From Natronohydrobacter sp. (GTDB taxonomy: Bacteria; Pseudomonadota; Alphaproteobacteria; Rhodobacterales; Rhodobacteraceae), in NCBI GenBank assembly GCA_020832555.1, contig JAFIEM010000010.1, positions 1 through 55,348 on the forward strand: a stretch of DNA of 55,348 nt, written 5' to 3'. Of this stretch, positions 1-55,348 are shown piece by piece (the stretch's first letter is position 1; each line of letters begins with the position of its first letter). Made by a program: the position numbers and the translations under genes. Below the pieces are notes generated by a model. It had not been told where the DNA came from. It did not search any database and worked only from the letters and a program-made list of their open reading frames with translations.

Positions 1-817
1 CCTGCACCCTTGCGGCCAGATAGCCCGCGTTGAAACTGTCGCCCGCCGCCGTGGTGTCGACCGGCGTTTCGGGCTGCAGGTTGTCGATCCGGCCCGATCC
101 ATCCGCCCCGCCGAACAGCATTGGCCCGCCACCGTTCTTGACCACGACATGACGTGCGCCGCAGGCCAGATAGCGCGCGCAGGTCGCCTGCAGATCGCGG
201 TCGCCGAAATGGGTGGCTTCGTCGTCGAAACTGGGCAGGATCAGATCGGACTGGCCTGCCATCTCCTCGATCGCGGCGCACATCGTCGTGGTGTCAGGCC
301 AGAGGCGCGGGCGCAGATTGGGGTCAAAGACAACCTGCGCACCCCGGCTGCGGGCCTGCGCCAACTGGGCGAGCAGACGCGCGCGCGCCGGGGCCGGCAG
401 GATCGCCAGAGTGATGCCCGACAGATACAGCACCTGCGCCCCGGCGAAAGCCTGTGCCAGACGGGTGTCATCATCTGCCAGCCCGCGCGCGGCGGAACTG
501 TCGCGCCAATAGCTGAAACTGCGCTCGCCATCTTGCAGGGATATGGCATAAAGCCCGATCTCGCGCGCTGTGTCACGGCTGACATGGGTCGTCTCGATCC
601 CCGAATCCCTCAGGAAATCCACCATCCGCTGCGAAAACGCCCCCGTGCCCACACGCGACAGGTAGCCGACGCGCCATGGTTCTGGCAGAAGGCCGCGCAG
701 ATACCAGGCGGTGTTGAGCGTATCGCCCGCGATGCCCAGCCGCCAGGTGTCAGACGTGTCGCTCTGCGACAACTCGACCATGGCTTCGCCGATGGACAGG
801 ATCAGACCCGGTGTCAT
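1..817 (-). CDS. kdgK: 2-keto-3-deoxygluconate kinase, PfkB family (3' end cut by window edge)
   Basis: A sugar kinase that would phosphorylate 2-keto-3-deoxygluconate to KDPG for Entner-Doudoroff cleavage in the cytoplasm. Translated from ATG at 817, the protein opens MTPGLILSIGEAMVEL and contains the block GLYAISLQDGERSFSYWR, typical of KDG kinases, where the family has Y-I-x-T-x-E-x-G-E-R-x-F-x-Y-W. Near residue 257 it has DTTAAGDSFNAGYL, the PfkB signature 2 with the catalytic Asp in AGD. About 272 codons are inside the window; the C-terminal part lies to the left. It is divergent from the adenine deaminase gene. The neighbouring xylonate dehydratase and sugar-acid dehydrogenases suggest a sugar-acid catabolic role. 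The family is clear; the exact keto-deoxy sugar is inferred. Confidence 0.88.
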   Translation of the reverse strand, partial: MTPGLILSIGEAMVELSQSDTSDTWRLGIAGDTLNTAWYLRGLLPEPWRVGYLSRVGTGAFSQRMVDFLRDSGIETTHVSRDTAREIGLYAISLQDGERSFSYWRDSSAARGLADDDTRLAQAFAGAQVLYLSGITLAILPAPARARLLAQLAQARSRGAQVVFDPNLRPRLWPDTTTMCAAIEEMAGQSDLILPSFDDEATHFGDRDLQATCARYLACGARHVVVKNGGGPMLFGGADGSGRIDNLQPETPVDTTAAGDSFNAGYLAARVQ

Positions 818-997
818 GGTGCTATTCTCCTATTGCAACAGTGACCTGCTGGCCAGCCGCGCCAAATGTGCATGGACAGAGCCCATGGGCAACCCGTTTC
901 GCACAGGGCTGCCGAGAAAACCGGCGCGCCGGTGGCATGGTCTGGCAGGCTGCGCTTTCATCTTGTCGGACAGGGGATTTGAGGACAATATCGCGGC

Positions 998-2797
998 ATG
1001 AACACCGAACCTTTCCCTTCGTGGCCCGATGTCGCCCCTGACCTGATCGCTGTTGCTGCTGGCCGCGCAGCGGCGGATAGCGTGATCACAGGTGGACGGG
1101 TCGTCAATGTGCACACGCGCGAAATTCTGGACGGCTGGCAGGTCGCCATTGCCAAAGGGCGCTTCGCTTATGTTGGCCCTGATGCCAGTCATTGCATCGG
1201 ACCTGAAACACAGGTGATCGACGCGGGCGAGCGCTATCTGATCCCCGGATTGTGCGACGGCCATATGCATATCGAATCTGGCCAGTTGACCCCCGCCGAG
1301 TTCGCCGCTGCCGTGATCCCGCATGGCACCACCACCATGTTCGTCGATCCGCATGAGATTGCGAATGTCCTTGGACTGCGCGGTGTGCGGCTGATGCATG
1401 ACGAGGCGCTGATGCAGCCTGTCAGCATCTATGTGCAGATGCCGTCCTGCGCGCCCTCTGCGCCGGGACTGGAAACCACGGGTTTCGAGATCACGCCCGA
1501 AGATGTGGCCGAGGCGATGTCATGGCCCGGTATCATCGGTCTGGGCGAGATGATGAATTTTCCGGGCGTGATCCATGCTGACCCCAAGATGCTGGCCGAG
1601 ATCGCCGCGACCCAACGTGCAGGCAAGACGGTGGGCGGGCATTATGCTGCACCCGATCTTGGTCCCCCCTTTCATGCCTATGTCGCGGGTGGTCCGGCAG
1701 ATGATCATGAAGGCACGCGCGAGGAAGATGCTCTCGCCCGGATGCGGCAGGGCATGCGCGCGATGCTACGGCTGGGAAGTGCGTGGTATGATGTGAAAAC
1801 CCAGATCACCGCTGTCACTGAACGCGGGTTGGATTCGCGCAATATGATCCTGTGCACGGATGATTGCCATTCCGGCACGCTGGTCAATGACGGGCATATG
1901 AACCGTGTTGTGCGCCATGCCATCGACTGTGGCGCAGACCCGCTGGTGGCGTTGCAGATGGCCACGATCAATACCGCGAGTCATTTCGGGCTGGAACGGG
2001 AATTGGGCAGCATCGCGCCGGGGCGACGGGCGGATCTGATCGTGACCTCGGACCTGCGGACCCTGCCGGTTGAGCAGGTGTTCGCGCGTGGCGTATTGGT
2101 GGCGGAAGCCGGGCGTTTGCTGGTCGACTGTCCGCATCTCGACTGGCCCGAGGATGTGCGCCAGACCGTGCATCTGGGCAAGACCCTCGGTGCACAGGAC
2201 TTCATCATTTCAGCGCCTGACGGAGCGAATGAGGTCGAGGCCCGTGTGATCGGCGTGGTCGAAAACCAGGCCCCAACGCGCGCCCTGACCTTGACCATGC
2301 CGGTGATGAATGGCGAGGTCGTTGCTGACACGGCGCGGGACATTGTGCAGATTGCGCTGGTCGAGCGCCATCGCGGAACCGGTGGTGTCGTGAATGCGCT
2401 GGTTGCGGGCTTTGGCTATCAGGGTCGGATGGCGCTTGCCTCGACCGTGGCGCATGACAGCCATCACATGATCGTCGTGGGCACCTGCCGCGAACAGATG
2501 GCACTGGCCGCGAACCGGCTGGGGGAGCTGGGCGGCGGTGTCACGCTCTGGCGCGATGGCGAGGAGCTTGCCCATGTGGCCCTGCCCATCGCAGGGCTGA
2601 TGTCAGACAGTCCGGCGGCCGAAGTTGCAGCCAAAGCCGAAGCATTGGGTCAGGCGATGCAGGCTTGTGGTTGTTCGCTGAACAATGCCTTCATGCAGCA
2701 TTCCCTGCTGGCCCTGGTTGTGATCCCCGAATTGCGGATTTCCGATCTGGGGCTGGTTGATGTGACCCGGTTCGAACGCGTGGAGCTTTTCCTCTGA
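998..2797 (+). CDS. ade: Adenine deaminase
   Basis: Amidohydrolase that would convert adenine to hypoxanthine and ammonia in purine salvage; 599 aa, the usual length for Ade. It has the N-terminal metal motif GLCDGHMHIES (residues about 85-95), then HGTTTMFVDPHEIANV, then TDDCHSGTLVNDGHMNRVV and the sequence ASHFGLERELGSIAPGRRADLIV, all typical of the COG1001 family, plus the Ade-specific C-terminal domain. One difference: the usual G-H-A-P segment reads GGHYAAPDLG here, a small insertion next to a metal-site histidine, so this may be a sub-family with shifted specificity. A possible ribosome site (GAGGACA) lies about 10 bases upstream of the ATG. Monocistronic, ending at a stem-loop shared with the convergent xylonate dehydratase gene. 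Confidence 0.85.
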   Translation: MNTEPFPSWPDVAPDLIAVAAGRAAADSVITGGRVVNVHTREILDGWQVAIAKGRFAYVGPDASHCIGPETQVIDAGERYLIPGLCDGHMHIESGQLTPAEFAAAVIPHGTTTMFVDPHEIANVLGLRGVRLMHDEALMQPVSIYVQMPSCAPSAPGLETTGFEITPEDVAEAMSWPGIIGLGEMMNFPGVIHADPKMLAEIAATQRAGKTVGGHYAAPDLGPPFHAYVAGGPADDHEGTREEDALARMRQGMRAMLRLGSAWYDVKTQITAVTERGLDSRNMILCTDDCHSGTLVNDGHMNRVVRHAIDCGADPLVALQMATINTASHFGLERELGSIAPGRRADLIVTSDLRTLPVEQVFARGVLVAEAGRLLVDCPHLDWPEDVRQTVHLGKTLGAQDFIISAPDGANEVEARVIGVVENQAPTRALTLTMPVMNGEVVADTARDIVQIALVERHRGTGGVVNALVAGFGYQGRMALASTVAHDSHHMIVVGTCREQMALAANRLGELGGGVTLWRDGEELAHVALPIAGLMSDSPAAEVAAKAEALGQAMQACGCSLNNAFMQHSLLALVVIPELRISDLGLVDVTRFERVELFL

Positions 2798-2800
2798 CGG

Positions 2801-2829
2801 GGCACGGGTCAGCAGAATTGACCCGTGCC
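2801..2829. terminator. Stem-loop between convergent genes
   Basis: A perfect 11-bp inverted repeat, GGCACGGGTCA / TGACCCGTGCC, with a 7-base loop, sits in the 44-bp gap between the stops of ade (plus) and the xylonate dehydratase gene (minus). No T-run follows on either side, so it is either a weak bidirectional terminator or an mRNA 3'-end stabiliser for both genes. Confidence 0.6.
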
Positions 2830-2841
2830 GTCGCACCTTGA

Positions 2842-4623
2842 TCAATGATTGTCCCGCGGTAGATCGTGCCGGATGCGTTGATAGGCCGTCGCCAGTTCCA
2901 GACAGCCGCCTTCGGCAAGCTGTCCGACATGGCTGCGATAAATCTCCTGCCAGGGTGTCTGGTGGTGCAAATCCGGTGGCGTCCAGGCCTCGCGCCGCGC
3001 CTGCCATTCGTCCGCCGGCACCAGCGCATCCATGCGGCTTTCGTTCAGGTCCAGCCGCACCCGGTCGCCGGTTTGCAGCAGCGCCAGACCACCGCCGACC
3101 ACGGCCTCGGGCGAGGCATTCAGGATCGACGGGCTTTCCGACGTTCCCGATTGCCGCCCATCGCCCACAGTCGGCAGATGGCTCACACCCGCCCGGATCA
3201 GCGCGTCAGGCGGCTGCATGTTCACCACTTCGGCCGATCCCGGATAGCCCACACAGCCCACATTGCGGATGAACAGGATCGTCTGATCGTCAATCCCCAG
3301 GCTCTCGTCATTGATCCGGTCGTGATAATCCTCTGGCCCCTCAAACACGACCGCGCGGGCCTCGAAAATACCCTCCTGCCCCGGCGTTGACAGGAAACGC
3401 TGCCGGAAATCATCCGAGATCACACTGGTTTTCATCAGCGCCGAGTCGAACAGGTTGCCCGAGAGCACCAGAAACCCCGCCTTCTCGCGCATCGGCTCTG
3501 CCACCGTGCGGATCACGTCCCTGTCCCGGCTTTCCCACCCGGCCAGATTAGACCCCATCGTGGCCCCGCTCGCGGTCATCGCGTCGCCATGCAGCATGCC
3601 CGCTTTCATCAACTCGCCCATCACCGCAGGCACACCGCCCGCGCGGAAGAAGCTTTCGCCCAGGTAAGCGCCCGCAGGCTGCATGTTCACCAGAAGCGGC
3701 ACTTCAAAGCCGTGGGTCTGCCAATCCGTCACATGCAGATCAACGCCTGCATGGCGCGCAATCGCCTGCAGATGCGGCGGCGCATTGGTGGACCCGCCAA
3801 TCGCGGAATTGACCTTGATCGCATTCTCGAACGCCTTGCGCGTCAGAATATCCGAAGGCTTCAGATCCTCATGCACCATCGCGACGATCCGACGCCCCGT
3901 TTCATAGGCCATTGCCATGCGTTCGCGAAACGGTGCGGGAATTGCCGAACTGCCGGGCAGGGTCATCCCCAACGCTTCGGCCATGGCGTTCATCGTGCTT
4001 GCCGTGCCCATCGTGTTGCAATGGCCCAGCGAAGGGGCCGAGGAGCAAACCCGCTCCATGAATTCCTCATAGTCGATCTTGCCCTCGCCCAGCAGGCGAC
4101 GGCTCTCCCAGACAATCGTGCCCGACCCGGTGCGCTGGCCTTTCCACCAACCGTCCAGCATCGGCCCGCCATTCAGCGCAATTGCTGGCAGATCGACGGT
4201 CGCAGCACCCATCAGCATCGCAGGTGTGGTCTTGTCGCAGCCCGTGGTCAGCACCACCCCGTCAATCGGATAGCCATGCAACACCTCGACCAGCGACAGA
4301 TAGGCCAGATTGCGGTCCAGCGCCGCAGTCGGCCGCTTGCCGGTTTCCTGAATCGGATGCACCGGAAATTCCATCGGAATCCCGCCCCCGTCGCGGATGC
4401 CGGCCTTGATGCGGTCCATCAGGAACACATGGATCTTGTTGCAGGGCGCGAGATCACTGCCCGTCTGCGCGATCCCGATCACAGGCCGCTCGCCCTGCAG
4501 CTCGCCGCGCGTGTATTCCTGGTTCAGATAACGCTCGATATAAAGCGCGGTCATTCCGGGATTGTTGGGATTGTCGAACCATTCCTGAGACCGGAACTTG
4601 CGGCGCGCGCGTGTGTCGCTCAT
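2842..4623 (-). CDS. xylD: D-xylonate dehydratase (IlvD/Edd family)
   Basis: Iron-sulfur dehydratase predicted to convert D-xylonate to 2-keto-3-deoxy-D-xylonate. The 593-aa protein matches my memory of Caulobacter XylD along its whole length: FRSQEWFDNP near the start, MEFPVHPIQE, GYPIDGVVLTTGCDKTTPA (a cluster-ligand Cys), GHCNTMGTASTMNA (another Cys), VNMQPPDALI, GDGRQSGTSESPSILNASPE, and the C-terminal PRDNH. It belongs to the long XylD-type branch, distinct from the arabonate dehydratase at 32341-34092. Its ATG overlaps the stop of the upstream LacI gene by 4 bp, so regulator and enzyme are translationally coupled. The other Weimberg genes for D-xylose (xylB, xylC, xylX) are not in the window. 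Related sugar acids such as D-fuconate are possible substrates. Confidence 0.87.
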   Translation of the reverse strand: MSDTRARRKFRSQEWFDNPNNPGMTALYIERYLNQEYTRGELQGERPVIGIAQTGSDLAPCNKIHVFLMDRIKAGIRDGGGIPMEFPVHPIQETGKRPTAALDRNLAYLSLVEVLHGYPIDGVVLTTGCDKTTPAMLMGAATVDLPAIALNGGPMLDGWWKGQRTGSGTIVWESRRLLGEGKIDYEEFMERVCSSAPSLGHCNTMGTASTMNAMAEALGMTLPGSSAIPAPFRERMAMAYETGRRIVAMVHEDLKPSDILTRKAFENAIKVNSAIGGSTNAPPHLQAIARHAGVDLHVTDWQTHGFEVPLLVNMQPAGAYLGESFFRAGGVPAVMGELMKAGMLHGDAMTASGATMGSNLAGWESRDRDVIRTVAEPMREKAGFLVLSGNLFDSALMKTSVISDDFRQRFLSTPGQEGIFEARAVVFEGPEDYHDRINDESLGIDDQTILFIRNVGCVGYPGSAEVVNMQPPDALIRAGVSHLPTVGDGRQSGTSESPSILNASPEAVVGGGLALLQTGDRVRLDLNESRMDALVPADEWQARREAWTPPDLHHQTPWQEIYRSHVGQLAEGGCLELATAYQRIRHDLPRDNH

Positions 4624-5699
4624 GGGGTTTCCTTGCTGTTGGTCGTGGAGTGTTGGGGCAGGGTCTGTCCATCCTGCCGCGCGGAACTCTGGCGGGGGAT
4701 GATCTCGAAGCCGATATCGACGGCGCGCGGGACATCCGGCACATCTTCCAGCGTTGCGCGGATCATCTCGACGGCCATTTGCCCGGTGCGGTAGCGCAAT
4801 GTGCGCACAGAAGTAATTGTCGGCACCGAACAGGATACCACATCCAGATCATTGAACCCCACGATCCCCATCTGATGCGGAACGGAAATCCCGCGCCGCT
4901 GGCACTCGAACAGCGCGCCCAGTGCCACATCGTCATTGGCGCAGAATACCGCATCGGCATCGGGGCATTGGGCCAGCAAATCCGACAGCAGCCGCCCCCC
5001 CGTCGTAAAGGACGACGGCTGCGGCGTCGTCATCACCAGTCGCGCGTCATCCGCCAGCCCGGCGCGCGCAAGCGCATCGCGGTAGCCTGCCAGCCTGCGT
5101 TGCGCGCGCGGGTCCATCCGCGCACCCAGAAACCCGATCCGCTGGTAGCCCTGCGCCAGCAGATGTTCGACCGCTGCCTGCCCTGCCGCGCGCTGGTCGC
5201 AGCCAACGATCATGTCAATCGGGTCCGGCCCCGTCTCCATCACCTGCACGACCGGACAGTTCATTGCGCGCAAGAGCGCGCGTGCCGCCTCTGACTGGTC
5301 GATCCCGGCCACGATCATTCCGGCCGGGCGCTGGGTTGCAAAGATCCGCAGCAATTCCTCTTCACGGCTTGCCAGATAGCGCGTATTGACGAATTGCGGG
5401 CTGTAGGGACTGCCTTCCAGCCCGTCCATGACACCGCGCAAAAGATCCGCGAAAATCTGGTTGGTCAGCGACGGGATCACCACACCGATAATTCTGGAGC
5501 GCGCCGAAGCCAGCGCCTGCGCCGCCGGATTGGGCACATATCCCAAGGCCGTAACAGCCGCTTCGACCCGCGCGCGGGTTTTCGGCGTGACCTTTTCGGA
5601 CTGCCGCAAAGCCCGCGATGCAGTTATGACGCTTACATTCGCCTTCGCCGCCACGTCCGAAAGTTTAACAGCCTTGTTTTGTTTTGCTTTATTTGACAC
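4620..5699 (-). CDS. LacI-family regulator of the xylonate dehydratase gene
   Basis: LacI/GalR repressor, about 359 aa: an N-terminal helix-turn-helix (VKLSDVAAKANVSVITASRALRQSEKVTPKTRARV), the hinge helix NPAAQALASARS, then a periplasmic-binding-protein-like effector domain (IIGVVIPSLTNQIFADLLRG). It is followed by xylD with a 4-bp overlap, so it probably senses a pentonate or related sugar acid. The start is uncertain: the frame opens with TTG at 5723, but no ribosome site precedes it. I prefer the GTG at 5699, which gives MSNKAKQNKAVKLSDV and has purine-rich sequence (GAAG, TTGAG) upstream. No in-frame ATG exists before the DNA-binding domain. Confidence 0.85.
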   Translation of the reverse strand: MSNKAKQNKAVKLSDVAAKANVSVITASRALRQSEKVTPKTRARVEAAVTALGYVPNPAAQALASARSRIIGVVIPSLTNQIFADLLRGVMDGLEGSPYSPQFVNTRYLASREEELLRIFATQRPAGMIVAGIDQSEAARALLRAMNCPVVQVMETGPDPIDMIVGCDQRAAGQAAVEHLLAQGYQRIGFLGARMDPRAQRRLAGYRDALARAGLADDARLVMTTPQPSSFTTGGRLLSDLLAQCPDADAVFCANDDVALGALFECQRRGISVPHQMGIVGFNDLDVVSCSVPTITSVRTLRYRTGQMAVEMIRATLEDVPDVPRAVDIGFEIIPRQSSARQDGQTLPQHSTTNSKETP

Positions 5700-5727
5700 A
5701 GACTCAATTTCTTCAGGCCGCAAGACA

Positions 5728-5747
5728 TGTCATATCTAAAAATGACA
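5728..5747. promoter_or_regulatory. Inverted repeat upstream of the LacI-xylD unit
   Basis: TGTCAT-N8-ATGACA, a perfect 6+6 inverted repeat just upstream of the LacI start, in the 84-bp AT-rich gap after the alcohol dehydrogenase gene. A half-site CGCTAACA of the common LacI-type operator TGTTAGCGCTAACA lies next to it (about 5750-5757). Together they are a plausible autoregulatory promoter region for LacI-xylD. This is inference from position and symmetry only. Confidence 0.4.
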
Positions 5748-5807
5748 TACGCTAACATTTTGATGAAAGCAATCTGATACCTGCCGGCAATCTGCGTCGT
5801 GTTTGGG

Positions 5808-6812
5808 TCAGTGCGCCGCGAGATCGAGTTCCAGCAGGATCTTCGCCGCTCCGACCTTTCCGGCATCCAGATCAGCGAAAGCTGCAACGCCATCCGCAAG
5901 GGGGCGTGTCTGAACCCATTTCAGCGGCCCCAGAACCCCCGCCGCCAGCGCTGCCAATGCTGCGGCAAAATCCTCGGGTGTATAGCAATAGCTGCCCGAC
6001 ACCGTGATCTCCTGAAGTGTGATGCGGCGGATGTCATACCCCTCCTGACCCGGCAAGAGACCGACATGCACGATTACGCCGCCTGGACGCACCAGGCGGG
6101 ATGCGGCTTGCCGTGTCGCCACGGCCCCAACAGCGTCTATGATCAGATCATAAGCGCTTTCACCCGGATCATGCGCCAAGGGATCGAAGGGCGTGATCCC
6201 GTCCTCGTCCAACAGCAAACCACGCCGCGCGGGGTGCGGTTCGGCCAGATCCACGGTTGCGGCCCCCATATGCCTTGCAATGAGCGCCGCCGCGACACCA
6301 ATCGCGCCCGCGCCCTGTACCAAAACGCGCGGGCGGTTCTGCCCCAGCTTTTCCAGCCCGATCCGCACCGCATGCCAGGATACAGCCACAGGTTCTGCAA
6401 GTGCGGCTGTGCGCATCTCCATCCCCTCGGGCAATGGCAGCAGATTGCGTTCGGGGATGGTGACATATTCCGCAAAAGCCCCCGGTCGCGGCGGCATCGA
6501 GATGATCGCCCGCGTGGGTGACAGATGCGGGCGGCCTGCCTTGGCCACGGGGCAGTCAGGGTCCACGACCAGCGGATTGATCGCGACCCGCTTGCCAGCC
6601 TCGGGCCCAGAAGCAATCACCCCTGCCGCTTCATGTCCCAACACAAGCGGCGCAGGGCGGCGCGCATCATGGCCATGATAGGCGTGCATGTCCGACCCGC
6701 AAATGCCCACGGCATGCACGCGCACCAGAACCTCGCCCTCAGAGGGCACCGGAACGGGAACTTCGGTCACGATCATCTGGTTGGCACCGGTATACACAAG
6801 AGCCTGCATCAT
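5808..6812 (-). CDS. Zinc-dependent alcohol/polyol dehydrogenase (MDR family)
   Basis: Medium-chain dehydrogenase, 334 aa, NAD(P)-dependent, likely oxidising a polyol or sugar-acid hydroxyl. It has [14 protein letters not shown] (catalytic zinc Cys and following residues), LVLGHEAAG (His-Glu), and the Rossmann nucleotide motif [14 protein letters not shown]. The structural-zinc lobe, which normally carries four closely spaced Cys, reads [21 protein letters not shown] with only one Cys, so the structural zinc is probably lost. The start is ATG at 6812, overlapping the SDR stop in ATGA; the longer frame upstream (to 6878) lies inside the SDR gene. Last gene of the four-gene operon, and with the SDR and HisD-like enzymes it resembles the hpsNOP dehydrogenase trio. 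Confidence 0.83.
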
Positions 6813-7567
6813 TTTGCCGTGAAACCCCCATCCACAAACAAGGTCTGCCCCGTCACATAGCCAGAGGCATCCGAACACAGAAATACGGTTGCGCCATAGA
6901 GATCTTCCAGCACCCCGTTTCGTCCGATGGCCGTGCGCGCCGCATTGGCTGAGGCCAGCTCGGGGTCATTGAATACAGGTGCTGTCAGCGGTGTCGGAAA
7001 GAAGCCCGGTGCGATCGCATTGCAGGTTATGCCCTGGCCGGAAAATTCCTGCGCGATTGCCCGCGTCAGTTGCACGATGCCCCCTTTGCCTGCCCCGTAG
7101 GGCGCGGAATTAGCGAAAGCGCGTTGCGATTGAAGCGAGGCCAGATTGAGCACCCGACCCCAGCCCCGTGCAGCCATGCCGGGGGCCAGATGTTGCACCA
7201 GTAAGAACGGCGCGCGCAGGTGCAGCGCCATGTGCAGGTCAAACGCTTCGGGCGAGACTTGCAGATAAGGCTCGCGCAGATTGACGCCGGCTGCGTTGAC
7301 GAGAATATCCACGCCGTCTGTGGCTCTCGCCAGCGCTTGCAATGCCGTCGCGTCCGACAGATCAGCCGGATGACCTGTTGCATTTATTCCGTCGCCTGCG
7401 AGATCTGCACAGGCAACCTCCAGCTTCGCGCTGTCGCGCGCGGCCAGATGCACTGTAGCGCCCTGTGATCCCAGCGCGCGCGCCATCGCCAGCCCGATCC
7501 CGGAATTACCTCCGGTCACAAGCGCGCTGCGCCCTGTCAGGTCGAACAAGCTGTCAAGCCGAGGCAT
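6809..7567 (-). CDS. Short-chain dehydrogenase/reductase (SDR)
   Basis: Classical SDR oxidoreductase, 252 aa. It has the cofactor motif TGGNSGIG (residues 18-25), the NAAG motif, the catalytic Ser in LNLASLQSQ, the active site YGAGKGG (Tyr-x3-Lys) and the C-terminal [15 protein letters not shown]. Overall similarity is to gluconate 5-dehydrogenase/keto-acyl reductase-like enzymes, so a secondary hydroxyl of a sugar acid or related compound is the likely target. It overlaps the aminotransferase by 14 bp upstream and the zinc dehydrogenase by 4 bp downstream, so all are co-translated. The substrate cannot be read from the sequence. Confidence 0.85.
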
Positions 7568-8756
7568 GGCGGCGTTCCTTCACAGTTGCGGCCTCGATCA
7601 GAACATCGGCGATTGCGTCGCAGGCTTCGACGCTCAGGCCAAGTGGCAGGCGAATGTCACATAATGTCACCTGAATCGCGCAGGCGCGGGGCGCATCTAT
7701 CGCTTCCACACCCGGCCATTGCGCAGGGTTGGAACTGTAGCCCTCGGGGATTTCGGCCCCGAACCATTTGACCCAGACGCCGCGCGCGCGGCAGGCGTCC
7801 ACATAGGCGCGCATCTCGGTCAGCGACCGATCCGGCAGGCGGAATTGCAGCGAGCTTTGCGCATAGGACTCTGCCTCTGGTCGGTGTGGGAGCGCAAAAC
7901 CCGGAACGGATGCCAGCCGTGCGGCGATGCGGTCATGGCTGGCATTCCAGTCAGCTACCCGCTCAGGCAGAAGCGACAATTGCGGTAATGCAAGCGCCGC
8001 CACCAACGGCCCCATCCGCATGGAATAATTTCCGCAGCGCCGGTGCCAGCGCGCCATCGCTTCTGCCGGGGGCGGGGTTCCGCTTTGTGCGTAGAGCATG
8101 TAGCTGCCCGAATGCAGGATTGCCTGCGCCGCCACATCCGCATCATCCGTGATCAGCATTCCGCCTTCACCTGCATTCACATGCTTGCCGGACTGAAAAC
8201 TGAAACAGGCCGACTGGCCAAAAGTGCCCGCCTGCCGCCCGTTCCACGCCGCGCCAAGCGTATGCGCGCAATCCTCGATCAGCGTGATCCCTTCCGCGTT
8301 GCAGAGCGCGGTCAGTGCCTCCATATCGCATAAATGGCCGCGCATATGCGACAGCATCAACACGCGCGCCCCTGAAACCCGCGCTTTCTGGCGCAGGTCG
8401 TCGAGATCAATCACCAGATCCTCGGTGATTTCGACCAGCACCGGTGTTGCCCCGGCATGGTCCAGCGCTCCGGGAACAGGCCCCAGCGTAAAGGCGTTCA
8501 GAAGCACCGGGTCGCCGGGCCGTACACCCGCTGCCTTCAACGCCAGAAAAAGTGCCGATCCACAGGAATTGACGGCAGCGGCATAGCGTCGTCCCATAAG
8601 GCGCGAAAACGCGCGCTCCAGTTCCGCGACCAGCCCGCCAGAGCCGCCCGCTTCGGCATATCGGTGCAGTCGCCCCGTTTCCATCAATGCGATGGCGTTC
8701 GCAATCGCGCTGTCGGGGATTTCAGGAGGGCAACCCAGATCGGGCATGTCGGGCAT
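7554..8756 (-). CDS. DegT/DnrJ/EryC1/StrS-family PLP aminotransferase
   Basis: PLP-dependent aminotransferase, 400 aa, of the family that usually aminates keto-sugars. It shows [19 protein letters not shown] (cofactor phosphate region), the PLP-ring Asp block [10 protein letters not shown], and [15 protein letters not shown] with the Schiff-base Lys. Unlike most members it is not among sugar-nucleotide or polysaccharide genes: it sits between a HisD-like dehydrogenase (3-bp gap upstream) and an SDR (14-bp overlap downstream). I infer that it transaminates a ketone or aldehyde made by those dehydrogenases, or the reverse. The pairing is unusual and the substrate unknown. Confidence 0.82.
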
Positions 8757-8759
8757 GGT

Positions 8760-10082
<1,323 letters not shown>

Positions 10083-10155
10083 TTATCCTGCGTCTGGGGC
10101 AGCCATCCTTGCGAGGGGGCTGCGGAGAATCGCATGGCGCGGCGCCAAGTCTTAA

Positions 10156-10169
10156 TGTAAACGCTTTCA
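10156..10169. promoter_or_regulatory. LacI/GalR-type operator
   Basis: TGTAAACGCTTTCA, a pseudo-palindrome with the central CG typical of LacI/GalR operators, lies between the divergent HisD-like operon and the LacI gene at 10251, about 80 bases from each start. It is the likely site at which that LacI protein controls both transcripts. Confidence 0.65.
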
Positions 10170-10250
10170 TATTTTCATGCGATAAGTCAAGGATCAATAT
10201 ATACCTTTGTAAAATGGATAATTTAGCTTACTTCTCGAATGAGAATTTTC

Positions 10251-11303
10251 ATGGTATCTGAAAACATGCTCAACCCGCGCAAACCGACCCTGATAGATAT
10301 TGCACGCGAATCCGGCGCATCCTTGGCGACGGTTTCGCGTGCTCTCGCGCAGCCCGAACTGGTCAAGGCGGACACGCTGGAACGCATTCGCACTGTCGCC
10401 AACCGGCTAGGCTATGTGCCCAATCGCAAGGCGCGCGCATTGGTGTCGGGCCGCTCGCATACGATCGGTGTCGTGGTGCCGACATTGAATTCGCCGATCT
10501 TCTCGGCCTGCCTGCAGGACATGCAGCGCAGCTTTGCCGAACAGGGCTATCAGTTGCTGATCGCCTCGCATGAATATGACATGACGAACGAAACAGCGGC
10601 CCTGACGCAGCTTCTTTCACATGGTGTGGATGGGTTGATCTTGGTTGGGGCCGCGCGACCGCCTGCGACATGGGCATTGATCGAGGGGGCCAGGATCCCG
10701 CTTGTTCAGATGTGGGAAGGACAGGCGCATCTGGACTGCGTGCGCGTGGACAATCACCGCGCGGGATATCTTGTCGCGCAGCATCTTCTGGAGCTTGGTC
10801 ATCGCGATATTGGCGTGATCTGCGGGTATCAGAAGAACAATGACCGCCAGAGCATGAGACTGGAGGGGGTGCGTGCCGCGTTTGAGCAGGCAGGCTTGTC
10901 GCTTGCGCGCGGCCAGATCAGCGAGCAACCTGTTTCCATCGGCGCGGGGCGAACCGGGTGCGCAACGCTGCTGCAACTGGTGCCACCTCTGACGGCCATT
11001 ATCGGAACAGCCGATTTGCTTGCCATCGGCGCGATGGTTGAAGCACAGGGCCGCGGCATTGCGATCCCCGCAGATCTGTCGATCGCCGGCATCGACAATG
11101 TTGACTTTGCCGCGCATCTGGCACCATCGCTGACCACTGTCGATATTCCGGCAGAGGCGATTGGCAGGGAAACGGCCGCCCTGATGCTGCGCAGGCTCTC
11201 GCAAGCCGATAATGGGACAGTCGAGGCGCTGGAATTGCCCATCAGCCTTGTCACGCGCCATTCGACCGCGCGGCGTGCACCAAAGTCCGGCACTGTCGAA
11301 TAG
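10251..11303 (+). CDS. LacI-family regulator, divergent from the HisD-like operon
   Basis: LacI/GalR-type regulator, about 350 aa: HTH KPTLIDIARESGASLATVSRALAQPELVKADTLERI, hinge NRKARALVSGRS, then the effector domain HTIGVVVPTLNSPIFSACLQDM and ASHEYDM. An upstream ATG at 10239 is in frame, but the GAGAA six bases before the ATG at 10251 favours the latter (MVSENMLNPRKPTLI). Divergent from the HisD-like/aminotransferase/SDR/zinc dehydrogenase operon with an operator-like site in between, so it probably represses that operon and responds to its substrate. The ligand is unknown. Confidence 0.87.
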   Translation: MVSENMLNPRKPTLIDIARESGASLATVSRALAQPELVKADTLERIRTVANRLGYVPNRKARALVSGRSHTIGVVVPTLNSPIFSACLQDMQRSFAEQGYQLLIASHEYDMTNETAALTQLLSHGVDGLILVGAARPPATWALIEGARIPLVQMWEGQAHLDCVRVDNHRAGYLVAQHLLELGHRDIGVICGYQKNNDRQSMRLEGVRAAFEQAGLSLARGQISEQPVSIGAGRTGCATLLQLVPPLTAIIGTADLLAIGAMVEAQGRGIAIPADLSIAGIDNVDFAAHLAPSLTTVDIPAEAIGRETAALMLRRLSQADNGTVEALELPISLVTRHSTARRAPKSGTVE

Positions 11304-11369
11304 TGCCGGCGTCGCGGTGAGAGATCACGCCCGAAGTTCCCTGAGATCAGCACAGTCTGCATTCCGTAT

Positions 11370-11394
11370 GGAACCCTCTGGACGTTTGCACGTT
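11370..11394 (+). promoter_or_regulatory. EcfG-type general stress promoter of csbD
   Basis: GGAAC at 11370-11374 and CGTT at 11391-11394, spaced by 16 bases: an exact match to the EcfG (SigT/RpoE2) consensus GGAAC-N16/17-CGTT known in alphaproteobacteria. The CGTT lies about 35 bases upstream of the csbD ATG, as expected for a short leader. Confidence 0.8.
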
Positions 11395-11428
11395 GAACAG
11401 ACAACGCAAACTGAAAAGGAGTTTCAGA

Positions 11429-11626
11429 ATGAACTGGGATGAACTTAAAGGCAAATGGACCCAGATGACCGGCTCGATGAAGGCCAAATGGGGCAAGCTG
11501 ACCGATGATGACCTGAAGGAAGCCGAAGGCAATCGCGACATCCTGATCGGCAAGATTCAGGAGAAGTATGGCGTCGCCAAGGAAGAGGCCGAGAAGCAGG
11601 TCAATGACTGGATGGAAAAGGCCTGA
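11429..11626 (+). CDS. CsbD-family stress protein
   Basis: Small hydrophilic CsbD-like protein, 65 aa, beginning MNWDELKGKWTQMTG with the family pattern of WxxxKGKWxQxxGxxKxxWGKLTDDD and ending in a Lys/Glu-rich helix. CsbD proteins accumulate in general stress in many bacteria; their molecular role is unknown. The start is set by a perfect AAAGGAG eight bases upstream of ATG 11429; the longer frame from 11393 lies in the leader. It is preceded by an exact EcfG-type promoter and followed by a strong terminator at 11653-11678, so it can be a single-gene stress transcript. Confidence 0.9.
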   Translation: MNWDELKGKWTQMTGSMKAKWGKLTDDDLKEAEGNRDILIGKIQEKYGVAKEEAEKQVNDWMEKA

Positions 11627-11652
11627 TCCAGCCCCACGTTTCACACTCAGTT

Positions 11653-11678
11653 GCGGCACCGTCACGGTGCCGCTTTTT
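11653..11678 (+). terminator. Rho-independent terminator after csbD
   Basis: Perfect 9-bp stem GCGGCACCG / CGGTGCCGC with a 3-base loop followed by TTTTT. It ends the csbD message but lies only 12 bases before the ATG of the next gene, so read-through could still express the DUF883 gene at a lower level. Confidence 0.85.
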
Positions 11679-11689
11679 CCGGAGGTACC

Positions 11690-12049
11690 ATGGCACGTCA
11701 ACCATTGAAGAAAGTCACCGATAACGACACGTCCGATGTTGAAGACGCAGCTAGCTCTAGCCTGTCCGACATGTTGGAGCATCTTGAAAAGCTGCGCTCG
11801 GAACTGTCGGATCTGTCCGGACGGGTTGCAGAGCTTGGAGAAGAAAACCTGCGCGCGGGCAAGGAAACCCTGCGCAAGGAAGGCGACCGCGCCATGCGAA
11901 ACGCAAGTCGCGTCATGAACAATGTGGCAGACCAGTCCGAAGACGTGATTGCGCAGGCTGACCGGTTCTCGCGCGAACGTCCGGCCCTTGCTATGGGTCT
12001 GGCGGCGCCGGCAGGGTTCTTGCGCGCGCTGACCGGCGGGCGGCGCTGA
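11690..12049 (+). CDS. DUF883 (YqjD/ElaB-like) membrane-anchored protein
   Basis: 119-aa protein with a long amphipathic helical region (residues about 25-90, rich in Glu, Lys and Arg; SDMLEHLEKLRSELSDLSGRV) and a C-terminal segment RERPALAMGLAAPAGFLRAL that corresponds to the membrane anchor and GxxxG region of the ElaB/YqjD family. In E. coli such proteins bind ribosomes and sit in the inner membrane in stationary phase. GGAGG precedes the ATG. It shares one base with the next gene (TGATG), which encodes a YqjE-like protein, the same order as E. coli yqjD-yqjE. The family call is fairly safe; the function here is inferred. Confidence 0.75.
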   Translation: MARQPLKKVTDNDTSDVEDAASSSLSDMLEHLEKLRSELSDLSGRVAELGEENLRAGKETLRKEGDRAMRNASRVMNNVADQSEDVIAQADRFSRERPALAMGLAAPAGFLRALTGGRR

Positions 12050-12423
12050 TGCAGCGGTATGTAACACACATCCCGCGTCGCGCGCAATGGAGCGCGCGAC
12101 GCACTGGACGTTTTTTCCTCGGTATCACGCTGCTGACCGTCAGTCTGGGTTTTCTGACTGCGGCGGTCTGGGCATTTCTGGCAGCGGAGTTTTCACCGAT
12201 TCTTGCCTCGCTGGCGTGCAGCGGGATTTTCCTTGTTGCGGCGGTGGGGTTTTTCCTGTTGGCAGGCGCGGAGAAGCGGCCTGACATTCCGCCTTTTGAG
12301 GACGCCCTGAAGGCCGAGTTTCAAGGCCGACATACCCCGGCACCGGGCGAGAGACCGCCCTTGCTGGATGCGTTTCTGGCAGGTTTCGAGGCTTATAACC
12401 GATTGCAAAAGAAACGTGATTGA
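12049..12423 (+). CDS. Phage-holin-superfamily/YqjE-like membrane protein
   Basis: 124-aa inner-membrane protein with two hydrophobic segments (about residues 22-46, FFLGITLLTVSLGFLTAAVWAF, and 51-73, SPILASLACSGIFLVAAVGFFLL) and a hydrophilic C-terminal tail ending NRLQKKRD. Topology and position directly after the DUF883 gene, sharing one base with its stop, match YqjE/DUF1469. The family is assigned from context and topology rather than a strong motif. It belongs to the stress gene block. Confidence 0.65.
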   Translation: MQRYVTHIPRRAQWSARRTGRFFLGITLLTVSLGFLTAAVWAFLAAEFSPILASLACSGIFLVAAVGFFLLAGAEKRPDIPPFEDALKAEFQGRHTPAPGERPPLLDAFLAGFEAYNRLQKKRD

Positions 12424-12443
12424 ATTCAAATTTCAGGTGAAGC

Positions 12444-13727
12444 ATGGCGAAGGCTGACTCCACTTTTCTCTTTCGCTTGCGGCAACTTGCATCGCAGATC
12501 TGGATCACGGTTTCGGCGTTCTCTCTGCTGTCTGTGCTGACAGCGCTTTGCGCGATTGCGCTGGGTCCACTCATCCCGGAAGACCTGGCGTTCCAGCTTG
12601 GGGCGGATGCGGTCGAAACCGTGCTGAAGATCGTCGCGACCTCCATGCTGACGGTTGCGACTTTCTCGCTCGGGATCATGGCCAATGCGATCAGCGGAGC
12701 GGCCGATGGCGCGACACCACGCGCGAGCGCCCTGATGCTGGAAGATCGCGTCTCGCAGACCGCGCTGGCGACTTTCCTCGGGGCTTTTGTCTTTGCGCTG
12801 GTCGGGATCATCGCACTGCAAGTGGGTGTCTACGGCAATGGCGGGCGCATCATTCTGCTCGGGATGACCATTCTGGTGATCGTCCTGATCTACACGGCCT
12901 TCATCCGCTGGGTGAACCGGCTGCGCACCTTTGGCCGTATTCCCGACACGCTTGAACAGATCGAGAAAGCGGCTTCAGACGCGCTTGAACGGCGGCTGGA
13001 ATTGCCTTTCCTCGGCTGTCATATGCTTGACGAAGTGCCTGACACGGCGCGGGCGCATCCAATCTTTGCGGCGAACACCGGCTTCGTGCAGCATATTGAT
13101 GTGACAGAGCTGCAATGTGTTGCGGAGAAACATGATCTCCGGCTCTATATCCAGCGCGGACCGGGTCGGTTTACAAGCAAGGCCCGACCGCTGGCCTATG
13201 CCGATAAACCGCTTGAGGCCGAGACGGTCGAAGCAATCACCTGCTGCTTCACGGTTGGCGCGATGCGCACCTTTCGTCAGGATCCTCAGTTTGGCATGAT
13301 CGTTCTCGCGGAAACCGCCTCGCGCGCGCTTTCGCCTGCAGTGAATGATCCCGGCACGGCGATTGACGTGCTGCGCCGTGCCTTGCGGGTGCTTTCGGCA
13401 TGGGATGCACCGGTCACGGTAAGGCCAAGGCAGGACCGGCTCTGGATGCCGCCGGTCGGGGCCGACGCTATGCTTCAGGATCTTCTGCGTCCGATCGCAC
13501 GGGATGGCGCGGCACTGGTCGAGGTGCATCATGTGTTGCAGTCTCTATTGCGCGACCTGACGGAAATCTCGCCTGCGATCTGGGGGCATGCCGCGCTGGC
13601 TGAGAGCAAAGAGGCGCTGGCGCGCGCCGAGGCTGCGCTCATGCTGGATGCCGACAAGCAGGAACTGCGCGCGCAGCAGGCCCGGATCACGTCTGCATCC
13701 CTGGTCCCGTCCAAGGTTTTCATGTAG
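12444..13727 (+). CDS. DUF2254 predicted membrane protein
   Basis: 427-aa protein with four N-terminal transmembrane segments (roughly residues 15-40, 60-80, 105-130 and 135-155) followed by a large soluble domain. The stretches ATSMLTVATFSLGIMANAISGAADGATPRA and SRALSPAVNDPGTAIDVLRRALR are typical of the DUF2254 family, whose function is unknown. It follows the YqjE-like gene by 20 bp on the same strand, with an AGGTGA ribosome site, so it may belong to the same transcript. It ends 13 bp before the convergent AI-2E transporter gene. Confidence 0.78.
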   Translation: MAKADSTFLFRLRQLASQIWITVSAFSLLSVLTALCAIALGPLIPEDLAFQLGADAVETVLKIVATSMLTVATFSLGIMANAISGAADGATPRASALMLEDRVSQTALATFLGAFVFALVGIIALQVGVYGNGGRIILLGMTILVIVLIYTAFIRWVNRLRTFGRIPDTLEQIEKAASDALERRLELPFLGCHMLDEVPDTARAHPIFAANTGFVQHIDVTELQCVAEKHDLRLYIQRGPGRFTSKARPLAYADKPLEAETVEAITCCFTVGAMRTFRQDPQFGMIVLAETASRALSPAVNDPGTAIDVLRRALRVLSAWDAPVTVRPRQDRLWMPPVGADAMLQDLLRPIARDGAALVEVHHVLQSLLRDLTEISPAIWGHAALAESKEALARAEAALMLDADKQELRAQQARITSASLVPSKVFM

Positions 13728-13740
13728 CGGGCCGCGGGCC

Positions 13741-14871
13741 TCAATCTGCCGAAAGAAAATGCGCCACGCGGTGCAATGGGCGTATCTGTTCGGCGATGAC
13801 GCGCAAGGCCACAAGCATCGGCACCGCAATCAACATCCCCATGAACCCCCACATCCAGGCCCAGAAGGCCACAGACAAAAACACCGGGACAGGGTTCATG
13901 CGCAGGCGCTGCGCCAAAAGGCTTGGTGTGACAAGCTGCCCCTCGACCGTGGTGAGCGCAAAATAAGTTGCGCCGACGGCCAGAATCGGCCCGAGTGTGT
14001 CGAACCACAACAGCGCGACGATACTGGCAAGCGTAACGCCCATTACTGCACCCAGATAGGGAATGAAATTCAGCAGGAAGGCCAGCATTCCGAAGAGAAG
14101 CGGGACAGGCATGCCAAGTGCAAACATTGCCAGGCCAACACAAATCCCCAGTCCGGCATTGATCAGCGTGATCGTGCCCAGATAGCCGCAGAGCTTGTCT
14201 TCGGTCTCTCGCAACGTCGCCAATGCCGCGCGCTTGGTTGCGATGGTCGAGAAAGACTGAATGATCTTGCGATAGATGATCCGGCTTGAGGAAAGCAGAA
14301 AAAACAACAGCACCAGCGCAAAGATCAGTTGTGCCACCATGGCCGGGGCCTCGGCGAGATAGAGCAGCACATCGCCTGCATTGTCCATCAGGAAGGTCAC
14401 TTCCGGCGGCGGTTCGCTGCCATTTTCCCCCTCCCCTTCCGGAAGCGGCGGTCGAAGGCTGGGAATGTCGCTCTGATCGCCCGGCCCAAGGCTTTGTGCC
14501 ATGGCCGTTACGGCATCGCGAACCGCAGAGAGCCGTGTGGAAATCTGCGCCACGATATCGGGCAGATTGGCCGTAACCTGTCGCACGGGCCCGGCAAGCA
14601 TTCCGACGATTGCGCCAAGACCGATCAGCAAACCAACCACCAGTCCGCCTGCGACAAGCTGACCATTCAGCCCAAATCGTTGGAGCCGACGGTGCACTGG
14701 CATCAACACGAAGAACAGCAGAAGCGCGAAAAAGACCGGCATCAGGAAGGAGCGCGCCTGTTGCACTGCAGCAACCAGCAAAATGACGAAAATCCCCACC
14801 AGCACAGCATTTGATGCCGTCGCGATCTGGTTTCCAGGCGGCGCTTGTCTGCTTCCGGGGTGGAGTGACAT
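13741..14871 (-). CDS. AI-2E family transporter (PF01594)
   Basis: 376-aa polytopic inner-membrane protein with paired N-terminal membrane segments (AVLVGIFVILLVAAVQQA, FALLLFFVLMPV), a central soluble insertion containing a Pro/Glu-rich stretch, and the conserved C-terminal region with GMLAFLLNFIPYLGAVMG and TPSLLAQRLRMNPVPVFLSV. Family members include TqsA and sodium/proton antiporters; the substrate cannot be assigned. The start at 14871 (MSLHPGSRQ) has GGAG upstream; the longer frame to 14964 would run through the promoter region. Divergent from the cardiolipin synthase-like gene, with overlapping stress-type promoters. Confidence 0.85.
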   Translation of the reverse strand: MSLHPGSRQAPPGNQIATASNAVLVGIFVILLVAAVQQARSFLMPVFFALLLFFVLMPVHRRLQRFGLNGQLVAGGLVVGLLIGLGAIVGMLAGPVRQVTANLPDIVAQISTRLSAVRDAVTAMAQSLGPGDQSDIPSLRPPLPEGEGENGSEPPPEVTFLMDNAGDVLLYLAEAPAMVAQLIFALVLLFFLLSSSRIIYRKIIQSFSTIATKRAALATLRETEDKLCGYLGTITLINAGLGICVGLAMFALGMPVPLLFGMLAFLLNFIPYLGAVMGVTLASIVALLWFDTLGPILAVGATYFALTTVEGQLVTPSLLAQRLRMNPVPVFLSVAFWAWMWGFMGMLIAVPMLVALRVIAEQIRPLHRVAHFLSAD

Positions 14872-14910
14872 CGGTTTTCTGATCTCCGGGTCGCATGGCT
14901 TTCGCAGATC

Positions 14911-14935
14911 AACCCTTGGTGAAGTAAAGGGTTCC
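14911..14935 (-). promoter_or_regulatory. Possible EcfG-type promoter of the AI-2E gene
   Basis: On the minus strand, GGAAC (14935-14931) and GGTT (14914-14911) are spaced by 16 bases: a perfect -35 and correct spacing but one mismatch in the -10 (GGTT for CGTT). It lies about 40 bases upstream of the AI-2E ATG and is back-to-back with the exact plus-strand promoter at 14948. Confidence 0.45.
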
Positions 14936-14947
14936 CTGTTCTTTTGG

Positions 14948-14972
14948 GGAACCCAAGGGCGCACCGAACGTT
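14948..14972 (+). promoter_or_regulatory. EcfG-type general stress promoter of the PLD gene
   Basis: GGAAC at 14948-14952 and CGTT at 14969-14972, spaced by exactly 16 bases. The -10 lies about 33 bases upstream of the chosen ATG at 15006. Confidence 0.75.
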
Positions 14973-15005
14973 CTGACCTTTGTCTGACTACTGGAGATGC
15001 TTCTC

Positions 15006-16298
15006 ATGCATATCCTGCCCCATCGTGTTCGGCGCAAGCTGCGGGCCGTCGCGGCAGCGGTGCTGGGACTGGTTCTGTTCTGGTTCCTGCTTATCGCTCT
15101 CCTGCCTTATCGGCGCGAATTGCGCGATGCGCTGCCTGCCGGAGCCCCACCGGGCAATCCGCAATTTTCCCGTGATATGGCCGGGCTGTATGGCAGTCCG
15201 CTTGTCCCCGGCAACCAGATCGACACTTTGCTGAACGGAGATGAGATTTTCGCCGCGATGCTGCATGAAATCAGCACAGCCGAACGCTCGGTGACGTTTG
15301 AAACCTATATCTATTGGAGTGGCGAGATTGCAGATCGGTTCTGCGATGCGCTGATCGCGCGCGCGCAGGCCGGGGTTCGGGTCAAGGTCCTGATCGACTG
15401 GATTGGCGGCTTGCCAATGGCCGATGATCTGCTGGACCGGATGCATGAAGGCGGGGTCGAGTTGCGCATGTTCCGCCCCATGCGCCCCCGCACGCTTAGC
15501 CGTCTGAACAACCGGACCCATCGCAAGATACTTGTGATTGATGGTCAGACCGGCTTTATCGGCGGGGTTGGCATTGCCGATCAGTGGCGTGGACAGGCGC
15601 GCGACCCGTCGGAATGGCGCGACACGCATTACCGGGTGCGGGGGCCAGTCGTGGCGCTGATGCAGAATGCATTCGCCCACAACTGGGTCGAGGCCAGTGG
15701 AGAAGTGTTGCGCGGTCCCGATTTCTTTCCGCAACTGGAGCATGCGGGATCGGTGCCGGTACAAATGATCAAGAGCAACACCGGCAGTCGCAACGAGATC
15801 CATCTGATGCTGATGACGGCGCTGGCTTCGGCGCAGCAGCATATCCGCATCTCGACACCCTATTTCGTACCTGACAAGGTCGCCGTCGCCCAACTTCTCG
15901 CGGCGCGCGAACGTGGGGTGGAGGTCGATCTGCTGCTTGCAGGCGCCCATACAGACAGTTGGCTGGTGCGCCGGGTGTCGCGCCTGCCGTGGCGCAGGCT
16001 GCTTGATGCCGGGGTGCGCATTCATGAATACGCGCCGACCTTTCTGCATGCCAAGCTGGTTCTGATCGACGAGGACTGGGCGTCGATCGGATCTGCCAAT
16101 TTCGACGAGCGGTCGTTTCGATTGAACGATGAGGCCAACCTGAATGTCCATGACCGCGCCTTTGTCCGCCAGCAAATCCGGATCTTCGAAGGCGATATGG
16201 CCCGCGCGCGACAGGTCACATCCTCTGATCTTGACCGCATGAGCTGGCTTGATCACGCGCAAAACATGATCCTCGGCGTACTACGCCCCCATCTCTGA
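15006..16298 (+). CDS. Cardiolipin synthase / phospholipase D family protein
   Basis: 430-aa membrane-associated phosphatidyltransferase. One N-terminal transmembrane segment (AVLGLVLFWFLLIALLPY) is followed by two HKD motifs: HRKILVIDGQTGFIGG (about residues 168-183) and HAKLVLIDEDWASIGSANFDERS (about 335-357). The two-motif architecture, the N-terminal helix and the length fit ClsB-like cardiolipin synthases, which join phospholipids to make cardiolipin. ATG 15006 has CTGGAG at ideal spacing (nine bases); the ATG at 14997 overlaps that site. An exact EcfG-type promoter suggests stress-induced membrane remodelling. Confidence 0.84.
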   Translation: MHILPHRVRRKLRAVAAAVLGLVLFWFLLIALLPYRRELRDALPAGAPPGNPQFSRDMAGLYGSPLVPGNQIDTLLNGDEIFAAMLHEISTAERSVTFETYIYWSGEIADRFCDALIARAQAGVRVKVLIDWIGGLPMADDLLDRMHEGGVELRMFRPMRPRTLSRLNNRTHRKILVIDGQTGFIGGVGIADQWRGQARDPSEWRDTHYRVRGPVVALMQNAFAHNWVEASGEVLRGPDFFPQLEHAGSVPVQMIKSNTGSRNEIHLMLMTALASAQQHIRISTPYFVPDKVAVAQLLAARERGVEVDLLLAGAHTDSWLVRRVSRLPWRRLLDAGVRIHEYAPTFLHAKLVLIDEDWASIGSANFDERSFRLNDEANLNVHDRAFVRQQIRIFEGDMARARQVTSSDLDRMSWLDHAQNMILGVLRPHL

Positions 16299-16318
16299 GC
16301 GCGTCCTTGCAGGAAAAG

Positions 16319-16344
16319 GGAACCCTACCGCAGGGGTTTGCGTT
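16319..16344 (+). promoter_or_regulatory. EcfG-type general stress promoter
   Basis: GGAAC at 16319-16323 and CGTT at 16341-16344, spaced by 17 bases, after the PLD stop and before the small membrane protein gene. The roughly 60-base leader holds nested inverted repeats: CCTTGA (16349-16354) with TCAAGG (16390-16395), and inside it ATGGCCC (16361-16367) with GGGCCAT (16376-16382), just upstream of the ribosome site. Confidence 0.7.
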
Positions 16345-16407
16345 GACTCCTTGAAAGAGTATGGCCCGCTCCCTTGGGCCATGTGCATATCAAGGAAAGG
16401 AGAGGAC

Positions 16408-16701
16408 ATGAGCGCCCCCGACACCAACACCACCAAACAGGCCAAACGCCATAAACCTTCGCTGCTGGGAATCAGCTTTGCTGTGATTGTGGCGGGGCTA
16501 TTGCTGATCTGGATGTTGACGCGTGTTCTGGTGACAGGCGAAGATACCGCTGATCAGTCCGCGCCGACCCTGATCGAGGACACGGCACCTGCTGCGCAGG
16601 TTGACGATACGATTGGTCTTCCCGCCGAGGGAACAGGCACGGATCTGGGCACTGATGGACCGCCCGTCGTGATCGAGGAACAGCCCGCCCCGGCTGACTG
16701 A
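16408..16701 (+). CDS. Small single-pass membrane protein, unknown function
   Basis: 97 aa. A basic N-terminal tail (residues 1-20, TTKQAKRHKPS) is followed by one transmembrane helix (about 21-43, LLGISFAVIVAGLLLIWMLTRVLV), then an acidic, Pro/Thr/Gly-rich low-complexity tail (TGEDTADQSAPTLIEDTAPA...) that should face the periplasm. The start is set by GGAAAGGAGAGG before ATG 16408. It has its own exact EcfG-type promoter and a terminator at 16725-16750, so it is probably a single-gene stress-induced unit. I do not recognise the family. Confidence 0.72.
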   Translation: MSAPDTNTTKQAKRHKPSLLGISFAVIVAGLLLIWMLTRVLVTGEDTADQSAPTLIEDTAPAAQVDDTIGLPAEGTGTDLGTDGPPVVIEEQPAPAD

Positions 16702-16724
16702 GTCAATTTTCCGCAACAGTCGCA

Positions 16725-16750
16725 GGCCCTGCCCTAGATGTGGCAGGGTC
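16725..16750 (+). terminator. Terminator after the small membrane protein gene
   Basis: Stem CCCTGCC / GGCAGGG extended by one G-U and one G-C pair, 8-base loop, then TTTG. It lies between the plus-strand small gene and the convergent LysR gene. Confidence 0.55.
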
Positions 16751-16756
16751 TTTGCC

Positions 16757-17737
16757 CTATTTCGTCTTGCTATCTTGATTACTGCTCCGAGTCGTATCGG
16801 TTGATCCGCCTCCTGTCTGACGCGCTGTCGTCGCGAACTCCATTCCATCCACATCGCGCAGAAAGGCTTCGAAGAAATCACTGAAGGTCGCGACCAGAGG
16901 TGGCAGCGTGTCATAGGATGGATAGTGCAGCGACAACCAAAGTTGCGGCAATTGCCAGTCTGGCAGCACGATCTCGACCTCATTCCGGTCCAGACCCGGC
17001 TGGACGATGAACTGCGGCAGAACAGCGATACCTGTGCCCGCAGTCACCAGTGAAAACAGGAAATCGCCGTTATTCGATGCGATGCTGCGCCCTGCCACGA
17101 CGTTGCGCCGAACGGCCCCTTTGCTAAAGCGCCAGGTTTCTGTTTCGCCTTGGTGCGCATAAGCAAGGCAAAGTGCCGGGTCGAGGTCGTCGGGTGTTGC
17201 GGGTCTTGTGATAGTGTCGAGAAGGCGGGGCGCAGCGACGGCGAAGCGCGGGATGCCACATAGTTTGCGCCAAATGGTGGATTTGTCCTTGGGTGGCTCG
17301 GAAATCCGAATGGCAAGATCGAATTCGCCTGTCATCACATCCAGCAATGCATCACTGAAGCTGAGTTGCAACGCGATCATCGGATAGGCTGACCGGAAGC
17401 CAGCGATCAGGTGCGGCATGATCGACAATCCGAAAGACAATGGCACGCTGATCCGCAACCGACCGCGATGCGGATGCGTCGCGCGTTCAAGTTCTTCCGT
17501 CACGCGGTCGAACTCTTCTATAACTGTGCGGTAACGCGCAGCGACCAGCGCCCCGTGAGAGGTCAATGACACCTGCCGCGTCGTGCGCACCAAAAGCTGC
17601 TGACCCAGATCGCGTTCAAGTTGCGCAATGGTCCGGGTGACAGTGGCGGGGGTCATGTGCAATGCACGCGCGGCCATCGAGAAGCTGCGTTGAGCAGCGA
17701 CTTCAAGGAAAACCCGGATCGGTTTGAGGTCCTGCAT
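16757..17737 (-). CDS. LysR-family regulator adjacent to pirin genes
   Basis: 326-aa LysR-type regulator: N-terminal winged HTH (residues about 1-60; IRVFLEVAAQRSFSMAARALHMTPATVTRTIAQLERDLG) and an effector-binding domain beginning RLRISVPLSFGLSIMPHLIAGFRSAYP. It is of the CrgA/DsdC-like subgroup often beside pirins. The C-terminal tail (GGSTDTTRSSNQDSKTK) is unusually Ser/Thr-rich and likely disordered. It is divergent from the pirin gene at 17960; the 222-bp gap begins with an AT-rich region containing AACAGT and AACTG repeats that may be its binding site. The ligand is unknown. Confidence 0.86.
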   Translation of the reverse strand: MQDLKPIRVFLEVAAQRSFSMAARALHMTPATVTRTIAQLERDLGQQLLVRTTRQVSLTSHGALVAARYRTVIEEFDRVTEELERATHPHRGRLRISVPLSFGLSIMPHLIAGFRSAYPMIALQLSFSDALLDVMTGEFDLAIRISEPPKDKSTIWRKLCGIPRFAVAAPRLLDTITRPATPDDLDPALCLAYAHQGETETWRFSKGAVRRNVVAGRSIASNNGDFLFSLVTAGTGIAVLPQFIVQPGLDRNEVEIVLPDWQLPQLWLSLHYPSYDTLPPLVATFSDFFEAFLRDVDGMEFATTARQTGGGSTDTTRSSNQDSKTK

Positions 17738-17910
17738 GTCATATTATTCCGTTTTGGATAACAGTCTATTAAATATAACTGCTATTTTAAATAATTATAG
17801 AACTACCTATCTTCAGGCCATCCAATTTTCACCGATCAGGGCACTGGGCCACCTGCCGTGACAACCCCTGACCCGAGAGCGCGCATGTTGCCCACCCGAT
17901 CGAAACCCTT

Positions 17911-17938
17911 GCGATGACGCGATTTATCGCGTCATCGC
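17911..17938 (+). promoter_or_regulatory. Leader hairpin before the first pirin gene
   Basis: A perfect 12-bp inverted repeat GCGATGACGCGA / TCGCGTCATCGC with a TTTA tetraloop ends 22 bases before the pirin ATG, just before its AAAGGAGGG ribosome site. No T-run follows, so it is more likely a leader structure or mRNA stabiliser than a terminator, though it could also be a protein-binding palindrome. Confidence 0.55.
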
Positions 17939-17959
17939 AGCAAGAAAGGAGGGATCGCC

Positions 17960-18661
17960 ATGATCCTCATTCATGAAAAGGCAAATCGCGGCCAGACCCG
18001 CATGGGTTGGCTGGACGGCCAGCACACATTTTCCTTCGGTGGGTTCCATGATCCGACCCGGATGGGCTTTGGCAATCTGCGCGTACTCAATGAGGATTAT
18101 GTTATCCCCGGCGCGGGCTTTGCACCGCACAGGCATGAAAGCATGGATATCCTGACGCTCGTCCTCTCGGGCATGCTGCGCCATGAGGACAGCGAAGGCA
18201 ATGTCCAGACGATCCGGGCAGGCGACATACAGCTCATGTCGGCAGGCGACGGGATCGAGCATTCCGAATGGAATGCCTCGGATACCGAAACAGCGCATGT
18301 CTTGCAAATCTGGCTGATCCCCGACCGTCCAGGTGGTCAGTCCCGCTATGGGCAGGCAACATTGCCGAGGGGAGTCGATCTCTTGCTCGCAGGCCCCGAA
18401 GGTTCCGGGGCAATCCTGCCGCTGCGTTCGGCCAGCACGGTCCGGTTGATGCGGAAGACCTCAGACGAGGTGCTGCAGGTCGGGTCAGAGCATGCGCAAA
18501 CCTTCGTGCAGATCGTCAGCGGCATCGCAAATGCCGAGGGCGAGAAGGTCAGCGCCGGAGACGGACTGCAGATTCCGGCGGGCGAGACGACCAGTCTGCG
18601 CTGGATTACGGACGGAAATGCCTTGATCTTCGACATGCCACCCACGTCCATGTACCAATGA
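17960..18661 (+). CDS. Pirin family protein (YhhW-like)
   Basis: 233-aa bicupin of the pirin family; YhhW of E. coli is a quercetin 2,3-dioxygenase in vitro. The N-terminal cupin has metal ligands in FAPHRHESMDI (His-x-His) and SAGDGIEHSEWN (His and Glu). It opens MILIHEKANRGQTRMGWLDGQHTFSFGGF, the usual YhhW-type start. A strong AAAGGAGGG precedes the ATG. A second pirin gene follows 59 bp downstream, and a LysR gene lies divergently. Cellular role unknown; oxidative stress or quinone-like compounds are possible. Confidence 0.88.
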   Translation: MILIHEKANRGQTRMGWLDGQHTFSFGGFHDPTRMGFGNLRVLNEDYVIPGAGFAPHRHESMDILTLVLSGMLRHEDSEGNVQTIRAGDIQLMSAGDGIEHSEWNASDTETAHVLQIWLIPDRPGGQSRYGQATLPRGVDLLLAGPEGSGAILPLRSASTVRLMRKTSDEVLQVGSEHAQTFVQIVSGIANAEGEKVSAGDGLQIPAGETTSLRWITDGNALIFDMPPTSMYQ

Positions 18662-18720
18662 ACTGGCCCTGCGCCACGGAACACGAGGCGCAGGCCGCTT
18701 TTCACCCAAGGAGTTCGAAA

Positions 18721-19674
18721 ATGAGCTGGAACCCGACGCACACCCCCCAATGCCCCGGAATGGACAGCAGCGCGATCGAGACGCTGATCATTCCGCGCGC
18801 CCGCGATATCGGCGGCTTCGAGGTTCGCCGCGCGCTGCCCAGTCCCAAACGGCAGATGGTCGGGCCTTTTATATTCTTTGACGAGATGGGACCGGCCGAG
18901 TTCATCAACGAGGCGGGCATTGACGTGCGGCCGCATCCGCATATCGGGCTGGGTACTGTGACCTATCTCTATCAGGGAGAGTTCGAGCATCGCGACAGTC
19001 TGGGCACCCATCAGATGATCTATCCGGGCGAGGTGAACTGGATGATCGCCGGACGGGGCATCACGCATTCCGAGCGCACCAGTGCCGCAACGCGCCAGAC
19101 GCGCCACGGTCTGTTCGGTATCCAGACCTGGATCGCCCTGCCCGAAGCGCATGAAGACATGGCACCCGATTTCGAGCATCACGAAAAGACAGCACTGCCG
19201 ACCCTGACCGATACCGGCGTCACCGCGCGGCTGATCCTTGGCACGGCCTATGGTCGGCAAAGCCCGGTCACGATGCTGTCCGAGAGTTTCTATCTGGACG
19301 TACAGCTTGCACCGGGGGCCAGCTTCCCCTTGCCTGACGATCACGAGGACCGCGGGATCTATGTGTCGCAGGGCGAAATCGAGATTGCGGGCGATGTGTT
19401 CCCCTCAGGCCGCATGATGGTGTTCCGACCCGGCGACAAACTGTCGGCCAAGGCTGGTGCAGAAGGCGCGCGTCTGATGCTGCTGGGCGGTGCGACCCTG
19501 AACGAGCCCCGCTATATCTGGTGGAACTTCGTGTCATCGTCGAAGGACAAGATCATCGAGGCCAGCCGTGCATGGCATGCTGCCGATTGGCGGGAAGGCC
19601 CGTTTCGCTTGCCGCCGGGCGATGAAGAAGAGTTCATTCCGCTTGACCGGCAACCCGACGGGTCAAGGTTTTGA
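18721..19674 (+). CDS. Pirin family protein, second copy
   Basis: 317-aa pirin, longer than the neighbour. It has RRALPSPKRQMVGPFIFFDEMGPAEF, the metal-binding PHPHIGLGTVTYLYQGEFEHRDS and GRGITHSER, then the C-terminal pirin domain with WWNFVSSSKDKI and WREGPFRLPPGDEEEFIPL. AAGGAG lies before ATG 18721; the longer open frame to 18268 runs inside the first pirin gene and is not real. Probably co-transcribed with the first pirin. The two differ too much to be a recent duplication. Confidence 0.89.
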   Translation: MSWNPTHTPQCPGMDSSAIETLIIPRARDIGGFEVRRALPSPKRQMVGPFIFFDEMGPAEFINEAGIDVRPHPHIGLGTVTYLYQGEFEHRDSLGTHQMIYPGEVNWMIAGRGITHSERTSAATRQTRHGLFGIQTWIALPEAHEDMAPDFEHHEKTALPTLTDTGVTARLILGTAYGRQSPVTMLSESFYLDVQLAPGASFPLPDDHEDRGIYVSQGEIEIAGDVFPSGRMMVFRPGDKLSAKAGAEGARLMLLGGATLNEPRYIWWNFVSSSKDKIIEASRAWHAADWREGPFRLPPGDEEEFIPLDRQPDGSRF

Positions 19675-19727
19675 ATGACTTTCGGCCTGCATGATCTGCG
19701 CTCTGGGGCCGTTGTCATCAGATCGGC

Positions 19728-19808
19728 AAAAAGAAACCCCGCCTTGCCACGAGGGAGAAGCAAGGCGGGGCAGGGAGGAAATCGGGACGTCCGTCCCGGA
19801 CAGGAACA
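19728..19808 (-). ncRNA. Putative stress-induced small RNA (about 80 nt) with anti-Shine-Dalgarno motif
   Basis: Read on the minus strand, an exact EcfG-type promoter (19841-19816) is followed about 8 bases later by a short transcript region with no credible ORF. In order it holds a 6-bp hairpin CGGGAC-GGAC-GTCCCG (19798-19783), a single-stranded segment ATTTCCTCCCTG with the ribosome-site complement CCTCCC (19778-19773), and an 11-bp terminator stem CCCCGCCTTGC / GCAAGGCGGGG with a 12-base loop followed by TTTCTTTTT (19770-19728). This layout resembles alphaproteobacterial sRNAs with CCUCC loops (CcsR/cuckoo type). The ends are estimates. It lies between the second pirin (plus) and a PRC-barrel gene (minus) that has its own terminator upstream. 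Confidence 0.6.
19737..19770 (-). terminator. Strong rho-independent terminator (end of putative sRNA)
   Basis: 11-bp perfect stem with the T-run on the minus strand (A-rich on the plus strand, 19728-19736). It may also stop plus-strand transcription from the pirin genes, but the T-run orientation favours the minus strand. Confidence 0.85.
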
Positions 19809-19815
19809 AGGACAT

Positions 19816-19841
19816 AACGCCAAGCATCACAGACTGGTTCC
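19816..19841 (-). promoter_or_regulatory. EcfG-type promoter of the putative sRNA
   Basis: Minus strand GGAAC (19841-19837) and CGTT (19819-19816) spaced by 17 bases, an exact consensus match, placed downstream of the PRC-barrel gene terminator so that it drives an independent transcript. Confidence 0.7.
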
Positions 19842-19884
19842 GCTGATCACGCAAAATAGTTTTACCTGCTACATGGCGAAAAAG

Positions 19885-19911
19885 GATCGGGCGGCATTCA
19901 GCCGCCCGATC
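19885..19911 (-). terminator. Terminator of the PRC-barrel gene
   Basis: 11-bp stem GATCGGGCGGC / GCCGCCCGATC with a 5-base loop, followed on the minus strand by CTTTTTC. It lies 37 bases after the PRC-barrel stop. Confidence 0.8.
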
Positions 19912-19947
19912 GGTTGATGTCCTGCGTCTGAAAAACAGCCGGAAGTC

Positions 19948-20463
19948 TTACATCTCGGTTGCCGGTGCTTCCGGCTCTTCTTCGTATTCCGGCAGGTTTT
20001 CCAGGTCCTCGGCGGTCAGCGCGGTGCGCAGGACGGTCTCGCCATCCGCATCGACATCAACTGTCACATCACTGAGCGGGATCGCGACCGTGCGGGCCCC
20101 AAAGCCAAGAAATCCGCCGACATCAACGAGCAGAGCTTCGACTGTGCCTTGAGTATCCATCACCACATCATCGACCGTGGCGATGGAATTGCCCTCAAAA
20201 TCAAGCAGATCAGCGCCGATCACATCTTCTGCAAGCACAGTCTCGGCGCCAGTCAACGCATCAGTGGCAGGAGCACCATCCATGGGTTCGTCCTGAAACG
20301 CGTCAGGTGCAGGCACATCGCTTTCAGGCAACTCGGCTCCGGGCGCCGTGTCGTCCAGTGCGGGTGGATCAATCGTTGCATCGGGTGCCATCGTGTCCTG
20401 TGCCAAGACAGGGCCGGCCAACAAGGTGCTCAGTGCGGTCGTTGCAAGTAGCTTCTTCAGCAT
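19948..20463 (-). CDS. Secreted PRC-barrel domain protein
   Basis: 171-aa exported protein. Signal peptide MLKKLLATTALSTLLAGPVLAQ (cleavage after AQ), then an acidic Asp/Pro/Ala-rich linker (about residues 23-72), then one PRC-barrel (about 75-150) with GNSIATVDDVVMDTQGTVEALLVDVGGFLGFGARTVAIPL, ending in an acidic tail EEEPEAPATEM. PRC-barrels of this type occur in alphaproteobacterial periplasmic stress proteins; no catalytic role is known. ATG 20463 is chosen for the signal peptide with GGAG upstream; the longer frame to 20607 is the leader. A near-consensus EcfG-type promoter lies upstream. It is related to the double-domain protein at 54332. Confidence 0.82.
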   Translation of the reverse strand: MLKKLLATTALSTLLAGPVLAQDTMAPDATIDPPALDDTAPGAELPESDVPAPDAFQDEPMDGAPATDALTGAETVLAEDVIGADLLDFEGNSIATVDDVVMDTQGTVEALLVDVGGFLGFGARTVAIPLSDVTVDVDADGETVLRTALTAEDLENLPEYEEEPEAPATEM

Positions 20464-20520
20464 GTCATTCTCCAATCCAGAGTTTGTGTGGCGCCGCATT
20501 GCGACGCTGGATACACATGA

Positions 20521-20546
20521 AATGCTTGGTAAGGGCGACGGGTTCC
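20521..20546 (-). promoter_or_regulatory. Near-consensus EcfG-type promoter of the PRC-barrel gene
   Basis: Minus strand GGAAC (20546-20542) and CATT (20524-20521) spaced by 17 bases: a perfect -35 and correct spacing with one mismatch in the -10. About 58 bases before the ATG. Confidence 0.4.
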
Positions 20547-20705
20547 GACCGACTTCTGGTTCGTGATGATTTGCGCGGATTCTCGCTTCCATGCGCATGC
20601 TCCCCACGAAGTCGTCGCTCTGTTGGAATGCAGATAGTGTCTGGCTGACGCCGGAAAAGTGCTTTCAGACCAAGGCAACAAACACCCGCCCTGCGGCACA
20701 CAAAA

Positions 20706-20727
20706 GGGCTGGTTTTCTGATAAGCCC
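20706..20727 (-). terminator. Weak terminator at the end of the GntR/ABC operon
   Basis: Short stem GGGCT / AGCCC with a 12-base loop followed on the minus strand by TTTTG, about 19 bases after the GntR stop. Nothing else is recognisable in the rest of the 20547-20745 gap. Confidence 0.4.
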
Positions 20728-20745
20728 AAGTCGGTGATTGCACTT

Positions 20746-21519
20746 CTAGATGATCTGGCCCTCGGGCAGAAAACGCTGGGTCAGGACGGTTTCCTGCAAC
20801 CTCATCAACCTATGCGCATTCTGCATGTGCTCGTTCAGGATCGCATGGGCGCGAACGGCATCTCCAGCGCGCAGGGCGGCGACCAGACGTGCCTGATAAT
20901 CCAACCCGGTCGACCAGAGTTCATGGTTCGGCTGACTGTAGAGTCTGCGTGAAACCGTGATATCGGCCAGCATATTGGCGGTGAAACGGATCAGGAAGCG
21001 CAATAGCGGATTGCCCGACATCTCGGCCAGAAGTGCATGAAAGCGCAGCGAGGCAATATGCTGCTCGCGTTCTTCTTCAGAAGAGCTTGCAGGTTCTGCG
21101 TAGCATGTCATAACCTCTTCCAGCGCGCGCAGTTGTGGCTCGCTCAGTCTTCCTGCCAGACTGGCGGCCAGTTCGGGTTCCAGCACTTTTCGGATCTGGT
21201 AGATGTCGTCGATTGTCAGGTGCTGGAAATAAAAGTAATTCCCCAGCAGTGCTGTCGCACGTTCCTCCGAGACCTGATGCACGAAGACCCCGCCACCGGG
21301 ACCAGTGCGCGATTTGACCAGACCCTGCGCCTCAAGAATGCGGATGGCTTCGCGGATGGTGCCTTTGGCCATGCCGAAACGTGCGATCAGGTCCAGTTCC
21401 GACGGCAAACGATGACCCGGACCCCAGCCATTCGCCATCACCCATGACTTGATCGCCTCGGCCACCTGCTGCGGGCGCGACAGGCGTTCAGTCGTCTCTG
21501 GGATGGTGGCAGGCGGCAA
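20746..21519 (-). CDS. GntR-family (FadR/FCD subfamily) regulator of the ABC operon
   Basis: About 257 aa: winged HTH at the N-terminus (RLSRPQQVAEAIKSWVM, RLPSELDLIARFGMAKGTIREAIRILEAQGLVKSR) and a C-terminal FCD ligand domain (IYQIRKVLEPELAASLAGRL, RFHALLAEMSGNPLLRF). I choose the TTG at 21519 because a perfect AAGGAG lies six bases upstream; the longer frame to 21603 has no such site. It overlaps the preceding ATPase gene by 32 bp, so it is expressed from the operon it presumably regulates. The 52-bp inverted repeat at 26949-27000 is a good candidate operator. Confidence 0.83.
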   Translation of the reverse strand: MPPATIPETTERLSRPQQVAEAIKSWVMANGWGPGHRLPSELDLIARFGMAKGTIREAIRILEAQGLVKSRTGPGGGVFVHQVSEERATALLGNYFYFQHLTIDDIYQIRKVLEPELAASLAGRLSEPQLRALEEVMTCYAEPASSSEEEREQHIASLRFHALLAEMSGNPLLRFLIRFTANMLADITVSRRLYSQPNHELWSTGLDYQARLVAALRAGDAVRAHAILNEHMQNAHRLMRLQETVLTQRFLPEGQII

Positions 21520-22441
21520 ACTGATCTCCTTCAATCGCGCGCAGTTGCGGCACTTCTGCGCGGCACCTATCGGATGCACGCGGGCAGCGTCCAGCAAAGG
21601 CACAGCCCGGTGGCGGGTTTAGCGGGTCCGGCAATTCCCCCGACTGCGCGCCGCCAAGCGGGCGGCCTACAACCGGCGCCGAGTCCGCCAGCAGTTTGGT
21701 ATAGGGATGGCGCGGCGCTGCAAAGACCTTTTCGGCCGGGCCGGTTTCCACCACCGATCCGAAATAGAGCACCGCGATACGGTCGCTGACAGCCTCGACC
21801 ACGGCAAGGTCATGGCTGATGAACAGATAGGTCAGGTTGAATTCGGCTTTCAGATCGGCCAGCAGGTTCAGCACCTGCGCCTGCACCGACACATCCAGCG
21901 CCGAGACGGGTTCATCAAGGATCAGGATACGCGGGCTGGCCGCGAGTGCGCGCGCAATCCCGATGCGCTGCGCCTGTCCGCCGGAAAATTCATGCGGATA
22001 CCGGCTGAGAAATTCGGGGCGCAGGTTGACCGCGTCGAACAGTTCCGCAATCCGGTCGTCCAGTGCTTTCCCGCGCATCCCGTGCAACAGGCGCAGCGGC
22101 ACTTCCATGATCTGCCGGATCGTCTTGCGCGGGTTCAGGCTGGAAACGGGGTCTTGAAACACATACTGGATCAGTCGCCCGAAGGCCGCCGGATCGGCGC
22201 GATCCAGCGCACGACCTTCAATCTCGATGGTTCCGGAAGTGGGCGGCAACAACCCCACCAGCATCCGCGCCAAGGTGGATTTGCCGCAACCCGATTCACC
22301 GACGATGCCCAATGTTTCGCCCTGCCTGACCTCCAGCGATACCGGATGGACTGCATGAACCTGCGCGCGCGGTGGGCCTATCAGGCGCTTGCCGATATCG
22401 AATGTCCTGGCGAGATCAGTGGTTTTCAACGCAATCGTCAT
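21488..22441 (-). CDS. Dipeptide/oligopeptide ABC transporter ATP-binding protein (DppF/OppF type)
   Basis: 317-aa ATPase energising uptake at the inner membrane. Walker A GIVGESGCGKSTLARM, Q-loop YVFQDPVSSLNPRKTI, signature FSGGQAQRIGIARALA, Walker B ILILDEPVSALDVSVQ, H-loop FISHDLAVVE, and the C-terminal OppF/DppF domain with three or four Cys (PPGCAFAGRCPRASDRCRAE) that binds an iron-sulfur cluster in some homologues. ATG 22441 overlaps the stop of the upstream fused permease-ATPase by 4 bp (ATGA). The longer frame to 22636 lies inside that gene. Confidence 0.9.
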   Translation of the reverse strand: MTIALKTTDLARTFDIGKRLIGPPRAQVHAVHPVSLEVRQGETLGIVGESGCGKSTLARMLVGLLPPTSGTIEIEGRALDRADPAAFGRLIQYVFQDPVSSLNPRKTIRQIMEVPLRLLHGMRGKALDDRIAELFDAVNLRPEFLSRYPHEFSGGQAQRIGIARALAASPRILILDEPVSALDVSVQAQVLNLLADLKAEFNLTYLFISHDLAVVEAVSDRIAVLYFGSVVETGPAEKVFAAPRHPYTKLLADSAPVVGRPLGGAQSGELPDPLNPPPGCAFAGRCPRASDRCRAEVPQLRAIEGDQFAACHHPRDD

Positions 22442-24300
22442 GTTGCCCTCTCCGGATACAGGCAGCGGACCTCGCGCGCGGTTCCTGTCAGCCTGATCTC
22501 GCCCTGTCGACAGGCCGCCTGTGCCTTGTCGCATCGCGGCGCGAACGCGCATCCTTCGGGCAATTTGTCCACCGCGGGCGGCAGACCGGGGATGGCCGCG
22601 AGCACCCGTCGCCCCCCGCCCAGTTCGGGAACACATGCGATCAGGCGTTTCGTATAGGGATGGGCCGGGGCGGCCAGCACTTCGGGCGTAGGCCCTGTCT
22701 CGACAATCCGCCCGCCATACATGACCGCCACACGGTCACAAAGCTGACCCACTACCCCGAAATCATGCGTGATGAACAGAATCGCCAGCCCACGCGAACG
22801 ACGCAGATCATCCAGCAGCGCCAGAATTTGCGCCTGTACGGTCACGTCAAGCGCGGTGGTCGGTTCATCGGCAATGATGATGTCCGGGTCATTGGCCATT
22901 GCCATGGCGATGCCGACGCGCTGGCGCATGCCCCCCGACAGTTCATGCGGATAGGCGCGCGCACGGGCCTGCGCATTCGGGATGCGCACATCTTCCAAGA
23001 GCTTGACTGCGCGCTTGTGCGCCTCGGCATGGCTGACGGGTTCATGCACGCGGATGGCCTCGATCAACTGATCGCCAATGCGGTAGAGCGGGTGCAGGGT
23101 CGAGAGCGGGTCCTGAAAGATATAGGCCACCTTGCGCCCGCGCAGGGACCGCAGCAACTCATAAGGCGCGCCGATCAGATCCTGCCCTTCCAGCCGCACC
23201 GCGCCGCCGGTGATCACACCGGGAGGCGAGGCGACTAACCCCATGACCGAGAGCGCCGTGACCGATTTGCCCGAACCGCTCTCGCCGATCAGCCCCAGAC
23301 ATTCGCCGGGTTTCAGATCAAGCGAGACCTTGTTGACCGCCTTGTAGATGCGCGGGCCGACATGGAATTGCGTTTCCAGGTCGTCAATGCGCAGCAACCC
23401 TTCGCCCTTGGGGGCGGTGGCCTCAGTGCGCTCTACCCGCGTCGTTGCCATGGGCCGCGACAGCGCGCCAGAGCGCAGGCGCGGGTCGAGTGCATCGCGG
23501 ATGCCGTCGCCCAGCAGGTTGACGGACATCACGATCAGCAGGATCATCACGCCCGGCACGATGGATGTATGCGGTGCCGTGATCAGCGCCGAGCGCGCCT
23601 CGCCCAGCATCGAGCCCAGATCAGCCTGCGGCGGCTGGCTGCCAAGCCCAAGGAAGGACAGGCCAGCGGTCTCTAAGATCATCCAGCCGATGGTCGTGGA
23701 CATGGCGATCACCACGACGGGCACGATATTCGGCACGACCTCGGTCAGCAGAATACGCGTATGGCCCATCCCTGCCAGTTTCGCCGCGTCAATGAATTCG
23801 CGATGCGCGATGCCCACCGTCACCCCGCGAATATTCCGCGCGAAGAACGGGATATTCACCACCGCGACCGCTATCAGCGCGTTCAGTAAGCCCGGCCCCA
23901 GCACCGCCACAATCGCCAGCGCCAGCAGGATATAGGGGAATGCCATCAGCATATCGATGCCGCGCATGGTCACATTATCCGTACGCCCGCCAAAATAGCC
24001 CGCCATCACGCCAATGGCCGCGCCCAAAAGCCCTGCGACAAGGGCCGCAGCAAAGCCCACCGCGAGGCTCAGCCGCGTGCCCCACATCAGGCGCGACAGC
24101 AGATCGCGGCCCAGATGGTCGGTGCCCAGCAGATGCCCCTCTGACAGCGGGCGCAGAAAGCGGTTCGCCGTGTTGGTCTCATTCGGCGGGTGCAGCGGCA
24201 GGATGGGTGTCAGCAGCGCCAGCACCACGATGATCCCCAGCACGACAGCGCCGAAGCCTGCCAGCTTGTTGCGAAACAAAAGACGCAGAAACAGGCTCAT
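22438..24300 (-). CDS. Fused ABC permease (DppC-like) and ATP-binding protein (DppD-like)
   Basis: 620-aa fusion of two transporter subunits usually made separately. Residues about 1-285 are a DppC/OppC permease ([22 protein letters not shown] start, [21 protein letters not shown], and the EAA-like loop [28 protein letters not shown]). After a short linker, residues about 305-620 are a DppD-type ATPase: Walker [18 protein letters not shown]-loop [15 protein letters not shown], signature [16 protein letters not shown], Walker [17 protein letters not shown], and a C-terminal Cys-bearing OppF/D tail. It overlaps by 4 bp with the permease upstream and the ATPase downstream. Such fusions occur in some alphaproteobacteria; the reading frame is intact through the junction. 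Confidence 0.9.
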
Positions 24301-25244
24301 GTCTTGATCCTCGGGTCCAGCCAGGCCTGCGCTACATCAACGATGATGTTGAAGCCCACATAACAGGCCGCGATGAACACAACGCCGCCCTGCACCAGCA
24401 GGATGTCGCGCTTCAGGATCGCATCGACCAGCATCCGACCCACTCCGGGCCATTGAAACACCATCTCGATATAGACCGCGCCCGACAGAACGAAGCCCGC
24501 CTGAATCCCCAGCACCGGAATGATGCTGACCATCGCGGCGCGCAGGGCGTGCCCCCAGATCACGCGGCGCTCATGCACACCCTTGGCCCGCGCCGTGCGG
24601 ATGAAATCCTGCCGCAGCACTTCCAGCATCGCACCGCGCGACAGGCGCGCGACGACGCCCGTGGCCACGACCGAGAGTGCAAGCGCGGGCATGGTCAGGT
24701 GCCGGATCAGATCGGGCAGATCACCGCCCCCCCAGATCGAATACATCCCCGAGACCGGAAACCAGCGCAACTGCACGGCAAAAAGCAGGATCATCATCAT
24801 GCCAAGGAAGAATGACGGCACCGAAATGCCAAGGATCACCACAAAGGTAATCGCCTTGTCCGCCAGCCCGTATTGACGCGCGGCCGAAACCACCCCGGCC
24901 AGAATGCCCAAAAGTGAACAGAGCACAAAGGCCGTTCCCGCCAGAATAAGCGTCGCGGAAAACCGATCAAGGATCTCATCCAGCACAGGCCGGTTCAACG
25001 CAAAAGAGCGCCCGAAATCCCCCTGCAGCAGATTTCCCAGCCAGATGAAATACTGCCGCCAGAGCGGCTCATCCAGCCCGAGATGGCGGTTCAGACGCGC
25101 GACATTCTCAGGCGTCGCATAACTGCCCAGAATAGCTGTCGCCGGATCGCCCGGGATCATCGCCATGATCAGGAACACGATCACTGTAATGCCCAGAAGC
25201 ACCGGGATCGCCGAGACAAGCCGTTTCAGGATATAGCCACCCAT
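24297..25244 (-). CDS. Dipeptide/oligopeptide ABC transporter permease (DppB type)
   Basis: 315-aa inner-membrane permease with six transmembrane segments. N-terminus MGGYILKRLVSAIPVLLGITVIVFLIM, then MIPGDPATAILG and GLDEPLWRQYFIWLGNLLQGDFGRSF, and the cytoplasmic EAA-loop region LRQDFIRTARAKGVHERRVIWGHALRAA, all typical of DppB/OppB/NikB. It partners the DppC half of the fused protein downstream, with an ATGA overlap. Confidence 0.92.
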   Translation of the reverse strand: MGGYILKRLVSAIPVLLGITVIVFLIMAMIPGDPATAILGSYATPENVARLNRHLGLDEPLWRQYFIWLGNLLQGDFGRSFALNRPVLDEILDRFSATLILAGTAFVLCSLLGILAGVVSAARQYGLADKAITFVVILGISVPSFFLGMMMILLFAVQLRWFPVSGMYSIWGGGDLPDLIRHLTMPALALSVVATGVVARLSRGAMLEVLRQDFIRTARAKGVHERRVIWGHALRAAMVSIIPVLGIQAGFVLSGAVYIEMVFQWPGVGRMLVDAILKRDILLVQGGVVFIAACYVGFNIIVDVAQAWLDPRIKT

Positions 25245-25294
25245 CCGTGCGCCCCTGCTGTTTCATTCTTGCCCAAATATCCTCAGGGGGTGAA

Positions 25295-25330
25295 TTGGCC
25301 AAAGGCCAAGAGGGGGCGCGAGCGCCCCCT
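25295..25330. repeat. Double stem-loop between the binding-protein and permease genes
   Basis: TTGGCC-AAA-GGCCAA (25295-25309) followed by AGGGGGCG-CGAG-CGCCCCCT (25311-25330). Stable hairpins right after the binding-protein gene are a common way to protect its mRNA and lower expression of the downstream transporter genes. I recall similar GGCCAAAGGCC plus GGGGGC elements scattered through Rhodobacteraceae genomes. Confidence 0.6.
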
Positions 25331-25338
25331 TCCCCGCC

Positions 25339-26916
25339 TCAGTTCTTCACCACGTCTTTCAGCAGCAGGAAGAACGAGGGCTCAAGCTGGAAATTCTCGA
25401 CCGCATCCGAGGTCACGGCATTCTGCATCCAGTTCGCCACAAAGACCCAGGGCGCATCTTCCTGCACAATCACCTGCATCTCGCGGTAGAGCCGCGCGCG
25501 CTCGTCCGGGTCAGTCTCGACACGGGCCGCTTCCAGCAGGGCATCAACTTCGGGGTTTGAGTAATAGCCCGAATTGAACCCGCCCGCTTCGGGCCAGGCA
25601 TCGGTGCGCAGCGCAAGGAAGGGCAGCGTGTCGGGGTCATTGGTCATCCACGCCATCTGCGCCATGTCGGCCTTGCCTTCCAGACCGGGGTTCACGCGCC
25701 CCAGAAAGGTGTTCCATTCATAGGTTTCGATCCTCACATCGAAGCCCACGGCTGCCAGATCGGCCTGAATCGCCGTGCCCATCGGGATCGGGTCCAACAT
25801 GCCAGAACCGCCTTCGGTCACATAGAAGGTCAGGCTTGCGCCATCGGCCCCGGCCTCAGCGATCAGCTCGCGGGCGCGGTCGGGATTGTAAGGATAGGGC
25901 TCCAGTTCCTCGTTATAGGCCCATGCGAAAGCGGGCGGGGTCGGGCCTGCGGCGATGGTGGCCGTGCCCTCCAGAACGTCATTTACAAGCGCTTCCTTGT
26001 TGATCGCATAATTCGCGGCCTGACGCACCCGCTGGTCGGCAAAGGGGCCTTCCTTGGCGTTCAGGATCAGGAACCACAGATGCGGGCCTGCCTGTTCATG
26101 GACCGTGTGCTGAGCACCCTGAAACTGCGACACAGCGACGGGCGGGACTTCGACCATCACATCAATCCCACCGGCCAGCATTTCGGCCACGCGGGTATTG
26201 GCATCGGTAATGGGACGGAAGATCACGGCTTCGGTGCCCGCCGTGCCGTCCCAATACTCCTCGTTCCGCGTCACGACCACGCGCTCGTTCGAGCGCCATT
26301 CGGCAAAGCGGAAGGCGCCGGTGCCGGACGGATTGCGCCCGAATTCCGCGCCATGTTCCATGACAGCAGCGGGCGAAACGATCAGTCCGGTGGGATAGGC
26401 AAGGTTCGACAGGAAGGGGGCATAGGGCTCGTTCAGGGTGAATTGCACCGTGGTTGCGTCAAGTGCTTCGACGCTCTCGATCGCACTGAAGAAGAACGAA
26501 AGCGGGAAGGGGCCGGTATCGTGATAGGGGTGGTCCTCGTTCAGCATCCGCTCGAAATTCCAGACCACGGTTTCGGCGTCCAGCGCGCTGCCATCGTGGA
26601 AATTGACGCCGCTGCGCAGGCTGAATGTATAGACTGTCCCATCCTCGGAGATTTCCCAGCTCTCGGCCAATGCAGGCTCGACTTCGAGCGTGCCGGACGC
26701 ATAACGCACCAGCCCGTCATAGACATTCATCAGGATGCGGAAATCATTGACTGCGGTCACGGCATGCGGGTCCAGCGCCTGCGGCTCTGCGATCTGGCCT
26801 ACCACGAGAACTCCCGGAGGGGTCTGTGCGTTTGCGGGCGCAACCAATGCTGAACTGGCAAGCAAAGCGGCCGTCAGAACCCCGAAGCTGCGACGGGTCA
26901 GTGATGAAAAGGCCAT
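25339..26916 (-). CDS. Periplasmic substrate-binding protein, ABC peptide/opine type (SBP_bac_5)
   Basis: 525-aa exported binding protein. The signal peptide carries a twin-Arg (MAFSSLTRRSFGVLTAALLASSALVAPANAQ), with cleavage after NAQ. The mature domain begins PPGVLVVGQIAEPQALDPHAVTAVNDFRI and has YDGLVRY, LAESWEISEDGTVYTFSLRSGVNFHDG and NFERM, all hallmarks of the DppA/OppA family. ATG 26916 follows AGGGAG at good spacing; the upstream GTG at 26925 overlaps that site. First gene of the operon. The associated DUF1028 and M20 hydrolase genes suggest a ligand with an amide, ureido or peptide bond. Confidence 0.92.
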   Translation of the reverse strand: MAFSSLTRRSFGVLTAALLASSALVAPANAQTPPGVLVVGQIAEPQALDPHAVTAVNDFRILMNVYDGLVRYASGTLEVEPALAESWEISEDGTVYTFSLRSGVNFHDGSALDAETVVWNFERMLNEDHPYHDTGPFPLSFFFSAIESVEALDATTVQFTLNEPYAPFLSNLAYPTGLIVSPAAVMEHGAEFGRNPSGTGAFRFAEWRSNERVVVTRNEEYWDGTAGTEAVIFRPITDANTRVAEMLAGGIDVMVEVPPVAVSQFQGAQHTVHEQAGPHLWFLILNAKEGPFADQRVRQAANYAINKEALVNDVLEGTATIAAGPTPPAFAWAYNEELEPYPYNPDRARELIAEAGADGASLTFYVTEGGSGMLDPIPMGTAIQADLAAVGFDVRIETYEWNTFLGRVNPGLEGKADMAQMAWMTNDPDTLPFLALRTDAWPEAGGFNSGYYSNPEVDALLEAARVETDPDERARLYREMQVIVQEDAPWVFVANWMQNAVTSDAVENFQLEPSFFLLLKDVVKN

Positions 26917-26948
26917 ATCCGGCACTCCCTGTAGTTGGTTTTATTTCT

Positions 26949-27000
26949 CTCTATTTATCATGATAATTTGCATTCGTCAAAATTTTCATGATAAATAGAG
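26949..27000. promoter_or_regulatory. Large inverted repeat between divergent ABC and DUF1028 operons
   Basis: Two perfect 15-bp arms, CTCTATTTATCATGA (26949-26963) and TCATGATAAATAGAG (26986-27000), separated by 22 bases. The core ATCATGAT is also self-palindromic. It fills the centre of the 104-bp divergent promoter region and is the likely operator for the GntR protein encoded at the end of the ABC operon, allowing both directions to be controlled together. Confidence 0.7.
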
Positions 27001-27020
27001 TGCAGCGGGGAAACAAACAC

Positions 27021-27683
27021 ATGACTTACTCTATTCTTGCGCAAGATTTGAGCACCGGGGCCCTTGGCGGTGCTGCCGCCACCGGGGCGTTATGCGTTGG
27101 CGGCTGGGTGCTGCGCGGCGATTCGCGCGCGGGCATGTCCGCCTCTCAGGGCGCGGCCCCCTCGACACTCTGGGGCGAGGATGCGCTGGACCTGATGCGC
27201 AGGGGTGAGAGCGCGGCACAGACTGTCGAACGTCTCAAACAGGCTGATCGGGGTGCGCAATGGCGTCAACTGGCCGCGCTGGATCGCGACGGCACCACTG
27301 CCTGCCACACCGGCATACAGAATACCGACTGGAAGGGTGCGCTGATCGCACCGGGACTGGTGGTCGCGGGGAATATGTTGGCAGGCCCGCAGGTGATCGA
27401 AGCGCTGCGCGACGCCTATCTGCGCGCCACTGGCCCGCTGCCTGAACGGTTGCTCGCAGCCCTCAGTGCGGCGGAAGCGGCGGGCGGTGATACGCGCGGG
27501 CTGCAATCAGCCGCACTCCTTGTCGTGTCAGATGATGCGCCGCCGCTCAGTCTGCGAATTGACTGGGCCGCAGACCCGATCCGAGCGCTTGAGGGTCTCT
27601 ATGCGCGCAGCCAAAGCGGTGACTATGCGGCATGGCTTCCGACCGTTCCAACGCGAAACGATCCGGAGCGCGGTCATGACTGA
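27021..27683 (+). CDS. DUF1028 family protein
   Basis: 220-aa member of DUF1028, an Ntn-hydrolase-like family of unknown role. It opens MTYSILAQDLSTGALGGAAATGALCVGGWVL and contains GMSASQGAAPSTLWGEDALDLM, RQLAALDRDG and GNMLAGPQVIEALRDAY, as in other family members. Often found next to peptide/amidase catabolic genes, as here: its stop overlaps the M20 hydrolase start by 8 bp. Divergent from the ABC transporter operon across the shared inverted repeat, so it is probably induced by the transported compound. Confidence 0.84.
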   Translation: MTYSILAQDLSTGALGGAAATGALCVGGWVLRGDSRAGMSASQGAAPSTLWGEDALDLMRRGESAAQTVERLKQADRGAQWRQLAALDRDGTTACHTGIQNTDWKGALIAPGLVVAGNMLAGPQVIEALRDAYLRATGPLPERLLAALSAAEAAGGDTRGLQSAALLVVSDDAPPLSLRIDWAADPIRALEGLYARSQSGDYAAWLPTVPTRNDPERGHD

Positions 27684-28923
27684 GCCGGATTGGGGCGCAA
27701 CCGCGCAGGACTGGCTGGTGCGACTGGCGCGATGCTCCGAACCCGGTCCCGGTGTGACACGGCTGCCCTTCACGCCGGAACATCGCACCGCATTAGTGGT
27801 GCTGACCGATCTGATGCAGCAAGCGGAGTTGAATGTATCACTGGACGCCGCGGGCACGCTGATCGGGCGGCTTGAAGGGCCAATCGGTGCGCCAACACTT
27901 CTGATGGGGTCGCATCAGGACTCGGTGCGCGAAGGGGGTGCCTATGACGGGATCATGGGGGTTGTGCTGCCGGTTCTGGCGCTGATGAAGCTGCGCGCCG
28001 AGGGCCTCCGCCTGCCCTTCGCGGTTGAGGTTCTGGCCTTTGCCGACGAAGAAGGTGTGCGATTTCCGACAGCGCTTATGGGGCCGCGTGCGCTTGCGGG
28101 CCGCTTCGAGATGGCGGCACTGGATTTGTGCGACCGAGAGGGCATCACGCTGCGCGCCGCGATGGAGGGCTTTGGCCTTGCGCCGGACGAAATTCCCGGT
28201 CTGAGCCGCGATCCGGCGCGAGTGATGGGATGGATCGAGACGCATCTGGAGCAAGGCCCTGTTCTGGAACAAGCGGGCAAAGCTTTGGGGATCGTCACCG
28301 CCATCTGCGGGATCGAGCGGCACAGCATCACCCTGACTGGCCAGGCGGCGCATGCCGGAACTGTCCCCATGCGTCTGCGCCGCGACGCGCTGACAGGTGC
28401 TGCGGAACTCGCGCTTGCTGCCGAGGATCTGGCCCGCGCAACGCCCGACCTGCTGGCGACTGTTGGCGCATTGCAGATCAGGCCCGGTGTCGTGAATGCC
28501 GTGCCGGGCGAAGCCGTCATGACGCTGGAAATCCGCAGCCCGTCAGATCGCGCGAGAGAGATCGCGGGGGCCGAATTGACCGACCGCGCCCGCCAGATCG
28601 CGCAGCACAGGGGGCTAAACCTTTCCATCACGCGCAGCTATGCACAATCTGCCACCCAATGCGCCCCGGATATCCTTAGCCGTTTATCGCAGGCCGTGAG
28701 CGATGGCGGACAGGATGCCGTGCACCTGCCCTCGGGTGCGACGCATGATGCATCGGCCATGGCGGATCTCTGCCCTATCGGGATGCTGTTTACCGATTGC
28801 AAGGATGGGATCAGCCATCATCCCGATGAATATGTGTCGCCGCAATCCATGACCTGCGCAGTCCACTCGCTCACCCGCGTGATCAGATCTTACGATCCTG
28901 CGCCCCCGCAGAAACCTGACTGA
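27676..28923 (+). CDS. M20 family Zn-amidohydrolase (N-carbamoyl amino acid hydrolase / allantoate amidohydrolase type)
   Basis: 415-aa di-metal hydrolase of the hydantoinase/carbamoylase group. Metal ligands lie in MGSHQDSVREGGAYDGIMGV (His, and Asp in YDG), then FADEEGVRFPTALMGPRAL (Glu-Glu), and WIETHLEQGPVLEQ (His). Dimerisation-domain motifs HAGTVPMRLRRDAL and the C-terminal PSGATHDASAMADLCPIGMLF and GISHHPDEYV are present. The predicted reaction is hydrolysis of an N-carbamoyl or related amide to the free amino acid. ATG 27676 is set by its overlap with the DUF1028 stop; the longer frame to 27466 is spurious. The substrate is probably what the divergent ABC transporter imports. Confidence 0.86.
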   Translation: MTEPDWGATAQDWLVRLARCSEPGPGVTRLPFTPEHRTALVVLTDLMQQAELNVSLDAAGTLIGRLEGPIGAPTLLMGSHQDSVREGGAYDGIMGVVLPVLALMKLRAEGLRLPFAVEVLAFADEEGVRFPTALMGPRALAGRFEMAALDLCDREGITLRAAMEGFGLAPDEIPGLSRDPARVMGWIETHLEQGPVLEQAGKALGIVTAICGIERHSITLTGQAAHAGTVPMRLRRDALTGAAELALAAEDLARATPDLLATVGALQIRPGVVNAVPGEAVMTLEIRSPSDRAREIAGAELTDRARQIAQHRGLNLSITRSYAQSATQCAPDILSRLSQAVSDGGQDAVHLPSGATHDASAMADLCPIGMLFTDCKDGISHHPDEYVSPQSMTCAVHSLTRVIRSYDPAPPQKPD

Positions 28924-28955
28924 TCCTTCGGGGGCTATAATTTCCTACCTGCGCG

Positions 28956-30479
28956 TCAATCCGGCGCGTGGCTCAACCCCGCTGGCAGCAACCCCGTCGG
29001 AAGGTTCTGATAGCAGACCGGGCGCAAGAACCGGCGGATCGCCATTCCCCCCACGCTGGTCGCCCCGAAATTGGTTGAAGCCGGATAGGGGCCGCCATGC
29101 ACCATCGCATCGGCAACCTCGACCCCGGTCGGCCAGCCATTCGCCAGAACCCGCCCCGACTTGCGCTCCAATATGGGCAAGAGCCGACGTGCAAGCGGCA
29201 TGTCACCGGCCTCCATCTGCAAGGTTGTGGTCAACTGACCCTCCAGGTTGCGCGCAAGGGTCAGCATTTCCGTCTCATCCGCGACATCGACGATCACGCC
29301 AAGCGGGCCGAAAACCTCATGCTGCAACGCAGGCTCGCGCAGGATTTGCTCTGCGGTAACGCGCAGCAGCACGGGAGCGGCGCTGCGGCCATCGGTCTGT
29401 TGACTCAAGAGCACAGCGCCAAGCGCTTCAAGCCGCGCTGACCCCGCGCGGAAGGCATCCGCGATTCCGTCGGTCAACATGGTCTGCGGGCTGACCCCTT
29501 GCAAGGCCGCGACCGTCGCGCTCACAAACGCCTCTGCTCCTTCTGCATTTGCTGGCAGCACCAATACACCGGGATTGGTGCAAAACTGCCCTGCCCCCAT
29601 GGTCAGGCTCATGGCCCAACCTTCGCCCAGAGCCTGCGCACGCTTCCTGAGTGCATCCCGCAAGACGAAAACCGGGTTCACGCTGCCAAGCTCGCCAAAG
29701 AACGGGATCGGGTCCGACCGCGCGGCGCAGAGATCAAACAGCGCCCGCCCGCCACGAAGACTACCGGTAAAGCCAACCGCGCGGATCAGCGGGTGCTGCA
29801 CAAGCGCAGTGCCGACCTCGATACTCTCACCGTGGATCAGCGAAAAAATCCCTCCGGGCAGCCCCGCCGCGCGCACGGCTTCGGTGATCGCCTCTGCCAC
29901 GATTTCGCTTGTGCCGGGATGGGCCGGATGGCCCTTGACCACGACCGGACACCCCGCCGCCAGTGCGGATGCCGTGTCGCCGCCCGCGACCGAGAAAGCC
30001 AGTGGAAAGTTCGACGCTCCGAACACAGCGACCGGTCCGATGGGGCGCTGCATCATCCGTAATTCGGGGCGCGGTTGCGGCTGGCGATCCGGCAGCGCCG
30101 CATCATGGCGCAGGTCGAGATACTCGTTCCCCCGGATCAGCGCCGCGAAATAGCGCAACTGCCCGGTGGTGCGCCCGCGCTCGCCCACTAGTCGCGCCTC
30201 GGGCAGCCCGGATTCCTGTATCGCGATCTCGGTCAGATCTGCAGCCCTTGCCTCAATCCTGTCTGCGATGCTCTCCAGCAGCTGCGCGCGGGTCTCGCGT
30301 TCAACATGGCCAAAGGTTTCGAACGCCTCTTCCGCAGCTACGCAAGCACGATCAACCAGTTCTGGCGTTCCATTAGCAAAGCTCCGCGACGGTCCCGTGG
30401 CCGGCGCAGAGGCAAAGCGCTCTGCGGCATCAACGCGCGCGCCGGCAATCAGATGCTGGCCGTGAAAGCTGTATGTCAT
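28956..30479 (-). CDS. Alpha-ketoglutaric semialdehyde dehydrogenase
   Basis: 507-aa NAD(P)+ aldehyde dehydrogenase, last enzyme of the oxidative arabinose pathway: 2,5-dioxopentanoate to 2-oxoglutarate. Motifs: PIGPVAVFGASNFPLAFSVAGGDTASALAAGCPVVVKGHPAHPGTS, GFTGSLRGGRALFDL, catalytic Glu in PFFGELGSVNPVFV, and nucleophilic Cys in MGAGQFCTNPGVLV. The C-terminal GWPTGVEVADAMVHGGPYPASTNF is specific to KGSADH-type enzymes. Last gene in the operon, 19 bp after the KDA dehydratase stop. In Azospirillum the equivalent enzyme is called AraE. Confidence 0.9.
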   Translation of the reverse strand: MTYSFHGQHLIAGARVDAAERFASAPATGPSRSFANGTPELVDRACVAAEEAFETFGHVERETRAQLLESIADRIEARAADLTEIAIQESGLPEARLVGERGRTTGQLRYFAALIRGNEYLDLRHDAALPDRQPQPRPELRMMQRPIGPVAVFGASNFPLAFSVAGGDTASALAAGCPVVVKGHPAHPGTSEIVAEAITEAVRAAGLPGGIFSLIHGESIEVGTALVQHPLIRAVGFTGSLRGGRALFDLCAARSDPIPFFGELGSVNPVFVLRDALRKRAQALGEGWAMSLTMGAGQFCTNPGVLVLPANAEGAEAFVSATVAALQGVSPQTMLTDGIADAFRAGSARLEALGAVLLSQQTDGRSAAPVLLRVTAEQILREPALQHEVFGPLGVIVDVADETEMLTLARNLEGQLTTTLQMEAGDMPLARRLLPILERKSGRVLANGWPTGVEVADAMVHGGPYPASTNFGATSVGGMAIRRFLRPVCYQNLPTGLLPAGLSHAPD

Positions 30480-30498
30480 GGAAAAAGTTCCCTTTTGA

Positions 30499-31419
30499 TC
30501 AATGGCCCCAACGCAGCGCGATCAGGTCCAGTTCGCGCGCGAAATGCAACAGCCGCGCGCGGGTGCGTTCGGAGAGCGGGTGTAGCGGGTGGCGCACATG
30601 GTCCGACCGGATCACACCGCCCTCTTTCATCACCACCTTGGCGGCGCGCAGTCCGCATTGGCGGTTCTCATGATTGATCAGCGGTAGGCAACGTTGCCAT
30701 TGTGCAAGCGCGGCGTCGATACGGCCTGCACGATAGTCAATGACGATAGGCCGGATCTGCTCTGGCAACAGCGCTGAAGTCATTGTGCCGGTCGCGCCCG
30801 CATCAAGATCGGCCAGCAGCGTCACGGCTTCCTCGCCATCGAAAGGCCCGAGAATTGTGTCGCCACCCGCCTCGATCAGCGCCGCCAGCTTGTCCGCTGC
30901 AAAGGGCATTTCCAGCTTGAAATAGCTGACCTGTTCCAACTCTCGCGCCATCCGGGCAAGGAGCGGGACAGTAAGCGGGCAGCCGGAAAGCGGAGCGTCC
31001 TGCACCATGATCGGGATGGAAATCGCATCTGACACGGCCGCGAAATGTTCAAAAATCCGCGCTTCTGCCGGGACAAGGCCAACGCCGTGATAGGGCGGCA
31101 TCATCATCACCATCGCCGCCCCCATCGCCTGCGCCGCGCGCGCGCGTTCGACAACAAGCGCGGTCGAGAAATGGCTGATCGTCACAATCATCGGGACGCG
31201 CCCGGCGGCCTGTTCCAGCGACAGCCGCATGACATGGGCGCGCTCGGCATCCGAGAGCACGAATTGTTCCGAATAATTGGCAAGAATGCAGATCGCATCG
31301 ACCCCCTGATCGATCATGCAGTCGATGACACGACGGATGCCGTCATCGTCAAGGCGGCCATCATCGAGAAACGGGGTCGGCGCGACCGGAAGGATGCCGG
31401 TCAGGGGCGTGGGGGTCAT
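30499..31419 (-). CDS. L-2-keto-3-deoxyarabonate dehydratase (DHDPS/NAL superfamily)
   Basis: 306-aa TIM-barrel Schiff-base enzyme that would dehydrate L-KDA to 2-oxoglutaric semialdehyde. It opens MTPTPLTGILPVAPTPFLDDGRLDDDGIRRVIDCMIDQGVDAICILANYSEQF. The Schiff-base Lys is in SYFKLEMPFAADKL, with GPFDGEEAV after it. The GANYSEQF-like region differs from dihydrodipicolinate synthases and matches AraD-type dehydratases. ATG 31419 follows TGAGG; the longer frame to 31482 overlaps the upstream gene. The flanking arabonate dehydratase and KGSADH make the assignment secure. Confidence 0.87.
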   Translation of the reverse strand: MTPTPLTGILPVAPTPFLDDGRLDDDGIRRVIDCMIDQGVDAICILANYSEQFVLSDAERAHVMRLSLEQAAGRVPMIVTISHFSTALVVERARAAQAMGAAMVMMMPPYHGVGLVPAEARIFEHFAAVSDAISIPIMVQDAPLSGCPLTVPLLARMARELEQVSYFKLEMPFAADKLAALIEAGGDTILGPFDGEEAVTLLADLDAGATGTMTSALLPEQIRPIVIDYRAGRIDAALAQWQRCLPLINHENRQCGLRAAKVVMKEGGVIRSDHVRHPLHPLSERTRARLLHFARELDLIALRWGH

Positions 31420-31426
31420 GGGGGCC

Positions 31427-32340
31427 TCAGAAATGAAAGGGGTGGGTGATCTGGCGCGCTCCAAGCAGGAATGCATCGGCAACCAGCGTCATAGGACGTA
31501 GATCCATGTCAGAGCGTCCCGCGCGCACAAGGTCCGCCATACGACGATAGAGGCGTGGATATTCACCCGCGAGCGCTGTGTCGGCGAGGGTGGCAGCGGT
31601 GCCATCGATCTCAAGACGCGCGCCGCCGTCATGCAGGGCAAGGGTACCCTGATCGGTCTCGATCTCGATGCTCCAGGTTTGCGGGCCTTCCTGCCGCCAG
31701 TCGAAATCTGCACTGATCGCTTGCGAGAACTGCAGACGCGCAGCGATCGGGGTCTGACGGTTGGCAGGATATTCCAGCTCTGCCCCGGTCAAGCGCACAG
31801 CCATTGGCAGGATTTCGGTCAGGATCGAAAGCGCGTTGATGCCGGGGTCGAACACGCCCATACCGCCGGGTTCAAACACCCAATCCTGACCCGGATGCCA
31901 TTTGCGCACATCCTCGCGCCACGTAATATGACCGCGTTTTATGATCTTGTCCGCCAGCCATGCTTTCGCGGGCGCAACCATTGCGGCCTCTCTCGAATGC
32001 CATGTTGCAAAGATGCTCAAACCAAGGCGCTCTGCAGTGTCCTGCAGGTCATGGCATTCGCCCAAAGTGGTGCCGGGGGGCTTTTCGAGCATGACGAAAC
32101 GCCCTGCTTCCAATACCTGCATTGCCGCGTCAAAGCGCGGAACGGGCGGCAGGCAGAGCGAAACCACGCGGATATCGGGACGGGCGTCGAGCATTGCCGC
32201 AAGATCGGTCCAGTGTTCGACACCATCGACCCGACCATTGCGCGAGACAGTGGCCGCGAGTTCCCAATCGGGCGAGGCCGCAAGGGCGGGGACATGCTGA
32301 TCGAGCGCGATCTTGCCAATTCCAACAAGGGCTAGTTTCA

Positions 32341-32341
<1 letters not shown>
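31427..32341 (-). CDS. L-arabinose 1-dehydrogenase (D-galactose 1-dehydrogenase), Gfo/Idh/MocA family
   Basis: 304-aa NAD(P)+ sugar dehydrogenase, first step of the pathway: L-arabinose to L-arabinono-lactone. The Rossmann motif LALVGIGKIALDQHVPAL at the N-terminus, the Gfo/Idh catalytic motif EKPPGTTLGE, and IFATWHSREAAMVAPAKAWL, REDVRKWHPGQDWVFEPGGMGVFDPGINALSIL match the Azospirillum AraA sequence I remember very closely. It shares one base with the arabonate dehydratase stop (TGATG). Galactose is likely an alternative substrate, since ChvE and this dehydrogenase both accept it. Confidence 0.88.
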
Positions 32342-34088
<1,747 letters not shown>

Positions 34089-34092
<4 letters not shown>

Positions 34093-35318
34093 GCTTTCTT
34101 GCTCTTGTTATAGACATCGAAGATCACGGCTGCGAGCAGCACAAGACCCTTGATCATCTGTTGGTAATCAATGCCGATGCCCATGATCGACATGCCATTA
34201 TTCAGAACCCCCATCAGCAGCGCGCCGACCACGGCCCCCACGATCCGCCCCACACCGCCCGACATGGATGCCCCGCCGATGAAAGCGGCCGCAATCACAT
34301 CGAGTTCCAGCGCAAAGCCTGCGCGCGGGGTTGCTGTGTTCAGCCGCGCGGCAAAGACCAGACCGGCAATCGCGGCCAGAACCCCCATATTTACGAAGGC
34401 CATGAAGGTCAGTCGTTCAGTCTTGATGCCTGAGAGTTTCGCCGCTTTCTCATTGCCACCCACAGCGTAGAGCTGACGCCCCAGAACTGTCTTTTCGGTG
34501 ATGAAGGCGTAGAAGATCGTCAGGATCCCCATCGTCAGCAGCACATTCGGCAGGCCGCGGAAACTGGCCAGCTTGTAGGTGACGAAAACCAGCGCCACGA
34601 CAACCACGGCATTGCGCAGCACGAAAAAGGCAAAGGGTTCTTCAGGCACGTTATAGACGCGATTGGCGATGCGTTTCTTGACCCCCAGCCAGACGATAAG
34701 CGCGGCGGCCACGATCCCGGTCAGAAGCGCGAGGACGTTGATATTCCGTTCACCGAACATGCCTGCAAGCGCCTGCCCCCAGCCTGCCGGGAACGGGTCA
34801 GCAATGAAGCCGGTCGAGATGACCTGAAATTCGCGCGGGAAGGGGCCGAGTGACTGGCCCTGCAACAGCCAGAGCGACAGGCCACGGAACACCAGCATGC
34901 CCGCCAGCGTGACGATGAAGGACGGGATGCGCCAATAGGCGATCCAGTAGCCCTGCGCCGCGCCGATCATTCCACCCATTACGATACAGATTGCGCAGGT
35001 GACGATGATCGGCACATCCATGGTTACAATCAGCACGGCGGCCAGCGCCCCGACAAAGCCCATGACCGACCCCACCGACAGGTCGATATGGCCCGCGACG
35101 ATGACAATCAGCATCCCCAGCGCCATGATCACGATATAACTGTTTTGCAACAAAAGGTTGGTCAGGTTCACCGGGCGCAACAGCGTGCCATTGGTGGTGA
35201 TCTGGAAGAACACCATGACCACGATCAGGGCGACCAGAAGCCCGTATTCGCGCAGGTGATTGGACAGATAATCCAGCATCCGCTGCCCGGTCGGCGCGGT
35301 TTCGGTGGCGTCGGCCAT
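34089..35318 (-). CDS. gguB: Sugar ABC transporter permease (GguB/XylH type)
   Basis: 409-aa inner-membrane permease of the ribose/xylose-type ABC family with about ten transmembrane segments. Residues about 57-90 (YIVIMALGMLIVIVAGHIDLSVGSVMGFVGALAAV) carry the BPD_transp_2 motif. RVYNVPEEPF and VLGRQLYAVGGNEKAAKLSGI follow, then GGASMSGGVGRIVGAVVGALLMGVLNNGM. The order binding protein - ATPase - permease with a ChvE-type binding protein identifies it as GguB. It lies one base after the ATPase stop. Confidence 0.9.
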
Positions 35319-35319
35319 G

Positions 35320-36852
35320 TCAGACAGTCTCCATATTGCTGACGATCATGGACATGATGCGTTCCTGACTGGCCTCTTCGGCAGTCAGGCATCCCATGAA
35401 CGCGCCTTCATTCATCACATAGATGCGGTCGCACATGCCCAAGAGTTCTGGCATCTCGGACGAGATGATCACCACGCCCTTGCCCTGCGCGGACAGGTCA
35501 TTGATCAGACCGTAAATCTCGAATTTCGCGCCGACATCGATCCCGCGTGTGGGTTCATCAAGGATCAACACATCGGGCCCCGCAAAAAGCCATTTCGACA
35601 ACACCACCTTTTGCTGATTGCCGCCTGACAGATTGACAACCTTCTGCATCACGCTTGGCGTGCGAATGTTCATGCTGCGCCGGTAGCCTTCGGCGACCTG
35701 CGTCTCCTGCCCTTCGTTCAGGAGCCCGCGCTGTGCGACCGCGCCGAGATTAGCCAGCGTGATGTTTCGCTGGATCGGTTCTTCGAGGATCAGCCCCAGT
35801 GCCTTGCGGTCCTCGGTGACATAGGCCAGTCCCGCCTTGATCGCGTCGCTGACCGTCGCGACCGACACCTCTTTCCCGCGCATCCGCACTGTGCCTTGCG
35901 TCGCGCCGCCATAGGACCGACCGAAAATGCTCATCGCAAGTTCGGTGCGCCCGGCGCCCATCAGCCCGGCAATGCCCACGACTTCACCATCGCGCACGTC
36001 GAAAGTGACATCTCGGATCGACTGGCGATCCGGGAAATCCGGGTGCTGCACGCTCCAGTTGCGCACCTCCAGCAAAGGCGCCCCGGCGCGGCGGGTGCGC
36101 GGGGGATAGCGCTGCGCCATGTCGCGCCCAACCATATCCCGCACGATGCGATCCTCGGTGATCTCGCCTGCCTTGGCCGACATGGTGGACACAGTGCCGC
36201 CATCGCGCAGCACTGTCAGACTGTCCGCCACACGGCGCACTTCGTTCAGTTTGTGGCTGATGATGATCTGCGTCACGCCCTGCGATTTCAGTTCCAGCAT
36301 CAGATCCAGAAGAGCCGCACTGTCGGATTCCGAGAGCGCCGCCGTCGGCTCATCAAGGATCAGCAGGCGCACATTCTTTGCCAGCGCCTTGGCGATCTCG
36401 ACCAGTTGCTGTTTGCCGACGCCGAGTTTTTCCACGCGGGTTTCTGGCTGGTCCGTAATACCGACCTTGGCCAGAAGCGCGCGCGCCTGACGGTTCACTT
36501 CGTTCCACTGAATGATGCCGTGCCGGGCGATTTCGTTGCCCAGAAAAAGGTTCTCGGCAATCGACAGAAGCGGCACCAGAGCGAGTTCCTGATGAATGAT
36601 GATGATGCCCTTGGCTTCGCTGTCGCGGATCGTCTGAAACTCGGCCAATTCGCCCGCGAAATGGATCTCGCCCTCATAGCTGCCTGCGGGATAGACGCCC
36701 GAGAGCACTTTCATCAGCGTGGATTTGCCCGCGCCATTCTCACCGACAACCGCGTGAATCTCGCCCTCGGCAACGCGCAGATTGACATTATCAAGGGCGC
36801 GCACACCGGGAAACATCTTGGTGATGCCGCGCATTTCCAGAAGCAGTGTCAT
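35320..36852 (-). CDS. gguA: Sugar ABC transporter ATPase, two nucleotide-binding domains (GguA type)
   Basis: 510-aa ATPase for uptake of aldoses. First domain: Walker [19 protein letters not shown], signature [15 protein letters not shown], Walker [15 protein letters not shown]-loop IISHKLNEV. Second: degenerate Walker [15 protein letters not shown], signature [15 protein letters not shown], Walker [19 protein letters not shown] 36852 ([20 protein letters not shown]) aligns with GguA starts; the TTG at 36897 adds an unlikely tail. It follows the binding-protein gene after a stem-loop. Confidence 0.92.
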
Positions 36853-36883
36853 GTCAGAGTACTTTATGTCATTAGGTCGCAGG

Positions 36884-36912
36884 GCCGGGGCGGCCAAGTT
36901 ACCTGCCCCGGC
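36884..36912. repeat. Stem-loop between binding protein and ATPase genes
   Basis: Perfect 8-bp stem GCCGGGGC / GCCCCGGC with a 13-base loop directly after the chvE stop and before gguA. No T-run follows, so it should protect the 3' end of the abundant binding-protein mRNA and reduce read-through rather than terminate fully. It has the same position as the hairpins in the peptide ABC operon. Confidence 0.6.
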
Positions 36913-36924
36913 AGCGTTGCTTGC

Positions 36925-37974
36925 TTACTGAAGCTGATCGAGCGTGTAATAGCCCGAGCCCACAAGGATCTCTTCCCAGTTGGACGCATCGACCGGAACC
37001 GGTTCGAGCAGATAGCTCGGCACGATCTTGATCCCGTTGTCATAGGTCTCGGTATCGTTGATCTCCGGCTCGCCACCGCGCAGGATTGCATCAACCATGC
37101 CCACTGTGACCCGCGCCAGTTCGCGCGTGTCCTTGAAGATGGTCGAATATTGCTCACCCGCGATAATCGACTGCACCGACTGGACCTCTGCATCCTGCCC
37201 GGACACGATCGGCCAGGGCAGATCGCCCGAACCATAGCCGACACCCCGCAACGAGGACAAAATGCCGATGGAAAGCCCGTCATAAGGCGAGAGCACACCA
37301 TGCACCTGCGCTTCGGTGTAATGCGCGGACAGAAGGTTATCCATCCGGGCCTGTGCTGCGGACCCATCCCAGCGCAGGGTGCCCACGCGGTCCATGCCCA
37401 TTTGCCCGGAAACGATGACAATCTCGCCCGAGTCGATCAAAGGCTGCAGGACCGACATTGCGCCGTCATAGAAGAAGTAGGCGTTATTGTCGTCCGGCGA
37501 TCCGCCGAACAATTCGACATTATAGGGCCCGTCGCCAAAGCGCTCCTGAAGCCCTTCGACCAGCGATGTGGCTTGCTGAACGCCGACCTTGAAATTGTCG
37601 AAAGTCGCATAGTAGCTGACATATTCGCTGTCACGGATCAGACGGTCATAGGCGATGGTCTGAATGCCCGCGAAATGCGCGTTCTCCAGCGCATTCGAAA
37701 GGGTGGTGCCGTCAATCGCCGCGATGACCAGAACATCCACCCCGCTGGTGATCATGTTCTCGACCTGTGCAAGCTGGTTGGGGATATCATCCTCTGCATA
37801 TTGCAGCATGGTCTGATACCCGGCCTCTTCAAACAGCCGGACCATGGACTCGCCATCCGAAATCCACCTTGCCGAAGACTGTGTTGGCATGGCAATGCCG
37901 ACGGTCGATTGTGCAAAAGCACCTGTGGCCATAACGAGGCCGACCGCAGTCGCGGTCAGAAGTCTGAATGTCAT
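36925..37974 (-). CDS. chvE: Periplasmic multiple-sugar-binding protein (ChvE)
   Basis: 349-aa exported aldose-binding protein. Signal peptide [22 protein letters not shown], then [128 protein letters not shown]. These are almost identical in pattern to Agrobacterium ChvE, which binds arabinose, galactose, glucose and xylose. ATG 37974 has GGGAGGAAA upstream. First gene of the seven-gene arabinose operon, divergent from a GbpR-type regulator. Confidence 0.93.
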
Positions 37975-38080
37975 TGTCTTTCCTCCCAGATAGCGTGACC
38001 TGGCTGCAGGCAGCCTCTTTCCAGTCCGCCTGCGCAGAATAGACAGCAAAGATATACAAAACAAATTCTGTTTATTGCTT

Positions 38081-38106
38081 TATGCATATCATTTTTGATA
38101 TGCATA
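38081..38106. promoter_or_regulatory. Palindrome next to the gbpR start (LysR operator candidate)
   Basis: TATGCATATCA-TTTT-TGATATGCATA, an 11-bp perfect inverted repeat ending three bases before the gbpR ATG and about 110 bases upstream of chvE. The symmetry, AT content and position suit a LysR-type binding site that also represses its own gene. Confidence 0.65.
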
Positions 38107-38109
38107 ACC

Positions 38110-39027
38110 ATGTCCCTCCTCGCCCGCCTCAAACCCCTGCATCTGCGCTTGCTGGTCGCGATTTCCGAACATGGCAAGCTGCAGCGTGCGGCCGAGTTGC
38201 TCGCGATTTCCCAACCTGCTGCGTCGCGTATTCTGGCCGAAATCGAGGAAACACTGGGAACACCTGTTTTCGAACGCTTGCCGCGCGGGATGCGCCCTAC
38301 CCCGCAGGGGGTGCGGGTTCTCCAGCGCGCTTCGATCATTCTTGTTGAATATGATGCGCTGGAAAAAGATATCGCGATGGCGCGTGCGGGGCTTTCCGGC
38401 AAGGTGCGGATCGGGGCGGTCACGGGGCCGGTCCTGGCCTATGTCATGCCCGCAATACGCCAGATCCGCCAAACCGCCCCGGATATCGAGGCCACGATCC
38501 ATGTTGCCCCGTCTGTCGATCTGATACGGGGACTGGAAGACCGGAAATTCGATTTCATCATCGCGCGCCTGCCGGTCGGACAGGAAGTCAGCCATCTGGA
38601 AGTGACCCCCGCCCGTCATGAACAGGTCGCCTTGCTGGTACATCAGACGCATCCGCTTTCAGGACAGGGCCCCTGCTCTCTGAGCGCGCTGCTGGAGTTT
38701 GACTGGGTGATTCAGGAGCGTGGCGCTCCGATCCGTCAAGCCGTCGAGAATGCGTTTTTTCACGCACGTCTGCCTTTGCCAGGCCAGATCACCAACAGCT
38801 CATCACTCCTGGTCGCTCTGGACATGATCACAGTCGGCCCTACAGTTGCGCCGGTAGCGCAAGAGGTCGCGAATTTCCTTACCGGTCCCGGCACCGGAGC
38901 CCGTCTGACCGTTCTGGAAACCGAAACCAGAATTACGGTCGAGCCCTATTTTGTCATTCGCCACAAGCACCATGCCCGCAGCGAGGCCACGACCCGCCTC
39001 TACCGTCGCGTGCTGGAACTGCTGTGA
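38110..39027 (+). CDS. LysR-family regulator of the arabinose operon (GbpR-like)
   Basis: 305-aa LysR regulator: HTH LRLLVAISEHGKLQRAAELLAISQPAASRILAEIEETLGTPVFERLPRGMRPTPQG, effector domain from KVRIGAVTGPVLAYVMPAIRQIRQTAPDI. In Agrobacterium the gene divergent from chvE is gbpR, which activates it in response to arabinose, galactose or fucose; this gene has the same position and family. ATG 38110 is preferred over the upstream TTG at 38095, although no strong ribosome site is visible for either, perhaps because the operator palindrome occupies the leader. Confidence 0.85.
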   Translation: MSLLARLKPLHLRLLVAISEHGKLQRAAELLAISQPAASRILAEIEETLGTPVFERLPRGMRPTPQGVRVLQRASIILVEYDALEKDIAMARAGLSGKVRIGAVTGPVLAYVMPAIRQIRQTAPDIEATIHVAPSVDLIRGLEDRKFDFIIARLPVGQEVSHLEVTPARHEQVALLVHQTHPLSGQGPCSLSALLEFDWVIQERGAPIRQAVENAFFHARLPLPGQITNSSSLLVALDMITVGPTVAPVAQEVANFLTGPGTGARLTVLETETRITVEPYFVIRHKHHARSEATTRLYRRVLELL

Positions 39028-39058
39028 CATCCGCCAATCGGATCCTTCAGTTTCAGGC

Positions 39059-42000
39059 TCACACCTCGATCGCATTCACCATCGCGGACACCAGATCATT
39101 GCCCCGGAACGGCTTGCCGACATAGCCCTTGAAGCCCGCTCGAAGGTACTCGTCCACCTGATGCGACATGACATTCGCGGTAATTGCGATTGCCGGGATA
39201 TGGCGATGTGCAACCTGCGCTTCACGCGACCGCAATTCGGATAGTGCCGCGATCCCGTCTAGTAGCGGCATTGAAATATCAAGCAGATAGAGGTCGAACC
39301 GATCCGGCTCCCAGGCATCCACCGCAGCGCGCCCGTCTTCTGCCAGCACGATCTCGACATCAAGTTTCTTCATCAGCGCCGCAAGAATCATCCTGTTGGT
39401 CCGGTTATCATCCGCTGCAAGTACTCTCAGCCCGGCAACAGATGCATTGGTTTGTGTTCTGGACTCTACTTGCAGCCGTCCGGCATAAGGCAATGGAAGC
39501 TTCACCTGCACGGAGGTTCCAACTCCGGGGGTGCTGTCCACCGAAATCTCGCCCGCCATCAGGTCCACCAGGCGTTTGACAATCGACATGCCCAATCCGG
39601 TTCCACCAAAGCGCCGCGTGACTGTGCCATCCGCCTGTTCAAATTCATCGAACACGCGCGCAACCTGCTCGGGTGTCATGCCAATGCCAGTGTCACGCAC
39701 GACAAGAACCAGCGCATCGTCATCAGCCGCGCCCATCGTGACGTCCACACGGCCTGCCTCGGTAAATTTGACAGCATTCCCGACAAGGTTATGAAGGATT
39801 TGCGCCAATCTTCCGGGATCACCCAGTCGCGGTCTTCGCGCTGACGCGTCAACGGATAAATCCAGATCAAGGCGTTTTTCCACAGCCAGGACCCTGTGCA
39901 CGGAATCGACCTGATAGGCCAGATTTGCGGGTATGAAAGGTGCCAGTTCCAGGGCCAGTTTCCCGGCTTCGATCTTCGACATGTCCAGCACATCGTTGAG
40001 AACCCCAAGCAGCGTTTCACCCGACGCACGAATGGTCGCCAGCATGTCAAGATGTCCCGGATCCGACAACTCTCCCTCAAGCATCTGCGCCATTCCAAGC
40101 ACGCCATTGAGCGGCGTCCTGATCTCGTGGCTCATATTCGCCAGAAAGAGCGACTTTGACCGGTTCGCAGCTTCTGCGCGTTCAGCGGCATCGCGCAATT
40201 CGTTTTCGGCAGCCACCTGGTCGGTTATATCACTGATGGAACAGACGACACGCACACACAGCCCTTCGGCCTTGATCGGGGCCGCATTCACCGAGAGCAT
40301 GCGTCTTGTTCCATCCGGCCAGGCGATCGAGAAACGAACGTCGCGCACGATACGATTCTCATCCATGACCCGCCTGAAGGGCAGCGCATCGACTGGAAAG
40401 GGGTGCCCATCCAGTGTTGTGATCTGCCATGCACCGTCGTTATAGCGCATCCCGTCAATGTCAGAAGCTTCAAGCCCCAGAATCCGTTCTGCGCCGCGAT
40501 TTGCGAAAATGATGCGCCCGGTTTCATCCAGCCCCGTGATGCCGGAAACGGATGCATCCATCAAACTGGCAAGATAGTCCCGCTCCGCCGTCAACTGACT
40601 CTGGAGTTGCATACGCTCGGTTATGTCAAGGTGAATACCGGCAAGCTTGAGTGGTCGACCGTTCTCGTCGCGCGACATGACCCGACCACGAGAGAGCACC
40701 CAGACCCAGTGACCCGCCTTGTGCCGCATTCGGATTTCATTGGCGAACCGATCGCTTCCCTCCGTCAGACGCGTTTCATGCTGCTTCAACAACACGCCTA
40801 GATCATCGGGGTGAACCAGTTCATAGAATCCAAAATGTTGGCGGTCGGCCAGTTCTGTGCGCGTATAGCCAACCATCTCGGCCCAGCGTTCGTTCACATG
40901 TTTGGTATCCGAGACAAGGTCGATTTCCCATGTGCCCGCTGCGGCTGCATCAATGATCTCTCCCAAACGCTCCTCGGCACGCTTGAGCGCTGTAATGTCG
41001 ATATGGACACCTGCCATGACTTCGGGCTGACCGCCGGATGACCAGCGCGCCACGCGACCACGCGACATCACCCAGACCCAATGGCCGTCCTTGTGCCGCA
41101 TCCGCAACTCATATTCGAAATGGTCGATTTCCTGCGCTAAAACGCTTGCCACCTTCGCTTCGGCAGCGGCCAGATCTTCGCTGTGCACCAGACCACGCCA
41201 TACCTCGATGGAAAACGGGCCAAGCTCCTCCAGCGTATAGCCTACCATTTCGGCCCAGCGGTCGTTTACGATATTCGTACCAAGCGGCACGTTCCATTCC
41301 CAGGTACCGGCCTCGGCACCATCAATGATATCGGCCAGACGGCGTTCAGCTTCCTTGACCTCGGTAATGTCAATCCGCATTCCAACCCGACCACCATCGG
41401 GTGTCGCACGCTCGATTATTCTGAACCAATTACCCGCCAGTTGCCGGTCAAGTGATCCGCTCGCTGACCGGTGATGCTTCAGCGCCTCGGCAACCCAGGC
41501 ATTTTCTCGCCCGACCGCCTCAGGCAATTCGCCGCTCTCGGCTACCGCGCGCAAGACTGTTTCATAGGAAACGCCCGGCTTTATCAGCGGTGCCGCCTTG
41601 GGGAACATGCTTCGATAGCGGGTGTTGCACAGAACCATGCGGTCGTCCGCATCGAAATAAACGAAAGCATCCGGCAGCGCTTCTACCGCCATTTCCAGTC
41701 GCGCGCGCGCCTCTGTGGCTTCGCGCGCCAGTTCCTCAAGCATTTCAGCCTGCCGCTTGCGATCCGTGATATCCGTCTCGATAAAGACATATCCCGTCAG
41801 AACGCCATCCGCATCGCGCAGTGGCTGCAGATCAATATCTGTCCAGAAATGCGTCCCATCCCGCGTCCGGTTGAGTAGCTCGGCCCGAACCGCCCGACCG
41901 GCCGTCATCTCGGCCCTGATGCGCGCGGCTTCCACCGACTCTGCGTGCTCGACGCGCAAGACATCTGCCGGTCTTTGACCGCGCACCTCGTCCAGGCTCC

Positions 42001-43078
42001 AGCCTGTTCGCGCCTCAAAAGCGGGGTTGACCCATTCAATGCAATCGTCAATCCCGAGAATGATGACCAGATCGGTCATCCGACGCGCAATCAGGCCCAG
42101 CCGCTCCGCCTCGGCCGCGAGCCGCCATTCCTCTGTTGTGTCGCGCGCGACGAAAACATAGCCGGGCTCGACACCGGGCCGATCCGGCGGTCGAGAGGAA
42201 ACGGTCACAGCATAGCGCCGTCGCCCTCGTGGTGTCTCTGCCCAGAACATATGTGGGCCGGAACGACCAGTGGCATCCACTTCGGCCATCGCGCGCCGGT
42301 TCAGCGCTGCAATATCGGGCGGCATCACCTCTTCATGGGTCTTGCCAAGCAACTGATCCAGCGGGACCATCATCTGCTCATGATCTGCGGTGAATACACC
42401 GACATACCGCCCGGAGGAATCCACTTCGACCACGAGTTCCGATAGAGCCCCCAGCGTGGTCTTCAGCCGATCATGCGCCTCTGCCATAAGGTTTCGCGCT
42501 GCGGCGATTTCGGCTGTCGCATCCGCCCGCGCCAGCGCCGCGCCAATTGCATCTGCGACCGAGGCAAGCAACTGAATTTCGCTGCGGTCGAAGACACGGT
42601 GCTGTTCGACCGCATCAAATCCCACAAAACCCGAGAGGGTGTCCCCGTCGCGCAAGGGAACAACAAGCAGGGACTGGACCCCCTGAAGTTGCAGATGCGC
42701 TTTCAGGACAGAATCGTTGCACAACGCGTCAACGTCGTTGATTTCAATGGCCTCGTTTCGGGACCAGCGGTCACGCCACGACTGCACCATTTCTGCGGGC
42801 AGGTCACGGTTGAGATGGCGGCTCTGTTCAATACTCTCGGCGCACCATTCATGGGTATTGTCGATAACTTCGCCGTCGCCGACAGGTTTGATCCGGAAAA
42901 CATAGCTGCGGTCGATTTCGCAAAACCTGCCAAGCTGTTCCAGTGCGTGCTGAATTGTGGCATCGATTTCATCAGGGGTGGCGCGCAGCAGTTCTCCAAG
43001 CAAATCTACTGCCAGCGCAAGCGAATGCTCACGTCTGGTTCCCTCAGATCGCCTAGGGTCCGACACTCCGGAATTCAA
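39059..43078 (-). CDS. Soluble hybrid histidine kinase, GAF plus six PAS domains plus receiver
   Basis: 1339-aa cytoplasmic sensor kinase without transmembrane segments. In order: GAF (about 20-190), PAS (about 205-320), PAS/PAC (330-445), PAS-7-like (455-575), two PAS/PAC of the PAS_3 type (580-700 and 705-825; HKDGHWVWVMSRGRV and HKAGHWVWVLSRGRV are near-duplicates), PAS (830-960), HisKA with NMSHEIRTPLNG (phospho-His 984), HATPase with HNLVGNAVKF, DTGIGM and FGGTGLGMSIVKRL, and a receiver (1215-1339) with phospho-Asp 1267 in YLLDIS and Lys in VGKPF. The frame starts with TTG at 43078; no better start is visible. No cognate regulator gene is adjacent. The signal is unknown. Confidence 0.88.
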   Translation of the reverse strand: MNSGVSDPRRSEGTRREHSLALAVDLLGELLRATPDEIDATIQHALEQLGRFCEIDRSYVFRIKPVGDGEVIDNTHEWCAESIEQSRHLNRDLPAEMVQSWRDRWSRNEAIEINDVDALCNDSVLKAHLQLQGVQSLLVVPLRDGDTLSGFVGFDAVEQHRVFDRSEIQLLASVADAIGAALARADATAEIAAARNLMAEAHDRLKTTLGALSELVVEVDSSGRYVGVFTADHEQMMVPLDQLLGKTHEEVMPPDIAALNRRAMAEVDATGRSGPHMFWAETPRGRRRYAVTVSSRPPDRPGVEPGYVFVARDTTEEWRLAAEAERLGLIARRMTDLVIILGIDDCIEWVNPAFEARTGWSLDEVRGQRPADVLRVEHAESVEAARIRAEMTAGRAVRAELLNRTRDGTHFWTDIDLQPLRDADGVLTGYVFIETDITDRKRQAEMLEELAREATEARARLEMAVEALPDAFVYFDADDRMVLCNTRYRSMFPKAAPLIKPGVSYETVLRAVAESGELPEAVGRENAWVAEALKHHRSASGSLDRQLAGNWFRIIERATPDGGRVGMRIDITEVKEAERRLADIIDGAEAGTWEWNVPLGTNIVNDRWAEMVGYTLEELGPFSIEVWRGLVHSEDLAAAEAKVASVLAQEIDHFEYELRMRHKDGHWVWVMSRGRVARWSSGGQPEVMAGVHIDITALKRAEERLGEIIDAAAAGTWEIDLVSDTKHVNERWAEMVGYTRTELADRQHFGFYELVHPDDLGVLLKQHETRLTEGSDRFANEIRMRHKAGHWVWVLSRGRVMSRDENGRPLKLAGIHLDITERMQLQSQLTAERDYLASLMDASVSGITGLDETGRIIFANRGAERILGLEASDIDGMRYNDGAWQITTLDGHPFPVDALPFRRVMDENRIVRDVRFSIAWPDGTRRMLSVNAAPIKAEGLCVRVVCSISDITDQVAAENELRDAAERAEAANRSKSLFLANMSHEIRTPLNGVLGMAQMLEGELSDPGHLDMLATIRASGETLLGVLNDVLDMSKIEAGKLALELAPFIPANLAYQVDSVHRVLAVEKRLDLDLSVDASARRPRLGDPGRLAQILHNLVGNAVKFTEAGRVDVTMGAADDDALVLVVRDTGIGMTPEQVARVFDEFEQADGTVTRRFGGTGLGMSIVKRLVDLMAGEISVDSTPGVGTSVQVKLPLPYAGRLQVESRTQTNASVAGLRVLAADDNRTNRMILAALMKKLDVEIVLAEDGRAAVDAWEPDRFDLYLLDISMPLLDGIAALSELRSREAQVAHRHIPAIAITANVMSHQVDEYLRAGFKGYVGKPFRGNDLVSAMVNAIEV

Positions 43079-43352
43079 TGCAACGCCCCATCCCTTGCTG
43101 CAATGAGCATACTAGCGTGACCGCCGACTCAGCAGAACCCCGCGCATGAAATAAGCACAAGTTTCTGCACACAGACTAATCTACCCATACTGGGCTAAAA
43201 GAACCAATAACACGGACAAGGCCCGCGCAGTGTTTGGATTCGTCTGTGGCGCATACGAAAAATCAATCCGTGACGTTGCGCACATGCTTTGCGCTAGATG
43301 CCATTCGACAATGCAAACGCTTGTTGCAAAAGAGTGTATTCTAGGAAGGACG
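43079..43352. other. 274-bp gap with no recognised gene
   Basis: Lies between the histidine kinase start and the aldehyde dehydrogenase stop, both on the minus strand, so it should hold the kinase promoter and the end of the aldehyde dehydrogenase operon. It is less GC-rich than its surroundings. I see no ORF with a ribosome site, no strong hairpin with a T-run and no EcfG-type promoter in it. Confidence 0.5.
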
Positions 43353-44831
43353 TCAGCGCATGATGAAAGGATCCGGAATCGGATCATCAGAGGTGCGAAG
43401 CCAGACCGTCTTGACTGTGGTGTAATCCAGCGCCGCCGCCAGTCCGCCCTCGCGTCCGTGCCCCGACAGACCGTGCCCACCAAAGGGCGCAAGCGGCGAC
43501 ACAGCCCGGTAGGTATTCACCCAGACAACTCCTGCGCGAATACCGCGGATCATCCGGTGCGCCCGCGTCAGCGAAGTCGTGAACACACCGGCGGCCAGCC
43601 CATAGGCCGTGTCATTGGCCAGGTGCAGCGCCTCGGCCTCGTCGTTGAACGGCAAGACCGACAGGACAGGACCAAAGAACTCTTCGTGCAGGCACGGCGC
43701 GTCCGGCGCGTGCGTGCAATCAAGGATCGTCGGCGGAAAGAAGAATCCCGGCCCCTCGGGCATACGACCCCCTGTCACGATCCGCGCACCAGCCGCTTCG
43801 GACCGCGCGATCAGATCGAGAATGCGCCCACGCTGCCGCTCTGTGCAAAGCGGGCCGATTTCGGTTTCCATTAGACCCGGTGCCCCGATACGCGCAGTCC
43901 GAGCGCGTTCAGCTAGCTGCGCGAGAAACGTTTCCTTGACGCTGCCTTCAACCAACAAACGCGACCCCGCAACGCAGCTTTGGCCGGTTGCCGCGAAAAT
44001 TGCCGAGACCTGCGCATTCACCGCGCTGTCGATATCAGCATCCGCGAAGACGATGAACGGCGATTTGCCCCCCAGTTCCAGCGAGGTGCGCGACAGGTTT
44101 TCCGCGCTCGCGCGCACAATGTGACGTGCCGTCTCCGGCCCGCCAGTGAAGGCAATATGTGCGACTTTCGGATGCGTACACAGCGCTTGCCCGACCTCTG
44201 GGCCGCCGGTCAGAAGATTGACTACACCCGCAGGAAATCCCGCCTCATGCACAAATCTTGCAAATTCCAGTAGCGGTGCGGGTCCATCCTCCGAGGCTTT
44301 CAGAACAACCGTGCACCCTGCGGCCAGTGCAGGCCCCAGCTTGACTGCCGACAGGAAAAGCTGGCTGTTCCAGGGCACGATGGCCGCGACGACACCAACG
44401 GGTTCGCGTCGCAGCCAGACCTCCATATCAGGCTTGTCGATGGGCAGATGCGCCCCTTCGATCTTATCCGCCAGCCCGGCATAATAGCGGTAATATTCGG
44501 CCACATAGGCAATCTGCGTTCGAGTCTCGCGTATGATCTTGCCCGTGTCGCGCGTCTCGATCTCAGCCAGTCTTGGGGCTGCGGCCTCTATCAGGTCAGC
44601 CAGTTTCAGAAGCAGTTTACCCCTTGCACTGGCCGTCATGGCTGGCCACGGCCCCGTCCGAAAAGCACGCTCCGCAGCCTCGACCGCGCGCGCCACATCT
44701 GCCGTATCCGCCATCGGAATGCGCGCCCAGGGCGTGCCGGTTGCGGGATCAAGAGTATCGGCGTGACGTGTCCCGCGCTCGAACCGGCCATCTATGTAGT
44801 GCTCGAATTCCTGCATCCCCGCCCCTGTCAT
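43353..44831 (-). CDS. NAD(P)+ aldehyde dehydrogenase, last gene of flavin-monooxygenase operon
   Basis: 492-aa aldehyde dehydrogenase. Motifs: VGVVAAIVPWNSQLFLSAVKLGPALAAGCTVVLKASEDGPAPLLEFA, FTGGPETARHIV, catalytic Glu in SLELGGKSPFIVFADAD, nucleophile Cys in AATGQSCVAGSRLLV, and EEFFGPVLSVLPF. Overall it is like betaine/aminomuconate-type aldehyde dehydrogenases; VPWN is followed by SQLF where most have SPLL, suggesting its own specificity. Its ATG overlaps the monooxygenase stop (ATGA). It would oxidise an aldehyde formed earlier in the pathway. Confidence 0.88.
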   Translation of the reverse strand: MTGAGMQEFEHYIDGRFERGTRHADTLDPATGTPWARIPMADTADVARAVEAAERAFRTGPWPAMTASARGKLLLKLADLIEAAAPRLAEIETRDTGKIIRETRTQIAYVAEYYRYYAGLADKIEGAHLPIDKPDMEVWLRREPVGVVAAIVPWNSQLFLSAVKLGPALAAGCTVVLKASEDGPAPLLEFARFVHEAGFPAGVVNLLTGGPEVGQALCTHPKVAHIAFTGGPETARHIVRASAENLSRTSLELGGKSPFIVFADADIDSAVNAQVSAIFAATGQSCVAGSRLLVEGSVKETFLAQLAERARTARIGAPGLMETEIGPLCTERQRGRILDLIARSEAAGARIVTGGRMPEGPGFFFPPTILDCTHAPDAPCLHEEFFGPVLSVLPFNDEAEALHLANDTAYGLAAGVFTTSLTRAHRMIRGIRAGVVWVNTYRAVSPLAPFGGHGLSGHGREGGLAAALDYTTVKTVWLRTSDDPIPDPFIMR

Positions 44832-45865
44832 GCAAAGGCCGGCATCACATCACGGATCAACCGCTCAAGCGAGGCTTTCTTGCGCGCGAAACTCATGCCG
44901 GTATCTATCCAGAAGCTGAATTCGTCATATCCAAGCGCCTCGTAGGTTTTCAGCCGGTCGATAACTTCACCAGACATCCCGATAATCTGGTTTTTGCGCA
45001 TGGCCTGAGCCGAATAGAACGGATGCGCTGAAATCTCTTCGTCACTCAGCGTGTCAATCAGACCTTGACGCACCGGGCGTTCATTGTTGAACCACGCCCC
45101 GAAATAACAATAGAAGCGGTTGATCTCCTCTGCAGCACGATCGGCATCCGCTTCGCTCTCGGCCACATAGGCGTGGCGCAGAACCATGATTTTCGGGCGT
45201 GGCACTTCGGGATGGGCGGCACAGGCCGTGTTGAACCGCTCCATCAGGCTGACGACTTCCTCATCCCCCATATGCAGCGGCGTCACCTGCACATTGCAGC
45301 CATTGGCCACGGCGAAGTCATGACTGCTGGGGTCACGCGCGGCGACCCAGATCGGGGGACCAGACTGTTGCAGCGGTTTGGGCGAGGAGGTTGTGGACGG
45401 AAACTGCCAGTATTCACCCTGATGCGCGTAATCACCCTGCCACAACGCCTTGAGCGCCGGGATCAACTCTCGCATCCGCCCACCGGCGCCCCATGCATCG
45501 AGCCCCGGCAAAAGCCGCTCGTATTCATAGCTATAGGCCCCCCGAGCGATGCCCAGATCCAGTCGACCATCCATGATGATATCGGCCATCGCGGCCTCTC
45601 CAGCCAGGCGGATCGGGTGCCAGAAGGGCGCGATCACCGTTCCGGTGCCCAGCCGCACAGACTTCGTGCGCCGCGCAAGATCGACAAGGTTCAGCAGTGG
45701 ATTGGGCGCGATGGTGAAATTCATGCCATGATGCTCACCCGTCCAGATGGCGTGCAGCCCGCCCTCGTCGGCAATATGACACAATGCGATCATCTCGTCA
45801 TAGAGCCGCTTCTGATCGTCCTCTGCCGAGACACGTTCCATATGGATAAACAGCGAGAATTTCAT
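44828..45865 (-). CDS. Luciferase-like (LLM) flavin-dependent monooxygenase
   Basis: 345-aa bacterial-luciferase-fold enzyme using reduced FMN and oxygen. It opens MKFSLFIHMERV and has the family blocks LYDEMIALCHIADEGGLHAIWTGEHHGMNFTIAPNPLLNL, TGTVIAPFWHPIRLAGEAAMADIIMDGRLDLGIARGAYSYEYER, and PPIWVAARDPSSHDFAVANGCNVQV. The reduced flavin should come from the flavin reductase encoded immediately upstream (4-bp overlap). It is not RutA: the length and conserved blocks differ and no rutB/rutC homologues are present. It probably starts the attack on the unknown substrate of this operon. Confidence 0.87.
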   Translation of the reverse strand: MKFSLFIHMERVSAEDDQKRLYDEMIALCHIADEGGLHAIWTGEHHGMNFTIAPNPLLNLVDLARRTKSVRLGTGTVIAPFWHPIRLAGEAAMADIIMDGRLDLGIARGAYSYEYERLLPGLDAWGAGGRMRELIPALKALWQGDYAHQGEYWQFPSTTSSPKPLQQSGPPIWVAARDPSSHDFAVANGCNVQVTPLHMGDEEVVSLMERFNTACAAHPEVPRPKIMVLRHAYVAESEADADRAAEEINRFYCYFGAWFNNERPVRQGLIDTLSDEEISAHPFYSAQAMRKNQIIGMSGEVIDRLKTYEALGYDEFSFWIDTGMSFARKKASLERLIRDVMPAFA

Positions 45866-46791
45866 GCTGTACCTGCTTCTGTACCCGTGGTCACACGGCC
45901 ATCCTGATGATTTCCGAAATAGATCCCGTAGCGCCCGAGCTGCGCTTCACGGCCGAGCCGCGCCAGCATCTTGCGCAGGGCAGGATCGGCAATCTCCGGG
46001 TCGCCCTCTGGCGAAAGCGGCACAAATGCGCCTTTCTGCACAGCGGTCTGGGCCGTTGGACAGCGCAGGGCGATATGCTGCGTGCCGGTACGCATGTCTT
46101 CATAGATGGCGTAGACCTGCCCCGGCTCTGCCGTGACCCCATGCAAGCGCATCAGTGTCGCCAGTCGGCCCTGCACGCCGGAGCTGCCGACCCGCGCCAT
46201 CGGCACCGTGACCCCGCCACGCTCATCATCGACCAAGAGCACGCAATCCCCCGCCTGAAAGATGGCCGAAATCACGACATCCGGGCCAGTGGGCAATTCT
46301 GCGGCGGTGGTGACAGGCGTGACATATGCGCCCCGGTAATAGCCAAGCCCCGGTGCCGATGTCGCTGCAAATCCACCAATCTGCCCGATCAGAAGCGTAT
46401 GGTCGCCCGCTGGTTTGGTTGCGTACAAGCTGCAGTCGAACCACGCGGCGACACCCCCGATCAAGGGCGATCCGACCGGCCCGCGCCGCCAGTAGATATC
46501 TGTAAAGCGGTCTTCGGCTGGACGCGCGAAACTGGCTGAAATGTCTTTCTGATCTTCGGCAAGGATATTGACTGCAAACCCGTTTCCTTGCGTGAACTGC
46601 AAAAGATTGGCGGACCGATTGGCAATCGCGACGGACAGAAGCGGCGGGTCCAGTGAAACCGAAGCAAAGGAATTCGCCGTGAAGCCCAAGGGCTTGCTGT
46701 GCCTGTCCAGGGTTGTCACAACGGTCACACCGGTCATGAAACACCCAAACGCATCGCGCAAGGCTCGCGGGTCGAGATTTGCACCGGTCAT
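45862..46791 (-). CDS. Flavin reductase with C-terminal Nudix-like domain
   Basis: 309 aa, about twice the usual flavin reductase length. Residues about 1-165 are an FMN-binding split-barrel reductase (ALRDAFGCFMTGVTVVTTLDRHSKPLGFTANSFASVSLDPPLLSVAI, FAVNILAEDQKDISASFA). Residues about 175-309 look like a Nudix fold (VVISAIFQAGDCVLLVDDERGGVTVPM, RLATLMRLHGVTAEPGQVYAIYED, TQHIALRC) in which the catalytic REXXEE residues are missing, so this half may bind rather than hydrolyse a nucleotide or substrate. ATG 46791 overlaps the alpha/beta hydrolase stop (ATGA). It should supply reduced flavin to the monooxygenase downstream. Confidence 0.82.
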   Translation of the reverse strand: MTGANLDPRALRDAFGCFMTGVTVVTTLDRHSKPLGFTANSFASVSLDPPLLSVAIANRSANLLQFTQGNGFAVNILAEDQKDISASFARPAEDRFTDIYWRRGPVGSPLIGGVAAWFDCSLYATKPAGDHTLLIGQIGGFAATSAPGLGYYRGAYVTPVTTAAELPTGPDVVISAIFQAGDCVLLVDDERGGVTVPMARVGSSGVQGRLATLMRLHGVTAEPGQVYAIYEDMRTGTQHIALRCPTAQTAVQKGAFVPLSPEGDPEIADPALRKMLARLGREAQLGRYGIYFGNHQDGRVTTGTEAGTA

Positions 46792-47582
46792 GTCACAGTT
46801 TCCGCTTGCTGAAACCAGTCGCACAGTACTTTCGAGACAACATCTGGCGCAGTCAGATGAACCATGTGGCGATGCCCTTCCATCACAACGGCGCGGCCCA
46901 AGGGGGCCGCCATGGCGATAGCCTCGGTCATCGCAGGCGTAGAATTGGCATCCTCTGCGCCGGTCAGAACCAAAAGCGGGCAGGTGATCTGGTCGATCCG
47001 GTCGGCATAGACACGATCGCCTTCAGCAAAGGCGCGATAGGCCGCACCATACCCCTCGGGCGTGTTCCGCCGGAGCCAGATGCCCGTCTGCCTGCGCAAT
47101 TCCGCCTGATCCGGGTCGAACCAACGATTGAGCGGCGCTTCGGGGTCATAGTCCGCGGTAGCGATCTGCGTCGCACGGGCCATGACCGCTTTGCGGGCCA
47201 TCGCATTTCGCCTGTAAACCGGGTTCAGAAGGACCGCTTTCGACACGAGGTCGGGGCGTTCGACGGCCAGTCCGACGGCCATCAGAGCCCCCATGGAATG
47301 ACCCGCCACGGCTACTGGTCCACAACCCAACGCCTCGATCACACGCGCTGTCCATGCCACAAAATCCGACAGACCTGCCTGACCGGGCAGCGGCGCGCTT
47401 TCGCCATGACCGGGCATGTCCACGGCAATGACGCGATACTGCAACGACAGCGCGTCGATTTGCGGCGTCCATGCCTCGGCGCACAGACCGACACCGTGGA
47501 TCAGCAACACCGGAGCGCCCTCTCCTGTTACAAGGGCACGGACCGCCAGACCGTCAGACAGATGCAGGATTTTCGAGGTCAT
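46788..47582 (-). CDS. Alpha/beta hydrolase
   Basis: 264-aa alpha/beta hydrolase. HGVGLCAEAWTPQIDAL (oxyanion HG motif), YRVIAVDMPGHGES, nucleophile elbow VAVAGHSMGALMAVGLA (Ser), acidic residue in LLVLTGAEDANSTP, and catalytic His in EGHRHMVHLTAPD. In the Rut pyrimidine pathway an alpha/beta hydrolase (RutD) acts after the LLM oxygenase, and a similar role here is plausible: hydrolysing an ester, enol-lactone or carbamate product. It overlaps the PF06684 gene by 29 bp and the reductase by 4 bp. Confidence 0.86.
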   Translation of the reverse strand: MTSKILHLSDGLAVRALVTGEGAPVLLIHGVGLCAEAWTPQIDALSLQYRVIAVDMPGHGESAPLPGQAGLSDFVAWTARVIEALGCGPVAVAGHSMGALMAVGLAVERPDLVSKAVLLNPVYRRNAMARKAVMARATQIATADYDPEAPLNRWFDPDQAELRRQTGIWLRRNTPEGYGAAYRAFAEGDRVYADRIDQITCPLLVLTGAEDANSTPAMTEAIAMAAPLGRAVVMEGHRHMVHLTAPDVVSKVLCDWFQQAETVT

Positions 47583-48156
47583 GGCCCAGATCTTTCAAAT
47601 CCTGATAGCGGTCGCCAATCCTGTGATGCGGCCTGCCCCCGGTCGCCGCGCCAAGCGCCACCACAATCTCATCGGCAGCCGGTGCATCAGGTATGGCGAA
47701 ATGCACGGTCAGATAATGTGACCGGCGCCCTTCGTCATGCTTGTCCATCAGCGGGATCATGACCGGCGTATTGGCCGCTCCCCGGATATTGGTAAAGGCG
47801 AGGTAGGTTTTCGCACCGAGGGCCTGCCGATAGTGATTGCCGAAACGCAAGGTATGTATCAGCGCACTGGCATGTTCGACTTCACCATCCAGGCCGACAA
47901 TCGCGGCTTTGCCATACGCTTCAACCTTGGCGGCCCCGCCTGCGGCATCAAGGATCATGTGGGTCAACAATTCACCCAGCCCCGGCGCAGCATCGTGAAT
48001 TGCGGGTTTCAGATCCTCGACGAAACCCTGTCCGGCCCAAGGGTTGCGGATCACCGCAGCCGCGCCGATCAGGGTCAGCGGCACCGGGGCTGCCTTGCCA
48101 CCCTCAATCAGCGTGGTTTCAACGAAAGTCAGTGTCTTGCGAATCAATGCTGGCAT
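47554..48156 (-). CDS. PF06684 'amino acid synthesis' family protein
   Basis: 200-aa protein, first in the operon, beginning MPALIRKTLTFVETTLIEGGKAAPVPLTLIGAAAVIRNPWAGQGFVEDL, with LGELLTHMILDAAGG, VEAYGKAAIVGLDGEVEHASALIHTLRFGNHYRQALGAKTYLAFTN and PLMDKHDEGRRSHYLTVHFAIPDAP. These fit the PF06684 family. Despite its name that family has no established reaction; it typically occurs as neighbouring copies beside oxygenases and hydrolases. ATG 48156 has AAGGAG upstream; the longer frame is spurious. It may process the primary substrate or a ring-cleavage product. Confidence 0.8.
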   Translation of the reverse strand: MPALIRKTLTFVETTLIEGGKAAPVPLTLIGAAAVIRNPWAGQGFVEDLKPAIHDAAPGLGELLTHMILDAAGGAAKVEAYGKAAIVGLDGEVEHASALIHTLRFGNHYRQALGAKTYLAFTNIRGAANTPVMIPLMDKHDEGRRSHYLTVHFAIPDAPAADEIVVALGAATGGRPHHRIGDRYQDLKDLGHDLENPASV

Positions 48157-48184
48157 CCTACGCTCCTTGGCTGCTCTGATAAGA

Positions 48185-48194
48185 TGGTATACCA
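48185..48194. promoter_or_regulatory. FCD-GntR operator palindrome
   Basis: TGGTATACCA, a perfect 10-bp palindrome containing the GTATAC core common to FCD-type GntR regulators. It sits 29 bases upstream of the PF06684 ATG and about 58 bases from the divergent GntR gene, so one site can control both. Confidence 0.7.
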
Positions 48195-48252
48195 ACAGAC
48201 AATATGTCAAACATTTCTTGCAAGCCTGTGAAACACCGCGTAACAAAATGGC

Positions 48253-48936
48253 ATGGACGCAGCAGAAAACAGTGATCTGAGAATCGATTACCCGGCTACG
48301 ACGCTGCGGGAACTGGCGGTCGAGCGGCTGCGCAAGGCCATCATTTCCGGTCACTTTGCCAGTGGCGCGCGGCTGGTCGAACGCACGCTGTGCGACCAGC
48401 TCGGTGTCTCGCGATCCGTGATCCGTGAAGCCATTCGTGTGCTTGAGGCAGAAGGTCTGGTCGAAACCCAGCCGCGCAGCGGCCCGGTCGTCGCGACACT
48501 TGACTGGACCGTAGCGGCCCAGATTTACAACATCCGGATCTTGCTCGAAGCCGATGCTGCCGCAGCCTGCGCAAGATGTGCAACACCCGAACTCGTCGCG
48601 GAACTGACCGGCGCAATCGAACAGTTACGCACAGCCTATGACAGCGCCCATGCGCAGACATTGCTTGATGCAACCACTTATTTCTACAAGGTCATCTTCA
48701 CATCAGCCGGTCAGCAGGTCGCCTGGGAAATCGTGCAGCGCCTGAACGGTCGTATTTCGCGCTTGCGGGCCATAACACTCGCCTCGACCGACAGAAGCAC
48801 CTCGGGCTATGCGCATATGCAACGGATTTTTCTGGCGATCTGCGCGCAAGACCCGGAAGCGGCGGCCTGCGCCGTGCGCGACCACCTGCGCGATGCGGCA
48901 GAAATCGCCCGACTGGCTTTGGAGCAGGCAGGATGA
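48253..48936 (+). CDS. GntR-family (FCD) regulator, divergent from the monooxygenase operon
   Basis: 227-aa GntR/FCD regulator: winged HTH TTLRELAVERLRKAIISGHFASGARLVERTLCDQLGVSRSVIREAIRVLEAEGLVETQPRSGPVVA, then an alpha-helical FCD domain beginning AAQIYNIRILLEADAAAACARCA with likely metal/ligand residues. It is divergent from the PF06684-hydrolase-reductase-monooxygenase-ALDH operon across a TGGTATACCA palindrome and overlaps the DUF1330 gene by 4 bp. It most likely represses the operon until the substrate or an intermediate is present. Confidence 0.87.
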   Translation: MDAAENSDLRIDYPATTLRELAVERLRKAIISGHFASGARLVERTLCDQLGVSRSVIREAIRVLEAEGLVETQPRSGPVVATLDWTVAAQIYNIRILLEADAAAACARCATPELVAELTGAIEQLRTAYDSAHAQTLLDATTYFYKVIFTSAGQQVAWEIVQRLNGRISRLRAITLASTDRSTSGYAHMQRIFLAICAQDPEAAACAVRDHLRDAAEIARLALEQAG

Positions 48937-49217
48937 CCGCGTATTGGATCGCGCATGTAACCGTCGAGGATGCCGAAGCCTATGCCGGATATCAGGCCCT
49001 GGCACCCGCCGCGTTCAAGCAATACGGCGCGGAATTCCTCGCGCGTGGCGGTGAACATGAAACGCTGGAAGGGCCGGATTTTCAGCGCCACATCGTGATC
49101 GCTTTCCCGTCGCTTGCTGCGGCCAGGGCCTGCTACAACAGCGCGGAATATCAGGCCGCCAAGACGAGACGGGATGGAGCTTGCCTCGCTCATGTCACTC
49201 TCGTCGATGGCTTGTGA
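48933..49217 (+). CDS. DUF1330 family protein
   Basis: 94-aa ferredoxin-like-fold protein: MTAYWIAHVTVEDAEAYAGYQALAPAAFKQYGAEFLARGGEHETLEGPDFQRHIVIAFPSLAAARACYNSAEYQAA. This is the DUF1330 pattern (Y-W-I/A-H-V, then F-x-S-x-x-x-A-x-x-x-Y-x-S-x-E-Y-Q). DUF1330 proteins often accompany catabolic oxygenases and may be isomerases or small-ligand binders. ATGA overlap with the GntR gene upstream ties it to this pathway rather than to the oxidase operon that follows convergently. Confidence 0.85.
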   Translation: MTAYWIAHVTVEDAEAYAGYQALAPAAFKQYGAEFLARGGEHETLEGPDFQRHIVIAFPSLAAARACYNSAEYQAAKTRRDGACLAHVTLVDGL

Positions 49218-49331
49218 CGCACGAGCGAACAGCTATACCGGCAGATCCTGCAAATGGCAGAACCCACTGCATCAGGATCACCCCAAGCCCTGCCGCGCCT
49301 CAAAGCTATGGTCGCCGCGCTGCAAGGAGCA

Positions 49332-49637
49332 TCAAAGCTGGCAACTGGAGGTAATGACGACCGGAAAAAGCGTGAAAACCGTTGCCACCAGACCGATCCA
49401 CAGACCCGCGCGCGGTAATTGCGCCCGCAAGCCCACACCTTGCGGCACGGCACGAAACAGCGGCCAGAACGCGAGCAGACCAAGGCACCAAAGACCCATC
49501 AGTGTGATGCGCGCAGTCTGGCTTGTGCCTGACGGGCTCAGGCCATCCGCACAGATTATCCCATGTGCCGCATAGACGACCACAAAGACCACGGCCCAGA
49601 GTGTCGGCCCTGCCAGCATTGCCCCCAGCCACTTCAT
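49332..49637 (-). CDS. Small membrane protein, last gene of the cytochrome oxidase operon
   Basis: 101 aa with three predicted membrane segments (about residues 8-27, AGPTLWAVVFVVVYAAHGII; 45-64, ITLMGLWCLGLLAFWPLFRA; 80-98, AGLWIGLVATVFTLFPVVI), and Cys in the loop HGIICADGL and the C-terminal TSSCQL. ATG 49637 overlaps the subunit I/III stop in ATGA; the longer frame to 49724 runs inside that gene. I do not recognise the family by name. The paired Cys facing one side of the membrane might serve in copper delivery or oxidase assembly, which is speculation. Confidence 0.72.
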   Translation of the reverse strand: MKWLGAMLAGPTLWAVVFVVVYAAHGIICADGLSPSGTSQTARITLMGLWCLGLLAFWPLFRAVPQGVGLRAQLPRAGLWIGLVATVFTLFPVVITSSCQL

Positions 49638-52165
49638 GCGGCCCCCTGCTGCGCGATCAATGCAATGATGGTGACAAGGGTCGTGACCGTCGTGAAATCC
49701 TGCCAAAGCCGCCAATGAGGCCACGCTCCGCGCGCAAGCTTGTCGATCTCACTGCGTCGATGCTGGTCAAGCACAAAGGCCGCCATGCCGCATGCAACCA
49801 GCACATGTAGCCCGACATAGCCTGCCATGACAGCGCGCAGCGCGTCCCGGGCATGGGCAGTGGGATCGTCCAGCACGGGAAGAAGCCCTGCCAACAAAGC
49901 AATGAGTGCAACGCTGTTGGCCAGCAGACCCGTAAGCGCCCAGATCGGGGCCTCACCACGCACGGCGCCCATTCCCAGCAGCAACGCCCCGGCAACAACA
50001 ACCATCGTCCAGAGCGCACGCGTGGTATCCATCATGGCCAGCGGCGCGGGTGGGCCTTGGGTCACAACCGACAGGAACGCCAATCCGAACAGGACGGATG
50101 CAAATAGCGCCCCATTCGCCACCAGCAACGCCATCAGCCCGCTTTGCCCAAGACTCTGGCGGGCATGATGATGGACTGTCAGCGTCAGACCAGGCGCAAC
50201 CTCGATCCCGTCCAGCGCCCCGCGCGGCGCAAGACCACGCGCCCAGACCCATATGAGCACAGCCACGGGGATCAGTGCAGCGCCGGCCAAGGCATAAAGC
50301 CCAGCCAGCATCAACAGGACGAAAACCCCGATACTGCCCGAAAGCACAAATGGCAGCGCAGTATTGCCCGGCAGAAGAGCCACATGATCGGGCCTTGCGG
50401 CCCCGACGGATGTGACCAGAAACTCGCGCCGACCGCGCGGGGCACCGGGCAAAACGCCTTCGCCGCGCGCAAGCGCCAGCATCACCTCGTCTGCAGGCCG
50501 GTCGAGATGCCGCGCTGTGGGTTGCGAGGCAAAGTTGAAGTTCGGCGCAGGCAAGGGCATGGCCCAATCGAGCGTCGTCGCGCGCCAGGGATCGCGGCGC
50601 GCGCGCATGCCAAGCGTCATCTGCAACAGCATGTCCAGCGCGAACATGGCGAAACCGATGGTCATGGCGAAGCCGAAGATCGATGAGGTCAGGTTCAGCC
50701 AGATCCATTCGGGATTGTCCGGGTAGACATCAATCCGGCGCGGCATGCCCATCAGCCCGGTCAGATGCATGATGAAGAAGGTGCCATGAAACCCGATCAG
50801 GATGATCCAGAACGCCGCTTCGCCCAGCCCCCGGACCCGCGTCCGTCCGGTTATCAGCGGCATCCAGTATGTGATGGCCGCCATCATCGGAAAGACAAAG
50901 CCGCCGATCAGCACATAATGCAGATGCGCCGTGACAAAGGCCGTATCGTGCGCCTGCCAGTTGAACGGCACAATCGCCAGCATCACGCCCGTCAACCCGC
51001 CCATGACGAAAGTCAGGAAGAAGCCCAGGATGTGATACATCGGCAGATGCAGTTCTGGCCGACCCTTCCACATTGTCCCGATCCAGGCGAAGACTTGCAC
51101 CGCTGTTGGCACCGCCACCAGCACGGACGCCGCCGAAAAGAACGCAAGCGCCATATGCGGGATGCCAACAGTGAACATGTGATGCACCCACAACCCGAAG
51201 GACAGAAAAACCAGCCCCAGAATGGCTGCGACAATCGCGCCATAGCCAAGAATGCGTGTACGACACAGGATCGGAATGATCGTGGACATGGCACCTGCGG
51301 CGGGCAGGAAGATGATATAGACTTCCGGATGGCCAAACAGCCAGAACAGGTGCTGCCACAAAAGCGGATCCCCTCCGCGCTCCGGATCGAAGAATGGCCA
51401 GCCAAAGGCGCGCTCCAACTCCAGCAGCACCGAGCCCGCGATCAGTGGCGGAAAGCCCACCAGCATCATCACGCTGGTGCCGAGCATATACCACGCGAAA
51501 AGGGGCATTTCGGTCAGCTTCATCCCCGGCGCGCGCTGACGCAGGATGGTCACGGTAATCTCGACCGCCGCTGCAACAGCCGAAATCTCGACAAATGTCA
51601 CGCCCAGAAGCCAGACATCGGCATTGATACCGGGAGAGTAGGTAGCACTCGAAAGCGGCGTATACATGAACCAGCCATCCCGCGGCGCAACACCGAAAAG
51701 AAGCGCCGTCAGCATGATCAGCCCCCCGAACAGATAGCACCAATAGCCAAGCGCCGTCAGGCGCGGAAAAGCCATGTCGCGCGTGCCCAGTATCTTCGGC
51801 AGAAGCCAGATGGCCAACCCTTCCAGCATGGGGATGGCAAACAGAAACATCATGATGCTGCCATGCATCGTGAAGATCTGATTATAGAGTTCGGTATCCA
51901 GAAATGCACCGTCAGGGGTTGCAAGCTGCGCGCGAATGAGCATCGACAGGATGCCGCCAATCGCGAAAAACACGAAGGCTGTCGCCATGAAACGCAAGCC
52001 CAGCGTCGTGTGCGAAACAGAAGTAATCTGCCCCCAGAGCCCACGATCATTGGACCATACCGCGTCCATCTCTCGGTTCAGGGCCAATGCCCGCTGCGCT
52101 GGATTGCGGGGCAGATCGGCGGTCGCAATGCGCGCGGCGTCTGAGGGGAAGGTCGCGTCAGTCAT
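49634..52165 (-). CDS. Cytochrome c oxidase, fused subunits I and III
   Basis: 843-aa heme-copper oxidase. Residues about 20-545 are subunit I: heme ligand His in FTMHGSIMMFLF, D-channel Asp in GTRDMAFPR, the HPEVYI block with the Glu gate and the cross-linked Tyr (FWLFGHPEVYIIFLP), CuB His pair WVHHMFTVG, and heme ligands in AHLHYVLIGG. Residues about 600-843 are a subunit III-like set of helices (VHHHARQSLGQSGLMALLVANGALFAS). The position of the conserved K-channel Lys (VPTGIKVFSW in classical oxidases) is Gln here (VPTAVQVFAW). It overlaps subunit II by 8 bp. Reaction: oxygen reduction coupled to proton pumping. Confidence 0.9.
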   Translation of the reverse strand: MTDATFPSDAARIATADLPRNPAQRALALNREMDAVWSNDRGLWGQITSVSHTTLGLRFMATAFVFFAIGGILSMLIRAQLATPDGAFLDTELYNQIFTMHGSIMMFLFAIPMLEGLAIWLLPKILGTRDMAFPRLTALGYWCYLFGGLIMLTALLFGVAPRDGWFMYTPLSSATYSPGINADVWLLGVTFVEISAVAAAVEITVTILRQRAPGMKLTEMPLFAWYMLGTSVMMLVGFPPLIAGSVLLELERAFGWPFFDPERGGDPLLWQHLFWLFGHPEVYIIFLPAAGAMSTIIPILCRTRILGYGAIVAAILGLVFLSFGLWVHHMFTVGIPHMALAFFSAASVLVAVPTAVQVFAWIGTMWKGRPELHLPMYHILGFFLTFVMGGLTGVMLAIVPFNWQAHDTAFVTAHLHYVLIGGFVFPMMAAITYWMPLITGRTRVRGLGEAAFWIILIGFHGTFFIMHLTGLMGMPRRIDVYPDNPEWIWLNLTSSIFGFAMTIGFAMFALDMLLQMTLGMRARRDPWRATTLDWAMPLPAPNFNFASQPTARHLDRPADEVMLALARGEGVLPGAPRGRREFLVTSVGAARPDHVALLPGNTALPFVLSGSIGVFVLLMLAGLYALAGAALIPVAVLIWVWARGLAPRGALDGIEVAPGLTLTVHHHARQSLGQSGLMALLVANGALFASVLFGLAFLSVVTQGPPAPLAMMDTTRALWTMVVVAGALLLGMGAVRGEAPIWALTGLLANSVALIALLAGLLPVLDDPTAHARDALRAVMAGYVGLHVLVACGMAAFVLDQHRRSEIDKLARGAWPHWRLWQDFTTVTTLVTIIALIAQQGAA

Positions 52166-52814
52166 TCGGTCCCTCGCTCAATTCCGGGGGCCATTCGGCA
52201 TGGGCCCGCACCTCGAACCGCATCCGCGCGTGACCTGAACCGCAGAATTCCGCGCAAAGCCCCGCATAGGTGCCAGGATGGTCCGCCATCAATCGCAGCC
52301 GGTTTGTGCGACCTGGAATCGCGTCCAGCTTACCCGCCAGACGCGGCACCCAGAAGGAATGGATCACATCTTCCGAGGTGATCAGCACATCGACGGGTTG
52401 ACCTGCCGGGATATGCAGCAGATCGGTGCTTTCAACCGGCGCCCCCTCTGGCCCGTCATGCGAAAACTGCCAGCCCCATTGATAGGCATGGGCGCGCACG
52501 GTCACTGCACCGTCATCGCGCGGCAGGATCCGCTCGCCGACAACCAGCCCTGCGCCAAGCACAAGCGAAAGAACCACGAACGAGAATCCCAGCCCAAGCC
52601 CATGCGTCCAGCGCCTTGCCGCCGTTTCACGCGGTTGCCCCAGGCTGAGCACGAGCAGAACCAGCACAAAAAGTGTGATTACCGCCGATCCTGCGAACAT
52701 CGCCCACCACAACCAGGCGATGTCAGCCGCCACCGGTCCCGAGGGCGCAAGCGTGGACAACGGCCCCCCGCAGCCCGCAACGACCATAGGCAGGATCAGC
52801 AACATCCGCTTCAT
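52158..52814 (-). CDS. Cytochrome c oxidase subunit II (lipoprotein, CuA site)
   Basis: 218 aa. The N-terminal lipoprotein signal ends LPMVVAGC, two transmembrane helices follow (about 35-60 and 75-96), then the periplasmic CuA cupredoxin domain: YQWGWQFSHDG, HSFWVPRLAGKLDAIPGR, and the CuA ligands in AGLCAEFCGSGHARMRF (Cys, Cys, His, Met). It lacks a fused C-terminal cytochrome c domain, so electrons must come from a separate cytochrome c. ATG overlaps the CopD-like gene stop by 4 bp. Confidence 0.92.
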   Translation of the reverse strand: MKRMLLILPMVVAGCGGPLSTLAPSGPVAADIAWLWWAMFAGSAVITLFVLVLLVLSLGQPRETAARRWTHGLGLGFSFVVLSLVLGAGLVVGERILPRDDGAVTVRAHAYQWGWQFSHDGPEGAPVESTDLLHIPAGQPVDVLITSEDVIHSFWVPRLAGKLDAIPGRTNRLRLMADHPGTYAGLCAEFCGSGHARMRFEVRAHAEWPPELSEGPND

Positions 52815-53317
52815 AGCGGCTCGATCCGCGCTGGAATGGCGTTCCCGCGCGGTTCCCGAAGGATCTCCGGCACCCGGTCCAGCATCGCGCCCAGATCAGG
52901 TTTGGCCAGCACCAGCCACAGAACCAGCCCGATCAATGGGACCAAGGCGATCAGTGACAGGCCAACCGGCGGAATGTCATATGCGCTGCGCCGCTCACCT
53001 GCCTGGACGACAAGATGCCCGAACCATGCATGCAGCATCACCATACCCATAACGGCGAGAAGCTTCGCCGCCATCCAGGCGTCCAGCACTTCCAGCCAGA
53101 AAATCAGGACGGTCCCGACGGCGACGGCAATCACGGCGGCAGGCGAAATCACGCGTGTGTAGCTGTAATGCGTCAACCAGCGAAACTCGGTGAAGCCTGC
53201 CTGAGTCCTGAACCGCTCATGCCGCCCATGCAGATGCAAGAGGACGGGCAAGAGAATGAGACCGGCGCACCAGATTGCCAGAGCCGCAATATGCACCGCT
53301 TTCAGCAAGGCGATCAT
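52811..53317 (-). CDS. CopD/HemJ-like membrane protein in oxidase operon
   Basis: 168-aa four-helix inner-membrane protein: MIALLKAVHIAALAIWCAGLILLPVLLHLHGR, FTEFRWLTHYSYTRVISPAAVIAVAVGTVLIF, MAAKLLAVMGMVMLHAWFGHLVVQAGE, and a last helix followed by the tail REPRGNAIPARIEPL. The conserved His residues in KAVHIAALAIW and MLHAWFGHL resemble heme- or copper-binding sites of CopD and protoporphyrinogen oxidase HemJ. Placed between ctaG and subunit II with 4-bp overlaps at both ends, it is likely a cofactor-insertion or copper-handling helper. Confidence 0.78.
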   Translation of the reverse strand: MIALLKAVHIAALAIWCAGLILLPVLLHLHGRHERFRTQAGFTEFRWLTHYSYTRVISPAAVIAVAVGTVLIFWLEVLDAWMAAKLLAVMGMVMLHAWFGHLVVQAGERRSAYDIPPVGLSLIALVPLIGLVLWLVLAKPDLGAMLDRVPEILREPRGNAIPARIEPL

Positions 53318-54057
53318 GCACGCTGATCCTGTCGCAACAATCGCCACGCAAGAAAGCCCGCCAGAACCGCTGCAGGTATCATGCCGGGAATCCACATGAT
53401 CAAGCCAGCCAGTTGCTGGTCTTGCGCCGCGCTCAGACCCCAGACCGGCGCATGGGCCAGATGCTCCAGATAGAAGGGGCCGGGCGCGAATGTCAGAAGC
53501 GCCCCCAACAGTCCCATTTGTGCGACGAGCGTCATCAGCCCGAGAACGGGTGCCGGGCTGCGATCCTGAAACAACGCGGAAAAAAATGCCCAGGCAGGCA
53601 GGATCAGAGCGACCTGCATGGCCCAGTAGACAGTCGCATCTTCCCATGCCGCAGAGTAGACCTGCGGAATATGCCAGGCCCAGAGCGCGCCAGACAAGGC
53701 GAGAAGCGCAAGCATGGCTGGAAGGCGACGCAAGGGGAAGGCGATGGCAAGCGCTGGGGCCAGAACGCCGATGACAACCAGATGATGCACTGTGCGCGCA
53801 GCGAAAAGCGCGACGCTGAGCGCACAAAGCGGGGAAATGAAAGCAAGAGTGGCGGCAAAGGCAGCAACTCCGAACCCGGCTTGCCGCGTCTTCTCGGCGC
53901 CACGCAGCACGAGAACGCCGCATGCGCCAAAAGCGAGAAATGCCCCCAGCAGGAACGGATCGTTGTTCCAACTGCCAAGCCAATCCATCGGCGTCGGCGG
54001 GGGTCCGCAATAGGGCGTGTCTGGCAGAGTCACAGCGATCATGCACCGACAACGCAT
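53314..54057 (-). CDS. ctaG: Cytochrome c oxidase assembly factor CtaG (caa3 type)
   Basis: About 247-aa polytopic membrane protein of PF09678, needed for copper delivery to caa3-type oxidases. It has PYCGPPPTPMDWLGSWNNDPFLLGAFLAF near the start, HHLVVIGVLAPALAIAFPL, ALWAWHIPQVYSAAWEDATVYWAMQVALILPAWAFF and GLIMWIPGMIPAAVLAG, the conserved family regions with His and Met for copper. First gene of the operon. The start may be ATG 54057 or ATG 54042 (MIAVTLPDTP); neither has a good ribosome site. No clear promoter was identified upstream. Confidence 0.88.
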   Translation of the reverse strand: MRCRCMIAVTLPDTPYCGPPPTPMDWLGSWNNDPFLLGAFLAFGACGVLVLRGAEKTRQAGFGVAAFAATLAFISPLCALSVALFAARTVHHLVVIGVLAPALAIAFPLRRLPAMLALLALSGALWAWHIPQVYSAAWEDATVYWAMQVALILPAWAFFSALFQDRSPAPVLGLMTLVAQMGLLGALLTFAPGPFYLEHLAHAPVWGLSAAQDQQLAGLIMWIPGMIPAAVLAGFLAWRLLRQDQRA

Positions 54058-54079
54058 TCATCCGGGAACGGTTCCAGAG

Positions 54080-54110
54080 AAAAAGACAGCGCTCGGAAAA
54101 AGCGCTGCCT
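54080..54110 (-). terminator. Terminator of the 25-aa peptide gene
   Basis: Minus-strand stem CAGCGC / GCGCTG around TTTTTCCGA, followed by TCTTTTTCT. It lies shortly after the peptide gene stop and just before the ctaG start, so it also insulates the oxidase operon from the stress promoter. Confidence 0.65.
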
Positions 54111-54122
54111 CAAATGAATTCT

Positions 54123-54200
54123 TCAAACTACTCCGAACAGGAAAAGAAGAATGATGACAGGTATCGGAATACCAATAAACCAGAGAAGAATTCCACGCAT
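54123..54200 (-). CDS. 25-aa hydrophobic membrane peptide with its own stress promoter
   Basis: Not a classical ORF call, but a complete expression unit. An exact EcfG-type promoter (54264-54240) is followed by a 40-base leader, a strong GGAGG (about 54206-54210) six bases before ATG 54200, 25 codons and TGA, then a terminator. The product MRGILLWFIGIPIPVIILLF plus LFGVV is a single hydrophobic helix broken by two Pro residues (IPIP), with one Arg at the N-terminus. I have an impression of similar short peptides in other proteobacteria but cannot name a family. Likely inserted in the inner membrane under stress. Confidence 0.68.
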   Translation of the reverse strand: MRGILLWFIGIPIPVIILLFLFGVV

Positions 54201-54239
54201 TTGAGCCTCCTGCATTTTTCAAAGAGCTATTGAGTATAA

Positions 54240-54264
54240 AACGCTGGTATGGCTGTTTTGTTCC
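54240..54264 (-). promoter_or_regulatory. EcfG-type promoter of the membrane peptide gene
   Basis: Minus strand GGAAC (54264-54260) and CGTT (54243-54240), exactly 16 bases apart. It lies right after the terminator of the PRC-barrel gene, so it drives a separate transcript. Confidence 0.75.
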
Positions 54265-54277
54265 CATTTTTACGAAA

Positions 54278-54301
54278 ATGGCCCACCTTCCGGTGGGCCA
54301 T
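54278..54301 (-). terminator. Terminator of the double PRC-barrel gene
   Basis: 10-bp stem ATGGCCCACC / GGTGGGCCAT with a 4-base loop, followed on the minus strand by TTTTCGTAAAAA. About 30 bases after the stop. Confidence 0.75.
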
Positions 54302-54331
54302 GTCACTCACTACAGGCACAATCGCAACGCC

Positions 54332-55300
54332 TTACCCTTGATATTCAGGCAGGCTTTCCATTTCTTCCTGCGTCATGGTCACTTGCACACGCACATTACC
54401 GTCTGCGTCATTCCACAGGATATCGAGATCGTCGATTTCGAGCGCGATCGTATGGGTCCCGATACCGAGGAACCCACCAACATCCATCACGGCATGGGTG
54501 ATCTCACCCGTCGCGCCGATGACCAGATCATCCACCGTTGCGATCTGCTCACCCTCACGGCCATAGACATCTGCGCCCGTCAGTCGATCAGCAGTCCGAT
54601 CCTGTGCCGGCAGAACCTGATAGCCTTCGGGAACTTCGGTCCTGGCGGTTGCAGTATCCACCTCGGCCTCACTGGCGATGTCGAGAACCGGGTCTTGCTG
54701 CGCATCAGCGCCCATGTTTGCCCCGTCCTGAACTGCAGGAGAACTGCGATCCGCCGCTGCAAAGCTGAAGTTCAGTTGATCGTCTTCGAACTCAGGCAAT
54801 GCTTCCAGTGCGTCCCGCGACATCGTGGCAACAACGAAGAAGTCGCTGATGTCCTCTGCGCCGGCTTCCTCAGCAACGAAATACAATTCGTTCATGTCGA
54901 CCATCACTGTGCGCGCGCCAAGCCCGAGGAAACCGCCAACATCAACAAGCACCCCGCGCACCGAGCGGTCTTTGCTCAGCACGATGTCTCCGATGCTGCC
55001 GACATTCTCCCAGCTATCGCGATCCCCCGAGAACACGTCAGCACGCTCCCAGGCAAGTTGCGTCCGCTCCCAGATGTCGCGCTCCGAGTCTGCGCGCTCG
55101 TCACCCAGCGCGCGTGTCGCCTCGGTGTCGAGAACATAGAGGTTCTTCCCGGTGAAGTCAGTTGCACGGAAAGCCGGAACCATCATGTCACCATGCGCCA
55201 TGCCGGTCTCTGCGCCATGGGCATGCATGTCGGCATAGGCCACGGAACCCATTGCAGTAACCGCTACAAGCGCGGTGCTCAGCATCAGCTTTTTCATCAC
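54332..55300 (-). CDS. Secreted protein with two PRC-barrel domains
   Basis: 322-aa exported protein. Signal peptide MMKKLMLSTALVAVTAMGSVAYA, then a His/Met-rich stretch (DMHAHGAETGMAHGDMMVP) that could bind metal. The first PRC-barrel (about residues 45-175) has VGSIGDIVLSKDRSVRGVLVDVGGFLGLGARTVMVDM; a Gln/Asp linker follows; the second PRC-barrel (about 235-322) has IATVDDLVIGATGEITHAVMDVGGFLGIGTHTIALEI. Both copies share the VDVGGFLGxGxxT core with the single-domain protein at 19948. AAAAGGAG precedes the ATG. CGTT at 55347-55344 may be the -10 of an EcfG promoter whose -35 lies beyond the window. Confidence 0.84.
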   Translation of the reverse strand: MMKKLMLSTALVAVTAMGSVAYADMHAHGAETGMAHGDMMVPAFRATDFTGKNLYVLDTEATRALGDERADSERDIWERTQLAWERADVFSGDRDSWENVGSIGDIVLSKDRSVRGVLVDVGGFLGLGARTVMVDMNELYFVAEEAGAEDISDFFVVATMSRDALEALPEFEDDQLNFSFAAADRSSPAVQDGANMGADAQQDPVLDIASEAEVDTATARTEVPEGYQVLPAQDRTADRLTGADVYGREGEQIATVDDLVIGATGEITHAVMDVGGFLGIGTHTIALEIDDLDILWNDADGNVRVQVTMTQEEMESLPEYQG

Positions 55301-55343
55301 GATACTCCTTTTATACCAAGCTCTGTTCGAGCTACATGGATTA

Positions 55344-55347
55344 AACG
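55344..55347 (-). promoter_or_regulatory. Possible -10 of an EcfG promoter cut by the window edge
   Basis: Minus-strand CGTT about 43 bases before the PRC-barrel ATG, the same distance as in the csbD and peptide units. The matching GGAAC would lie 16-17 bases outside the window, so this is a prediction rather than an observation. Confidence 0.25.
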
Positions 55348-55348
55348 C

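Follow-up and report, generated by a model that had tools for sequence, protein, structure and literature searches.

The minus strand of the window, which is the whole 55,348-nucleotide stretch of Natronohydrobacter sp. DNA analyzed here, contains a conserved transcription unit that looks non-coding, a reading well supported at the sequence level, and there is hardly any doubt that the locus is a small RNA (sRNA) gene. The promoter and the genomes that carry the gene indicate that the sRNA is very probably controlled by EcfG, the sigma factor of the general stress response (GSR; PhyR-NepR-EcfG). The account favored as a whole, at a probability of roughly 0.65, is that of an EcfG-driven sRNA that would repress its targets through pairing with their ribosome sites.

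The earlier note on this DNA had described a promoter-like motif, a 6-bp hairpin, an unpaired stretch, an 11-bp stem, and a T tract, and direct reading of the sequence from 19841 to 19728 on the minus strand finds all of these elements, each at its position (Table 1). The predicted RNA folds with -38.4 kcal/mol (z -4.7), which was equaled by none of 200 shuffles, and TTTCCTCCCT occurs once, in the right place, with 0.07 occurrences expected. In the fold of the window copy, CCUCCC lies in the linker and UCUCCCUC in the terminator loop, neither of them in the loop of hairpin 1. The neighbors are a pirin gene on the opposite strand, which ends at 19674, and an upstream PRC-barrel gene on the same strand; the latter has a terminator-like hairpin of its own, which makes it probable that the sRNA is transcribed separately.

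Table 1. Features of the sRNA locus in the window and of NepR-like genes in related loci.
Feature	Position	Strand	Basis and remarks
Predicted sRNA, about 81 nt	19728..19808	-	5' end near 19808 predicted from sequence
EcfG-type promoter, GGAAC-N17-CGTT	19816..19841	-	-35 GGAAC 19841-19837; -10 CGTT 19819-19816
5' end UGUUCCU, unpaired, candidate seed	19802..19808	-	mean P(unpaired) 0.99 in the window
Hairpin 1, 6 bp, CGGGAC/GTCCCG	19783..19798	-	folding
UUUCCUCCCU linker, single-stranded, anti-Shine-Dalgarno-like	19772..19781	-	folding
Intrinsic terminator stem-loop, second UCUCCCUCGU in the loop	19737..19770	-	folding, stem covariation; 11-bp stem CCCCGCCTTGC/GCAAGGCGGGG read directly
T tract TTTCTTTTT	19728..19736	-	sequence read directly
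Terminator-like hairpin of the upstream PRC-barrel gene	19885..19911	-	11-bp stem, then CTTTTT
NepR-like second genes	L040:15346-15441, L041:14885-14971, L043:3441-3536		the one of G009 is below the Pfam cut-off

The assignment of the sRNA promoter to the EcfG type is well supported by its sequence, which agrees with the EcfG1 motif of R. etli (GGAAC-N16-CGTT) and with the reported sigma-T promoter elements of Caulobacter. GGAAC followed by CGTT, TGTT, or GGTT as the -10 element is present in 17 of the 18 sRNA copies compared, the remaining one, located at a contig end (G026), having no recognizable promoter. The pattern GGAAC-N16/17-CGTT occurs seven times in the 55-kb window vs. 0.71 times expected from shuffles. 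In the genome as a whole, 19 matches to the stricter GGAACC form stand against 29 for a reversed control pattern, so the motif alone is no evidence, and most of the genome-wide matches are probably due to chance. Five of these 19 matches are inside the window (binomial P 6e-6), and four of the five fall within 8.5 kb (P 8e-8, for a stretch chosen after the fact). The four clustered promoters precede csbD (11370), a cardiolipin-synthase-like PLD gene (14948), the gene of a 97-aa membrane protein (16319), and the sRNA; in several relatives, EcfG-type promoters precede the csbD, PLD, and 97-aa genes as well. The earlier attribution of the promoter to a general stress sigma factor thus held up, GGAAC-N17-CGTT lying directly upstream of the RNA in a genome that has PhyR, NepR, and an adjacent ECF sigma factor.

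The genes between 11370 and 16701 form a stress island composed of csbD, a 119-aa protein, a holin-like protein just below the Pfam cut-off, a DUF2254 protein, an AI-2E family transporter, the PLD/cardiolipin-synthase-like gene, and the 97-aa membrane protein, which has no Pfam match. The island has three EcfG-type promoters, and similar gene sets are found in relatives. Two further EcfG-type motifs, at 54051-54075 and 54240-54264 on the minus strand, are located at and before the start called for a CtaG-like gene in the cytochrome oxidase cluster. Similar motifs precede the oxidase cluster in two related loci (L040, 9531; L041, 9141), which may place the oxidase in the stress regulon.

It is conservation, out of reach of the earlier note, that lifts the locus above chance. 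A BLAST search of 100 relatives gave homologues in four other genomes of the genus (G035, G021, G019, and G009; E 3.4e-10 to 7.3e-4); matches at E ≤ 1 were obtained in 61 genomes, and the others, which are short and were not inspected singly, were not counted as homologues. Further divergent copies were located with the 97-aa gene and a 99-aa gene beside COX1 as anchors. A covariance model (R1) was built from eight copies with the promoter included, seven from the genus (the window copy among them) and one from a Pararhodobacter sp., the one homologue outside the genus. At E ≤ 1.1e-11, R1 recovered the RNA at 16 loci in 14 of the 37 genus genomes, as G011 and G020 have second copies; seven of these 14 genomes, with nine loci, are outside the model (G001, G002, G011, G012, G017, G020, and G025). 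The expected conservation of promoter and terminator in related genomes is therefore borne out, the promoter being conserved in the model matches partly by construction because it was included in the model. At E ≤ 1, R1 matched 23 of the 37 genus genomes, from which the 14 and G026, a weak syntenic copy (E 6e-4) counted for its gene order, were retained; the remaining genus matches (E 0.0095 to 0.43) were dropped, with G004 and G024 inspected and rejected. A 19-mer terminator pattern added G023 and contig C59 of G026, both rejected on inspection.

The 18 copies compared are the 16 strong genus loci, G026, and Pararhodobacter. In their terminator stems, 99.4% of the 180 cells are paired, and five of ten pairs show changes on both sides; such changes fill 20 of 180 stem cells vs. 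4.6 in shuffles, in an alignment that was fitted to the stem. This count excludes an antisense match (L137), and locus L054 was not in the model because its terminator was misaligned, its RNA being counted as G011a. Roseinatronobacter thiooxidans ALG1 (L059) carries the gene, and records that plainly show the same loci bear the names Natronohydrobacter sp. (L052) and Roseinatronobacter (L056 and L059). In Natronohydrobacter thiooxidans AH01 (L053), the island is present and its 97-aa protein is close to that of the window, with no recognizable sRNA copy within the island. Two genomes have two diverged copies each (G011, L142/L156; G020, L143/L157), and no second copy was found in the genome of the window, which is 86% complete.

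Across 295 genomes of the family, R1 with stricter filters had matches at E ≤ 0.1 in 12 genomes, the window's own included, and none outside the genus was convincing among the best three of the 11 other matches, which were inspected. Two of these three have no convincing promoter (G120, 2e-5; G157, 1.7e-4), and the third lies inside a gene (G167, 2.4e-3). A pattern of promoter plus 5' end matched five other genomes of the 295 vs. 15 matches for the reversed control, none of the five with a terminator. A scan of the assembled loci for EcfG-type motifs with a strong hairpin and a T tract no more than 150 nt behind them gave 15 places, of which 13 are this RNA. Judged from these searches, the sRNA appears only in this clade and in one Pararhodobacter.

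The distribution of the gene follows that of the GSR. In the genome of the window, contig C112, which is separate from the contig of the sRNA, carries together the genes of PhyR, of an ECF sigma factor, and of a HisKA_2/HWE histidine kinase, and a reading frame for NepR lies between those of PhyR and the sigma factor; because of this phyR-nepR-sigma arrangement, the ECF sigma factor is taken as EcfG. Nineteen of 36 genus genomes have a NepR match at E ≤ 0.001, G036 being left out of the comparison. Among these 36, searched for both, a strong sRNA match is present in 14 of the 19 NepR-positive vs. none of the 17 NepR-negative genomes (Fisher 3.2e-6); the contrast is 9/12 vs. 0/11 in the 23 good genomes (P 3.4e-4) and 7/12 vs. 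0/17 in the 29 genomes outside the model (P 5e-4), all of these P values being too small since the genomes share ancestry. Every genus genome with a strong sRNA match thus has NepR (14/14), and NepR stands without a strong match in G015, G016, G026, G029, and G031. NepR matches in G000, G025, and G035 are below the Pfam cut-off, although in two of these genomes, G000 and G035, ecfG immediately follows the frame. The distance between NepR and the sRNA is 10-13 kb in G011, G012, G017, and G020 and 25-30 kb in G009 and G021. NepR was recognized in 139 of the 295 family genomes; the GSR thus occurs widely where no copy of this sRNA can be recognized. Separately, NepR-like second genes are found on the other strand between the PLD and 97-aa genes of G021, G009, and G019 (Table 1).

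Within the RNA, the segment UGUYCC, which is mostly unpaired, follows the -10 element in 17 of the 18 copies, with a distance of 7 nt in 16 and of 8 nt in one, and it is the most conserved segment of the RNA. Transcription from ECF promoters starts a few nucleotides behind the -10 element, so UGUYCC is probably the 5' end. A hairpin is predicted at the place of hairpin 1 in all 18 copies, with varying sequence, length, and strength. CUCCC is found in 15 of 18 copies vs. 6.8 expected from shuffles (P 1.5e-4, with relatedness ignored). It is located in the hairpin-1 region of G019, G021, G009, and Pararhodobacter (mostly paired in the last two), in the linker of the window, G001, G002, G008, G010, G012, and G025, and in the terminator loop of G035, G011b, G020b, G026, and, as a second occurrence, the window. 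Three copies, G011a, G020a, and G017, are without it; in both G011 and G020, one copy lacks CUCCC and the other has UUUCCUCCCU in its terminator loop. CCUCCC had been put forward as the active segment, and this part of the earlier reading stands only halfway: CUCCC is kept in most copies, but it changes position, is absent in three, and is less conserved than UGUYCC.

With its short, pyrimidine-rich, unpaired 5' end, its CUCCC module, and its intrinsic terminator, the RNA has the look of an Hfq-type trans-acting sRNA, and ribosome-site pairing would be the simplest use of CUCCC. In the proposed mechanism, PhyR would draw NepR off under stress, EcfG would then initiate transcription at about 19808, and the RNA would end at its 3' hairpin. 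The unpaired UGUUCCU and the linker UUUCCUCCCU, together with CUCCC of the terminator loop, would then bind, probably with the help of Hfq, to purine-rich ribosome sites on the target mRNAs by base pairing, and the translation of the targets would mostly be lowered. EcfG by itself activates. The sRNA would give this stress sigma factor, as such an activator only, a repressing arm. The repression step taken for itself is slightly more probable than not. A fuller picture is offered tentatively, at somewhat under even odds: a lineage-specific, GSR-bound sRNA of Rhodobacteraceae with an invariant 5' UGUYCC, placed 7 nt behind the -10 element so as to begin the RNA, in which CUCCC has been selected for being unpaired, wherever it lies, and has hopped between hairpin loop, linker, and terminator loop with no loss of function, and which acts as the repressing arm of EcfG.

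Duplex energies computed between three unpaired segments of the RNA and some 50 gene starts from the window and locus L039, called crudely by script, established no target among these starts. Of the 41 gene starts called in this crude way in the window, only one has GGAGG or GGGAG in the 20 nt upstream, and the number of good ribosome-site targets may therefore be small. COX1 was considered and rejected as a target: GCGAGGGAC before its ATG looks complementary, but CGAGGGA is found at none of six other COX1 starts. AGGAGGG stands at two of these six, and any CCUCC could bind there.

The RNA was found to be below the threshold of every Rfam family. At the gathering threshold, Rfam returned nothing in the window or in seven of the loci; at E ≤ 10, a search of 301 bases of the window gave eight weak matches, the best being IR_84, sX13, and suhB, all far below threshold. 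The best match in equal-span searches of other loci, CRISPR-DR56 in L133 (23.2 bits vs. 35), is antisense and was taken as chance. No report of this RNA was found in the literature covered, which left most subscription journals outside its scope. The earlier proposal of a new sRNA is upheld by this and by the conservation of the RNA with its promoter and terminator. The RNA is best described as a putative new sRNA family of an EcfG-dependent functional class, most like GsrN and ReC64 in promoter and setting. ReC64 of R. etli is an 88-nt intergenic RNA with an EcfG1 consensus promoter and an EcfG1 dependence shown by experiment. It shares the EcfG-type promoter with the present sRNA and differs in its location behind phyR-tcrY.

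GsrN of Caulobacter crescentus is described as a sigma-T/EcfG-dependent sRNA by experiment, about 100 nt long, that takes part in the general stress response; counterparts of it are predicted in rhizobia, and its predicted homologues are typically near GSR genes. It resembles the present sRNA in its GGAAC/CGTT promoter, its pyrimidine-rich unpaired 5' part, and its 3' intrinsic terminator. The 5' part of GsrN alone is functional and activates katG, so an EcfG-dependent sRNA need not repress. The present RNA might likewise be an activator of the GsrN type, whose unpaired C/U-rich 5' part would bind mRNA leaders and raise the translation of a stress gene instead of lowering that of many mRNAs. 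This reading, which is considered rather unlikely, draws on the shared promoter type, on NepR lying within 10-30 kb in several relatives, and on the 5' end being the best-conserved RNA segment here too. Against it, GsrN has an exposed C-rich 5' loop that is not seen in the present RNA, whose exposed, pyrimidine-rich UGUYCC end is unstructured. A further difference from GsrN is that CUCCC of the present RNA moves between structural positions. The BLAST matches given for GsrN in the accessible text are confined to Caulobacteraceae, and no RNA of Rhodobacterales is named there.

Membership in the alpha-r8 family, which would make the RNA its Rhodobacterales representative, is improbable. This family, with MmgR of S. 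meliloti and SisA-D of C. crescentus, is defined by the 10-mer UUUCCUCCCU in the part of the source available (PMC12559287). The window copy is like alpha-r8 in having a hairpin, the exact 10-mer in a single-stranded stretch, and a terminator, and the weak suhB match (RF00519) lies over this stretch. That match has 18.0 bits vs. a gathering threshold of 41, suhB is not listed in four homologues searched over the same 301-base span at E ≤ 10 (G019, G010, G001, and G011b), and the 10-mer is present in three of 18 copies, in the linker of the window and in the terminator loop of G011b and G020b, and absent in the other 15. The RNA was therefore not filed under alpha-r8. A search of 13 homologous loci at E ≤ 1 also returned nothing from Rfam, over a span 150 times larger in which an 18-bit suhB match would not be excludable. 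SisA-D are described as lacking a conserved promoter motif (PMC12559287), in contrast to the EcfG-type motif here.

The gene order raises another alternative. At 15 of the 18 loci, the sRNA is oriented toward the 99-aa gene located after COX1, which can be as close as about 10 nt; in one of them, G017, another gene lies in between; G026 keeps this order, and G011b and G020b are located behind the PLD gene. Such an arrangement could suggest a cis-acting antisense or convergent element of the COX1/99-aa gene mRNA, which is nevertheless very improbable: the window sRNA is intact some 30 kb from COX1, with no second copy in its genome, and a terminator alone would leave the conserved promoter and 5' end unexplained. 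The window copy is alone at the pirin/PRC-barrel site. With the 99-aa gene and COX1 at 49341-52165 and the sRNA at 19728-19841, this genome has been rearranged here. The conserved 98-99-aa protein after COX1 (49341-49637) has no Pfam match and is present in 17 of the 295 family genomes; inspection of 19 loci around this neighbor (L114-L132) revealed no comparable unit of promoter and RNA.

CcsR of Rhodobacter and the cuckoo RNAs of rhizobia are stress-linked alphaproteobacterial RNAs with CCUCC segments, cuckoo RNAs being defined by two hairpin loops, each with CUCCUCCC. The likeness to them that the earlier note had drawn does not carry over to membership, which has a faint chance at best. 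CCUCCC is unpaired here, and some homologues combine a copy in the hairpin-1 region with UCCCUCG in the terminator loop; in the window, however, CCUCCC is in the linker and not in the loop of hairpin 1, and the two-loop arrangement is not present. CcsR1-4 of Rhodobacter sphaeroides, in the accessible description, are four copies in a row behind a DUF1127 gene in one operon with an RpoH promoter, whereas the present sRNA is a single copy with an EcfG-type motif directly upstream, pirin and PRC-barrel neighbors, and no DUF1127 co-transcription; CcsR is excluded because of operon and copy number, and GsrN and ReC64 are closer. A chance pairing of a terminator with a promoter-like motif without function, or a short hidden ORF, has a negligible probability: the promoter motif alone is not significant genome-wide, GTG/TTG codons are present in all 18 copies (three inside the predicted window transcript), and two TTG-start ORFs cross the region, but conservation, covariation, and gene order speak against it, as do the absence of ATG from the predicted window transcript and of any ATG frame common to the 18 copies.

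To our knowledge, little has been established outside Caulobacter and rhizobia about the downregulation of genes in the general stress response of Alphaproteobacteria. The general stress system has hardly been studied in Rhodobacterales; a 2018 paper on Rhodobacter sphaeroides states that the stress role of PhyR had until then not been analyzed in any member of the order. EcfG-dependent sRNAs such as GsrN and ReC64 were known already, and what is new here is the sRNA family. The host belongs to the Roseinatronobacter group, and many relatives with the same stress system carry the sRNA gene. The RNA is therefore a candidate for a repressing arm of the EcfG response in these bacteria, one that comes with an exactly predicted promoter, 5' end, and seeds.
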